Of a stretch of 64,000 bases of DNA, positions 1 to 64,000 are shown piece after piece. How positions within the stretch are numbered: the stretch's first letter is position 1; every line of letters starts with the position of its first letter. The translations under genes and the position numbers were made by a program. The notes under the pieces are model-generated. The model was not told the origin of the DNA. It was given only the letters and a program-made list of their open reading frames with translations, and made no database searches. Source of the stretch: Hexactinellida sp. DTS-2022. Taxonomy: Eukaryota > Porifera > Hexactinellida. Location: the NCBI GenBank assembly GCA_028753945.1, contig JAPNXP010000001.1, positions 5,322,501 to 5,386,500 on the forward strand. The letters are read 5' to 3'.

Positions 1-100
1 GAATTAAATGGAAACTTCCACCACTCTAAGGGTCGATGCCTTCTGTAACACCTTTTTGAAATAATTAACACCTTCATAGTGATGATGACTTGGCGGAAAA

Positions 101-222
101 AAAATCCAAAATTGCAGCCTGTGCCGACAGCATGTTCCTTTGGAGGCACTATCAATAAACCACCACAAAATATAGTGCCTCCAAATGAACATGCGTCGGC
201 ACAGGCTGCAATTTTGGATTTT
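101..222. repeat. Palindrome 1 of the satellite unit
   Basis: The arms read ATCCAAAATTGCAGCCTGTG and its complement about 50 bp away. The inner arm continues through GTTCCTTTGGAGGCACTAT. The loop is about 20 bp around TCAATAAACCACC. Confidence 0.85.
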
Positions 223-1313
223 ATTATTCTTCCGTAGCTCATCCACAGAACAGAGTTTAATTAACTAACAACCCAAATTTGCAGGACAGGTGTCTCATGG
301 GCTACAGATGTGCACCTGGGGTCACGATTTTTTATTAACAAATTTTGGACTTTTTTTTTTGACACCTTTCAAATTTTGTCTGGTCCATAACTCAAAGAAT
401 GTTATACTAAACCCCCAATTTTCTTTTCACCATTGGATTCACTATAAAATTCTCCATCTGATGGGAGATGAATGTTTTTACTAATAGGTTTGATTCATGC
501 CATAAATTGGGGTTGAAATTTCTTTGTTTACTAACACTTCAGTTCAATTGAAAGTGTTAAATCTAATTCTATTGTTTCAACTCGTTATTATTATATTGAT
601 TCAACTTGTGAGATCGAGTAGGCTTCTATTTTCCAATTGAAAAAAAAGATTATATATTTCACAACAACGACAGATTATGTGATTATATTTACTTCTGCGA
701 GAATATTATTGGACTGTTAATATACTGACGTAATTAATTATAATTAATTCAGTCAGTATATTACTTATATAGATGCTTATAATTTGTTTATTAGGGGTTA
801 TCGAGAGTGCTTAATTGAAATTTGATAACAAAATAATTAATTTATTATTCATGACAAAATAATTTAATTTATTAATTGTAAGTTGACATTGAAATTGGTG
901 TTAAATTATAAATAATATTAATTAATATTTATACTAATTAATTAAATATCATAAATCTCAGAAATCAAATAAGATAGAAACAAACTTCCAATTTATCAAT
1001 TGATCCTTATGCCACGTAACACCTCTACAAGTGGGTCTTGACACCTTGAGGTGATGATGACATCGTAAAAAAAAAGTGTTTTCACAATTTTGTGAATTAT
1101 ATAATTCAAATGGGTCGGTTCGTTTTGGGTGATGACCCAGAGCTCACATAAAAAATGCTGAGTCATCAGCTATTATATTCTACTGAAACTTGAATATCTT
1201 TGAAATGAAGTGAGCATAAAAGAAATTTACAACTCACTAAGGGTCGTTGCCTTTTGAAACACCTTTCTGAAATAATTTAACACCTTCGTAGTGATGATGA
1301 CATGGCGGAAAAA

Positions 1314-1434
1314 AAATCCAAAATTGCAGCCTGTGCCGACAGCATGTTCCATAGGAGGCACTATCAATAAACCACACCAAAATATAGTGCCACCAAAGGA
1401 ACATGCGTCGGCACAGGCTGCAATTTTGGATTTT
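1314..1434. repeat. Palindrome 2 of the satellite unit
   Basis: Same hairpin as at 101-222. The short CTGTGCCGAC...GGCCCAG palindrome follows it at 1440. Confidence 0.85.
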
Positions 1435-1439
1435 TTATT

Positions 1440-1492
1440 ACTGTGCCGACTATACTATAGTATAGTGGCCCAGTTCTAATCTTACTGCCTTG
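1440..1492. repeat. Short palindromic repeat, single copy
   Basis: It contains the perfect palindrome CTATACTATAGTATAG between CTGTGCCGA and GTGGCCCAG, followed by TTCTAATCTTACTGCCTT. The same module recurs at 6986-7170, 8534-8795 and, inverted, 19632-19898. Confidence 0.8.
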
Positions 1493-2038
1493 GTTAGTTA
1501 TTTATCCGTAGCCACTCCACAGAACAGAGTTTTATCAACTAAGAGCCCAAATTTTTAGGATGGGTGTCTCATGGGTCACAGATGTGCACCTGGGGTTACG
1601 ATTTTTGATTAGATTTTTTGGACACATTTTTACACCTGTTTAATACTAGAAAAATAACAATAAATAGTCCGCGAATATTTAATTTATATGCATTCGATAG
1701 AGAATTAAATTCTACACCTTTTTACAGTGCACGAATTTTTTAATTGGGTTTCGTTTGTGCCACAATTGAGTTGCAAATTCCCTTCGTTTACTAACACTTC
1801 AGTTCAATTGAAAGTGTTAAATCTAATTCTACTGTTTCAACTCGTTACTATTATATTGATTCAACTTGTGAGATCGAGTAGGCTTCTATTTTCCAATTGA
1901 AAACTAAGATTCTACATTCCATAACAACGACAGATTATGTGATTATATTTCCTTCTGCAAGAATACTCTTGCACTGTTAATATACTGACGTAATTAATTA
2001 TAATTAATTAAGTCAGTATATGACTAATCAGGGCCGTA

Positions 2039-2193
2039 GCCACTGGTCAGGTTGGTCAGGTTTCAACCTGACCACTTTTGGTTGATTAATTTCCCAATAT
2101 GGCACCACTCGGTCAGGTTGGTCAGATTAACCTAACCACTGTCATGTTGGTCAAATTAACCTGATCACTTTGATTTTGGTGGCTACGGCCCTG
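2039..2193. mobile_element. hAT-like MITE (CAGGGCCGTAGC ends), 155 bp
   Basis: The terminal inverted repeats are CAGGGCCGTAGCCAC and GTGGCTACGGCCCTG. CTAAT flanks both sides, only 5 bp of an expected 8-bp duplication. The relative at 19899-20019 has a perfect 8-bp duplication. It is inserted in a satellite unit and absent from the others. Confidence 0.75.
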
Positions 2194-2730
2194 CTAATAG
2201 AGATGCTCCCAATTTGTTTATTATGGGTTATCGAGTGTGCGGAATTGAAATTTGATAGCCAAATTAATAAATATTATTTATGACAAAATAATTAAACTTA
2301 ATAAATATAAGTTGACATTGAAATTGGTGTTAAATTATTAATAATTATTTATACTAATTAATTAAATATCATAAATATCAGAGATCATAGAAAGTAGAAA
2401 CAAACTTTCAATTTATCAATTGGTCCTTATGGCACGTGCCACCCATACAAGTGGGTCTTGACACCTTGAGGTGGTGTTGACATCGTTAAAAAAATGTGTT
2501 TTACAATTTTGATAATTCGATATTTAAAATGGGTTAGTTGATGTTGGGTGATGACCCAACACTCACATAAAAATGCTGACTCAGCACATATTAATTCTAC
2601 TGAAACTTGAATATCTCTCAAATGAAGTGAGCAAGATGGAAACTTCTACCACTCTAAGTGTCGTAGCCTTCTGAAACACCTTTCTGAAATAATTTAACAC
2701 CTTTATAGTGATGATGACTTGGCGAAAAAA

Positions 2731-2853
2731 AAATCCTAAATTGCAGCCTGTGCCGACAGCATGTTCCATTGGAGGCACTATCAATAAACCACCAACAAAA
2801 TATAGTGCAACCAAATGAACATGCGTCGGCACAGGCTGCAATTTACGATTTTT
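2731..2853. repeat. Palindrome 3 of the satellite unit
   Basis: Same hairpin, with small mismatches near the outer arm ends (ATCCTAAATTG against AATTTACGATT). Confidence 0.8.
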
Positions 2854-3376
2854 TTAATCCTTCCGTATCCTCTCCACAGAACAGAGTTTAATTAACTAAG
2901 AGCCCAATTTTTCTTGATATGTGTCTCATGGGTTACAGATGTGCACCTGGGGTCACGATTTTTTATTACATTTTTTTGGACACATTTTTGCACCTGTTTA
3001 ATATTGAAACAGGAACAATAAATAGTACCCGAAAATTAAATTTATATGCATTCGATAGAGAATATAATTCTACACCTTTTCACAGTGCACGAATTTTCAA
3101 ATTGTACTTAGTTTGTGCCACAATTGAGTTGCAAGTTTCCTTTGTTTACTAACACTTCAGTTCAATTGAAAGTTTTAAATCTAATTCTATTGTTTCAACT
3201 CGTTATTATTATATTGATTCAACTTGTGAGATCGAGTAGGCTTCTATTTTCCAATTGAAAAGTAAGATTCTACATTCCATAACAACGACAGATTATGTGA
3301 TTATATTTCCTTCTGCAAGAATACTCTTGCACTGTTAATATACTGACGTAATTAATATTAATTAATTAAGTCAGTA

Positions 3377-3876
3377 CAGTGGAACCTCTATAAGTGGGGG
3401 AGCTGGGACGGGGAAAATTTCAATTGCCCCCCATTCCCCGGTTATAAAATTCAATTGGAAAAACATTTTATATGCTATATCATACAAAATATTCATATAA
3501 CACACACATTAATGCACGTTCTAGTTCTTATTTGTATATTATGGCAATTTTTTTGACTGCTGATCTACACTAGGTGATTTCTTCTAAAAACATCAGAGTA
3601 GATCAATCGAAAATATTTTTTCTTTAGAACTTTTGAGTCGATTTATTGGAAATATTGTATTATTTTATAAGAATCATGTTAGGATTTGTCCATTCCCCCC
3701 ATTTATGGAGGTTGTTTTGTATGGAGATAAAAACTCCTTGAAATTTATGGTCCCCCATTCCCCACTTCCCCGCTTATAGAGGTTCATTTGTATGGATATA
3801 TACGAATATGGTAAAAAAATTCCCCACTTATGGAGGTTCCCCATTTATAGAGACCCCACTTATAGAGGTTGCACTG
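3377..3876. mobile_element. pogo/Tigger-like MITE, 500 bp
   Basis: The inverted ends CAGTGGAACCTCTATAAG and CTTATAGAGGTTGCACTG are flanked by TA on both sides (3375-3376 and 3877-3878). It interrupts one satellite unit, which explains that unit's longer period. No transposase is inside. The ends resemble other CAGTRGARCC elements at 13812, 32003 and 36949. Confidence 0.8.
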
Positions 3877-4435
3877 TATATGACTTATATAGATGCTCCC
3901 AATTTGTTTATTGGGGGATATCGAGAGTGCGGAATTGAAATTTGATAACCAAATGATTAATTAATTATTCATGACAAAATAATTTAACTCAATAATTGTA
4001 AGTTGACATTGAAATTGGTGTTAAATTATAAATAATATTAATTATTATTTATACAAATTAATTAAATATCATAAATCTCAGAAATCATAGAAGATAGAAA
4101 CAAACTTCCAATTATTCAATTGATCCTTATGCCACGTAACACCTCTACAAATGGGTCTTGACACCTTGAGGTTATGATGACATCGTCAAAAAAATGTGTT
4201 TTTACAATTTTGTTAATTCGATATTTAAAATGGGTTAGTTGATGTTGGGGGATGGCCCAACACACACATAAAATCTGCTGAGTCATCAGCTATTATATTC
4301 TACTCAAACTTGAATATCTCTAAAATGAAGTGAACTAAATGGAAACTTCCACCACTCTCAGGGTCGTAGCATTCTGAAACACCTTTCTGAAATAATTTAA
4401 CACCTTTATAGTGATGATGAATTGGCGGAAAAAAA

Positions 4436-4558
4436 AAATCCAAAATTGCAGCTTGCGCCGACAGCATGTTTCTTTGGAGGCACTATCAATAAACTACCAA
4501 CAAAATATAGTGCCACCAAAGGAGCATGCGTCGGCACAGGCTGCAATTTTGGATTTTT
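4436..4558. repeat. Palindrome 4 of the satellite unit
   Basis: Same hairpin as at 101-222, with a few substitutions (GCTTGCGCCGAC in the left arm). Confidence 0.8.
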
Positions 4559-5640
4559 ATTTGTCCGTAGCCTCTCTACTGAACCGATTTTTATTAACTA
4601 AGGGCCCATATTTTCAGGCTATGTGTCTCATTGATTACAGATGTGCACCTGGGGTCACGAGTTTTTATTACATTTTTTTAGGACACATTTTTACACCTGT
4701 ATTATGTTGGAAAAATACCAATAAATTGTGCGAGAATATTTACTTTATATGCATTCGATAGAGAATTAATTTCTACACCTTTTCACAGTGCACGAATTTT
4801 CAAATTGTACTTAGTTTGTGCCACAATTGAGTTTCAAGTTTCCTTTGTTTACTAACACTTCAGTTCAATTGAAAGTGTTAAATCTAATTCTATTAATTCA
4901 ACTCGTTATTATTATATTGATTCAACTTGCGAGATCGAGTAGGCTTCTATTTTCCAATTGAAAAAAAAGATTATATATTTCACAACAACGACAGATTATG
5001 TGATTATATTACTTCTGCGAGAATATTATTGGACTGTTAATATACTGACGTAATTAATTATAATTAATTCAGTCAGTATATTACTTATATAGATGCTTAT
5101 AGTAATTTGTTTATTAGGGGGTATCGAGAGTGCGGAATTGAAATTTGATAACCAAATAATTAATTAATTATTCATGACAAAATAATTTAACTTAATAATT
5201 GTAAGTTGACATTGAAATTGGTGTTAAATTATAAATAATATTAATTATTATTTATACTAATTAATTAAATATCATAAAACTCAGAAATCAAATAAGATAG
5301 AAACAAACTTCCAATTTATCAATTGATCCTTATGCCACGTAACACCTCTACAAAATGGGTCTTGACACCTTGAGGTGAAGATGACATCATCAAAAAAATG
5401 TATTTTACAATTTTGTTAATTCGATATTGAAAATGGGTTAGTTGATGTTGGGTGATGACCCAACACTCACATAAAAAATGCTGAGTCATCAGCTATTATA
5501 TTCTACTGAAACTTGAATATCTTTGAATTGAAGTGAGCAAAAACGAAACTTACAACTCACTAAGGGTCGTTGCCTTTTGAAACACCTTTCTGAAATAATT
5601 TAACACCTTCATAGTGATGGCTGAAAAAATATCCTGAAAA

Positions 5641-5758
5641 AATATCCAAAATTGCAGCCTGTGCCTACAGCATGTTCCATTGGAGGCACTATCAATAAAC
5701 CACACCAAAATATAGAGCCACCAAAGGAACATGCGTCGGCACAGGCTGCAAGTTTGGA

Positions 5759-5763
<5 letters not shown>
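5641..5763. repeat. Palindrome 5 of the satellite unit
   Basis: Same hairpin. A pure (TTA)n microsatellite follows directly at about 5761-5791. Confidence 0.8.
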
Positions 5764-5790
<27 letters not shown>

Positions 5791-6856
5791 TATCCGTAGC
5801 CACTCCACAGAACAGAGTTTTATCAACTAAGAGCCCAAATTTTTAGGTTGGGTGTCTCATGGGTTACAGATGTGCACCTGGGGTCACGATTTTTTATTAC
5901 ATTTTTTGGACACATTTTTGCACCTGTTTAATATTTGAAAAAGAACAATAAATAGTGCGCGAATATTTAATTTATAAGCATTCGATAGAGAATTAAATTC
6001 TATACCTTTTCACAGTGCACGAATTTTTAAATCTGGTTTCGTTTGTGCCACAATTGAGTTGCAAGTTTCCTTTGTTTACTAACACTTCAGTTCAATTGAA
6101 AGTGTTAAATCTAATTCTATTGTTTCACCTTGCGATAATTCTAGTGATTCAACTTGTGAGATCGAGTAGGCTTCCATTTTATAATTGAAAACTAAGATTC
6201 TACATTCCATAACAACGACAGATTATGTGATTATATTTATTTCTATTCGAATATTCTTGCACAATGGATACATGACAAATTTAATTCTAATTAATTCGCT
6301 CTGTGTTTAACTTATAGAGATGGTTCCAAATAGATTAGTGGGGTTATCGAGTGCGCTGAATTCAAATATGATAGTGAAATTCAATTTAGATTAATAATAC
6401 TTACAAATAATTGAACTTAATTTATTTTGATGACCATAATATTGGTGTTAAATTATTAATAGATTAATTAAATATTATATTAATTATCTAAATTTCATTA
6501 ATCTCAGAAATGATATAAGATGGAAACAAACTTTCAATTTATCAATTAGTCCTTATGGCACGTGCCACCTATACAAGTGGGTCTTGACACCTTGATTGAT
6601 GATGACATCGTTAAAAAAATGTGTTTTTACAATTTTGTTAATTCTATATCTAAAATGGGTTAGTTGATGTTGGGTGATGACCCAACACTCACACAAAAAA
6701 TGCTGAATCATCAGCTATTATATTCTACTCAAACTTGAATATCTCAGAATGAAGTGAGCTAAATGGAAACTTCCACCACTTTAAGGGTCGATGCCTTCTG
6801 AAACACCTTTTGAAATAATTTAACACCTTCATAGTGATGATGACATGGCGAAAAGA

Positions 6857-6979
6857 AAATCCAAAATTTTAGCCTGTGCCGACAGCATGTTCCTTTGGAG
6901 GCACTATCAATAAACCAACACCAAAATATAGTGCCACCAAAGGAACATGCTGTCGGCACAGGCTGCAATTTTGGATTTT
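6857..6979. repeat. Palindrome 6 of the satellite unit
   Basis: Same hairpin. Here both arms contain the AGCATGTTCCTTTGG form, so the stem is longer than in units where the right arm has lost three bases. Confidence 0.8.
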
Positions 6980-6985
6980 TATTAT

Positions 6986-7170
6986 TACTGTGCCGACTAT
7001 ACTATAGTATAGTGGCCCAGTTCTAATCTCACTGCCTTTAATATTATTATTACTGTGCCGACTATACTATAGTATAGTGGCCCAGTATTGGTCTTAGTGC
7101 TTTGGTATATTATTACTGTGCCGACTATACTATAGTATAGTGGCCCAGTATTGCTCTTAGTGCTTTGGTA
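6986..7170. repeat. Three tandem copies of the CTATACTATAGTATAG module
   Basis: Copies begin at about 6988, 7053 and 7116, each CTGTGCCGA, 16-bp palindrome, GTGGCCCAG and a short tail ending near CTTTGGTATATT or CTTTAATATTATT. Confidence 0.8.
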
Positions 7171-7279
7171 TATTATTAGTCCGTAGATCGTACACAGAAC
7201 AGAGTTTAATTAACTAAGAACTTAAATTTTCAGGACAGGTGTCTCATGGGTTACAGATGTGCACCTGGGGTTACGATTT

Positions 7280-8177
7280 TTTAATTTCGATTTGGAAAAT
7301 TTGTTAACGGGACTTTTAGCTTTTTTTGTCCCATAGGAAAATAAAAGCAGTAATAAACAAAATTTTTGAATCATTAGCTTCAGAAAAGTATTTTGGAGCT
7401 AATAGCTCTTCACGATTTTTTAAATATGTCCTCATTTTCCTGATAATTAGGCTCAAAGTTGCCACAATTCACCCTTAACTTTCTAAAATCATAAATTCAT
7501 TAATATTCAGTTATACAATTATTTCGTGGTTCCGATGAAGATCTACTATTTATGAATAATTCAATAGATTCAGTGTTATTTCGATTCAAGTTATTGCTGA
7601 TATCATATTTACAATAAAGAATTCTAGTATATATGAATAATTAATTTACATTCAATAGCTACTACTATACAAATCAATTTCTGATATCATAGTTACTTAC
7701 AATAAAGTATTATATTGTAAATGAATAATTCAATTTGATTCAATAGCTGCTACTATATAAATCAATTTCTAATACAATAATTGTATTAAAGTTTTCTCCT
7801 ATATGAAAATTCAATTTACTCAACAGTTATTCAATTTCAGAACGATTTCTGATATTCAAACAATGGATTAATGAGATGGAATATCTATTTGTATAAATAT
7901 TTGTCTATGTGTGTGCTTGGTGCCCGAAATGTATTAGAGTGTAAGGGGGGTTTATAACGCATTTATAATGGAATATAAACTTAATCCCATATGTCATTCT
8001 AAGTAAACAAGTATGCTGATTTCAATTTCAAAACGATAAATGATATATAAACAATGGATTATTGAGATGGAATTTCTAGTTTATGTTATTCGTTTGTGTG
8101 CTTGTTTGGTGCCCGAATTGTATTAGAGTGATAGGGGGTCTAAAACGCATTTAAAATGGAAATATAAACTTAAACTC
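7280..8177. repeat. Diverged spacer inside the array
   Basis: This 900-bp AT-rich stretch replaces the usual unit body between palindromes 6 and 7. It has its own weak internal repeats: TTTGGTGCCCGAAT-type segments near 7918 and 8106, and several CAATTTCTGATATCATA-like stretches. No gene is seen. Confidence 0.5.
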
Positions 8178-8518
8178 AAGATGGTTTAAGATAGAAAGAA
8201 GCATGAAATTTATCAAACGTTCCTTTGTCCCGTAACAAATTAACAAATGGTTCTTCACACCTTGGGAGTTGATGAATTAGCGAAAAAAATCCAAAATTGC
8301 AGCCTGCGCCGACAGTATGTTCTTTTGGAGGCACTATCAATAAACAACCAACAAAATATAGTGCCACCAAAGGAACATGCGTCGGCACAGGCTGCAATTT
8401 TGGATTTTTTTCGCTAAGTCATCAACGCCCAATGTGTGAAGAACCATTTGTTAAATTGTTACGGGACAAAGGAACGTTTGATAAATTTCATGCTTCTTTC
8501 TATCTTAAACCATCTTGT
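8178..8518. repeat. Extended 341-bp palindrome, longest form of the satellite hairpin
   Basis: The core at 8286-8410 is the usual hairpin. Here pairing continues outward: AAGATGGTTTAAGATAGAAA on the left mirrors TTTCTATCTTAAACCATCTT on the right, so each arm is about 165 bp. In the other units the sequence left of the core resembles this arm, but the right side has been replaced. It looks like a full foldback MITE from which the shorter forms derive. No clear target duplication was found. Confidence 0.75.
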
Positions 8519-8533
8519 TATTATTATTATTTT

Positions 8534-8795
8534 TACTGTGCCGACTATACTATAGTATAGTGGCCCAGTTCTAATCTTACTGCCTTTTATATTATTATTA
8601 TTTTTACTGTGCCGACAATACTATAGTATAGTGGCCCAGTATTGGAATCACTGCCTTTATTTTTATTTTTATTTTTACTGTGCCGACTATACTATAGTAT
8701 AGTGGCCCAGTTCTAATCTTACTGCCTTTATTGTATATTATTACTGTGCCGACTATACTATAGTATAGTGGCCCAGTTCTAATCTTACTGCCTTG
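8534..8795. repeat. Four tandem copies of the CTATACTATAGTATAG module
   Basis: Copies start at about 8536, 8608, 8678 and 8743, separated by ATT/TTTTA-rich linkers. The second has CAATACTATAG instead of CTATACTATAG. Confidence 0.8.
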
Positions 8796-9876
8796 GTTAT
8801 TATTGGTCCGTATTGTCTCCACAGAACAGAGTTGTAATTACTAAGAACTGAAATTTTCAGGATATGTGTCTCATGGGTTACAGATGTGCACCTGGGGTCA
8901 CGATATTCTATCACATTTTTTTGGACACATTTTTGCACCTGTTTAATGTTAGAAAAAGAACAATAAATAGTGCGCGAATAATCAATTTATATGCATTCGA
9001 TAGAGAATTAAATTCTACACCTTTTCACAGTGCACGAATTTTCAAATTGTACTTAGTTTGTGCCACAATTGAGTTGCAAGTTTCCTTTGTTTACTAACAC
9101 TTCAGTTCAATTGAAAGTGTTAAATCTAATTCTATTGTTTCAACTCGTTATTATAATATTGATTCAACTTGTGAGATCGAGTAGGCTTCAATTTTCCAAT
9201 TGGAAAAAAAGATTATATATTTCACAACAACGACAGATTATGTGATTATATTTACTTCTGCGAGAATATTATTGCACTCTTAATATACTGACGTAATTAA
9301 TTATAATTAATTCAGTCAGTATATTACTTATATAGATGCTTATAATTTGTTTATTAGGGGTTATCGAGAGTGCTTAATTGAAATTTGATAACAAAATAAT
9401 TAATTAATTATTCATGACAAAATAATTTAATTTAATAATTGTAAGTTGACATTGAAATTGGTGTTAAATAATAAATAATATTAATTATTATTTATACTAA
9501 TTAATTAAATATCATAAATCTCAGAAATCAAATAAGATAGAAACAAACTTCCAATTTATCAATTGATCCTTATGCCACGTAACACCTATAAAAGTGGGTC
9601 TTGACACCTTGAGTGATGATGACATCGTAAAAAAAATGTGTTTTCACAATTTTGTGAATTATATAATTCAAATGGGTCGGTTCGTTTTGGGTGATGACCC
9701 AGAGCTCACATAAATAATGCTGAGTCATCAGCTATTATATTCTACTGAAACTTGAATATCTTTGAAATGAAGTGAGCATAAACGAAATTTACAACTCACT
9801 AAGGGTCGTTGCCTACAGAAACACCTTTTCGAAATAATTTAACACCTTCATTGTGATGATGACATGGCGGAAAAAA

Positions 9877-9997
9877 AAATCCAAAATTGCAGCTGTGCCG
9901 ACAGCATGTTCCATTGGAGGCACTATCAATAAGCCACCACCAAAATATAGTGCCACCAAAGGAACATGCGTCGGCACAGCTGCAATTTTGGATTTTT
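9877..9997. repeat. Palindrome 8 of the satellite unit
   Basis: Same hairpin with a matching one-base deletion in both arms (CAGCTGTGCC and GGCACAGCTG). Confidence 0.8.
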
Positions 9998-11304
9998 ATT
10001 ATTATTCTTTCTCCGTAGACGGTGCCCTGGGCACATCTATATACATAGAGGGCTGAAACTTGGCATGTAGATTCGGAGTCGACGTCTAATTTGCACCTGG
10101 GGTTACGATTTTGTATTAACAAATTTTTGACACATCTTTAACACCTTTCAAAATTTGTCTGGTCCATAACTCAAAAAATGTTTTACTAAACCACAAAATT
10201 TTATTTCACATTTGGATTCACCATAAAATTCTGCGTCTGATGGGAGAAGAAAATTTGTTAAAATTGGTTTAATTTCTGCCATAAATGGGGGTTGAAATTC
10301 CTTTATTTACTCGCACTTCAGTTTCAATAAAACTGTGAAATCTAATTCCATTGTTTCAACTTGTAATAATTATATTGATTTAACTTGTTAAATCCTACTC
10401 TAGTGATTCAACATGCGATAATTATATTGATTTAACTTATAAATTCCAGCTGGCTTCTATTTAATTGTAGCATTACTATACAATGGATTAAATTAAATTA
10501 ATTTATATAAGGAATTTGTTGACTTTACTCAACTCACAGTGGATAACATTGCTAAAATAAATAACTAATAATTTAATTTATTATCAATAAGTAATGAATG
10601 AATGGCATTAAACTAAAGATGGTTTATGATAGAACCGTTAAGATTTGACATTCCACAACAACGACAGATTAAGTGATTATATTTATTTCGGCGAGAATAT
10701 TCTTGCACAATTAATGTACTGACGTGACTAATTATAATTAATTCCTTTTGTATTTAACTTATAGACGGTTCCAATTGGATTATTGGGGTTATCGAGTGCG
10801 TGGAATCCAAATATGATAGTGAAATTCAATTTAAATTAATAATAATTGCAAATAATTGAACTTAATTAATTTTGCTGTATATAATATTGGTGTTAAATAA
10901 TTAATTAATTAATTAAATATTTATATTAATTAGCTAAATTTCATTGATCTCAGAGATGATTCAAGATAGAAACAAACTTTCAATTTATCAATTGGTCCTT
11001 ATGCCAGGTACCACCTATACAAGTGGGTCTTGACACCTTGAGGTGATTATGACATCGTCAAAAAAATGTATTTTTACAATTTTGTGAATTAAATAATTCG
11101 CATAGGTTGGTTGGAGTTGGGTGAATACCCAACAAGCACCTAAAAAAAGCTGACTCAGCACATATTATATTCTACTGAAACTTGAATATCTCTCAAATGA
11201 AGTGAGCAAGATGGTAACTTCTACCACTCTAAGGGTAGTAGACTTCTGAAACACCTTTCTGAAATAATTTAACACCTTTATAGTGATGTTGACTTGACGA
11301 AAAA

Positions 11305-11427
11305 AAATCCAAAATTGCAGCCTGCGCCGACAGCATGTTCCATTGGAGGCACTATCAATAAACAACCAACAAAATATAGTGCCACCAAAGGAACATGCGT
11401 CGGCACAGGCTGCAATTTTGGATTTTT
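11305..11427. repeat. Palindrome 9 of the satellite unit
   Basis: Same hairpin, the last in the array. The unit runs on to about 11861. Confidence 0.8.
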
Positions 11428-11865
11428 TTATTTCTCCGTAGCAGGTGCCCTGGCCACACCTGTATACATTGAGGGCTGAAACTTGGCATGTAGTTGCGGA
11501 GGGACCGTCTAATTTGCACTTGGGTTACGAATTTTTACTAAGAAATATTTGACACATCTTTAACACCTTTCAAAATTTGTCTGGTCCATAACTCAAAATA
11601 TGTTTTAATAAACCCCAAATTTTATTTCATATTTAGATTCATCCTAAAATTCTGCGTCTGATGGGAGAAGAAAATTTGTTAAAATTGGTTTAATTTCTGC
11701 CATAAATGGGAGTTGAAATTCCTTTGTTTACTCAACACTTCAATTTCAATAAAACTGTGAAATCTAATTCCATTGTTTCAACTTGTAATAATTATATTGA
11801 TTTAACTTGTTAAATCTTTCACTATTGTTTCAACTTGCGATAATTAAATTGATTCAACCATAGCC

Positions 11866-11912
11866 TACTCTATATATGGCCTGACAGTAGATATACCAGG
11901 GATGCACAAGAA
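11866..11912 (+). mobile_element. Fragment resembling a MULE terminal repeat
   Basis: CATAGCCTACTCTATATATGG followed by CCAGGGATGC matches in order the inverted-repeat end of the complete MULE at 26765 (ATAGCATTCTATACATAAGG ... CCAGGGAT). A second, closer copy lies at 13663-13722 in the same orientation, so this is a direct rather than inverted pair. Confidence 0.45.
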
Positions 11913-12900
11913 GATGGGAAATTTTAATTTTTTAATGTTTTCTATATTGAACTACTAAGTTCTTTATACGTCTCTAGGTCGTATATATAACTCAGCCTTG
12001 CTAGCCCGTGATTAGTATTAGCTGTAATGAGAAGGGTGATTGGATTTTCATAATTTAATAGTAATAATAAACACAAACAGTACAATTTTTAATATTAATG
12101 CTACAGTAAATACTACACAATTATTTGCTTTCTTTCCTCTCTCCTCTTTCTCTCTCTGGCTCTAGCAGTGACACACGACACACTTAACTACATAATATAA
12201 ATAAGAATAAACAGAGTAATACAAAATCATGGTAAATACAAATAAGTAAACACATAATTAAGAGAATTTTTTTAATTTACGCTTTTATTTACTTTTTGAA
12301 AGAACCAGCGAGTTATAATTCTTAACTTTGTTTACAAGAAAGCAATTCGCAGCGGTAAATACTAGCTTCGATAATATGTTCCAACTAAACACACCACAGC
12401 TAATACAAGTAGACTTCCAAATACTTGGATCACAATTATCACTATCTTCCAAATACAGCAAAGCGAGTTCAAATATTATTTTCTAGAAGGTCCACTTACA
12501 AGCTTTGCCAAAAGCTCTTTATTGTTTTCGATGGCACTAAAGGTCTTCCATAAAACAAGAACGGATTTCCAAACTGGCTCAGATGGAGTCCGCCACGGTC
12601 CGTTAGCCGCAGAAGTTTATACTGAGAGTCCAGGTCTAAATCAAGGAGAAATTATTTATCAACGGTTAGCATATGTAGACAGACATGACACGGTTTTGTT
12701 CGTTCAGGTACTGATGGACAGAATAGCCTGCAATAAAGGCTAATGATTGAATCAACTGTGAACCACAATCTATTGTTGATAGGTCATGAATCTCATCAAG
12801 AAATGGCTCCAAATTGAATTCACCATCAGTAGTGGAATACGGACAAGAAAATGACTTGACAAATGACTGAATAGATCGAAAGGAAGTGTCTTGTTGGTCA
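11913..12900. other. AT-rich stretch without a recognised gene
   Basis: It contains a pyrimidine-rich segment (12130-12170, TTTCCTCTCTCCTCTTTC). A 73-residue ORF at 12522-12743 (plus) has no recognised domain. From about 12740 the minus strand probably continues the P-element relic. Confidence 0.4.
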
Positions 12901-12910
12901 GTAAATATGT

Positions 12911-13640
12911 TTAATATGCTAGAAAGTTCAAGTCGATGCTCGGTTCATCGATTTGAAGATAGGAGATGTGATAATTAGAACCCGACATCATACGGTATAG
13001 ACCGAAATGGTGTTCCAAGGGACCGTCTGTAGAAAGGAGGACAACACATATGTAAAGCCACAAGATTGAGTCAAATGGTTGGTAATTTGTGGTAAGGCAT
13101 ACAAGCATGTCTAAAACTGGTGTATGTTTGTTTACTCAGTTTGCCAATTTTTTCTGGTAAAGTTTGCCAAGCATCTAACCAAAAACTACACGAGTCAAAA
13201 ATAGAAATCGCTCGTCATTAAAAGTCAAAGGTCTCGAGAAATTATCATTCAAACGTATTCCTTTAAATGGTGTGTTAACGTTGAATAATTTCTAAACAGT
13301 AAGAATGGTATCAACAAACTCCGGAGTATTCTTTCTATATTCTGGATAACGCAATTCGTTCTGTTTAGTTAGCGCAGATATTGTTAATTCGTTAACGACT
13401 TTCAAAACCAGTTTTACATTTTTGACGCTCTATGCTAGACGGAAAACATGACTCCATAGTCAAATGAGGAGCTAACTTGGCTAAACTTCTTCTTTCTGAA
13501 TTATATAATTGACATACATCTTGAAAGAATGCACAACCGAACTTAAGTGCACTCTCATTTTCCAGGACTTGACGAACTAATACATTGCAGTTTTACATCT
13601 GTTTGTATAATCCAAAATGGTGTTCAGTAAGATCCATTTG
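12911..13640 (-). pseudogene. Tandem tails of P-element (THAP9-like) transposase, broken
   Basis: On the minus strand the open stretch at 13108-12911 contains GPLEHHFGLYRMMSGSNYH, the C-terminal signature of P-element and THAP9 transposases. About 500 bp upstream on the same strand (13640-13530) a second copy of the motif appears as LTEHHFGLYKQM, followed by VLVRQVLENE. Stops and frameshifts lie between, so this is two decayed tails head to tail, not one gene. The fragment has no N-terminal THAP domain. It is independent of the plus-strand relic at 14260, which covers the front half of a related transposase. Assignment rests on motif recognition only. Confidence 0.6.
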
Positions 13641-13662
13641 TATAAATGATGACAATACTTAG

Positions 13663-13722
13663 GCATAGCCTACTATACATAAGGCCTCACAGTAAAATAT
13701 GAAATCTGGACCAGGGATGCGG
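13663..13722 (+). mobile_element. Solo MULE-like terminal repeat
   Basis: GCATAGCCTACTATACATAAGG then CTGGACCAGGGATGC lines up with both inverted repeats of the MULE at 26765-30206. No partner in inverted orientation is seen nearby. Confidence 0.5.
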
Positions 13723-13811
13723 TCGCCGCGGGAAACGAAATTGCAATTTTTTATCAAATTTAGTGACATTCCGCTTAAAAACAGATATTCCGGTGACTAG
13801 CAGTCGATATA

Positions 13812-13998
13812 CAGTGGAGCCTCCCATAACGGACACTCCAAATAGCGGACAACCTCTAAATAACGGACAACCCTCGTGGCACGGATTTATTTATTTAGCA
13901 TATGTCTAATAGAAAAGCAACCTCTAAATAGCGGACAACCTCTAAATAACGGACAACGGTTCCGGTCCCTAGGTGTCCGTTGTTCAGAGGCTCTACTG
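13812..13998. mobile_element. pogo-like MITE, 187 bp
   Basis: The ends CAGTGGAGCCTCCCATAACG and GTTGTTCAGAGGCTCTACTG are inverted and flanked by TATA/TA. Inside, AATAACGGACAACC-type units repeat. No coding sequence. Confidence 0.75.
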
Positions 13999-14259
13999 TA
14001 TATCGAAAAATATGCATATTAACCACAAAGCTAATTTTAGAATTTTGTGTTGTTATTCACCCATAATATATATAAGTGGTTTATGGTATATAACATACAT
14101 AGCAAATTTATACTTTTATTACGCTCTACAGCTAAATAATCCATCTTGTTATTTATTTATGTAGTACAATACCCCTACAGAGCCCATTTCCCTATTAATT
14201 AATTAACCTTATAATTTGATTTATGCTACTACCATTAATTTATCAGTTTTTTTCTAACG

Positions 14260-14391
14260 ATGCCCAACAGTTGTGCCGTTTTCGGATGCAAAATCAACTA
14301 CAACGACGATCACCGTGTCCCAGTTTTTAAACTACCTACGAAACCAGATGACCTAAGACACAGATGGCTTCAGGTTCTTCGGAGAGATATA
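14260..14391 (+). pseudogene. P-element-like THAP transposase, 5' part of THAP domain
   Basis: The frame opens MPNSCAVFGCKINY and runs through PVFKLPTKPDDLRHRW to LRRDI. This is the first half of a C2CH THAP DNA-binding domain, with its Cys-x4-Cys pair and the conserved Trp. At 14391 the frame is cut by the foldback element, and the rest of the domain resumes at about 17859 as VCVNHF. If only one TA of the duplication is kept the two halves are in the same frame but a TAA lies at the join; if a TATA duplication is removed the TAA vanishes but the frame shifts by one. The gene was therefore either already damaged or had an intron here. Confidence 0.8.
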
Positions 14392-15312
14392 CAGGGTAAA
14401 AACCCTAACCATCTAAGGAAGTGCCTAACCAAACTTTTTAAGGTTTTAATTGATACTTTAGGTCACTAGGAATAGTTTAAGCCCAGACAACATTTTTGAA
14501 ATTTGTTGGTTTTCACACAAACGGTGACGTCATCACACGACTAATTTTTCACACTATCGGCAATAACTATTGATCTATATGTCGCCATGACATGAAAGTT
14601 GTATATTTGAATAGGGCGTAAGAAAACCTATCGATTGATGTATAAATTATTTTAATCAGACGTCATCTGTATTTTTGTTATGACGCCATCATAAATTTAC
14701 TTTCGAGGGATTCAGCTGTTTATCACGACAAACGTCACTTTACTCGATTTGAATTATTATGTCGACCTTATGCATGTTATAAATAACTTCCGCAAAGGAC
14801 GTACACACGTTTTCGAAATTTTCGGAACTATAATATAGACTAATACTTAGTAAATATACGACAATAATCCACCGATACATATATTCCAATATGTCTGGTG
14901 AAAAGATTGTGCATTTTTTGAGATAAAATCACCCAATTATGTACAGTTGTTGCATTTTAGCTACTGATCACCTTTAGCTATTACGCATAGCCCAATTTAT
15001 GGAAAAATGAAATATTCAGGGGGTCAAAGATTAGTGCCCAATGGAATTCTCCGGCAGTATGAACCAAGGATAGACCATTCAAATGCATTCATTTCGACTG
15101 TATATTGTCAGATTCGTCCTCAGCACTAAATTTCCAGCATTTGAGGGCAATATTTACTATATTTGGGGAAATTATTCTTCGTTATTCCAGTACAACAGTA
15201 GGAATGTTGCAACATTCCGATCTCAAAATTGCTACTAGCCATATCGAGTGATACCTTGTTTTCTCGGCTCTGCGTACTGAGTGCGACTTTTGCTATTAGA
15301 AACACTCTAAAT

Positions 15313-15465
15313 CAGGGTTTTTTTAAGGTTGAGACCTTGGTGCAACTCAGCGCGGCCTTGGTGTAACTCAACACTGCAGAGGCTGCTGCCGACCCGAATC
15401 GTGGTGTAACTCCAAAAAATCTTAGTGCAAATTTTACACCAAGATCGGCCTTAAAAAAAACCCTG
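15313..15465. mobile_element. hAT MITE inside the left arm, 153 bp
   Basis: The ends CAGGGTTTTTTTAAGG and CCTTAAAAAAAACCCTG are inverted, and the 8-bp duplication CTCTAAAT (15305-15312 and 15466-15473) is exact. The length of the duplication and the CAGGG ends fit the hAT superfamily. Confidence 0.85.
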
Positions 15466-16779
15466 CTCTAAATATTAAAAAGTATGCAGGATTTTATACA
15501 GAAAAGTTTCCTATGATTACTCATTAGCATCCTAGAAACAATCACATCGCCAACTGGGGGTCAGGGGGGCGCTGTTAGCCCTCCAGTGGGGTCCAGGGTA
15601 AAAGCCCCTGGAAGCCAGTAACAATATTAGAGTACTAGTATTAGATCCAGCAGTAGTGTGCTATTGCTATTCGCCAAGGAAAAATAGGGGCGATGCCAGG
15701 ATGCCCCAACCTCTGTATAAAACACTGGTATGTATTGTTCCATATTCCTGCACAAGGCATAATGACCCAGAAATTTTGATTCGGCATTTTCAACACCTAT
15801 AATGCTTCAATATTTCCAAAAAAAGGGATTGTTTTCAATGATGTTATTAATGCAAGGTTCTTGGTCTAATTAGCGATAAATTGCTGAAAGTAGTTAGAAT
15901 TTATTATTGTTTGAACTAGAATAAATGCCTATTATGCCAAATAGACGTGGGCGTATATCCAGGGGGGATTGGTGGGGGATATATCCCCATCCTTTGGAGT
16001 GGATGTGATGCTCCATACAATCATACCCCCCATTTTGTGTTTAGAGGATGCCTTAATGGAGTATCTTCCGACTACTTTCTAAACAAATCTTCAGCATTAA
16101 AATGCCAAATTTATTTCTATTATTATAGCATTTGTACTTTCTATTATTATAGCATTTGAAAGCTATACGTTGATTATTTAGCAAGGGAATTTGCTAGTAG
16201 ATCTGAAATACTTAGAAAGATCTATGGAAATTTCAGTCTATTTTTGATATTAATTTTGAATTTTATCTTTATTAATAAGTAATATAAAGTGTGGTACTTC
16301 ATCCTCCCACTATTTACGGATTTACGGCCATGCAAATAGATACTTTGGATAAAGAATTCAGCAATGGATGCTAATTAGACACAAGGACCTTGCATTAATA
16401 ACATCATTGAAAACAATCCCTTTTTTTGGAAATATTGAAGCATTATAGGTGTTGAAAATGCCGAATCAAAATTTCTGGGTCATTATGCCTTGTGCAGGAA
16501 TATGGAACAATACATACCAGTGTTTTATACAGAGGTTGGGGCATCCTGGCATCGCCCCTATTTTTCCTTGGCGAATAGCAATAGCACACTACTGCTGGAT
16601 CTAATACTAGTACTCTAATATTGTTACTGGCTTCCAGGGGCTTTTACCCTGGACCCCACTGGAGGGCTAACAGCGCCCCCCTGACCCCCAGTTGGCGATG
16701 TGATTGTTTCTAGGATGCTAATGAGTAATCATAGGAAACTTTTCTGTATAAAATCCTGCATACTTTTTAATATTTAGAG

Positions 16780-16932
16780 CAGGGTTTTTTTTAAGGCCGA
16801 TCTTGGTGTAAAATTTGCACTAAGATTTTTTGGAGTTACACCACGATTCGGGTCGGCAGCAGCCTCTGCAGTGTTGAGTTACACCAAGGCCGCGCTGAGT
16901 TGCACCAAGGTCTCAACCTTAAAAAAACCCTG
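16780..16932. mobile_element. Mirror copy of the hAT MITE in the right arm
   Basis: It is the reverse complement of 15313-15465, including its flanking duplication (ATTTAGAG at 16772-16779 and 16933-16940). The same insertion is present in both arms, so the arm was copied after the MITE landed. Confidence 0.85.
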
Positions 16933-17855
16933 ATTTAGAGTGTTTCTAATAGCAAAAGTCGCACTCAGTACGCAGAGCCGAGAAAACAAGGTATCACTCG
17001 ATATGGCTAGTAGCAATTTTGAGATCGGAATGTTGCAACATTCCTACTGTTGTACTGGAATAACGAAGAATAATTTCCCCAAATATAGTAAATATTGCCC
17101 TCAAATGCTGGAAATTTAGTGCTGAGGACGAATCTGACAATATACAGTCGAAATGAATGCATTTGAATGGTCTATCCTTGGTTCATACTGCCGGAGAATT
17201 CCATTGGGCACTAATCTTTGACCCCCTGAATATTTCATTTTTCCATAAATTGGGCTATGCGTAATAGCTAAAGGTGATCAGTAGCTAAAATGCAACAACT
17301 GTACATAATTGGGTGCTTTTATCTCAAAAAATGCACAATCTTTTCACCAGACATATTGGAATATATGTATCGGTGGATTATTGTCGTATATTTACTAAGT
17401 ATTAGTCTATATTATAGTTCCGAAAATTTCGAAAACGTGTGTACGTCCTTTGCGGAAGTTATTTATAACATGCATAAGGTCGACATAATAATTCAAATCG
17501 AGTAAAGTGACGTTTGTCGTGATAAACAGCTGAATCCCTCGAAAGTAAATTTATGATGGCGTCATAACAAAAATACAGATGACGTCTGATTAAAATAATT
17601 TATACATCAATCGATAGGTTTTCTTACGCCCTATTCAAATATACAACTTTCATGTCATGGCGACATATAGATCAATAGTTATTGCCGATAGTGTGAAAAA
17701 TTAGTCGTGTGATGACGTCACCGTTTGTGTGAAAACCAACAAATTTCAAAAATGTTGTCTGGGCTTAAACTATTCCTAGTGACCTAAAGTATCAATTAAA
17801 ACCTTAAAAAGTTTGGTTAGGCACTTCCTTAGATGGTTAGGGTTTTTACCCTGTA

Positions 17856-19242
17856 TAAGACGATTTACAATCATTCAAGGGGGTTTACGTGTGTGTAAAT
17901 CATTTTCGCCAGGAGGATGTTGAGTATACTCACAAAGTTCCAAACGGAGATGGTACTTATCGTGAAATTCCAAGAGTCAACCCAAAGCTAAAAGATGGTG
18001 CCGTTCCAGTTTTTCTACCAGGACACCCTTCAATCTGTTCTCAATCTATTAGCTCCAAAAAGCGCAGATGTGTGTCACCTACCTCAAAAGATGAGGAAAT
18101 GTTCAATGAAGCATTAACACTTAGCCTGGCATCTGAGAGCGAAGAGAAAGAGAAATATCAGATCAATTGTTTCCAGGATATCCAATCTAAGTTACCTTTG
18201 CTTTCCCTACCTAAAAAATGGTATTTATGGTACCCAGATGATCATAGTCTAATTTATATGCTACTTCTACTAACAGAACACAATATCATTGTCAACACCC
18301 ATATATTAGTGTCCTTCGATTTGTCAGTTAGAGCTTATCGTAATGGAGAAATTTTACCAATTCCAATTTGCTCAATCAGCGATATACGACACTTTGAATC
18401 AATTCTCTGTGAGATTTCTATATCCCCTCGTCCTGTTCTGTCCACTGAATCTGTTTCAAAGACCGTTAATGAAACTTTATCTTTAGCGAAGGACAATATC
18501 CAACTACTCATTAACAAAGTACTTTCATCTAATGGTGAATTAGAGTTATTAATTAATTAACTGATTCCCCCGAAATATCCAGGCTTCAATTCATCCAATG
18601 TCAGCTTGAAAACAGTATTGTACCCAAAAACAGGCGGAGGTACAACATCCTCACACAGGTTATGGCACTTAAAGCACATTTAATTTGACCAGCATGTTAT
18701 AAGTATCTTCAACAAATGGCTTGTCTATCTCTGCCTCATGTCAACACTTTGGAGAAGTTGTATTCTTCATTCGGACTTGAGTGTGAATTCTTTCCTTTCC
18801 TCAAGCAAGCGACAAATTCTTTCACTGAAGCTGAGAAACATATCGTTATGCAAATGGACGAAATTCACGTAAAATCTGATGTCACATATAAAGGAGGCAG
18901 TGGTGGTCCCTTGGGGGGGCATCCGGGGCAAATGCCCCGGGTCAAAATATTTTGCCCCGGATTCCAACCCAATTGGTAGTATAATTACATGGAGCATGCC
19001 CCGGATTTATATTAAAAGCTGCTCTTTTGCCCCGGGCTGGCCAGATCCTGCGACCGCCCCTGAAAGGAGGCAAGATATATGGTTCTAGTCTAAGCCCAGA
19101 AGATCCAATAAAGACTGTATTCGCTATTATGGTATCAAGTCTCCAGAAAAAATGGTCTACTATAGTTCGTCTATTACCATGTGCCTCTCTTTCCGCTGAG
19201 AAGATATTCCCCATCATACTCGCTTGTATTAACACAAGTTGA
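17856..19242 (+). pseudogene. P-element-like THAP transposase, remainder
   Basis: The frame resumes with the second half of the THAP zinc finger (VCVNHF, then the end-of-domain motif LKDGAVPVFLPGHP), and stays open to 18560. After several stops, fragments recognisable as P-element transposase core continue: MDEIHVKSDVTYKGG near 18860 (first acidic residue of the catalytic region) and, beyond the 165-bp hAT MITE, KIYGSSLSPEDPIKT and VSSLQKKWSTIVRLLP to about 19230. Without the MITE the reading is YKGG-KIYGSS in frame. The 3' end is lost where a satellite copy begins at 19243. The host element was therefore hit at least three times. Confidence 0.75.
18898..19062. mobile_element. hAT MITE with exact 8-bp duplication, 165 bp
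   Basis: AAAGGAGG occurs at 18890-18897 and 19063-19070. The ends CAGTGGTGGTC and GACCGCCCCTG are imperfect inverted repeats. The interior is rich in GCCCCGG. It sits in the P-transposase reading frame. Confidence 0.85.
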
Positions 19243-19625
19243 AACAATAGTGTAATATTTAACAAGTTGAATAAGTATAATTATTACAAGTTGAAACAAT
19301 AGAATTAGATTTAACACTCTCAATTGAACTGAAGTGTTAATAAACAAAGGAAATTTGCAACTCAATTGTGGCACAAACGAAGCGCAATTTGAAAATTCGT
19401 GTACTGTGAAAAGGTGTAAAATCTAATGCAAATAAATTAAATATTCGGGCACCATTTATTGTTCCTTTTCTAACATTAAACAGGTGCAAAAATGTGGCCA
19501 AAAATTTTTAATCAAAAATCGTGACCCCAGGTGCACATCTGTAACCCATGAGACACCTGTCCTGAAAATTTGGGCTCTTAGTTAATTAAACTCTGTTCTG
19601 TGGACGATCTACGGAAGAATAATAT
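19243..19625 (-). repeat. Satellite-family fragment in reverse orientation
   Basis: Reverse complement of part of the 1-11861 unit, from the block after the palindrome (CCGTAGATCGTCCACAGAAC) to the TTCAACTTG stretch. The palindrome itself is missing. Confidence 0.8.
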
Positions 19626-19631
19626 ACCAAA

Positions 19632-19898
19632 GCAGTAAGAATAGAACTGGGCCACTATACTATACTATAGTATAGTCGGCACAGTAATAAGTTGTACTAA
19701 TAACCAAGGCAGTAAGATTAGAACTGGGCCACTATACTATAGTATAGTCGGCACAGTAATAAAGGCAGTAAGCGACTTTTGTAAGAGACTTTTGTAAGAG
19801 AGTGTCCGTCGCCAAGCGACCTAGACTGAAGGGCTCGTAATAATAATAACCAAGGCACTAAGACCAATACTGGGCCACTATAGTATAGTCGGCACAGT
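19632..19898 (-). repeat. Three copies of the CTATACTATAGTATAG module, inverted
   Basis: Copies lie at about 19632-19685, 19709-19757 and 19857-19898. The first has an expanded ACTATACTATACTATAG core and the last is shortened. A short duplication of GACTTTTGTAAGAG lies at 19783-19802. Confidence 0.8.
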
Positions 19899-20019
19899 CA
19901 GGGCCGTAGGAAGCGCCCCCATAAATTCATATAACAAAATTATATTACTTATTCATTCCTATGTAGGGGCCCCCTGAAGGGGTCCGGTGGGGGGGCCAGG
20001 ACTCATAGCTACGGCCCTG
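19899..20019. mobile_element. hAT MITE, 121 bp, exact 8-bp duplication
   Basis: The ends CAGGGCCGTAGG and GCTACGGCCCTG are flanked by GGCACAGT on both sides (19891-19898 and 20020-20027). It landed in the last base pairs of the palindromic module. Confidence 0.85.
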
Positions 20020-20027
20020 GGCACAGT

Positions 20028-20363
20028 AATAAGTCTATAAACTTACTACTGCATCACATAGTAACTTTTTGTTGAGTTAACAAATAATAGACTCAAATTG
20101 AACTTTCAAGGTTTAGTTTCTAGCGATAATCTATAATAATGTGATTTATAGGTCTTAAGAATTAATAAACCTTAAGCAAATACAGCTCTATAATACATTA
20201 TTTAATCGATTTAATAATCGGTTAAAAATTCAAAATGTTATTATAGGTAGACAAGTATGCTTACGAATTTCGCATTTACAAATTTAAATATGAATAGTAT
20301 TCAAATATTGCGATAGTTTCTCTCTCACAATGCAGTATAATTTAATTAAGTTAAATAATCTAT
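20028..20363. promoter_or_regulatory. Upstream region of the RRM/F-box gene
   Basis: 336 bp of AT-rich DNA between the last transposon and the start codon. It contains a local palindrome, AATCGATTTAATAATCGGTT, near 20204-20223. No TATA box or initiator is convincing. Confidence 0.3.
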
Positions 20364-22361
20364 ATGAGTGCATCCAAAACTAAGAAGACCTACAAAGTGT
20401 TCGTTTCTAACATTCCTTACTCAACTGGATACCAGGAGGTGTATGATGCATTATCTGACTTTGGCCCGATAAAGAGCTGTGCTATGCCTACTAAGCGGGG
20501 CGGCGAGGGAAGGCGGGAGGCATCTGGAACTGCTTTCGTAACTTTCTATGACGAACAGAGTATGGTCAATTCGCTGAGTGGGGACTCGAAGCTAAACTTG
20601 GGGGGCAGGGAACTAAGAATACAAACTGCATTAACTAAGAGCTCTATAAAAACATCTGATTCAATCTCTCAACTAACGCCTCAGCGGAATAATGACACAT
20701 ATATACAGCAGCCCACTGAGAACCAGCACTGCCTAGTGATACCAACGGGCGTATGGCATTATATCTTATCCTTGCTAGACATATCCGCTCTGTGTCGCCT
20801 TGAGCAAACCTCTCGGCTGTTCTACAGTATCTGCAGGCAGCAGTGGTGCCTGATGACAGCTCTCTCGTTCAGGAATGTGTTCTCTATTTGGAGAATCAAG
20901 TGCACAGCTGGATTATCGAATGAACTTCTCTCTGTATTTCTATCCAGAACAGGTCCGTCCCTATCATCCCTTGATGTGTCTGCCTCTGCGCGCTTTCTAA
21001 CGCCTGGCATGCTGCAGGTTGTATCGCACTACGCCCCGAAGCTCACAGCTCTGGACATCTCGGGGGTGCAGCTCTCGCTAGAACCCGTGCAGACCTACTT
21101 CCGCTGCTGCTGCTCGCTGCGCAGTCTATCGCTAGCCGGCTGCTCGGGGCTATCCGAGAAGGTGCTGTGGTGGATAGTCAAGTCGAGGAGAGACCTGGTG
21201 TCTCTTAACATCAGTGAGTGCAAGCGGGTTACCGGAAACTGCTTCCGTATGCTAAATGGCTCTCTCCTTCATATGAATGCCTGCGGCTGTTCACAGCTGT
21301 CAGATCAAGGCGTGGGTTATATCTGCGCTGCTAGCCCTGCTCTTCTCTCGCTCAACCTGGAGTGCTGCTACTCACTCACTCCACAGGTGCTCACACATGT
21401 CTCCTCTTGCAGTCAACTGATCTCCTTTCAGTTTCCAAGGACCCTGATTACCCAGGACACAATAGCCCCTCCTCCGCATCTGCTAGAGCTGTCTAGGATT
21501 CACACTCTCCAGCATCTCGACTTGTCTCACCACCAGCAGCTGGCAGACTCATTTCTACTCTCTCTAGTGGGCGCTCCTCTGCTGACGTCACTCAAGATAC
21601 CCGGGTGCTATCTCGTGTCGGACGTCGGCATATCTCACCTCACGCACTGTAAGCACCTGTCTGCTCTAGACATATCCTATCTGAATCTCGTCACCGACAC
21701 AGGCCTTCTGAGGCTGCAGCTAGACCTGCGCTCTCTCATTGCCCGCATGTGTCCGGAGATTACATACATTGCTCTGTGCAGTATTATTGAGAATAGCGCA
21801 GCTCTCCTCCATTTGGATGTGAGTGCTTCCGCTCGCATCTCCTCGGAGTGTTTCTCCTCTCTGGTTGCTCACCTGGAGAGGAACAAGGTCCGCCTGGCCC
21901 ATCCTCTCCACTGGGCATTCGGCGGTACAGAAGTCACCGAAGAGGAGGTCCACAGGTTCTTTGAGCTGACAGGAGTGCGGTTAACGCTTCAGGACTCGTC
22001 TAATTCTACATTCGCGTACGGACGAGACACGGAGATCTTTATGCCATCTCCAGAGGAGGAGTACCCAGATGTGGGAGAGCAGCCGGAGAGAATCGAGGTG
22101 ACAAAGTGTCTCCCAGAGGCACAACTGGACCCCCCAGCCGCACACCCCCTCCCGCCCCGCAGTGAGATTGTCATCTCATGCGAAGAGAATTGGGACGATG
22201 ACTGTGAACCTCCGTACATCATAAATACGAATAATTATTTTCCTACCGATCAGCACAGCTTCCTCTCTGACCACTTTGATGGAGATCTTGACGATGACGA
22301 GGCTAACTACTTAGCGTCTGATGATGTTATCTACTCACAAGATAGGTTCGAGTTGTCATAG
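20364..22361 (+). CDS. RRM, F-box and leucine-rich repeat protein
   Basis: A single-exon gene of 665 residues. Residues about 10-92 form an RNA-recognition motif: VFVSNIPYS as RNP2, GTAFVTFYD as RNP1 with Phe at the expected places. Residues about 120-170 look like an F-box (VIPTGVWHYILSLLD, then LEQTSRLFYSICRQQW). From about 185 to 500 there are cysteine-containing leucine-rich repeats such as LTALDISGVQLS, LVSLNISECKRVTG and LLSLNLECCYSLT. The last 100 residues are acidic. F-box/LRR proteins usually act as substrate adaptors of SCF ubiquitin ligases, with the LRRs binding substrate. The RRM suggests RNA or ribonucleoprotein targeting, which is inference. I know no standard FBXL with this N-terminus. 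The transporter gene starts 215 bp downstream on the same strand. No orthologue name is given. Confidence 0.85.
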   Translation: MSASKTKKTYKVFVSNIPYSTGYQEVYDALSDFGPIKSCAMPTKRGGEGRREASGTAFVTFYDEQSMVNSLSGDSKLNLGGRELRIQTALTKSSIKTSDSISQLTPQRNNDTYIQQPTENQHCLVIPTGVWHYILSLLDISALCRLEQTSRLFYSICRQQWCLMTALSFRNVFSIWRIKCTAGLSNELLSVFLSRTGPSLSSLDVSASARFLTPGMLQVVSHYAPKLTALDISGVQLSLEPVQTYFRCCCSLRSLSLAGCSGLSEKVLWWIVKSRRDLVSLNISECKRVTGNCFRMLNGSLLHMNACGCSQLSDQGVGYICAASPALLSLNLECCYSLTPQVLTHVSSCSQLISFQFPRTLITQDTIAPPPHLLELSRIHTLQHLDLSHHQQLADSFLLSLVGAPLLTSLKIPGCYLVSDVGISHLTHCKHLSALDISYLNLVTDTGLLRLQLDLRSLIARMCPEITYIALCSIIENSAALLHLDVSASARISSECFSSLVAHLERNKVRLAHPLHWAFGGTEVTEEEVHRFFELTGVRLTLQDSSNSTFAYGRDTEIFMPSPEEEYPDVGEQPERIEVTKCLPEAQLDPPAAHPLPPRSEIVISCEENWDDDCEPPYIINTNNYFPTDQHSFLSDHFDGDLDDDEANYLASDDVIYSQDRFELS

Positions 22362-22576
22362 TGAGTAATTAATTAGAACTTTATAAAAATATGATATAAT
22401 TTGAATTAAAAGTCTGCTATGAAGTTTTTCGATTCAATTTGTAATTTTACTGTAGTCTTGCATCGTCTGACGCTCATTGACATCGGGATAAAGTAAGGGT
22501 TTAACTGAATTCCGGATTATTCAGGTTCTGCCTTATTATTTCCATAGTTTGTATAAAGAATATTAAGCAGTCACAA

Positions 22577-24034
22577 ATGAGTCGGGATAAGATGACTGTA
22601 TCCCCTACGGACAGATTAGAGAGGAGTCCTGTGCAGGGGACCAGGGATCTAGGACAAGCTTCTCCTTTGATCAACGACGATTTCTTTGAGAGCCAAGAAG
22701 AAACTATTGTTAACCTCCGGAACTTTCTGTCAATCACAGATAAGAATGCCGGCATCAGAGATAAGAACGCGACTGGCCCTGGTGCTACTCTCATGCATAT
22801 CTTCAAAGCTAACATCGGCATTGCGTTACTGAGCATGCCAAATGCCATACGGGACTCCGGTTATGTGTTGGGTCCCATCGTGCTGATACTAATGGGCCTG
22901 GTAGCTACTCACTGCATGACGCTATTAGTCACCTGCAGCCACCACCTGTGCCAACAGCTGCAGCTTCCTGCACTCGGGTACGCGGACGTGGCGGAGCTGG
23001 CTATATCCTACAATTTCAAGAAAAGACGCCTGGGGATGGTAGCTCGCTTAATGGTTAACAGCATGCTCCTTCTAACGCAGCTGGGATTCTGTTGTACTTA
23101 TGTAGCATTTATTTCTCAAAACGTAATTCTTCTGTTTCAGAACTCAGGTGTTGAAACTGTTAACTTCAGGATTATGATAGTAATCATACTTCCCATATTT
23201 ATCCTAGGCAGTTACATACGGAGTCTCAAATATCTCGCACCCATTTCTTTCGTCTCGAACATATGCTTCTTCTACAGCATTATTATCATACTCATTTTCT
23301 GTTGTCTGACCATATACCGACAAGGCGGGGTAGGCCCTGGCGTGCAGAGTTTATCACCAGTACTCCTTAATTACCCACTGTACTTCGGGAATGTGGTTTT
23401 CGCTTTTGAAGGGATAGGCTCCGTGTTACCGCTAGAGAATAAAATGTCAAACCCCAATCTATTCCAGCCCATATTATGGACCGGGATGTTCGTTGTTATC
23501 ACCTTTGACGTCATTCTCGGAATGGTAGGGTACTTCGCGTTTGGCTCTAATCTCGCTGAAGTCATTTCACTGAACCTCCCAAAGGTTATCCGGTCCCCTC
23601 TCGACCTGGTGTATCCTGTGGCTACGCTCTACTTGAGTTTAGGGATATTTAGCAGTTATTTAATACAGTTCTATGTCCCTATGGAGATTATCGAGCCTTA
23701 CTTCCTCCATCGAATCAAGTCCTCCAAACTAAAGTTAATCGTACAGATTATATTACGTACAATTATTGTTATACTCACTGCTTTAGTGCCTATTGCTATC
23801 GCTCAGATCGACCTTTTAATTGACCTTATCGGCGCCTGCAGCAGCAGCTCCCTGGCGCTCATATTCCCCCCGGCTCTGGAGATAATCACCTTCTGGGGCG
23901 TGAGGAGGTACCGCGTGCCCTTCTATGTTTGGGCTGTTAAGGATATTATTATTATATCTATTGGGCTGATTGGGGGAGTGCTCGGGACTGGAGTTGCTAT
24001 ATTCAACATAGCTGAATCTTTCTCGGAAAGTTAA
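22577..24034 (+). CDS. SLC36-like proton-coupled amino-acid transporter
   Basis: A single-exon gene of 485 residues. The cytoplasmic N-terminus (about 70 residues) is polar. The first membrane segment opens with the family signature THMHIFKANIG-like stretch (read here as LMHIFKANIGIALLSMPNAI), typical of SLC36/PAT proteins in the amino-acid/auxin permease superfamily. About eleven hydrophobic segments follow, including VLGPIVLILMGLVATHCMTL, ILPIFILGSYIRSL, FGNVVFAFEGIGSVLPLENK and a C-terminal IIISIGLIGGVLGTGVAIF. The FAFEG-GSVLPLENKM segment is the conserved sixth-helix region. The role is probably proton-driven export of small amino acids from lysosomes or uptake at the cell surface; the substrate cannot be read from the sequence. 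The length matches the family. The start Met is the first in frame. Confidence 0.9.
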   Translation: MSRDKMTVSPTDRLERSPVQGTRDLGQASPLINDDFFESQEETIVNLRNFLSITDKNAGIRDKNATGPGATLMHIFKANIGIALLSMPNAIRDSGYVLGPIVLILMGLVATHCMTLLVTCSHHLCQQLQLPALGYADVAELAISYNFKKRRLGMVARLMVNSMLLLTQLGFCCTYVAFISQNVILLFQNSGVETVNFRIMIVIILPIFILGSYIRSLKYLAPISFVSNICFFYSIIIILIFCCLTIYRQGGVGPGVQSLSPVLLNYPLYFGNVVFAFEGIGSVLPLENKMSNPNLFQPILWTGMFVVITFDVILGMVGYFAFGSNLAEVISLNLPKVIRSPLDLVYPVATLYLSLGIFSSYLIQFYVPMEIIEPYFLHRIKSSKLKLIVQIILRTIIVILTALVPIAIAQIDLLIDLIGACSSSSLALIFPPALEIITFWGVRRYRVPFYVWAVKDIIIISIGLIGGVLGTGVAIFNIAESFSES

Positions 24035-24335
24035 TCTGTGATATACGAGTGTTTTTGTTTTATTAGTACAACTTTTTGTATTGATTTTATTGCATGTAGC
24101 GATGTACATGTGTACCAGGAATAGTTTGATTCTTGTATTAATGCATGGTTCGCAATTATCTATTCATTTTGAATACAATAATATATTGGATATACATACT
24201 GCTTCTTTATTGAGCATTGTATTATATTGGATTATACATGTATTATATGTGTTCTATTTGTTGAGAAAATATCAATCTATTCAGAATTTCAGTTTGCTAT
24301 TGTTGTCTGGGCTTTTCATAGGTCATTGAGTATAT
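24035..24335. other. 3' flank of the transporter gene
   Basis: AT-rich, no canonical AATAAA close to the stop. An 82-residue ORF has no recognisable domain. Confidence 0.3.
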
Positions 24336-24680
24336 GTTATGTCGATTTTGTCAAATGTTGATTTTACAAAATCGACATTAATCAACATTCTCTGTCAAAG
24401 TGTGGAATGAGGTAAAGCCATGCTTAACTGAGTATAAAAGAACCAGACTTTAAACAAAGTGTCTTATATGGTTATTTGAAACGCTCGGCCCATTTTAAGT
24501 GTGTTTACATAATCAACGAATAAAATATGTTGATTTTATATAATCGACAATCTGAAAATAGTTGGTTTTACAAAATCGACATATTTTATTTATTTTCATT
24601 TTATTCGTTGATTTTGTAAAATCGACTTTTCAGAATGTCGATTTTACAAAATCAACTATTTTACAAATTAAAGTTAATCG
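24336..24680. repeat. Cluster of GTCGATTTTACAAAATCGAC-like palindromes
   Basis: At least five near-copies of a 20-bp palindrome, TTGATTTTACAAAATCGAC and variants, lie at about 24354, 24528, 24569, 24607 and 24637, some overlapping by an arm. They are confined to this interval. Confidence 0.7.
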
Positions 24681-25127
24681 ACAAATTCAACAAATTGGGT
24701 TCATAATTGGTCCTCGCTCAATGGAAAATTCATTTTGATCAACACAAAGTCTGATAATCTTGATAAACTCTGACAAAGGTATAACAAAATTTCTAGTTAC
24801 GGTCTATTTTCTTATTGATTTTCGTAAAACGAAATTTACCAGAGATTATGATTTTGTGGTTGTCGGATAATTCCTAACGGTTCACAAAATATTAAGGCTT
24901 ATACAGTTATACTATGGAAGTGAGTAGAATCAAGGGTCCGCAGACATTGGAGGAATTGTTGCAACAGGTTAAAAACTGAGATTGTTGTAAATTCGCTAAT
25001 AGATCACCACTATACATAAATCTTTCGGTTAATTGGGATCTCCGCTTAATTCAGACAAGAGGACTGGAACTGACTTGTCCCAAATAAGCGGAGTAGACTG
25101 TATATGAATAATTGAATTAGAATGTTA
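24681..25127. other. No gene seen
   Basis: AT-rich intergenic sequence. A possible decayed miniature element (TTCGGTTAATTGGGATCTCCGC ... AAATAAGCGGAGTAGACTG) is near 25024-25100. Confidence 0.3.
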
Positions 25128-25274
25128 TAGAGCTGAGCTCTAGTAGTGTTCAGATTTTTTCCCATACTAAAACCCCAGGCTTACTTTCTAAAGGTCAATT
25201 TCAAACCCTGAAAAAAACTGACCTTTCTCAGTGCCTGAATACACATACTAAAATCTGAACTCTACTAGAGCTGA
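25128..25274. mobile_element. Palindromic MITE, about 147 bp
   Basis: The ends AGAGCTGAGCTCTAGTAG and CTACTAGAGCTGAGCTCT are inverted, and pairing continues into TTCAGATTTT/AAAATCTGAA with a 3-bp insertion on the left. The terminal AGAGCTGAGCTCT is itself nearly palindromic. Confidence 0.65.
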
Positions 25275-25289
25275 GCTCTATATATAGTA

Positions 25290-25855
25290 TTCTTTGTAAT
25301 TGAATATGCATTGAAATTGGTGTTAAATAATTAATAAATTCAATATTTATAGCTAGATTATCATTAATCTCACAGTCACAGATGATATAAGATAGAAACA
25401 AACTTCAATTTATAAATTGATGCTTATATAAGCCTGACACCTTCGCATATGGTATTAACACCTCGAGGTGCCGATGACATGGTCAAATATGTGTTTTTAC
25501 AATTGCGTGAATTCGATATTTTGAATGTGTAGTTGGCGTTGGGTGTACACCCGACATGCGCAGAAAAAAATGCTGACTCACCGTCCACCTATTAGTATAT
25601 TTATACTGAAACTATAACAACTCTGAAATGAAGTGAGCTAAAGGATACTTTCAACACACTCAGGGTCGATACCTTCCAAAACACCTTTCTGAAATGGTTT
25701 AACACCTTTATCAGAACGATTATATGACATAAAATCTAAAATTGAAGCTGTTCCAACACCATGTTCTTTTGGAGGCACTATCAATCCACCAACCACCAAA
25801 ATATAGTAAGTGTCTCATAGAAAATGCTCTCTACACAGCTGTAATTTTAGATTTT
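25290..25855 (+). repeat. Diverged copy of the satellite unit with palindrome
   Basis: It has the landmarks TTGGTGTTAAAT, CAGATGATATAAGATAGAAAC, AATGAAGTGAGCTAAA and AACACCTTTCTGAAAT in the usual order, ending in a decayed hairpin at 25731-25855 (CTAAAATTGAAGCTGTTCC against ACAGCTGTAATTTTAG). It shows the unit also occurs singly. Confidence 0.75.
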
Positions 25856-25879
25856 CTATCCCAAATTGGTTTACTCGCC

Positions 25880-26031
25880 TTAGTTTTTTTTTGTCCTAGT
25901 GCGGACGTAGAGCGAGCATTCTCACATGGGAAACATCTGATATCAACACTAAGAGCAATGATGTTGCCACAGCATGTGGAATTATGGATGTTTACTCATT
26001 TTAACAGAAATTTGTCCATAATGAAGAAATA
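25880..26031 (+). pseudogene. hAT transposase C-terminal fragment
   Basis: The frame reads PSADVERAFSHGKHLISTLR followed by MLPQHVELWMFTHFNRNL, the hAT dimerisation (hATC) signature with ERAFS, a basic -LISTLR and the aligned helix. The rest of the transposase is absent. The fragment abuts the satellite-family copy. Confidence 0.75.
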
Positions 26032-26144
26032 GTTCACTACGTTATCATTTTTGCATTATAGAATTTCTGTTTATTCACCAAATATTTACACGCCATAAAT
26101 TTGTACATGCCATAAGTTTACTTGTATATAATTTATGGTGTGAG

Positions 26145-26585
26145 CAGTGCCGGCTTTAGCTCTTTCGGGCCCACGCAAAAAGTATCTCGGCGCCCCGCGT
26201 CGTCCATCAAATACTAATTTATGTAATTAATAATTAATTTACTAACATGAAGGTGAATCTAGTCATTAGTTCTAATAATCTGGGTACTATACTAGGTATA
26301 ATAGTCTGTGAAACGTCAAAATTTGACTTGTCTAACTCTTTTATTTGACAATGCTAGTAGTTAACTTAAATTGATCAAGGGTATAAAATTTAAAGAACAA
26401 GATCTGAAAGTAAACAAATTAATCAAAGCTATTGTTACTCAAAGGCAATAAAAACAGAACTAGAAATGGCGATCCAAACATTGCTGTTCAATTTAGTTTC
26501 CACAAAATGGACCTCAATTTTTCGCCCCATAAATCATGGCGCCCCACGCGGTTGCTTGTGTTGCGTGTGCCTAAAGCCGGCCCTG
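26145..26585. mobile_element. hAT MITE, 441 bp, exact 8-bp duplication
   Basis: The ends CAGTGCCGGCTTTAG and CTAAAGCCGGCCCTG are inverted. GGTGTGAG is repeated at 26137-26144 and 26586-26593. ORFs inside are not conserved genes. Confidence 0.85.
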
Positions 26586-26852
26586 GGTGTGAGTCTGGTA
26601 GCAAATCTGTTAAAGACGACATATTATGTAGAATTGCATTTTATTTAATATATGGATACCTTATAGCCAATATGACCTATAACTTATACATGAAGCTCAT
26701 TTAAAATTCAAAGTGACCCTATCAGCCAAATTTTTTAAAAAGACCCATAAAATTGACCTTTCCCATAGCATTCTATACATAAGGCAATGGTACGCACTCA
26801 AATTTCTGGACCAGGGATTAACTAGTATAGTCAACTAAATAGATGCGGGGGA

Positions 26853-27634
26853 GTTGCATTTGTTATAATTTTGAAGTTGTCATTTGTTAGAATTTACTTA
26901 ACTGTCACTTGTTAGAATCGGTTTTTCAGTTTACTGTTACTTGTTAGAATGGTTTTTCAGTTTACTGTCACTTGTTTTAGAATGGTTTTTCAGGTTACTG
27001 TCACTTGTTAGAATGTTTTTTCAGTTTACTGTCACTTGTTAGAATGTTTTTTCAGTTTACTGTCACTTGTTAGAATGTTTTTTCAGTTTACTGTCACTTG
27101 TTAGAATGTTTTTTCAGTTTACTGTCACTTGTTAGAATGTTTTTTCAGTTTACTGTCACTTGTTAGAATGTTTTTTCAGTTTACTGTCACTTGTTAGAAT
27201 GTTTTTTCAGTTTACTGTCACTTGTTAGAATGTTTTTTCAGTTTACTGTCACTTGTTAGAATGGTTTTTCAGTTTACTGTCACTTGTTAGAATGTTTTTT
27301 CAGGTTACTGTCACTTGTTAGAATGTTTTTTCAGTTTACTGTCACTTGTTAGAATGTTTTTTCAGTTTACTGTCACTTGTTAGAATGTTTTTTCAGTTTA
27401 CTGTCACTTGTTAGAATGTTTTTTCAGTTTACTGTCACTTGTTAGAATGTTTTTTCAGTTTACTGTCACTTGTTAGAATGTTTTTTCAGTTTACTGTCAC
27501 TTGTTAGAATGTTTTTTCAGGTTACTGTCACTTGTTAGAATGTTTTTTCAGTTTACTGTCACTTGTTAGAATGTTTTTTCAGGTTACTGTCACTTGTTAG
27601 AATGGTTTTTCAGTTTACTGTCACTTGTTAGAAT
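26853..27634. repeat. 31-bp minisatellite, about 24 copies
   Basis: The unit contains CAGTTTACTGTCACTTGTTA then GAATG and T6. The first two or three copies at 26853-26935 are diverged, later ones nearly identical, with single-base variants (GGTTTTT for GTTTTTT; CAGGTTACTG). It lies between the left inverted repeat and the transposase gene, so any promoter of the transposase must lie within, beside or beyond it. Confidence 0.95.
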
Positions 27635-27761
27635 AATTAGTTTTTCATTTTAAGATTGTTAAATATTTAAGGATTCTCAATTATTTTTTTCTTTAGTCAG
27701 AATCCATTTAAATCACCCCCATTTCTGAAATCTGATTCTTTATTAATAACGAATACTGTTT

Positions 27762-29441
27762 ATGACTGCCACTTCACGTATGAAATGTATACACGAACTA
27801 CCAAATAGTAGTATATATTCACTAACTTTACCTGTTACAAATATTATTATCATGGAGTACACATCAAATGAATACAAGCGGAGCGTTGGAAGAGTTTTTA
27901 CAACTCAAGATGGTAATAAATATATCAAATCCAAAATTAAGGGGAATTTTATGTACCTTCGATGTGTGTTATTTAGGGGTGGGTGTAAGGGTTCAAGTAA
28001 ACTTAATCATGAAACCAATTTAATCATACCTTTGAATTCGCATAATCATAATGTCGAAAAGTATCAAACAGAAGTTTATCTATTAAAAACAAAATGCAAA
28101 ACTATGGCCAGGAATTCCCAAACAAGCCTTAGAAGAGTTCTTGATAATGTTACAAGAAATGATCCTTGTGCATGTGATATCTCCTTCAGAGAATGCGAGT
28201 CATCCCTCTATCGAGCGAGACGAAAGTCGAAAATTCCGCTTTCTGCTCCCGAGTTTGTTGCTATGCTGCCAACAAGAACATTGGAGAAATACTACAAGTA
28301 TAGCGTGACGAGAAGTGAGCAAACAGGTGTAATCTTTTATTCAGAGCAGATGCAGACATTTTTGGATGAAGTGACCAATATTCAATTTGATGGTACATTC
28401 TTTACCGTTCCAACTCAATTCTCTCAGCTCTGGACCATATTTGTATCTGTGGGAAGACATACTCTGCCAGCTGTTCATTGTTTAATGACATCAAAGAGCC
28501 AGGAACTATATCAAGCAGTATTGGAGAGTATTTGTACTAATATTCCTCAATTCCGGCCATTAGCGAGTATGTCAGATTGGGAACCAGCAGCAAGAAATGC
28601 TTTTAAGTTGGTGTTCCCTCAAGCGAGAATTTACGGATGCTGGTTTCACTACACCCAGAGAATTTGGGCTAAATCACAACAATTTGGACTTGTACAAAGT
28701 TTTGGAGATAATCCAGAAGTAAAAGCTTACATAAAACAACTAATGGCAATCCCGTTTTTGCCAGCTCCCCTAATTATTCCCACTTTCAATTTCCTTCTAA
28801 TGCCAGTTATACAAAATACTGAAAAATTAAAGCTCGAAAAACTAAAAAATTATTTCAAAAAACGTTGGATAAATCAAATAACTCCTGAAGAACTTTCTAT
28901 TTATGAAATCAGCATCGCTACAAATAATGGAGCAGAAAGCTATCATTCTAAACTCAAATCAATAGTAAGAACTAACCATCCAAGGATATGGACGTTTATG
29001 GAAACTCTGAATGAAATAATACAGGATACAGACAATGATATAGGACGTTTACGCATAGGCAGAGAAATCAGTAGACCACGAAAAAAACAGGATATTAATA
29101 ATGAGGAACGTAGGAATACTTGCAAACAGAAGTTGTCTTGTGGAGATTACAACCCAATGGAATTCTTGAAAGCGATTAGCTATACAATTGGCAACATTAA
29201 ATCGCAAGAATTTATTTCTTCAAGTGAATCAGAATATTCCGACGAAGAAAATGTTGAGCCAACTGGAGAAAATAATAAATGTATTATTTGTCTTGCGCCT
29301 CGTACAGAAACATGGATCTTCATGCCCTGTAGACATGCCAATTGCTGTACAGAATGTAGCCACACAATTGAGGAGCTAGAACACCCTTGTCCTGTGTGCC
29401 GTTCTATAATCGAAAGCCGCTTTCAAATATTTACTAGTTGA
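27762..29441 (+). CDS. MULE transposase with FLYWCH-like and C-terminal RING domains
   Basis: 559 residues, one exon. Residues about 30-100 resemble a FLYWCH zinc finger (GNKYIKSKIKGNFMYLRC, then C and a final HNHN). Residues about 205-410 are the MULE DDE region: FDGTFF supplies the first Asp, SDWEPAARNAF the second, and NNGAESYH the Glu; YGCWFHYTQ is the characteristic C/H motif between. Residues 511-553 form a RING finger: CIIC, CRHANCCTEC, CPVC, in C3HC4 order, like the RINGs of IAP-type ubiquitin ligases. The transposase would cut and rejoin the element's ends; the RING implies ubiquitin-ligase activity toward itself or a host factor (inference). No frameshift is seen. It may start at an internal Met (MKCIHELP or MEYTSNEY). 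Confidence 0.85.
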   Translation: MTATSRMKCIHELPNSSIYSLTLPVTNIIIMEYTSNEYKRSVGRVFTTQDGNKYIKSKIKGNFMYLRCVLFRGGCKGSSKLNHETNLIIPLNSHNHNVEKYQTEVYLLKTKCKTMARNSQTSLRRVLDNVTRNDPCACDISFRECESSLYRARRKSKIPLSAPEFVAMLPTRTLEKYYKYSVTRSEQTGVIFYSEQMQTFLDEVTNIQFDGTFFTVPTQFSQLWTIFVSVGRHTLPAVHCLMTSKSQELYQAVLESICTNIPQFRPLASMSDWEPAARNAFKLVFPQARIYGCWFHYTQRIWAKSQQFGLVQSFGDNPEVKAYIKQLMAIPFLPAPLIIPTFNFLLMPVIQNTEKLKLEKLKNYFKKRWINQITPEELSIYEISIATNNGAESYHSKLKSIVRTNHPRIWTFMETLNEIIQDTDNDIGRLRIGREISRPRKKQDINNEERRNTCKQKLSCGDYNPMEFLKAISYTIGNIKSQEFISSSESEYSDEENVEPTGENNKCIICLAPRTETWIFMPCRHANCCTECSHTIEELEHPCPVCRSIIESRFQIFTS

Positions 29442-30404
29442 CAACATTTAATTATGTTATGATCTTTCCAGATTTATATTTATTACATCTTCATTTATCC
29501 TTGCATTACGTTCTTCCAGATATATCATTAAAGCTATCGTTTATCTTTACTAATCTAATAGTTAAATATTTAATGAAATATAATATCCCGAATTTTTAAT
29601 CATAAAAATATTATGTGTGACTAGTATCAAGAAATAACTGTTGAAAATTGAAAATGTGTATAAACGTTTGAATGTATATTACAATAATCACAATTCTCAG
29701 AAAATTGGTTGGAGATAGAGCATCGAAGTGTATTATCATTGAATAGGAAGTTGAGGACGGGCTATCAATTGGATCCATTGACTAAGCTGCAACTATATTT
29801 CTTCTCGAGATATGACCTCAAGCATTGAAATCACGTTTCCATAGCAACAGAGGAATGTGTCAACGTTCCATAATTGATTCTGAGATATATTATGTAAAAT
29901 GACTCCTAGATGGGTTAGTCACAGCGATTTGTTTTGAAAAGCGAAATTGAACATTTTACATGCGTTCAAAGTTTTGGCATATTTGGACTATTAGACAATA
30001 CAGTGACGTCATTTCGCCCAAGTGGCATCTCAAAAATATGCGTCTTGTACATGACTACCTATTTAAAAAATAATTACATAAGTAGAAGCACCCTGGATTA
30101 GTTATTTCGAAGTGTAATCGAATTGCATCTATTTAGTTGACTATACTAGTTCATCCATGGTCCAGAAATTTGTGTGCGTATCATTGCCTTATGTATAGAA
30201 TGCTATGCCTTTCCCCAAAATCCTGAGGATCTTGCAAATATTTTTTTAACTCAAATGGTCTGCAAACCTTAAATAGTGCCCATATGTTATGTAAAATTGC
30301 TATACAGTACAACCTCGATAATACGAACACGGTTAATACGAATTTCCGGTTAAGACGAACAAAGAGTTCCACAAAACAGGTCCCTACAATGGGTATTAGT
30401 AGTC

Positions 30405-31868
30405 CAGTGGCGGCGCTAGCTCATCAAAAGAGGGGGTGCAACTGGAGGTGCTGTTGCATTTCAGGGGGTGCAATAATTTGTCCAGTTACAACCTGCCGAA
30501 ATGTTTGAATGATTATCGTGTCATGTTATAACGGTGGTCTTTTATAGAAAGTAGCTATTGCTTTAGGTTGCTACTCAGATCTAATTTTCTAAAGCTAAAC
30601 ATATTAGCAATAAGGCGAACATACGTAGATCAGTGGCGGATCCAAGGGGAGGGGGGGCATTTGCCCCCCCCCCGCTGCCCCCTTCCTTTATTGCCCAACT
30701 GCAGGATCTTAGTTCGGCGAGATACCTAAACAACAAATGCGGTGGTCTTATTTGCCTTTTCCTTTAAGAAATTTACAGCAGAAGCTCGTTAGTACAAACA
30801 CGGTAAATGAGAATTTCATATAAGAGGAAGAAATAGCTTCACGAAATCAAGTTCCTAGATTTTCTATTCATTGGGTAATACTCCTGTTATGGAGATCTCT
30901 AAAACTGAGATATTAGACATCCAGAAGCTACTTATCAACAGCTAAATTATGTAGTTATTTATCGTGTTTAGTTGGTAACTTCCGTATCACATGATCCGTG
31001 CTCACCCAACCTGAAAGTTCAGTTTCGCATATGGCACCAATTAAATACCTTTAGTATAATTACAGATAGATCAAACTCCCTCACTATACATTATTGTATT
31101 TACATATTTGAGATTAGATTATTTGAGATGAATAAGATTTAGTATGTTGAATTTTAGTTAGGAATTTGAAGATACAGCCCACCTGAAATAGTCTCTGCCC
31201 ACCCCTCAGATTTGTTTCTCGAACCGCCTCTGACGTAGATATCAAAGCACAAAGTGCTAAATTTGACTAGTCATCCATGAAAATTTTTATAATGTATTGA
31301 AGTGGGCTAGTTCATAACTGCCAACCGTACAGGGATTTTTGGCTGTTCTGTAAAACAAACAGAGATTTATTCCATTTGTATTGGGATTTTTAATTTACAA
31401 ATTATGAGTTAAATAATGCCTAAAATATTTACAGTGATGATAATATATTCTTCCATGCATTCTGCATTGACCACATAAAGGCACAACTTGGTTTATATAT
31501 ATCTATTCAAGGGTTTAGGGAATCCCTGCACAGTATATATTTAATTTAATACCTTTCCAAAGTAATAATTTTGATATGTCTTTCGTATTACCCTGAATAA
31601 TAATTCCTGGGACGAGCGAGCGCAGCGAGCGAGAAATCTTTCGGAGGTGTACACGGATTTTTGGCCAATGTACAGGCGAAAATTTCAGCCCTATGAGGGA
31701 TATGACTCAAATAGGTTGGCAGGTAGGCTAGTTATGCTATTCAACTTGAATACAATATATTCTAAATCTAAACACACCTTGAATTCTCTGAGCACCCCCA
31801 CTGGGGGTGCTGACATAGTTTCAGGAAGTGCCGTAGCACCCCCTAGCACCCCCTTGGCGCCGCTCCTG
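30405..31868. mobile_element. hAT-like element inserted in the pogo MITE
   Basis: The ends CAGTGGCGGCGCTAGC and GGCGCCGCTCCTG are imperfect inverted repeats, with GGTATTAGTA just outside the left and GGTATTACTA just outside the right end. The left copy is offset by 3 bp from CAG, so the exact duplication is unclear. It carries GGGGGTGCAA / AGCACCCCC stretches and no transposase. Confidence 0.6.
30631..31232. mobile_element. hAT MITE nested two deep, 602 bp
   Basis: Exact duplication ACGTAGAT at 30623-30630 and 31233-31240. The ends are CAGTGGCGGATCC and GAACCGCCTCTG. It lies inside 30405-31868. Confidence 0.85.
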
Positions 31869-32002
31869 GGTATTACTACGGTTAATACGAACTCCGGATA
31901 AAGCGAACAATTTTTTAACTTCCGTTGGTGTCCTAATACTTCTTATTGACGAGGTTCTAATGATTCTAATAATTATATTACATGTACACGTACTTAGTTA
32001 TA

Positions 32003-32159
32003 CAGTGGATGCCGGTTATAAGCACATCGTCGGGAACTGCACTTGATGTGCTTATAACCGACATAAATTATATAGGATATATGGAAACCGTTTTCCAATA
32101 TAGTGTTCTTATATCCGATATGTTCTTATAACCGGTGTGCTTATATCCGACATCTACTG
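32003..32159. mobile_element. pogo-like MITE, 157 bp
   Basis: CAGTGGATGCCGGTTATAAG at the left and the inverse CTTATATCCGACATCTACTG at the right. TATA precedes it; the right-hand TA follows only after the next element, which landed at its tip. Confidence 0.7.
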
Positions 32160-32338
32160 CAGTGGCGTATCCAGGGGGGGTGCTCAGGGTGCTAGAGCAC
32201 CCCCCTTAGCTGGGTGATCAAGCACGGCTGTATTAATAGTCAGATGGGCTTCGGTGCAGGCCTAAGTTTCAACACCCATAGCACCCCCCTTAAATTCGGC
32301 CCTTAGCACCCCCCTTATGAAAATCCTGGATACGCCAC
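32160..32338. mobile_element. hAT-like MITE inserted at the end of the pogo MITE
   Basis: CAGTGGCGTATCCAGG and CCTGGATACGCCAC are inverted. TACTG is found on both sides (32155-32159 and 32340-32344), part of an imperfect duplication. Confidence 0.65.
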
Positions 32339-32363
32339 GTACTGTATCTATATGTGCTACATT

Positions 32364-32531
32364 CAGGGCCGGATTTACCATTAGGCTAAGTAGGCTATAG
32401 CCTTCGGCCTACTACAGGACCAATGGACAGGACACTATAGGACCAATGGACCACTACCGACCAATGTCGATCATGTTTTGGCCACTTGTGTGGTTCATCC
32501 TTCAGGCCACTCAAGGGTAAATCCTGCCCTG
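32364..32531. mobile_element. hAT MITE, 168 bp
   Basis: The ends CAGGGCCGGATTTACC and GGTAAATCCTGCCCTG are flanked by GCTACATT and GATACATT (7 of 8 matches). Confidence 0.75.
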
Positions 32532-32539
32532 GATACATT

Positions 32540-33377
32540 CGTCCATAAATTGACTTTTTATGAGAAAATCCGCGTGGGGTAACACTACCCCCATTTCTAC
32601 TCATATCTCCGAACCAAAATCTTTTCCCCTTGACTTCGAAAGAATCTGAACCACTAGCCCGATTTTCGAAGACTCACCGGTTTTCAATAGATCTCAAAAT
32701 GTTCTCGCGATTAATTCCAGCGTTTTTACACTAATAGCTAAAGCGTACTTACTAAAGATCGATAGATCTCAAATTTTGACTTATTTTCTTTCGAAGGTTC
32801 AGGAACTCGAGAAATTTTATAATTACAGATATCAATGTAAAATTGCAGTTAATCGCTGATTTGACTGACAAATGAGCCATTTCCGTACTAATAACAACTT
32901 AGTAAGATAGTTTTGATGTCGCCAAAATTTCAGCGCAAACTCGCCGCATGAAATTTTCTACAAAAATTTACTTTGTCAATTTTAATTTTTTGCAGTTTTG
33001 GCGGCTCCTCTCCCGTGCGAATAAACACATAAATTTCAATCGGTTCAGTATTTTGGTCTGTGGGCCAACTATCCGACTCGCCCCTTTATACACGCCTTAA
33101 TTTTTTTCTATCTAATAAATTTATTTATTAGCCTAGTATTTTCTTTTTTGCCATACCTGGATAATTTTGCTCTCCTTAATTAATTTTATATTTCGCTTTT
33201 TTTATTTATCATACTTGCCATACTATTTTTTCTCTAAAATACCAAAACATATGGCGAGTAAAATATTAATTAAGGCATGTTTAGATCCTGCAGTTGTAGC
33301 TAGCAAATTTGTTCCCAGGCTTGTCAGTTTCTAAAAAGAGGTTCTATATATATAGAATCAATAAATAACTCGACACT
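32540..33377. promoter_or_regulatory. Upstream region of MYBBP1A/Pol5 gene
   Basis: 840 bp, AT-rich, no repeat recognised except short T-runs. GGTTCTATATATATAGAATC at 33340-33359, about 20 bp before the start codon, contains a TATATATA core within a palindrome and is the best TATA-like candidate. Confidence 0.35.
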
Positions 33378-36300
33378 ATGTCGAACTTGTTTGAACACTT
33401 CGACCATCTGTCTGTCCGGAGCGAGGAGGGGAGGAGAGAGGGAACTGGAGCCCTCACTGACTTCCTGCGCTCTGACTCAGCGCACGCTCTCACCTACAGA
33501 AACATAACTGCGTTCGAGTACAGCCTACAGCGGCTTGTGAAGGGTCTGTCTGCCTACCACGCCCCCACTCTACACGGCTACGCGACCTCTCTCGCATGCG
33601 CGCTGGACTCTCTGGAGACAGTCCAGCCCCACGCTGTGTACGCTCTCATTGAAGAGCATTTGGTGTCTCCCCCCAACGCTAGAGGCAGCGAGGCGAAGGG
33701 ATACAGAGTGGGACAGCTGTTGGCTCTCTCAGCGATATCTCGATGCGATAGGTTCTCTGCTACAGACTCGGGTCTCAAATCGCAGGTGTTCAGACTGCTC
33801 CTTGAGCTGTTCAGTCGGGACAGCTACCTGAGGACTGCCAGTGCTCAGGTTATATCGGACTCTGTCTCGTCTCTAGCTGCTCAGGAGCTCAGGCTAGTTC
33901 TCCCAATACTGACAAACAGATTGGAGAGCTCAGCACTACCAGACTGCTCTCCCGATACCCTGGCTATCCTATTCTCAGTCTGTGCTAAGTTCCCAGGGAG
34001 CAGACAGGCCAGCAAGCTCACACAGCACTGTGTGCAGACAGCCCGGCTGGACTCGCGAGAACACCTGACTTCCCTGTGTGATGTTGTGCTCGGATCCGTG
34101 AGCAGTCGCTACCTGCATCCCTCCCTCTCTCTCTCCATTGAGTATTTCCTAGCCACACAGCTGTTCCACTCCTTCTGGAGTCTCCTCGTAGAGGAAGGGA
34201 TATTTGAGATGGATTTGCATAGGAAGTGCACTGCGTTCGATCTCTTCTTCCTTTCTATAAAATCTGACCCTCCTCTCCCGCACGTGTTCTCCTCCCTCTC
34301 GCCCTCTCTCGTGCAGCTCTTCAAGTCAGCCGCGCAGACGGAGAGGGAGCCCCTGCACTCCAGGGGCCTCAGCACTGCCAGAGATATAGCGTCTCTCGTG
34401 AGCAGCAGAATAGTCTGCTCCCACACACGAGTGGCATTAGAGCTCTGCTTGTTCTCTCCTAACGTATCTCCTAACTTATCTATTCTCTACAGAGAGTCTC
34501 AGGTCCTGCCCAATGACGCTAGTGATACGCTGGAATTCATCCAATCAATATTCGAGTATTTTCTCAAAGAGACTGCGCTTATCCACTACCCACCTCCAGC
34601 AGTACACGTATCTGAGTTAGCGAGTCCTGTACTCGTCTCTCAGGACTACTCCTTATCCCTGGTCCTGGCGCTGTGTAGGAGAGGCCCCTTGAGCCCACAG
34701 CTCGAAGAGGCTGTTATTAAGTTTCTAACCACGCACGCCTACTTTATCCTGCATAGGAGCAGCAAGTCCTTCTTCCCTCCCAGCCAGCAGCCGCTGACCC
34801 AGGTGTCCCCGGAGATACGGGCCCGCTGCCGGGAGGTTCTCTTCCTGGCGCTAACGGAGTCTCTCTCGTTGCAGACTAGGAAGCTAGCCTACTTCTCTCA
34901 GTTGGGGTTTGCTGTCAAGTGGGCCCTGTCGCTGCTTGACAAACCTACCCACGCCACCCTCTGCTCAGACTCTGTCGACACGCGTGCGCGCGAGCTGCTT
35001 GGCAGAGTGCGCTCCCTGACCGCAGGCCTGGAGAGAGAGCTAGAGACAGAGGCAGCCAAGCCTCGCTCCGCCCTGCTCAGCTTGATACACTACTACAGTC
35101 TGCTGCTGCTCTCGGATCCTACTGCGCACACCAAGAACAGTCTCTCTAGACTAGTGCAGTGCTACGACACGCTAGCTCAGGACGCTATGCCAGATGGGGA
35201 GTCTGTGAGGGACCTGACCGCTGTTATTCTCAGTACCCTCTCTCACAACACGCAGCTCTCCCGCACGCTAGCTGAGATACTCTTTAGAAATATCGCTCCT
35301 TGTGTTACACGCGACGCAGTGCTGCTGCTGGCGGATGCGGCGTTCGATTTGGAGACACAGACACAGGAAGAGGGATCTGGAGCAGATGAGTCCAGCGAGT
35401 TGGGCTCTGTAGAAACGTCTGAGAATGGTACAGATGAGGAGACTGATGGAGAGAGAGACTTGAGTGTTGTAGATCGCGACTTGTTGTTCAAGAGAAATGT
35501 GTTAGCAGCACTGGGAGATACAGACCCAGACCATGGATCAGAGGCTGAGTCGCTAGATATGGATCAGGACGAGGAGAGACTGAAAGGAATAGACATGGCT
35601 CTCTCTGAGCTGTTCCGAGAGAAGCTCAAAACACAGAACCCGAAAAGATTAGAAAGAGAACGGGACATAACTTCCCTCCACTTCCGTATCCGGGCTTTAT
35701 CCTTGATCCAGATATTAATTGAGAAGCGCACAGACAGCCCTCTGCTCATATACCTAGTGGTACCAGCCTCTGAGTGTATCCTGTCTTGCAATAGGAATAA
35801 CAAGCTAAAGGAACTCAGCTCAAAGTTAGTATCGCTCTTCACTAAGAAACTATGTACAGTCAAATGCAAGCCAGACGTCAGTAGTGAGTTCATGTGTGTT
35901 GTTCTAAAGCGAGAATTCCATCTGGCTGTTTCCGCTGCTACCTTAGAGCTGGCTAAGGTAACTTCTTATGGAGTTAGTTTTATTCTAAAAACAATGAGAC
36001 GAGCTGATATGCTGGATGAATGTACAATAAAAGTGAGTGCGATTGTCGAAGAGTGTTTGAAACATTTTGCAGAGAAAAACCATGGATATCAGTGGAATAT
36101 ACCTTTCCTTAAACTAGTAGAATTCGCTCCCCTGATCGCTTGCAATATTGTCCCCAGTCTTATCGACATAATTAACGCAAATAATTACAAGTTTCAGACT
36201 AGGAAATGTGAAGAGATTCTGCAGTGCATCGTCCTATCTCCACAGTGCTCAGCTCCCCTACACTCTCACACGAAACAGCTGCACGCTCTCTACACTGGCA

Positions 36301-36608
36301 AGCTATACTCTGTCTCCTCTATTGAGAATGCTAGCTACTGTCAAACCGTACTATCCCTGGTGCTGCCCTACTGCCAGCTCCTGGCCGGGAGCAGAACTCA
36401 GTTCTCTGTCGAGGCTCTCTACGGAGAGACGGAACAGCTGATCGGACAGATTGCTGAGTCAGATAGGGTACTCAAGAGCCAGAGACTGAGTAGGACATGC
36501 GCCGCGCTAGCTAGTGCTCTGCAGGGAGACACTGGGAGATCCAGGAGGAAGAGAAACCGGCGAGCAAAGGGGGGAGGTGACCTCAAGAAAATACATTTAG
36601 TCAGTTAG
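33378..36608 (+). CDS. MYBBP1A / DNA polymerase V (Pol5) family protein
   Basis: A single exon of 1076 residues. The body is helical HEAT-like repeats, beginning with FEHFDHLSVRSEEGRREGTG and ALTYRNITAFEYSLQRLVKGL, the arrangement of the N-terminus of Pol5 and MYBBP1A. At about 664-750 there is an acidic stretch followed by the family-typical DMDQDEERLKGIDMALSELF and FREKLKTQ. The C-terminus is basic (GRSRRKRNRRAKGGG), a probable nucleolar signal. Despite the yeast name the family has no polymerase activity; it works in nucleolar ribosome biogenesis, rDNA transcription and, in vertebrates, binds the MYB regulatory domain. The protein is a little shorter than vertebrate MYBBP1A (about 1330). 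Start is the first Met, 20 bp after a TATA-like palindrome. Symbol given at family level. Confidence 0.8.
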   Translation: MSNLFEHFDHLSVRSEEGRREGTGALTDFLRSDSAHALTYRNITAFEYSLQRLVKGLSAYHAPTLHGYATSLACALDSLETVQPHAVYALIEEHLVSPPNARGSEAKGYRVGQLLALSAISRCDRFSATDSGLKSQVFRLLLELFSRDSYLRTASAQVISDSVSSLAAQELRLVLPILTNRLESSALPDCSPDTLAILFSVCAKFPGSRQASKLTQHCVQTARLDSREHLTSLCDVVLGSVSSRYLHPSLSLSIEYFLATQLFHSFWSLLVEEGIFEMDLHRKCTAFDLFFLSIKSDPPLPHVFSSLSPSLVQLFKSAAQTEREPLHSRGLSTARDIASLVSSRIVCSHTRVALELCLFSPNVSPNLSILYRESQVLPNDASDTLEFIQSIFEYFLKETALIHYPPPAVHVSELASPVLVSQDYSLSLVLALCRRGPLSPQLEEAVIKFLTTHAYFILHRSSKSFFPPSQQPLTQVSPEIRARCREVLFLALTESLSLQTRKLAYFSQLGFAVKWALSLLDKPTHATLCSDSVDTRARELLGRVRSLTAGLERELETEAAKPRSALLSLIHYYSLLLLSDPTAHTKNSLSRLVQCYDTLAQDAMPDGESVRDLTAVILSTLSHNTQLSRTLAEILFRNIAPCVTRDAVLLLADAAFDLETQTQEEGSGADESSELGSVETSENGTDEETDGERDLSVVDRDLLFKRNVLAALGDTDPDHGSEAESLDMDQDEERLKGIDMALSELFREKLKTQNPKRLERERDITSLHFRIRALSLIQILIEKRTDSPLLIYLVVPASECILSCNRNNKLKELSSKLVSLFTKKLCTVKCKPDVSSEFMCVVLKREFHLAVSAATLELAKVTSYGVSFILKTMRRADMLDECTIKVSAIVEECLKHFAEKNHGYQWNIPFLKLVEFAPLIACNIVPSLIDIINANNYKFQTRKCEEILQCIVLSPQCSAPLHSHTKQLHALYTGKLYSVSSIENASYCQTVLSLVLPYCQLLAGSRTQFSVEALYGETEQLIGQIAESDRVLKSQRLSRTCAALASALQGDTGRSRRKRNRRAKGGGDLKKIHLVS

Positions 36609-36948
36609 GTATTCTATATTTAGTTTATGAGGGTTTATATAGAATTATATTTCAAATTGAATTATCCAATCACACTGGAATTTCATCTCACCTTAAATAT
36701 CCCTAGATTCCCTACATTATTTTGTCAGGCCTTATATGACCTATTGGATAACCTCCATACTCTGGATGTGGACAGTTCGTTGCAGGACACATATCTACAT
36801 TGGTTTTTCATTGTATTCAATATAATTTTCGAAGAAGCGAGTTGCTTTTATTGAAAATATGATTATACTACTGTTATACTGTTAGGGTAGGATTTAGTCG
36901 TCCTTAAAATGCTATTAACTATAACTTGTACATATATACAGTAGAACC
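36609..36948. other. 3' flank of the MYBBP1A-like gene
   Basis: AT-rich; an open 75-residue stretch directly after the stop has no recognisable domain. Confidence 0.3.
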
Positions 36949-37120
36949 GAACCTCGTTAGTACGAACACGGTTAATACGAAATTCCGGTTTAATAATTAT
37001 TACACGAACACCATTTCAGTCCCCTTTCTTTTCAAACAAATAATTTGGGTTAATACGATTCCCAGATAATGCGAAGCATTTTGACGGTTCCCTGGTGTTA
37101 ATACTAAAGAGGTTCTACTA
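36949..37120. mobile_element. pogo-like MITE, about 172 bp
   Basis: CAGTAGAACCGAACCTCG and the inverse AAAGAGGTTCTACTA, flanked by TA. Interior GTTAATACGA-type repeats match 30305 and 31869. Confidence 0.65.
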
Positions 37121-37205
37121 ATAAGCGTCGATCCAGCTCTTAGGCCCGACAAATTTCAGAAACTTAAGTTATGTTCTACCAATCCCAAATTTTGTAGAAA
37201 ATTAT

Positions 37206-37595
37206 CAGGCTTGTCAAACTGACCTGAGTTTTGAATGACCTGAAGCAACTTTTGTTAAATACCTGAACTGACCTGACCGGAACAATATTTTTAAAGACCT
37301 GACCTGACTTAAACTGGGTTAACAATTAGGGAACTTTTGCCATAGCCTGGTGTTATCGTCATTTAGAAATGTCAATTACACATTTGGTAAATTATGTTGG
37401 TCATGAGAAACAGAACAGAACTACGTTTATCACACACTTGAATACTTAAATATCCTGATTGATGTGAAGACTTGATAAGGACCTAAAAATGTTCTGAAAG
37501 ACCTGTTTCGTAAAATATGTCCAGACCTGCTAATGACCTGAAAATGATCTGACCTGACCTGAGTTAACAATTAAAAGGAACTTTTGACAAGCCTG
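37206..37595. mobile_element. hAT MITE, 390 bp, exact 8-bp duplication
   Basis: AAAATTAT at 37198-37205 and 37596-37603. The ends CAGGCTTGTCAAA and TTTGACAAGCCTG are inverted. The interior repeats ACCTGACCTGA. Confidence 0.85.
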
Positions 37596-37603
37596 AAAAT
37601 TAT

Positions 37604-38113
37604 ACATAATAGCTCATAAGAGTGTTCTTACTGTTGTATCAAATTGTGTCTCAATTAGTTTTAGTATATAGGTTCACTGTGATTTCGATTACCGTCGAAA
37701 CCTCCAGGCCCCGTCAGCTATTTTCCGAAATCCAAAAAAGTTTGACTCTGTATAACTAATTGTCCTTAACAAAATGTTTCTATACAAATACCCTTCTTGC
37801 TTGGTTTATCAACTAAATATAGATTTTCCCCACAGTAAGCTTAGTTCGTATATATATACACGTAGTCATTAGCTTGTAATAAGGACTTTAGTTTATTTTT
37901 TACGAACACTTTTCGTATAGTTGGAATATTCCTAACTGATTATTATGAAGTAATATAAAGCACTATTAGTCTACTTCTACTGGGAAGAAAGGTTGCACAA
38001 TATCTCTTCAACATATTGTGACATTATTGAAATTCATTTATTTGAATGGTTAATCACCAATAATTATCACTATATAAACAACGATCAATCAATAATTTAA
38101 TCCAGACGTTATA
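37604..38113. promoter_or_regulatory. Upstream region of the caspase-like/SEFIR/death gene
   Basis: About 510 bp of AT-rich DNA with a TATATATATA stretch at 37849-37860. No immune-response element is convincing. Confidence 0.3.
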
Positions 38114-39808
38114 ATGGAAATGCTACAGAGTTTTTATATGAGCGAGTTGGGAGACGGCGGTGACTTTAAGGGGTTCTCAGTCCTAGCAGAAGGGCTCCAT
38201 CACATCGACGGAGCTAGCGAGCTAATCCCAAACAAAGCAAACCTCAAATGCATAACTTCTTCTCTGCAATCACTCGGGTTCACTGTAAGGGAGATAGATA
38301 CAACTAATTCAGATGAGAATTTTACTAATTTCGACGGTAGCAGAGCCGACAAGTTGCTCACGATAATACCTCGAGAAATAGAGATGTTTAAGCTCAACAA
38401 ACAGAACATAAATTGGTTTATATTCTACTTTACCGGTTTCATTAAGGACACCGATCTAATAATGCCCTGGGGTGTTACCAGTATAGTGCAGCTTGTGCAG
38501 GATATTAACGACCTACTAGCAGGGATCCCAAAAATGTTCCTCTTTGAATGTACCCATCTGTGTGGCCCTGATAGGAACTATGTTCCAGACATGCTCAACA
38601 GTATCTCTGGAGAGGACTACCTGCTCTGTTTCTCCACAGAGTACGGTTACAGCTCGTTCCACGCAGAGGTCTCCTGGTGGACAGACCACCTCAGCAAACA
38701 GCTGGTGAACAGCTGTAAGCTCAACTACTGTATGATAGAGTCTATGGACTCTCTCAGACTACAGTTCAACCAAACCAAATTCCCAATTAAAATAGGGAGT
38801 CCCAAGTTCATAGACCGTCTGTCAAGAATATTGAAATTCCCACAATTCGAGCCTATTCCAGAGCTGGAGCTGGCCATCCCTTGTCCGCTACAGAAATCTG
38901 TGTCTATATTTCTTCTGTGTGCTCACGAGGGATTCTCAGAGGGGGACCCTTACCTTATACGGCTAATAGAGATCCTCTATCAGTTGGGGTTTGCTGTCGA
39001 GAGCGACCTCTACTTCACACAGAGCAAGATGTCCCTCAACCAGTGGATCGTGAACAGCATTGAGGACTGCGATTACACTATGATAGTAGGCTCTCCCATT
39101 CTCAAAGCGCTCATGACTGATGGCACTAACCAACCGATTAGCCATGACAACCGCACTCTCTTCTTCTCGGGAAGTGTTGTGTATTCTAATCTGCTAAACC
39201 CACGCTTCACACAGAAGCTAGTACCTGTAGTGATACACGAGTACTACTTGACCTACAGCCCGGAGAGTTTGTTCCCGAGTCCTATCTACGGAAATGACGT
39301 GTATTATTTCAAAGACATTCCTGACTCGCCCGCGCATCTCCGCTTCAGCTTGCTCCCACCTGACTTCACTAAGGTGTTCTGCAGACTGAGAGGCATAAAG
39401 ATCGGGCCCGGCATGAAGAACCCGCTCTCCTATGTCGATGCAAACAGTGGATTCGTGCCACGTAAAATCATTAATTGTAGTATTGACCCGAATCTCACTA
39501 ATTACCTAAATGAGTTTATTGGTAACGAGATTGGAGAGTTGGCATGCGTTGTAAGTGAAGGGTTGCAGAAGAGCGAGTGGAAGTTCCTAGCAAGACAACT
39601 CGGCCTGAAGGAGAGCAAGATTAGCGAGGTTGAGTTCGATTGGGAGAGGGATGGGCTGCGGGAGATCAAGGTTAAGATGCTAGTGGCCTGGAAGAATCAA
39701 GACGAGAATGCTACTTATTTTAAACTTTGCAATGCACTGAAATTGATTCAATGCAATTCCGTTGTTGTGCAGGTGCACAAATTCATGGCTGATTTCTTCA
39801 GAAAATAG
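38114..39808 (+). CDS. Caspase-like, SEFIR/TIR-like and death-domain protein
   Basis: A single exon of 564 residues with three domains read by motif. Residues about 18-210 resemble a caspase p20 fold: KGFSVLAEG, LGFTVREIDTTN, a central strand WFIFYFTGFI, and GIPKMFLFECTHLCG aligned with the caspase KPKLF-QAC region. The catalytic His-Gly is replaced (FTGF at 106-109), while Cys146 is kept, so it is probably inactive. Residues about 260-400 look like a SEFIR or TIR domain: VSIFLLCAHEG, YLIRLIEILYQLGFAVESDL, LNQWIVNSIEDCDYTMIVGS. Residues about 470-562 are a death domain (SEWKFLARQLGL, then ISEVEFDWERDGLREIKVKM and the W-N--A helix). These modules are used in innate immune and cell-death signalling, so a cytoplasmic scaffold or adaptor is likely. 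The combination is unusual. The middle domain could be another TIR-related fold. Confidence 0.7.
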   Translation: MEMLQSFYMSELGDGGDFKGFSVLAEGLHHIDGASELIPNKANLKCITSSLQSLGFTVREIDTTNSDENFTNFDGSRADKLLTIIPREIEMFKLNKQNINWFIFYFTGFIKDTDLIMPWGVTSIVQLVQDINDLLAGIPKMFLFECTHLCGPDRNYVPDMLNSISGEDYLLCFSTEYGYSSFHAEVSWWTDHLSKQLVNSCKLNYCMIESMDSLRLQFNQTKFPIKIGSPKFIDRLSRILKFPQFEPIPELELAIPCPLQKSVSIFLLCAHEGFSEGDPYLIRLIEILYQLGFAVESDLYFTQSKMSLNQWIVNSIEDCDYTMIVGSPILKALMTDGTNQPISHDNRTLFFSGSVVYSNLLNPRFTQKLVPVVIHEYYLTYSPESLFPSPIYGNDVYYFKDIPDSPAHLRFSLLPPDFTKVFCRLRGIKIGPGMKNPLSYVDANSGFVPRKIINCSIDPNLTNYLNEFIGNEIGELACVVSEGLQKSEWKFLARQLGLKESKISEVEFDWERDGLREIKVKMLVAWKNQDENATYFKLCNALKLIQCNSVVVQVHKFMADFFRK

Positions 39809-40460
39809 AATGGGAAACATCAAGCATATACAATTGGATTTAAAGAGATTTGCATTATGTTGTATGCCAATTCTAATAGTCAATAAGTTTGTTTACATAT
39901 TTGTTCAGTTGGAGAATATTATATTTTTATTAGTAACAGGTGTAACAGTGAAGTCTGCTGATAAGAAAATTAACTTTAATTAATTCTCTATTAGAATCCG
40001 TAGGCATTACATAACTTCCATAAGGCATGGCAGTATATTTCCCTAACATTCGAATCGAGTGATAGTATCCAAGAAGTCATTCAGTTCGTCTGACTCTAGT
40101 ACTGATAAACATTCTAGGTATTTTGCACGTCTGTCATTGAGCTGAATTCTTTCTGGAATACTTCCTCTGCTCCCTTTGAATAATATAAAATGCGTATTAG
40201 CTTCCATTCTTATAATGGCTTAGAGCAAGCTTTCATTTAATCTATTTAATTATTTATTTTCCTGGTTTTTTCGTAGTGCGTAGTACATGTAATTTGGCTT
40301 ATATAGAGTATCTGATTCATATTGTATTTGTTGTAGGCTTACTATATTGAAAGTTAGTCTTGTCTAATCTGACTGAATAGTATTTATTAACTTTATAGGT
40401 TAATATTTAGCTGCACAACATCTTATATATTCTATCTAGTTCGCTTTTGAATACACAGAT
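39809..40460. other. Intergenic, no gene seen
   Basis: AT-rich. Short ORFs only. On the minus strand 40000-40230 is open in parts (a possible small 3' exon or coding remnant, not supported). Confidence 0.25.
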
Positions 40461-41761
40461 AATGCTCAAAAAATATTTACAGGTAATTATTTATTTGATG
40501 CCCTGTTGAGTTGATACTTTCCGGTTTAATTTAATTCATATATTTTGTAGGTTCTCTTGCTGTTGGGGATCTCGCTTGGTAAGTTATTTGTTATATTCTT
40601 TAAATCATAAATTTATTTATTATGGATATAATTATATTTTATTTATTCCTCTAGGCTCTCTAGTCAGCTCTGGAGATATTCAGTGTGGAGATTCAGATTG
40701 GTTATCGCAGGGGTACCTAACTGACTCTTGTTATTTCTGCAAAAGTTCTAATGAATTAGAGGCTTGGTGCACAAGTTACGAGTAAGTTAGCTCTATGTGT
40801 ACGTGTATACAATTTGAATATTGATAGTAATATTATGTCTACTGCCGCAATTTCGAGGAGCTGGGAGAGTATATTCGGCACTCGGCAGGGCCGTAGCTAC
40901 CAAAATCAAAGTGGTCAGGTTAATCTGATCCACCTGACCGAGTGGTGCCATATTGGGCAAATTCATCAACCAAAAGTGGTCAGGTTAAAACCTGACCAGT
41001 CGCTACGGCCCTGGTCTGAGACTTCTTGGCGCTCATGTTAAAAAAACTAATTTCGTGTTTTCAAATATTTCCAAATACTCGCACCTGCAATAGAATCAAT
41101 ATGCATTCCCATAAACATTACCCTGTGTTTACAGAGGTGGCGACATCATCGCACCGCTAGGGTGCTGTGACTTAGAGCAGGGCTACGGCTACGACTACCG
41201 AGACGAGATCCCCTCAGAGGTCTATGAGGAGCCCACTTGGGAAACAGACTCGGATGAATACGACGTGTATAACTACGAATACGATACAGACATCGGTGAA
41301 GAGTACAGCGGGTTTGATAACTATGAAGACTACGAATTCCCTGACCCAGCTGACTTAGAGGGGTTCTACAATTACGACTCTAGTGACAGTGACAGTGACA
41401 GCGACAGCGAGGACTTCCCAGGGTCTGACCTGAATGATGACGAGTTCGCAGGACCCATAACCAACGAGGAAATTGGAAGAAATCTTGTACTGCCGCTGTA
41501 AGTTCATCATAATTATTTTAATGGATTATTTGCCAATATTTTGCTCTTCCATTACATGTTTGGTTTATCCATCAACTCTTTTTCAGGCTGTTTGTCCCAA
41601 TTAAGGAGTGCCCTGTTTATTACACAAGTGAGATTATTTTAATTATTGACAATATATGTATATTACGGAGATGATTCTCTGGTATGGACAAAACACTCTA
41701 ATTTATCATTTTAATTATAGTCATTGGATTATTTATATCGATTGTTATTATTGTGAAGTAA
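40461..41761 (+). CDS. Acidic single-pass membrane protein, six exons
   Basis: Exons read as 40461-40481, 40551-40578, 40655-40781, 41135-41497, 41587-41627 and 41721-41761; all introns are GT-AG, phases agree, and the sum is 621 bases (206 residues). The two tiny first exons make a signal peptide (MLKKYLQ then VLLLLGISLG). A cysteine-containing segment follows (IQCGDSD, YFCKSSNELEAWC, LGCCDLE), then a Tyr/Asp/Glu-rich region with a DSDSDSDSDSED run, and a short membrane segment (YYTIIGLFISIVIIVK) ends the protein. No family recognised. The last exon could instead splice at GTGAA|GTAATT to the exon at 43417, in the right phase, joining this gene to the next. A hAT MITE sits in its third intron. 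Confidence 0.55.
40886..41013. mobile_element. hAT-like MITE in an intron, 128 bp
   Basis: The ends CAGGGCCGTAGCTACC and GTCGCTACGGCCCTG are inverted and the inside (GGTCAGGTTAATCTGATC) matches the element at 2039. No target duplication is visible. Confidence 0.7.
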
Positions 41762-43416
41762 TTATTAACTAAGAACCACAAATGTATTCCTTTATTCGTA
41801 CTATTACTTCGTTGGAATGTAGCACAGGACCATCGTGAAATTTTGTCATAAGTTATAATTATAAATTAATTAACTGAATTCATACTACAAGTGCCACTAA
41901 GTATTAAATGGCTTTGAAGGGAGCGATTAGTACACCTTTTTGGGGAATTAACTTACTGTAACTTAAGAATTACTTATACAGCGACCATCGGTGGCACCGA
42001 TCATCGGCGTTTGTTTTAAATAACCTGGCTAGTTTCTACCGATGGTGTTTTTTATAAACATAAAAAAACAATCGGTAGAAACTAGCCAGGTTTTTTAATA
42101 CAAACGCCGATGATCGCTGTATAAGTAAACTCTTAACTTAATTACTTTAAAAACTACGCAACTCAGACAACTATCTGAGTGACTACACACAAAGCATTAA
42201 CTCGATAATAGACAAATAGTTAATCTTTTCTGAGCATATTTAATATTCCTAAAAGATTCGTAATTCCACCTCATTTGTACACTTACGTTTTCTATTATAA
42301 ATTAAATAAATAATCTCAATACGTGTATGTTAGGTAGCATATCAATAGAACCATCAATTTGTTTGATATTACTCAATACAACATATTTATCGTTAGTATT
42401 AGTTGCTTTTGTCTGCAATATAATCAGTGTAAGATTATTAACCACATGTCTGAACTATTGCCTGTGATAAGAAATATTATAGGTTGAATAGATGATGCAT
42501 TGTATAAGTTTAATTTAATTAAAATGCTCAGATACTTACGGTTATAATTAATTTATTAAATTATAATCTATTTATGGAGTGTTCGTTCTCTCTCTTTTCA
42601 GTTTTATATTTGAAACAAAATATAAACAGTAGGCTACGAACACAGATAATGCCACCACACGGCCTTATTTGAATATACTTTCTGACTCATCTGTTTGGTC
42701 TAAAACATGGACACTACACAACCCATTTAGAATAATAGATTATTACTATATATTCTTTCTAGATTGGTGTTACTCGTATTTCCTTTGACACTTCTAATTT
42801 TACTACATTTACCCGATACTTTCATAAACAACTTAGTTTCCGACTGTGGTTAACATTTGTTGTTCGAAAAATGCTTTGCAATATATCATACTTGTTAGAT
42901 TGGAAACTTGAGCTTTACAAACAAAAGGAAGACTGTTATTGTTTGTGATATAAATGACGTCATATCTAAGAGATGATAAATGTTGTTTTTATATCTTCCT
43001 TTACATTTGACTCCTCGTCCCGCTATCTACATAGCATTCTAATAAGCCATTTAGTATTTACCCAGAAGTAGAATCTGTTCGTTTGTATTCTTTCATTCAT
43101 TACGTTGTACCTTATGTATACTACAGTACTGCTATCTAAATAGCGTCTTCTTGGCGGCGTCTTCTCAACCCCAATCAAGTGAGGGGCGAGAGCAACTTTT
43201 CCCCCAATATTCAATAAAATATCTACAGCGTGTATACAACATATGAAGTGATAAGTGTTTTAAGTACTCAGAATTATTATTAAATACACACAAATATTAT
43301 TAATTAGTGATTTAGAATGAATAGCCCATCCTATACGAATTCTCCCAACCCAGTTAACTAAACCTTATACTAACCCCCCTTCCCCAATATTTCTCGAATT
43401 ACGTCCATTCCTCTAG
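41762..43416. other. Large intron or intergenic stretch
   Basis: No coding segment recognised. Contains the hairpin at 41963-42136. The last 100 bases run into a plausible acceptor (CCATTCCTCTAG) of the next exon. No upstream signal-peptide exon could be assigned. Confidence 0.4.
41963..42136. mobile_element. Foldback MITE, about 170 bp
   Basis: TAAGAATTACTTATACAGCG on the left mirrors CGCTGTATAAGTAAACTCTTA on the right; inside, AACCTGGCTAGTTTCTACCG and CGGTAGAAACTAGCCAGGTT form a perfect inner stem. Confidence 0.8.
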
Positions 43417-46358
43417 ACCTGGCTCTCTCAAGGACTCCGGTCCCATCGTCTCCATCCCTCCCTCCTCGGTGGACTTCTCGGCCCCTGCTGACTGCTTCCT
43501 GGCTGACCTACTCGGGAACAACTACATAGATGGGCTGTACGACGCCCAGCAGCAGTGCGTTAGCGATCTGAAGCTCAAGCTGAGGGAGGAGCTCAACTCC
43601 TTCCTAGAAGAGGTGTCCGACACCAAAGCCAACTTCGAGAGCTTCTTGGCGCAGCACGCAGACGAGCTCACACAGGACGAGTTGGAAGGTATGTGGTGCC
43701 ATGTATACTGTTAATATAGCCAAACCTGTTATAATAGGCTAGACTAGATTAACGTTATTACCAACTCCAGGAACTGTTGGTTCAAATTTCACAGCATTTC
43801 CATTTCGTCTGACCAGCCACATATACCACATTCGGTATATAATATGTTTGATGTGAAAAAGCCCGTACCGAGGAAAGAACAAGAACAGTTTTGTAACCAA
43901 TGGAGAAACAGTTAATTAATGGAATTGCTGTTCACCATATCCGTAATTGGTATTTATGGTATATAATCTGAGTGTCGGTATCTAACTGCTATTACTGTAT
44001 GTCTGTTATAACAGAGGTGCGCAGCCAGATGGCAGAGCTAGACACGAAGGTGACAGAGCGCTCCCAGAGCATGGGCTCGCAACTGCAAAGCCCCGACTGC
44101 AGCGAGTACTCCGGCATAGTGCGAGAGGACGCCCTGATGGTAGCGGTTAGCCAGTACAGGGAGGTGGAGACTCAGGACGAGACAGAGGCCGGGAACCAGC
44201 TGATCTGCGTGGAGGACTACCTGAGGGGACTGCAGACTGAGATGGAGGACTGCGAGAATCAGGTGCTGACTGTGTTCCAGAAGATCCTAGACCCGGACCA
44301 GACCGAGCTCATATACGACCAGATGTGTAGGAACACTGATGTGGAGAGTGTCAGGGAAATACTCAATGCGTGAGTACTGTAACACAATCACCTATTCTAT
44401 TCATTAAATGTTATTCCGTCTACCTAGCCACAAACAAACTCAATACAATTGACAACTGCTATCTCGAATGCACGCTATTTCTAACGAATTTTCATTCCTC
44501 TCGTTTTACTATTAGGATTTGTTAGAAACTCTGTTCGCTACCTCGAACGCTTTCTGTTTCCCCTGATAATTTATAGCCCTTTGACTCGAACTTATCAGAT
44601 TTGCGGACTAATTTGTACTTTGAGTAAACTAAACACAAATCTTATAACATTATATCATGTAATCTCGGTATATTTGTTCCGGTTTCTGAGCTACATCGTT
44701 TTCATCTCACAGCATCAGCGCGTCACAGCGTTTATTAAATTTCTCTTAGTATTATGTGTAAAATTTAGTTTTTACATAAAACTTTAAACTAACATTTTTG
44801 TTACATTGAATCCGTATTTCGAACATTCGCTATCTCTAACAGATTTTCGAGATAGCGGACGTCAACTGTATATAATTAATTAGAAGTCAATCCTAGCGCA
44901 AATGCAAATGTGAAAACGCCCGTAGCGCTGAACGAACAGTTTTGAATAACTGATACAATCAAGATATTTTTAACGGGATGAAATGCTGGAATTTCTCAAT
45001 AAAATATATATCCGTTTTCCATATTTTATTATACTTCTATGATAACTTCTCTCTGTATCCAGTTTCTTTGACGAGATCAGCTACGAGTCTACCTACCCCA
45101 CCCCTGTAATCGAGCCTGAGTACGTACCCTACGGCTCCGCGGAGACGGCAGAGGAGATGGAGCTGAGACGCACGGAGATCAGTGAGGAGCTGGATCAGCT
45201 GCAGCAGGAGCTGGACCAGGCCGCCGAAGAGAAGGACATTATATTCAACAACCTCGTTAACGTGTCAGATCTCCGCGTGTACGTGGAGGAGAGACTCCTT
45301 GAGCTCAGTCAGGCGGGAGAGTCCGACTTGGGAGAGGGACAGCGTTTGTCTGCTGAGCTACCGCTGCTGCTAGCTGAGGAGGCTAAGTGGAAGTCCGAGC
45401 TCCATATCATCCACGGACTGCTGGAAGAGATCCAGGAGGAGATGCAGATCCTGCTGTCGGAGGAGCTGCGGCTGGAGATGCAGCGTGAGTACATAGTAAC
45501 TGTGTCCATGGTTAAACGCGTATTAGAGTGTATATTTTAGGCTCTAGTTTGCACACTCACACTACGAAACTATATTTTTTTAAGATTACACTAATCAAAT
45601 CTTTTAAAAACACTCACTGTTCCTAATGATACAATTACAGTAGAACTCGGTTATAACGTGGGATAGGTTATAACTTATAACCGAGTTCTACGGTACTGTA
45701 TTAGTCGAGAATGGAAAATATGCTAAGTTAAAGATAAGTAGTATACTTAATATCCGAATGTACGTACTAATCGAGTTTACCCAACATACAAATACATACT
45801 GTTTTATAAACTTGGTTAACAAATTATTACACGCTAAGGTCCTGAACTAACCCAGGTACGTACTAACCGAGTTCTACAGTATACGGTTAACACTGAGTCT
45901 TCGTAGTGGGAATAATGCCTGAGCAGACGGAGGAGCCGGACACAGCAGTCGATGAGTTCACTGACATAATGGGGCCCGGGCCTGTAATTATTGAGGAGAT
46001 CCCCACTGAAACAGAGAGCCCAGACATTGGGATTGTGGTGGACCCAGTCCCTGAAAATCCCCTCATTATTGACGATTTTTTAAAACTCTTTACAGACAAG
46101 CCGAGCAAAGGTAAACACAGCCGGAAACTCTCGTACGCGGTCGGTGCACTGATAGCGATTATGTTGCTATTTGGAACGCTGTTTGTGCTTCTCTGCATTC
46201 CTCTGCTCGTACTGGTTACCAGGAACAAGGGCAAGAAGATCCCGTACGATAAAGCTTCTCTCGCAGAGAAAGACCCAGCCTTGCTGCTGAAGCAAACAGG
46301 GTTTGAGAACCCAATCTACAAGTTCTACGCCGAGACCAACTCGAAGGAGAACAATTAA
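43417..46358 (+). CDS. Coiled-coil type I membrane protein with NPxY tail, four or more exons
   Basis: Exons read as 43417-43688, 44015-44369, 45063-45484 and 45907-46358 join in phase at GT-AG sites. The 5' end is missing from this model, because the first exon has no in-frame Met; it may splice from the preceding gene's last exon (phase fits). The protein has a long glutamate-rich coiled-coil region with scattered cysteines (EELNSFLEEVSDTKANFES; ISEELDQLQQELDQAAEEK; LHIIHGLLEEIQEEMQILL), a Pro/Glu-rich stalk (GPVIIEEIPTETESP), one strong C-terminal membrane helix (YAVGALIAIMLLFGTLFVLL) and a basic tail ending in GFENPIYKFYAE, an NPxY motif of the kind that binds PTB domains or clathrin adaptors. 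No family recognised. Extracellular coiled coil and cytoplasmic tail are inferred from the helix and charges. Confidence 0.6.
45638..45698. mobile_element. Tiny pogo-like MITE in an intron, 61 bp
   Basis: CAGTAGAACTCGGTTATAACG and the inverse TTATAACCGAGTTCTACGG with a TA after CTG. A second GAGTTCTACAG end lies near 45877. Confidence 0.55.
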
Positions 46359-46924
46359 AGTCACCCTTTAAACACTGACTATTATAGTATAATTCTATCT
46401 TGTAAACCATTTTTTGATGAATACATACGTTTGATAGTATACCTCCTCATTCCTGCAAGTGATTATATTTCCATTTTACTATCATGTATGTATTTTAAAA
46501 TTAACTTTTGATAATATTGTAGTATATGTTGTATCTGTCCTTGGACAGGTTCATTTGACATTTTGAGAAATTTAATAATCATGATACACTAGGTCCTGCT
46601 AGGTAATGTTATAATATAATATTTAATATACTTTATATAATAATAAATTTTAATAAATTGATTACGGATCTTGATGGCCGTTCAAACATTACTTAACGCT
46701 TCCAAGGGATGGAGGGTCAAACAATGTGTGACAGACCATCTTTTTTGTATTACAAAATCAAAAAATCGTGGAAAAGAGAGGGGGTGCCTAATTTTCATTT
46801 GCGTTATGTAACGTTTGAACTGGACATACGTAGTTGGCTAAAATACAAGACTTATTAAAAATTGATTTTTAGGCGTACTTTAAACAAGTTTATAGCTAAT
46901 ATTTTGTACGATTATGTTCAAAGA
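46359..46924. other. Intergenic, no gene seen
   Basis: AT-rich 3' flank of the preceding gene; a TATAATAATAAATTTTAATAAA-type stretch at 46637-46658 could serve for polyadenylation. Confidence 0.3.
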
Positions 46925-47542
46925 CAGGGCCGCCAAGAGGGGGGCAGTGGGGACAATTGCCCCGGGGCCCGTGGGTCTAGGGGCCCCCGTGAAAATTCCT
47001 AAAACAAAGTTATTAGTTTAAGAATGTAAGTATAATGTTACCGCCAAATGCTGCTTTCAGTTAATATAATTGAATGAAATATAGTTAACTGAAACTTTAA
47101 TTATAAAGAGATAAGGAAATCGTGTAAAATGAACATTTGGGTTTGGGAAAGGTTCCAGAGGTGTCAATGGAAAATTGGTCCTCGAAAGAATTGGTCCTTA
47201 AGACCATTTTTCCATGGAATATTGATTCCCGGACCATTTTTTTCGGGGAAAATTGGTCCTGGGGGCAATATTCCATGGAAAATGATTTTAGGACCAGTTT
47301 TCCATGCAATTTTGGTCCAGGATCAATTTTCCAGTGACAGGCTTATTCATAAAGTTTTTGGTCCCATTATGGCGAAAGATCGCCTAGGCTACTATCTAGA
47401 AATACGGAAACTAAATAAACACAAACCTCAGAGGGACCAATTTCCACAGAAGGATGAAAAATTGGTCCCACGGACCAATTTTTTGTGACAGGCCCATCAT
47501 TATTGTTTGCCCTGGGGCCCGCAAAACCTCTCGGCGCCCCTG
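46925..47542. mobile_element. hAT-type element, 618 bp, exact 8-bp duplication
   Basis: TTCAAAGA lies at 46917-46924 and 47543-47550. The ends CAGGGCCGCCAAGAG and CTCTCGGCGCCCCTG are inverted. The inner part (47150-47490) is built of repeated and inverted GGTCC/AATT segments such as AAAATTGGTCC and GGACCAATTTT. ORFs here come from these repeats. Confidence 0.85.
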
Positions 47543-47550
47543 TTCAAAGA

Positions 47551-47935
47551 TAATAGTAAATATATTCTGACGGAGGGTAAAAATTGGGACGGAATGGGAT
47601 GATAAATAACTTCTTTCTTTTGTATGACCTTACTTGTGTCCTTAACATAGAATGTCCTCAGACTATGAGCTCAATTTTTTACAAACAGAGCATTAATTAA
47701 TTACAATTCTTTTGAGAGTAAATATTCAAATTTATTTATCCAAATACAACACTTAATCTGCGCGAAACGCATTTACAACGTTTTGGAAGTCACCACACCA
47801 AATTACTGCTGTTCCTACGCCAATGGCGAAAACCTGTATTTAGGAAAACGCGGGTAGTTGAAAATGACAGTTTTTATTTTTATTTATTATAACTGTTAGC
47901 AATCTATAATATACAGAATTATTAATTAGCATATA
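47551..47935. promoter_or_regulatory. Upstream region of the TOM70-like gene
   Basis: 385 bp, AT-rich, no obvious core promoter element. Confidence 0.25.
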
Positions 47936-50900
47936 ATGAGCTCGCGAGAGAACGGAAATGGTTTCAACTGGAGACTCGTTCTAGCGATTGGAGCTCCGAT
48001 TGTTGTCAGTATCGCGGCAGTTTCTATTTTTATATATTATTCGCGGAAAAGACGGAAGGAGCGGAGTCAGGATATTGACACCTCAGAGGACACAAAGAAG
48101 GTTAGAAGCTCTGGTGGCTCGGATAGCCAGCAGCCTCCGGACAAGGAAGTCAATGAAGAGGTACCGTACCTATCTATACTTATTGCAGTGTAGTATATTT
48201 GAGTTCTCTATAATTTTATGTTATAAGTGTGTTTATTTTGAATATATGAAAAACTTTTATTATGAACAAGCCCTATGGTAAGGTCCCAATATAACTCCTG
48301 CCTCAGCGGTAGCAAAGTATTACATTTTCACCATGAATAATCCTTTATATATACTCTAAGTAGTAATCCACTTTACACTACTATAATCAAGCATTGATCA
48401 TGACGCGTGCGAAGTGCCTGAGGGCGCATAGTGTTAAAAGAACCTTTCTAGATGCGGGAAAATCTAGAAAACTCCCACAACATAAAACAAAATGATTAAT
48501 TAGGCGCGTGTCGGCAACTCAGACTAAATCTGGACATGCAGACAATTTAGCTTGCATTAAATCTTACGTATAATTAATGAATGATATCTGGGAATTAAGG
48601 AGCGGCCGTATTCACTAAGAACTTAAGTACTAAGATCGATCTTAAGTCTTAAGCACTAAGATCGATCTTAAGTTCTTAGTGAATACGGCCGCTGATCTTC
48701 CCAGTTAATATGTCGTTGTTTTGATTACTCACTAATTAACCCAACTCTTCAAAACTGATAAAATCTCAGTTGATATATCTTATAAGCCCACCTAACGCCT
48801 CTCTTAGGAAATAGCCGCTCAGGAATGGCTCGCGGAGAGGAAGGCGGAGGCGAACAGCTGCTTCAGTCAGAAGGAGTTCCAGCGAGCAGTGGAGCTCTAC
48901 ACTGACCTCATAGACCAGTGTCCGGCACTGGACTCTCTCAGGACTGACTTGGCTAAGATATACCACAACAGAGCCGCCACATATGAGAAATTGGTAGGTA
49001 ACCCGGGATCTATGAATTTAGTGGTCTGGTGTTTGTACCTACTGAACCATGGTTGAGTCATGAGGGGCAGCATAAACGACACGGTCCTGTGGCGGGCAGG
49101 GGACACATCCGGCTAAAAAGCACTGGAATAAACGCTTCTGTCCCGGTTCCAACGCGGGTTGTTAGTACGTATAATTGCACGGGAGGCCAGATTTATTCTA
49201 AAAGCCCCTCCCCTGCCCCGGGCTAGCCAGATCCTGCGACTGTCCCTATCTCGGTCCCGGTCGCTTCATATATAAGTGTATGGTATTAGGAAAAATGTGT
49301 TTGTCTTATTGTTGACATTAAGATAATATTATTATTATATACAATTACATAAGTATATATATATATGTTTTATCTAAAACTTGTGTAAAAAATGCACTAC
49401 AAGTAGTATCATCACTCATCATTAAGGATGTAAGTAACTGAATAAATTCGGTATGTGACAAATGACAACTATTTACTGCTGGGACGGAGGGAAGTTTATA
49501 ACACACATTGCACTACAGAAATTTGCCTTCACCAATAAAAAATGCTTAGTTTAGCTCGGTTGTATAATTTGTAGACCTATTGCTAATTGGGTCTATTCGC
49601 GAATATCTCAAAGGGCTGGTGTGAGAAGTCTAATTTACTTTGGCTATTCGCGATTTGACCAAATTCGCAATAGGGCCTGGGTCTACGACAGTTATATAAT
49701 ATATGCTACTTATAAGTGTTACTATTATTAAAGTTAAATTGTATGTCCCCATGAATCTGTATGAGTAAACACAAATTAATTATGAGGCATAATATTGTTT
49801 GCTTGAATTATCCATATTTTCAAATCTCAAAATTGTTTAAATTATCAGGCTGGATTTAATTTCTAATGAGTCATGACAATTGTGGTGTCCCCCTAGCTAG
49901 TCGAATTGTGCACGAAATTTGCTTGCTTATAGCCAAACTTGTTACTCGATGAACATAATTCACATTAAATGCTCGCTTGAGCCTGAAAATAACTTGCTAT
50001 CAAGCCACACCACTGTTACACTGTATACCGATATTGTAATATATTAACGCTATCAATCCTATAACAAGTCCTGTGTCTGACACCAGTTACAGTATGTATA
50101 TGTATTCCTTCTCTATAGCAGGGGGAGGACTGTAACACTAGGATAATAGAAGATTGCACTAAAGGTAGGTTGATTAATATAGTACAGTAGACTCCCGCCT
50201 ATACCGAACACGTCGTTATAGGGAATTCATTTTCCCGGTCTGCCAAATTTGCTATTTATGGTACTATAGACTCATTACAACGAAAACCAGGGTGTCGCCG
50301 AAACTTGTTTCTATTAGCGGAATTAATATTTTTGATAAGTTTATTATATGTATCACATAGCACTTTATCTGTGTGTCCAATCTAGCTATAAACATAGACC
50401 CTATGTACGCGAAGGCTCGAGTGAGGAGAGCTAAGGCTCATGAGGCCAGGGACGAGTTAATGCCTTGTCTCAAGGGTAAGTCTGTCTGTATAGTATAGAG
50501 AAATGTATTAGTACAGTCCGGTTTATTGTGAATAATTATTTTGTCTGCTTAATATGAATTTTTTTAAATTATAAACAAGCCTTAGCATAGGTTTGTATTC
50601 AGTTGAGTTTGCTTATTATGAAGTCTCTTTATTTTTAACACAACTTTTGGTTCCTTGAATGTTCATATTAAAAGAAAAGGACTATATTAGTTTAGCTATT
50701 TTGATTTAGCTATTTTGTACGTTGATTAGATTGGACATTAGTTGGGATACTCCAGCCCCAGCTAGCGGAGTCAGACCCGGCCTACCAGAGGTTAGATCAA
50801 TTGATAGCTAAAAGGGGACAAGGAATAGCAGAGGAAGTCATGAAGGTTAGTACTGTCTGTTTCAATTTATTCTGTATCTGTAAAGTCGATTGCTTGTATC

Positions 50901-53900
50901 TTTTATTGTCCAGATTGTATAAAAGTGATATGGGAATACAAACCGCATTAATATTTGAGGCTAAACACACTACCTAGAGTTATTATAGATGTTCAAATCA
51001 ATAATTATAATTGTAATTCTAACATCTTCCAACACGGAAATTCCAATCGCCAACATCTTCCGTAACATAGATGAACAAATATGCTGAACACAAATTTGCC
51101 CTTTATACATTTATTGTTGTGTCTACCTTTGAAAAGGTGAGACCGCGTAGCAGTGGCGTAGCTAGGAGTATACTTTACCATGGGGCACAACTGGGGCCTA
51201 CTTATAGATACACTACTAACGCACATCTGGGATCTAGGGCGGTAGCAAGCTCTTGAATGGTTGTACGGTTTGTGATTACAATACCATATCAGAATAGTGT
51301 TAATTAACTATATGCATGTTGCTGAATTAAGTATTGAAACTTGTTTTACACTCAAAGGCATTAACTTATTAAAGGATTGTCGCACTTTTAATCTTCAGGA
51401 TCCAGAAAAATAATTGTTATAGATAATATAGCAGCTTCCCCCCCCCCCCAAGGAATAAGTCCACTGGAAAAACGGTATCTCTTCCTTTGGGACGAAGCCT
51501 TTCGAAATTTGACATTATGTATACCGAGTGAGCGTTGCAAGCGAGCTAAAATTTTTAGGCGTTTTAACCCTCTAGAAATTTTGATTATCCGAACTCCCCA
51601 CTGTTCCTTTCACAATACAAGGTGGCTAATCTATTGCGAATTTCGATTATTCGAACTTTTGGACTTGTTCCAACTAGTCCCGATAATCACTGATGGGAAT
51701 TATTAATTACAAATTAACAGAAAAGGTCTGGAAAATATAGAGAGTATTGAGATATTACCAAGTTATGGTTGAACATATTAATAAAGTAGAGGTATTCATA
51801 TTCATTAGACAAAAATATGTTTGCATAATGCGCTCCATTCTTGGAATGGATCCGCAGTTGCAGGATTTCATTGGGCCCCAAGATTAAAATAATGAGGGTG
51901 TGGGCCCCACCCTAGGTTCGACAGGTGCCTCAGCTGCGCCAGCCGGGCCTGGCCATGGCTACGCCACTGCCGGATAGTGGATGAGTGATCCGTCGCAAAG
52001 TTATCGAGAAGTGTCTGGATTCTATCAACACTGGTTAAATTAAGCAATTTTTTGTTAAACCATTCTCGGTCATCTGTTTATACAATTTAGTAATTTACAT
52101 TTTTACCATGGATATTATTATTTCTACATATTTCTTTAGGATCATAAAGTTCTTCTTCCATCCAAGATTGTTGTTGAGGATTTCACAAATCTATTCTTTG
52201 ACTTTGGTATGTTATAATACGGTACACCCTTCAATTCAAGTAACCCTACCAAATGTTTAACACAATTTCTTACAGCAATTTATAGCGAATTATCCAATAT
52301 ATCACGACCATTTGTATGAATTATTACTTAGGATTTTGTATTGAGAGTCTCTCAAACAGTGGCGTCGCTTGAGTGAAAAGAGCGGTGGGGCCATTCGAGG
52401 TCAGGTAAAACTCCGGTGGGGCCAATTTATGTTTCAAAATCAGTATTCAAAAATCACTAGTTCACTATGACTCACTACTATATTCGCAATCTAATTCAAG
52501 ACTATTCTCCTTTCTAAGAGATGCGAAGCTATCAATTATAGTATCTTCGAGGTCGATGTTGGAAGTTCTTTTCTCTGTTGATAGAGAGAGTACCAAGGTC
52601 TCCAAGACGTTCGTGGTTCATGACACTGCACACATACGTCTTTGTGCTTTTCAGGCAACTAAAAGATCTCTCGTTCTCTGCTGTTGTCACCGGAATCGTT
52701 GCTGAAATCGCCATGACCTTGTAGAGTTGAGCGTAACATGTTTTATACGGCTCTAGAAGTGCAACATGTCAAGCAACGACTTGCATCTCGGATCAGCAAT
52801 TCGATACTGCGCAGAAAAGACATCTTAACTATTTTTCGTTTGCAAATTGTTAGCTGCAATATTGCACTTCCGCAGAATATTCTGAAAGAGTACGAGACAG
52901 ATTATTAAATCCGTGTCTATGAAACCCACAATGATTTGTGCAGTAGCTCTTCTTTCACGGTAGTCATCAGGGTTTCATACAGGTGGCGGTAAGGGGTACA
53001 CTTGCCCCCCCCCCCCCCCCCCCCTGTTCCTGTTCCTTCCTTCCTTCAGCCTGACTACACCACCTCGTCTTGCATAGAGACTTCAACTCCTTCGTCCTCA
53101 ATGCTTTGCTTCCTCTATATTCTCACGTAGGTCCTTTTGTGTAGCGTGGAAATAGTCATGAAGCCCACTGGTAGAGAAGAATTTGTAGTAGAGCGTCTGC
53201 ATTTTCTTGAAGAACCTTGCAGCGTTGTCGATGCCGTATACGCAAGAAACGACAACGAGGTTCAATCGATGTGCCCATCAATGCACATAAATGGTCAACG
53301 GACAAATGGACTCGCGTGAGCGCTTGTAGCCCTCCCAGGCGGCCAGACATGACACTTGCGTCATCATAGCACTGGTCTACAATATGACTCGCCGAGTCCA
53401 TTCCTATGCTATCAAGCTGCTCCTTCAGAACTGCATGATAATCGACTATCCAAACCATCATCAACTTCCACGAAGGGTAACAGTCCTCATGAAGGACTCC
53501 ACAATCAACATAACGCAAACAAATGGATAGCTGCTCTTCTTTTCCGACATCTTTCGTTTCATCACACAAGATAGCGAGATCTGGCGCCAAATACCCGCTT
53601 AGGGTACTCTTTTGAAACTGGTTGAGAAGATGACCAAGAGAGGTTCTGAGATATGTCACTGACACCATCAACCCTGAGAAAGTCAGCGGTAGGTAGGGTT
53701 CTACTCTGGCACGCTTTCAATACGCCAGATACTGATTGTTGGGGGGCAACTGGAGTTTTAGTAAAGAATCGATGCATTGTTTACCACTATTATTGTATTT
53801 GGACAATAATATTAAAGAAAATTTTAAAAACCTGGGTCATAATTATGGCAAACGAATAGCAGGCCCCACCGTGACGCCGCCACTGCTCTCAAATAGGTTG

Positions 53901-56900
53901 ATATAAATCAAGGCTATCCACCTCGTTCTTTTGAATGGATTGAATGTTTGAACCCAAGAAAATGGTGAAGAAAAAGTATTTTTGCCAATTCAAGATGATC
54001 TAATACAGCCCTAGAGATAATTATCAACCTAGTAATTTTTTTTTCTTAGTTATTAATTACCTTAGACACTCATTAGTTGCATAGCATGCGTATACTCACT
54101 TATATTGTAAATCTAGAAATATACACGGACGCTAGTCTGCTGGAACTGTACAGAGAAGCCTCCGGAGCAGAAGCTGTCCCTGCCAAGCCAGCTCCCAGTG
54201 CTGCTCCTCAGGTGTCTAACTCTCCATATGAGAACGGGCTTAACGCTACTAGCGATACTGCTGTTAACAGCTCAGAGAATAGCGCGTCTGATCTGATAGA
54301 ATCCGATACAGCTGCTAACAACGCCCCGGCTGATGACAGGGCTGCTGAGCAGCAGCTGGTGGGGAGACTTGAGAGTGAGCCCTTCTGGCGGGTGGTTTCT
54401 CTATTGAGGAGCCGGCAGTACTCCACAGTAGTGGAACTAACTTCACAGGCTATTGCTACAGGTTCTAACCATATATGCCTAATTGATGCTTATCGGGTCT
54501 ATATAAAGAGGAAAACAAACCTCTGTACATTACAATTAGCAGATGATGTATTCTGAACCGCCATACTATATGACCATCGAGCTGCGAAAAACGTAGGACA
54601 TTCCATACTCGGATTAATTTCTTATTCCTATCAACTCAGCAAAATAATGTTTGTAACCAATATGCTAACTGAACTGATGGTTATTTATAGCTACAGAGAA
54701 TCGGTTAGTAGATTAGTCATTAACAAATTTCTCTTGGTCTACGTACTCACCAAAGTACATGTCTCTAATTCAATTAATAGACTATTGACGGATATCGAAT
54801 AGAATTATTATTTAGAGCACGAAATCTAAAACAGTGAATAACTCGCTTCTTTATTATTATTTGCCACTAAACCAATATTCAATATTTCTAATCCAATAAA
54901 TTGTCTGTACAAATTAATATAAAATATGTTTTAAGGTAATCGTTCGTATCCCCGGTACCCACTGAATTCTTACACGATTAATACCATTATAAGAACAATT
55001 TCATATCAGTCGCGGCGCCCCAAGTTCATCGTGCAGGGGGAAGATTTGTCTGGGGGAAACTTTTCCATCAGTCTGGTTCCGATTCGCGATTTACCTTAAA
55101 GCAATGAGGCTACGATTAATATGGACTCCTTACGGACCTGTCAAAACCTGATAGATAGGGTGCATACAAACGGTAAAATATCTGAGAAATATGTTGCATG
55201 TATATGTACGTAAAGGTTATGCTGCGATTGTAAAAAGCAAATACTATTTTTAATTGGAGCAAATGTACTGTGGTTGGCGAAATATTCTTAATTGTTAATG
55301 TGTTCGGGAAATCTGTGGACACCACAAGTAGAGATATCACATCTGACTAATAGTTGTATTTCAATGAACTAAGTAAATATATTCATAATTAGTATGTTCT
55401 TGCCGAACACCGAGCGAACGTAGCAAGCGAGCATAATTTTATTCCCTCGATACCTCTAAAATTTATTCAGGGAAATGAGCCAATGTCCATGGTAGTGAAA
55501 TAGTATCGGATATAAGAAGTTAAGAACATATTTCTATACTTCGAACAGATTTCCTATATTCTGTATCCACTGTATTAACAATTCCCTTGCTAGGCTGTGA
55601 AGTATTTCAGCCCTACGCGCTGCTAGTGAGGTCTACATTCTATCTGATTCTGTGTCAATACACAGAGGCTATACAGGACTGCAAAACCATCCTTAGTAAC
55701 CAGACTATATCCTTACAGGTACCCACATTAATATTGTGGCTGTCGTTAACACGACGCGAACAAGGTTTATTCCCATAGCCCAGGGGTCGGAAATCTTTTC
55801 TCTGGAAAAACGGTTGGCATATGTGATATATCCCGATATAATTTATGGTGATTATAAAAACATGTTATTATACCCAACATGTCTGTTTATAAGAACATTA
55901 ATACATTATATGCAGTTCCCGACGATGTTTTTATAACCGGCATTGACTTATCTTTAATAATGCTACGCACTTTAATATAGTTGATTTCTTAATTAAGTGC
56001 ATATACACTAGTGTACATGCATGTACACCAAAAGTACATATACTACACTGCAACATTCCATACTAAAATATTAATTAACAATATTTTGGATTTCAATTGA
56101 ATGACCCAATCGGAGCTCACGATGACCATGTTTATAGAGAATGCCCGGGCTGGATAATTTCGCCTCGCGGACCGGGGTTGCCGACCCCTGACCTTGTACA
56201 AACACATGCAATTGACTCCCCTTGTATTTATACTAACGAGAGTCTCCCTGTGCTATTGGCAGCTATTGAGCTTATCATGTAGGTGCGTGTCGGGGCTCTT
56301 CTGAGGAGAGCGTGTGCAAATGAGGCGTTAGGGGACTATGATGACGCAATCAATACTTTTAAAGAAGCGCAACAAGTCGACCCCACTAACCCTTCCACAT
56401 TCCTCGTTAGGTCTAAGGTGAGTAATTCAATCTAGAACCTGCTTTATAACCGCGCTTTATCTCTTGTTGGTTAGTTCTACGCATCAGATGATCGTCCAGA
56501 GCTCGACAAAGCTCAAGCAGACATCAGTAAGTGCCTCGAGTTGAGGCCTGACCACAACCTGGCAGGGCGCTGCTACTACGCTCTGCTCAAGTTCAAGCTG
56601 GCTTGCAGCTCCATGTCTAATGTGGATATGGAGAAGGTGAAGAGGCACTTGAAGCAGACAATTAACCAGTTTCCTGACAGGCCAGAGCCTATTGCCATAT
56701 ATTCACAGGTAGGGTCAGATGGGTATGTCCATGAATTAATTAAGTTAACAATTCTGGTTTCTGTTATTATTAGATCTATTTAACATGTCGAGGGCATTAT
56801 ATAATCCTGAAACAAGGATCGCGACCCAAGTTTATACATATATCTACTCTCCGATCACGATCCTCTTACGTTCTTTTGCTATTATTGCCTTCTTTTAATC

Positions 56901-59900
56901 CAACTTTTGCCATTGCTGATTTCGAAATAGCTCCGAGGAACTCATTTACACAGGTTTTTCCCTCCATTACGATAGTTGGTTGTTGGTTCCACTATACCAA
57001 AGCCATTTATGATAACGTTAAAAAAATTGGTTTGTCAAAGTTATATATGAAAAATCAAAATTTTCGGATATGGATTCGCAAGCCATGGGATTACCTTTGC
57101 TTCCTGAAGAAGAAATACTCCCTGTTATTCTGTCTATGGAGATACCTTCGTTAGGATTATTAAATTCAGAAAAGGAAATGGTTAAAAGGTTTAGGATATA
57201 TTTTACTAAAAGTTGGATACGTGAACATGGTAACTTATCTGTTTTCTATTATGAAAATGCTACAAAGTCAACCTCTCTCCGAGTTTCGGATTAATTTATA
57301 CTAATTGGTATGTATTATGTTTAAAAATATAAGACAAATTCTAATCTCTTTTGAGAAAAATTCCATTATATTTTTTTGACAATATCCAACAATTTATTTT
57401 AGCTCAAATTCCAAAGTTGGGAATTCCTTTAGGACAAATTACACTACTTAGAGATTTAGGACAAATTCCAGTACCTAGAGATTTTAGGACAAATCCGGTA
57501 CTTAGAGATTTAGGACAAATTCCAATGTTGGGTTTTCTTTAGGACAAAATTTCGAATGTAGAAATTAAGACAAATTCCAGTAGTCAGTTTGGACAAATTC
57601 CGGTTTCCCTTGCTATGTATTATAGAACTTAGTGCTTTGAGAACTATTAAGTTCTTTAATACACAGAACATTAATTCGTTTAGCTAACCCTAGGAATGTC
57701 TACAGTTAATTTGCATTTTGACACTACAGTATTAAATTAAATTAATATTAAGGTGCAGGGATATAATATAACACAATTATCCAGGCATTTCTGTATCTTC
57801 AATGCCTGTTTGTTATTCTATCCTGCAAACACGAAGCTCTCGATCTCGCACTCATCCACTCCTCTCTTTATCTTGAAGTACCCTCCCAACTGCCCCCAGC
57901 CGGTTCCCCAGGAGTTTGCTACCAGCCAATAGTCCACCCCACCATCACTGCCCCAGCCCACAATCTTGATAGCGTGTCCCCCCACAGACTTTCCATATAC
58001 GTGTCTATACACGCCGTACTTGTAGTGTAGGAAGTCCGAGTAGACCTGTATGCCTCCCTCCACTGACCCGTAGAGATAGATTTCCTTCTGGATCGTCTCA
58101 ACCTCACTGGCTAACTGGTATGCACCTATTGACTTATAAAAGGAGGGCACCTCACTCTTGTTGTTCGGACAGAAGTCCCCATACCAATTCAGCTTGCATC
58201 TGCCTGTGACACCAAACACTTTCGAGAAGAATGAGTATTTGTAGCAGTAGCTAGAGACCACGCCTATGTTTTGGAGGTATTCCCAGGTGCTGAGCAGGTA
58301 CCCCCCACCACACCCGTTACTGGCAGTGTCGCATGCGATCAGCTGTTGAGCGGACAGGTCCACCGCCACTCTCCCCCCACTCCTTATGCACACCCTGTCC
58401 CCAAGCGCTTCCACTGCAGCGAACGCCCAACAGCCCCCGCAGTGTCCCTGGGACCGGATCCTGCCGACGCACGCTGGCCACTTGTACCGGATATCGAACT
58501 CAGTCGGGATATCTACGTCATCTGAGTAATCCGCCGCAGTTCTCACTACCTGAGCGCTGGAGTTGGCAGGAAGGAATGTATTCGCGAACTGCCTGGCTTG
58601 ATCGAGCGTCAGGTCTTCGAACCCTTCATTCACCCCTGCCACCCAGTCGCTTTGTGCTCTGTTGACTAACAGCACAATGTCCTCACTGCTCAGGGCCATG
58701 GAGCGCAATATGGTGTGTGCATCTACAGAAACACAGGCATTCAACAGCACAAGAAGTGTGAATGCATTGATAAGAGTATCCATCACCGTCATTATTACTT
58801 GATACTGAGTTTATGCCAAGTATTTTATATCAATTTATTTTCGCTTTGCGCATCCTTTAAAAAACGTACTAACCTTTCGAATTGCCTATTCCCTAATTGA
58901 TTTCAATATTGTAAAACTTACTGTTTAATTGACAGCACCCTGTCAATGCCGGCCTGTGTTGATCTCTTGACATGGCTTCACTCGTGTTTGTCATTTCTAT
59001 TAACTCTTTGCAGAGAAGTTTTATGCAAGTTATGAACTCAGAAGCTCTAAACTTAACTTATGATGAATAATATGTTGTAAATAAGTTTTAATTTACGTAG
59101 TTTGCTACGAGATATCAGTTGATTATATGAATCTGATATTATACTACATGAATTCGACTTGTAGGTTCTCATGGAAATGCAGGAACTTCACGAGGCTTCT
59201 CAGTATCTGGAAAGAGCTATAGCAATGGATCCAGATAACGGCATGTTATATGTGTATCGATCACAATGTACGTTATATATTAAGGGGGTAAATGCACATG
59301 GACTGGGGACGGTTAACAATCCACACATGATGGAGGCGACTAATGAGGCTTTTGAACAGCTGGAGTATGCTATTAAGATCGATCCACAGTGTGCAGTTGC
59401 TATGGAGGCTCTGGCTACCATGTACTCACAAACGTAAGTTGTCTCGTAACACCACTTCTGTATATTAATGTAGAATAACCAGGACTCGTATTTTCTTTAT
59501 TATATACGATATCTTATTTAGCATAGTTAGTATCTAGTATTCTTTTTCGCTGTTCTAGTGTACTTGGGCTACTAACATCAAATTGTCTGTTAATTAACAA
59601 CTATTATTTTTTCAGAATATTATTCGCTTCACAAGGGCCGTTAATGGAATCCGTTAATCTCCTTTCCATTTACAATAAATATATCAGTATCTAAGGAGTA
59701 AAGATTGTTCCGTTCCGAAGGTAGCCTGACCCACTTAAGCTGAAAGCCCAATTAACCGGTAGCTCAATAAAGCGGAGTCTACTGAATATACGAAAAGCTT
59801 AAATATTGCAGTTAAAATCTAATTTGACTTTTAACAACTCCATGCTCCAATTTGCGGGATACCGACAATTCGTAACACGACAATTCGTAACGCGACATTT

Positions 59901-62423
59901 CGTAACACGACAATTCGTAACACGACAATTCGTAACGCGACATTTCGTAACATAAGATATATCTGATTACTCATTCTATTACTTATAATTTAAATAGTTA
60001 GTACTTTATTATTAAGTAGTATAATGTAGTGGAAAATAAATTAGTCAGATCCAATACTAAAGTGGTACGATACTCCTCTTAGAAATTCCATTCTGGGGCG
60101 GTGCGGATAACTAAGAATTAGATTTTTCAGGGCTCTTTCATTATCTTTGACTGCTTTCCGTTTTACTGGTTGGTCCCCAGCAATGTACTTGGCTTGCCTC
60201 ACTTCTACTAATCCTTGTTCCCTCTTGAGTGCAGAAATAAAACCCACAGTGCAATTAAAGCTCCGGTGCCATGCTTCCACCGCATTTGTTGTTCGAGGGA
60301 TCCCTAGGACTGTATCAAAATGGTAGTTCCATATACCAATTGGAAACAATGGCTGTTGGTATGCCCCACCAGGTAACCTTCGTCCTATATAGGTCCTCTC
60401 GAAGTACTCAATTAATTGATCCGCCTGAGGAGTAGGGAGCTGGGATGCCACTTCAGCAAACAGGCTGGGGACTTCGAAAGGATCTGCAAATGCCAGAGAT
60501 GCTATCATTCTAATACTTATAGCGAATTCTTGATCATTCGAATATAGTGTCTGCAACCCTACTGCTTGGACTTTCCGCCATATATTCTGGGTGAGATGAA
60601 AAAAGCATCCTTTAACAGTAGAGTTAGGCCATGTCTGCTGAAAACTGTTAATAGCAGCCTTCTCAAAGTCCATCAGCATATCTTCTGGGTGGGCTTGCGG
60701 ACAAAGAAGCTGCACCTGTTGCCACATTCTTTTATATGTTGCTTCCGATTTGTTGGGGAGTAAAATAAAAATACTTGGCAACAAATGGCCATCTTTCAGC
60801 AAATCAGGGCCTCCTCGAAGAGCATGTATTACATATACTTGTGTGAAAAGTAGAGGAGCCGTCCTAAAAGTACCATCAGCTAACCATACCCTGGAGAATT
60901 GCAACATATCTAGGTTCTTCTGAGTAGCAAAAATTAGTATCCTCTGGATCTCTGGACCTGAATCATATAAGAGAAAAAGCTCGTATTTTGATGTCCGCAT
61001 GAATTCTTCTGGTATTATAAGTTGTTCCAGAGTCGTAGGTTGAACTGGTGCTGTTAGAACACGTTGACGTTGTATAGTACGTTTAAGACTATCCAATTTG
61101 GGCAGCTTGGCAGCAATACCCTCATTTACTGTTTGGACACATTCACCCACAATATAATGTGAACTATCTTGGGATCCCTTTGCTTTTCTTTTAATATTTA
61201 TTTTTACTTCACTGCAGCTAATTGCTTTCTCATCAGGAGGATGTAAGTGTTGGTTTGTTCGTTTCACAATTTCAAATCCTTGTGTGTGTACAATTGCTTT
61301 ACACAATCCTCGTTGAACACACAGCCAGTGAGTTGTTTCTCCAATTCTTCTATGCTTTCCATAAATGTATCCCCCTTCTATGAGCTTCTCTGCGCCTCTC
61401 TGAGATATACTTAGTCTGAAAGACTGATGATGAGATTGTGCCATGGAAAATAAATTACATTGATCACAACAACAACTTATTTATATAATTTTACAGAGGT
61501 TTATATTAGGCACCTCAAAATGTTTTATATAACAGGTTTGTTTACGCATTATATACAATATAGATATCCAAATTAATCAAAAGGATGACATATAGCAGAA
61601 TTAATAGAATCAAAATATTTATTATTCTCACGTTACGAATTGTCGCGTTACGAATTGTCGTGTTACGAATTGTCGCGTTACGAATTGTCGTGTTACGAAA
61701 TGTCGTGTTACGAATTGTCTGTTACGAATTGTCGTGTTACGAATTGTCGCGTTACGAAATGTCGTGTTACGAATTGTCTGTTACGAATTGTCTGTTACGA
61801 ATTGTCGTGTTACGAATTGTCGTGTTACGAATTGTCGGTATCCCCCAATTTGCTGTAGCTGTTAACAGCCTTTGTTATCTTAAGTTAAATGGTATAGGAG
61901 TAGACATCAGATTGATAATATTTGATTTGTTATCAATACTACTCGTACTTAAAACAAATAATTTATTCAGTATATCATATTACTTTATAGTTACTAGTTA
62001 AGATTACCTAGATTTGATGAACTGGATTTTGTGCATCCATGCTGATGACATCAGTGGTGCTCATCAACTCAGTTATCACTAATTCATTAGTCCGTACTAT
62101 ATAATAGGCGCGAGTGTGTGAATACAGACTCTCGTTAATGCGAACACGGATAGACCAATATTGGTTAGGTGTACATGTTTAATTCCCTAGCCAATATAAA
62201 ACAATGCAAGAATTTAAATTTTTATGAACCTTCTTCTAGTGGAGATACTGCACGGGCCCTAGGGTATCTGGAAAAAGCAATAAACTATGTTCGCACCAAG
62301 CAAGAGATGGCCAGTTTGCAGACCCTCAAATTAATACTGGTATTTCAACCGGAAATAAACAAAGAGATTCTAGCATGCGGCTTGGATCCCATAGAACTAC
62401 AGAATGCTCTACCTAAACCCTAA
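47936..62423 (+). CDS. TOM70-like mitochondrial import receptor, 12 exons
   Basis: Exons: 47936-48160, 48808-48993, 50119-50164, 50386-50475, 50730-50845, 52140-52206, 54117-54461, 55594-55718, 56283-56417, 56475-56708, 59165-59433 and 62240-62423. All introns are GT-AG, phases agree, and the sum is 2022 bases (673 residues plus stop). Residues about 12-34 are a membrane anchor (VLAIGAPIVVSIAAVSIFIY) followed by basic RKRRKER. Exon 2 starts the TPRs (AKIYHNRAATYEKL); exons 3-5 carry RIIEDCTKAINIDPMYAKAR, typical of TOM70; later TPRs include YDDAINTFKEAQQVDPTNPS and EQLEYAIKIDPQCAVAMEAL. TOM70 sits in the outer mitochondrial membrane and receives carrier precursors from Hsp70/Hsp90. Exon 7 encodes an Ala/Ser-rich linker. 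Introns are large because of transposons, and one hosts an antisense gene. The acceptor of exon 3 is a tandem TAGCAG. Confidence 0.8.
48601..48693. mobile_element. Perfect-ended palindrome, 93 bp, in intron 1 of the TOM70-like gene
   Basis: AGCGGCCGTATTCACTAAGA at the left is the exact inverse of the right end, and the inner AAGATCGATCTTAAG motif occurs twice. Possibly a miniature foldback element. Confidence 0.75.
49020..50110. other. Intron 2 of the TOM70-like gene
   Basis: Contains a GC-richer segment (49075-49250, with GCCCCGGGCTAGCCAGATCCTGCGAC, similar to the end of the hAT MITE at 18898-19062), then AT-rich DNA with no recognised feature. Confidence 0.45.
51151..51969. mobile_element. 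hAT-type element in intron 5, 819 bp
   Basis: The ends CAGTGGCGTAGCTAGG and CATGGCTACGCCACTG are inverted. The flanks CCGCGTAG and CCGGATAG agree at 6 of 8. No transposase recognised. Confidence 0.7.
52357..53885 (-). mobile_element. Broken hAT element with ZMYM1/DUF4371-type transposase, 1529 bp
   Basis: Exact duplication CTCTCAAA at 52349-52356 and 53886-53893; the ends are CAGTGGCGTCGC and CGCCGCCACTG. The minus strand encodes pieces of a transposase: LAILCDETKDVGKEEQLSIC and CYDDASVMSGRLGGLQA (53156-53671), and near the other end the hATC piece IPVTTAENERSFSCLKSTKT (52532-52714). The middle is deleted or frameshifted and a run of about 21 C lies at 53009-53029. The copy is not autonomous. 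It lies in intron 6 of the TOM70-like gene, antisense to it. Confidence 0.8.
54462..55593. other. Intron 7 of the TOM70-like gene
   Basis: About 1.1 kb, AT-rich, nothing recognised. Confidence 0.35.
55781..56190. mobile_element. hAT-like MITE in intron 8, 410 bp
   Basis: CAGGGGTCGGAAATC and GGTTGCCGACCCCTG are inverted CAGGGGTCGG-type ends. No clear 8-bp duplication. Confidence 0.6.
56876..57294 (+). pseudogene. MULE transposase relic in intron 10
   Basis: The frame reads ADFEIAPRNSFTQVF then IVGCWFHYTKAIYDNVKKIG, the second catalytic Asp and GCWFH motif of a MULE transposase; it shifts frame near 57070 and continues as GLPLLPEEEILPVILSMEIP. The first catalytic Asp, zinc finger and C-terminus are missing. 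Confidence 0.75.
57395..57605. repeat. Decayed tandem repeats next to the MULE relic
   Basis: At least six imperfect copies of TTAGGACAAATTCC with linkers such as AGTACCTAGAGATTT. By analogy with 59856-61844 they may be the tandem-repeat end of the relic. Confidence 0.6.
57818..58792 (-). CDS. Cathepsin B-like cysteine protease, antisense in intron 10
   Basis: A single exon of 324 residues. Residues 1-25 are a signal peptide. A short propeptide follows with a cathepsin B-type core (NRAQSDWVAGVNEGF). The mature papain-fold domain starts near 95 (IPTEFDIRYKWPACVGRIRS). Catalytic residues are Gln115, Cys121 (QGHCGGCWAF), His273 (GGHAIKIVGWG) and Asn293 (VANSWGTGWG). NGCGGGY and CGGCW match the cathepsin B group, but the His-His occluding loop is absent, so it probably lacks dipeptidyl-carboxypeptidase action and works as an endopeptidase of the Giardia/invertebrate type (inference). 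It would act in lysosomes or be secreted. It lies wholly inside a TOM70 intron on the opposite strand; no own introns. Confidence 0.9.
   Translation of the reverse strand: MTVMDTLINAFTLLVLLNACVSVDAHTILRSMALSSEDIVLLVNRAQSDWVAGVNEGFEDLTLDQARQFANTFLPANSSAQVVRTAADYSDDVDIPTEFDIRYKWPACVGRIRSQGHCGGCWAFAAVEALGDRVCIRSGGRVAVDLSAQQLIACDTASNGCGGGYLLSTWEYLQNIGVVSSYCYKYSFFSKVFGVTGRCKLNWYGDFCPNNKSEVPSFYKSIGAYQLASEVETIQKEIYLYGSVEGGIQVYSDFLHYKYGVYRHVYGKSVGGHAIKIVGWGSDGGVDYWLVANSWGTGWGQLGGYFKIKRGVDECEIESFVFAG
59864..59951. repeat. Left terminal tandem array of the MULE
   Basis: Units GACAATTCGTAACAC, with GACATTTCGTAACAC variants, alternate in CACG and CGCG linkers. Confidence 0.9.
60041..61444 (-). CDS. MULE transposase with FLYWCH-like N-terminus
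   Basis: 467 residues, single exon, intact. Residues about 8-70 resemble a FLYWCH finger (GGYIYGKHRRIGETTHWLC, C and a final NQHLH). The DDE core follows: LADGTFRTAP gives the first Asp, LMDFEKAAINSFQ the second, KGCFFHLTQNIW the C/H motif, and TTNAVEAWHRSF the Glu. It should cut and rejoin the ends of the element 59856-61844. It has no RING, unlike the MULE transposase at 27762, and is about 90 residues shorter. The gene stops about 90 bp before the left terminal array. Confidence 0.88.
   Translation of the reverse strand: MAQSHHQSFRLSISQRGAEKLIEGGYIYGKHRRIGETTHWLCVQRGLCKAIVHTQGFEIVKRTNQHLHPPDEKAISCSEVKINIKRKAKGSQDSSHYIVGECVQTVNEGIAAKLPKLDSLKRTIQRQRVLTAPVQPTTLEQLIIPEEFMRTSKYELFLLYDSGPEIQRILIFATQKNLDMLQFSRVWLADGTFRTAPLLFTQVYVIHALRGGPDLLKDGHLLPSIFILLPNKSEATYKRMWQQVQLLCPQAHPEDMLMDFEKAAINSFQQTWPNSTVKGCFFHLTQNIWRKVQAVGLQTLYSNDQEFAISIRMIASLAFADPFEVPSLFAEVASQLPTPQADQLIEYFERTYIGRRLPGGAYQQPLFPIGIWNYHFDTVLGIPRTTNAVEAWHRSFNCTVGFISALKREQGLVEVRQAKYIAGDQPVKRKAVKDNERALKNLILSYPHRPRMEFLRGVSYHFSIGSD
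61629..61837. repeat. Right terminal tandem array of the MULE
   Basis: About 14 units of CGTGTTACGAATTGT type, some shortened by 2 bases (TCTGTTACGAATTG). The array is more than twice as long as the left one, and translation of it gives the spurious periodic ORFs here. Confidence 0.9.
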
Positions 62424-62988
62424 TAGTAGTTACGACCTGAATTTATTACTAGATATATTACACTAGTCAAATCATGTGTTTAGTTAAAAGCCTTCTGATT
62501 TATTTGATACTTCAATCTATTCGTATTCTTATCATACACACTGTAAATACTTATAATTCGCACAGAATATATTAAATGTACAAAAAGTTTCTCTTAACTA
62601 GCATTTTTTATTAATTGGGATTTGTTAAGAGCAATTTTTTGATTCATTCATGTTAAATGGTTATGTTATATTACAAATTATCAATTTAACAATTATTATA
62701 AAATAATGATATTCACGTACTTACGTTGATATCTATGCACACGTATAGAAAGGGGTTGTCTCAGTAATTAGAGATAACACTATCATCACAATATTTTAGC
62801 ATGGTGGTATTTGTGAAGCTCGATCCTACTTCAGCACAATTCTGTTGTAACATATATTATTCAATAATAACCTGTAATCTGATGCCTCTACTTTGTACAT
62901 TAGGAATATAGAGATATCTCCTGTTTTACTCCATATTGATATTTAAATAGAAGTAGGTCAGTGGCAGAATGTTGTTGGTGGTATTAAC
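62424..62988. other. Intergenic, no gene seen
   Basis: AT-rich sequence between the TOM70-like gene and the next gene start. ATATATTAAATG and AATAAC tracts only. Confidence 0.3.
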
Positions 62989-63108
62989 ATGGATTTCGGA
63001 AGAAGATTTTGGGTAAGTACAAGTTTGATTTATACTAGCTTGTTTTATACGTACTTAATTTGATCGTGTATCTTTAGATTTTCCTGATTGCTTTGTTTCT
63101 CATAAAAG
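62989..63108 (+). CDS. First two exons of a secreted or membrane protein, gene runs off the window or is unresolved
   Basis: Exons 62989-63012 (MDFGRRFW) and 63078-63108 (IFLIALFLIK and one base) with GT-AG borders form a signal peptide ending in a phase-1 intron. This repeats the layout of the gene at 40461 (exons of 21 and 28 bases, MLKKYLQ/VLLLLGISLG, phase 1), so the two may be paralogues. No further exon was found with confidence. Confidence 0.4.
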
Positions 63109-64000
63109 GTAAGTTCTCTCACCTTTTTATTGCTAAATTTAGTCGTAACTTGTTCCTAGAGACAATATTCTCCTCAACCCTACCAAAAATTTCAATATAT
63201 TACATACCAATTCCTCTATCAACTCCGAACAAACCTATTCATTTTTAATTTCCCCCAAATACTAATATAATAGAAATTGCATACAAAGAACAATTGTTCT
63301 TTGGATGAGTTCGATGTCGCAAAAATATGACCCAAGTTCAAGAAATATTGGATTAATTTAGAACTACAGTTATAAGCGGAGTTCGATCTTAAAAGAGTTC
63401 ATTACAAGCTGATACGTTGTAACGTTACCGGAGTTCTTATAAACGGATTTCGTTATAACCGGAGTTCGTTATAAGCAGAATTCGTTTCGTTGTAATCAAA
63501 GTTTTAATAATGTAATAAGATACAGTAGAAGGATTTCCGGACCATTAAAATCCCATTTTCAGTTTCAGTTTCAATTGAAAGTGAATTTACTTTCAGTTTC
63601 GATTTCATTTACCTAGTCGTCGCGTCGTAGGGGATAACTATTAATTAATTAATTATTTAATTAAGCAGGTACTTCGTTATATCCGAGTTGGTTATAAGTT
63701 ATAACAGGAGTTGACTGTATGTAGTTTTAATTCTATAAATTTGTTTAATAATTCAGTTTAAACGACATTTCTTCGCTCGATCAAGGCTGGATTCGGTTAA
63801 CCGGCTAACCGGTTAACCGTTGCTGACATCGGTTAACGGTTAGAGATTTTATTAACCAGTTAGCCGGTCTGTTGAATATCAGCAGAGTTATTGGGAAATT
63901 AATGTATAATGTATTAAATTTTTTTGAATTTTTGTGAATATGTAGTCATAAATCCATTACTCATCACCACTTAATAAATTTTCTTGGACAACAATCATAT
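63109..64000. other. Intron or intergenic end of window
   Basis: Contains pogo-like MITE pieces (63363-63720: ACAGTTATAAGCGGAGTTCG, GTTATAAGTTATAACAGGAG) and at 63793-63862 repeated GGTTAACCGG-type palindromes. No coding segment supported. Confidence 0.4.

Follow-up and report, generated by a model that had tools for sequence, protein, structure and literature searches.

The locus lies in a window of 64,000 nucleotides, which is the whole stretch of DNA analysed here and is part of the genome that was searched (112,398,167 bases on 18 contigs). The gene under study is a single open reading frame of 564 codons that is uninterrupted and requires no intron (Table 1), as was already recognized in the initial annotation, which had described one intact 564-residue exon. 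Given the base composition of the window, about 3e-12 open frames of this length are expected by chance, and for this reason the frame is taken as real. In parallel, its GC content at codon positions 1, 2 and 3 is 47, 33 and 57%, respectively, with 33% in each flank. A TATAAA that may serve as a promoter element precedes the start codon, and a further TATAAA is found at 37954 on the same flank of the gene. Other large single-exon frames are present in the window (1079, 509 and 668 aa). The 1079-aa frame is a DNA_pol_phi protein, which we take to be MYBBP1A-like, and the 509-aa frame is an amino-acid transporter. The 668-aa frame (20355-22358, forward strand) holds RRM, F-box and leucine-rich-repeat matches, a combination that is, to our knowledge, uncommon.

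Table 1. Features of the predicted pseudocaspase-SEFIR-Death gene and its upstream flank (window coordinates).
Feature	Position	Strand	Basis
Single-exon gene, pseudocaspase-SEFIR-Death, 564 aa	38114..39808	+	Open reading frame, coding composition
TATAAA, possible promoter element	38073..38078	+	41 bases 5' of ATG; sequence only
Caspase-like domain (predicted pseudocaspase), residues about 19-225	38168..38788	+	hhalign against 27 same-genome caspases
SEFIR-class domain, residues about 263-430	38900..39403	+	Homology to contig 4 paralogue, hhalign
Death domain, FADD/RIPK1-like, residues 480-553	39551..39772	+	Pfam Death, PDB matches, same-genome FADD-like protein

At the C-terminus, the presence of a Death domain is certain from its profile match, as residues 480-553 score 43.1 bits with Pfam Death against a cut-off of 22.6 (E 4.6e-11). 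The initial annotation had set this comparison beforehand as a test by which its death domain could be refuted, and the domain emerges from it unharmed. Of PDB entries, RIPK1 comes closest (E 3.4e-8), followed by FADD (E 1.6e-5). A search of the genome with the Death family gives four exon-contained matches, represented by the window gene and by three others that can be read as UNC5-like, FADD-like and MyD88-like and, so read, point to an animal genome. These three, together with the Death domain of a SEFIR-Death paralogue on contig 4, were compared with the window domain, with 500 shuffles for each comparison. The score obtained with the FADD-like domain (100, z 15.7) is reached by 0 of the 500 shuffles; the paralogue follows (z 6.6, 0/500), and then the MyD88-like (z 2.5, 13/500) and the UNC5-like domain (z 0.7, 128/500). 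BLASTP aligns the window and FADD-like domains with 41% identity over 56 columns. Among the four same-genome death domains compared, the one of the FADD-like protein is thus the closest in sequence to that of the window protein. The paralogue's own Death domain has a z of 0.2 against the FADD-like one and so is not FADD-like. The FADD-like protein itself (L036:1456-2394, reverse strand, contig 7) carries, besides its Death domain, a weakly DED/PYRIN-like N-terminus, where DED (14.8 bits) and PYRIN (14.9 bits) fall short of their cut-offs and an unrelated viral family reaches 15.0. In the MyD88-like gene (L041:2270-4720, reverse strand, contig 13), a long simple repeat lies between the Death and TIR exons.

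Ahead of the Death domain, residues about 263-430 are, by homology, a diverged SEFIR domain. Pfam gives no SEFIR match in the whole window protein or in residues 251-438 alone, and the assignment comes from the one other SEFIR place in the genome (contig 4, 393073-393564, reverse strand), which is 29% identical over residues 258-429 (E 1.2e-7). In hhalign, the SEFIR of this paralogue scores 43.8 with the window domain, compared with 25.7 for the best of 200 shuffles and 12.4 for a control alignment with the window protein's own N-terminal domain. Two-sequence comparison extends the relationship into the Death domain, with 25% identity between the window protein and the paralogue over residues 269-543 (E 1e-11). 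No match was obtained by phmmer with the window SEFIR alone, by hmmsearch of the PDB with a two-row SEFIR alignment, or by searching the genome with the Pfam SEFIR family, which was also silent in 14 of 14 control genomes. No IL-17 receptor was found in the genome, where the protein query returned only the two SEFIR loci.

The contig 4 paralogue was modelled as four exons and three introns encoding 340 aa, with SEFIR followed by Death; its splice sites were chosen by hand, and four acceptors within 120 bases for intron 2 keep Death in frame. Without the glutamine-rich tail, Pfam reports SEFIR at 25.2 bits (cut-off 23) and Death at 24.7 (cut-off 22.6), while with the tail (340 aa) TIR_2 alone is listed, below cut-off, and SEFIR is not. 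The Pfam scores of the paralogue range from 25.2 to 26.6 bits for SEFIR against the cut-off of 23 and from 21.5 to 23.1 bits for TIR_2 against a cut-off of 28, and its SEFIR matches PDB entry 5y8f, named a Sefir domain protein, with E 0.007. A TIR in place of a SEFIR was therefore rejected for the paralogue, which is below the former cut-off and above the latter. A mixed TIR/SEFIR profile scores 32.8 with the window domain (best of 200 shuffles 18.7), as expected because the TIR and SEFIR folds are related. The domain had been annotated as SEFIR/TIR-like; of the two names SEFIR is the better one, since the paralogue passes the SEFIR cut-off and fails that of TIR_2. A CCT-like chaperonin gene, read from its translation, begins about 290 bases upstream of the paralogue in the opposite direction, and therefore no room is seen there for a caspase-like part.

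The N-terminal domain was compared with the caspases of the same genome. Pfam Peptidase_C14 gives no match at E up to 10, whether the query is the full-length protein or its N-terminal part; in the genome, 64 matches to this family are listed at E up to 0.001. Of the family searches suggested by the initial annotation, the one for Death succeeds in Pfam, and those for Peptidase_C14 and SEFIR find no Pfam match in the window protein. A caspase profile was then assembled from 27 of the 64 genomic matches (L003-L030 minus the partial L027). Upon alignment by hhalign with residues 1-256, this profile scores 41.8 (E 8.4e-6, probability 83%). None of 300 shuffles scores above 28.5, and none of 31 decoys, which were pieces of other window frames, above 17.8. 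Lower values are also given by the reversed sequence (11.4), by the protein's own SEFIR (13.3) and Death (15.7) parts, and by the paralogue SEFIR (12.0). Five caspase sub-profiles each exceed the best of 100 shuffles (36.7 against 22.3, 39.5 against 25.6, 36.9 against 21.4, 38.5 against 20.2, and 30.1 against 23.1), the last and weakest being made of the nine rows L003-L011. In pairwise alignment, 3 of the 27 single caspases exceed all 200 shuffles.

When the domain is divided, a score of 41.7 is obtained with residues 120-235 by themselves, where 150 shuffles give at most 22.8, and residues 160-235 alone score 26.6 (shuffle best 21.7). Residues 1-164 score 22.9 against 19.6 for the best of 150 shuffles, a narrow margin, and residues 1-134 alone score 16.4, which 11 of 150 shuffles reach, although they are colinear in the global alignment. 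Caspase kinship is thus well supported by these profile comparisons over the catalytic-Cys strand and p10 (residues about 120 on), and for the first half of p20 the evidence is its colinearity, because residues 1-134 alone are not above shuffles. In particular, GYSSF...SWW of the window domain falls on GYVAWR...GSWF of the p10 part, and phmmer gives a weak p10 match to the caspase-6 small subunit 6ppm_B (E 0.21 and 0.25). AlphaFold models made without relatives have a mean pLDDT of 31.7 for the whole protein and of 40.0 for residues 15-235 (pTM 0.38). Both models are of too low confidence to bear on the fold, and the TIM barrels and other unrelated folds that Foldseek and VIA-align list for the latter, with no caspase among the best 50 of each, count neither for nor against a caspase. 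The order of caspase-like, SEFIR and Death parts in one protein, as initially annotated, is backed by profile, paralogue and Pfam evidence, respectively.

As to the active site, hhalign and three MAFFT modes agree in placing Thr147 at the catalytic Cys position and His183 at the p10 Arg position. Cys146, which had been annotated as the kept catalytic Cys, lies one residue before that position and aligns with the Ala of QACRG. A retained catalytic Cys was considered and rejected, since the pairwise register with one caspase (L016) that would allow it needs a three-residue insertion beside the strand, and the four alignments give Thr147 instead. In the weakly aligned half, Phe109 tentatively occupies the catalytic His position and Leu37 that of the p20 Arg. 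Whatever the alignment, histidine is absent from residues 31-147, and therefore this stretch cannot supply a caspase-type His-Cys dyad, in line with the loss of His-Gly that had been annotated. The Cys position is separated from the p10 Asp by 20 residues, and all 27 aligned caspases have a longer spacing (23-76). No prodomain is present because just 18 residues precede the caspase-like domain, and Pfam lists no DED. Judged from its active-site residues, the caspase-like domain should be inactive.

All in all, the protein appears to be a pseudocaspase joined to the front of a SEFIR-Death immune adaptor. SEFIR and Death domains work through homotypic binding. We infer that the frame is produced as a protein, probably cytosolic, and that its inactive N-terminal part would take the full caspase fold. 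The SEFIR would then bind another SEFIR protein, which may be the tail of an IL-17-receptor-type receptor or the contig 4 paralogue, and the FADD-like Death domain would join, or compete for, a death-domain platform of FADD type. The pseudocaspase would dock on active caspases and tune them up or down while cutting nothing, as c-FLIP(L) does on caspase-8, and caspases would be available to dock on because the genome has 64 caspase-family matches. In c-FLIP(L), the His and Cys of the dyad are replaced by Arg and Tyr, and the heterodimer with caspase-8 is favoured over the caspase-8 homodimer, as described in PMC7586951. A scaffold or adaptor role, as initially annotated, is the likeliest reading of the active-site loss and the domain content. 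Its specific form, in which SEFIR signalling would be coupled to FADD/caspase platforms with a c-FLIP-like tuning of caspases, is put forward tentatively, at somewhat less than an even chance. We hold a little more loosely the wider proposal of a previously undescribed class of adaptor. Its single chain would unite a SEFIR input of IL-17 type with a FADD-type death-domain platform and a c-FLIP-like pseudocaspase, so that an early animal would have a direct route from inflammatory receptors to the control of caspases, and its regulatory pseudocaspase would stand apart from the c-FLIP lineage. If this wiring were true, inflammation-type SEFIR signalling and caspase control would be united in a single molecule of this animal, inflammation-type receptors could be connected directly to cell-death control, and a regulatory pseudocaspase would have arisen outside the c-FLIP lineage.

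Several known systems share parts of this arrangement. Act1/CIKS (ACTL-1 and the ACT1 of non-amniotes) likewise combines SEFIR and Death in one adaptor, the two domains being recognized in the window protein by homology and by Pfam, respectively. The window protein differs by the pseudocaspase added in front and by the FADD-like Death domain, and ACT1 is written in the order DD-SEFIR in PMC7190641, whereas the window gene and the paralogue model have SEFIR-DD. In placozoans, which are early animals, a MyD88-like protein has been described that likewise pairs SEFIR with DD, and the account in PMC6321704 reports no caspase-like part for it. c-FLIP(L) is alike in being a pseudocaspase with both dyad residues replaced that acts on the FADD axis; however, its pseudocaspase follows two DEDs, and both SEFIR and DD are absent, while the window protein is without DED. 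MALT1 resembles the window protein in joining a Death domain to a caspase-type domain with a scaffold role, but it is composed of DD, Ig and paracaspase, is an active protease and lacks SEFIR. According to PMC7190641, the SEFIR adaptor ACTL-1 of worms works with the paracaspase MALT-1, which is both protease and scaffold, and a possible ancestral function of MALT1-like paracaspases in IL-17 signalling has been raised. A caspase-like domain built into a SEFIR protein would be a test case for the early linkage of caspase-family scaffolds to SEFIR adaptors. The hybrid or shortcut immune genes of amphioxus are also similar, in that receptor or adaptor domains are coupled straight to caspase or death domains (PMC2575513). 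The TNFR- and LRR-caspase hybrids described there retain the active-site QACXG motif, and the word SEFIR is absent from the main text of that study. SEFIR sequences are otherwise recorded in the demosponge Dysidea avara, one or two in number as text and table differ (PMC12909245), and in two of the three ctenophores compared in PMC11797021. A pseudocaspase-SEFIR-Death protein was not found in the open-licence literature among the matches listed, nor was an open-licence paper that pairs a SEFIR domain with a caspase domain. Since SEFIR-Death proteins are known and a plain SEFIR-Death paralogue is present in the genome, this kind of adaptor is already known, and what sets the window protein apart is limited to the added pseudocaspase and the FADD-like character of its Death domain.

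The same architecture can be read in other ways. Chief among these, the protein may be an Act1-like scaffold of NF-kappaB type, in which the caspase-like part replaces the MALT-1 scaffold, so that two signalosome partners are fused and cell death is left untouched. Indeed, MALT-1 of C. elegans directly binds ACTL-1 and has a scaffold role, and a DD-SEFIR architecture is given for ACT1 in most non-amniote lineages (both PMC7190641). This is rather unlikely, as the order SEFIR then DD is the reverse of ACT1 as written in that source, the Death domain is FADD/RIPK1-like and not MyD88-like, and the N-terminal domain is nearer to a true caspase than to a paracaspase, as seen in the p10 alignment of GYSSF...SWW and in a caspase profile that still scores 38.5 without L023, the sole row read as paracaspase-like. 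The loss of the active-site positions and the lack of any further domain listed by Pfam would also suit a decoy that holds SEFIR receptors and FADD-like platforms and passes no signal. We consider such a decoy unlikely, although sequence cannot separate it from a positive scaffold.

Other readings bear on the N-terminal part or on the gene as a whole. The absence of a Pfam match, with a first 134 residues that do not rise above shuffles, would fit a different alpha/beta fold whose match to caspases is due to chance, to convergence or to a short stretch. This seems improbable when set against a score of 41.8 that neither shuffles (28.5) nor decoys (17.8) reach, the narrow excess of residues 1-164 over all 150 shuffles, and the fact that the catalytic-Cys strand and p10 follow each other in the correct order. 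It is very improbable that the gene is a lineage-specific fusion that sees little use and is drifting. In favour of such a fusion, a genome-wide comparison at E up to 10 gives no second match to the N-terminal 258 residues, and the window gene is intronless while the paralogue model has three introns. However, 564 codons are open with coding composition, other large frames of the window are single exons too, and the SEFIR is just 29% identical to that of the paralogue, which indicates that the frame has been kept open over a long time.

Further observations concern other genes of this genome. Three single frames of 1559-1744 aa join a Roc GTPase to a C-terminal caspase (L050:3432-8663, L051:4427-9499 and L052:3968-8644, all on the reverse strand, on contigs 14, 1 and 11, respectively). 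The L050 frame also carries NACHT and CARD, and the L051 frame reaches the end of the fetched stretch. Each resembles a sensor with a caspase of its own directly attached. On contig 6, a stretch of about 13 kb (322813-336041) holds eight Peptidase_C14 matches, which form a tandem caspase cluster. One caspase of the same contig (L028, at L053:3035-4045, reverse strand) reads GAHG and QNCRE where most others read SHG and QACRG, with His and Cys kept, and has a near-copy elsewhere on contig 6 (L029). Within the window, a MULE transposase and a RING finger share one frame at 27750-29438 (forward strand), with a FLYWCH match below cut-off, and our reading is of a gene or element that derives from a transposase and carries a domain of ubiquitin-ligase type. 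A second frame, of 479 aa (60044-61480, reverse strand), is a FLYWCH-MULE transposase without RING. Finally, a pattern for a silicatein-like active site matches a single place in the genome, and the sequence there, CGSCYAF, is that of an ordinary cathepsin-type site.
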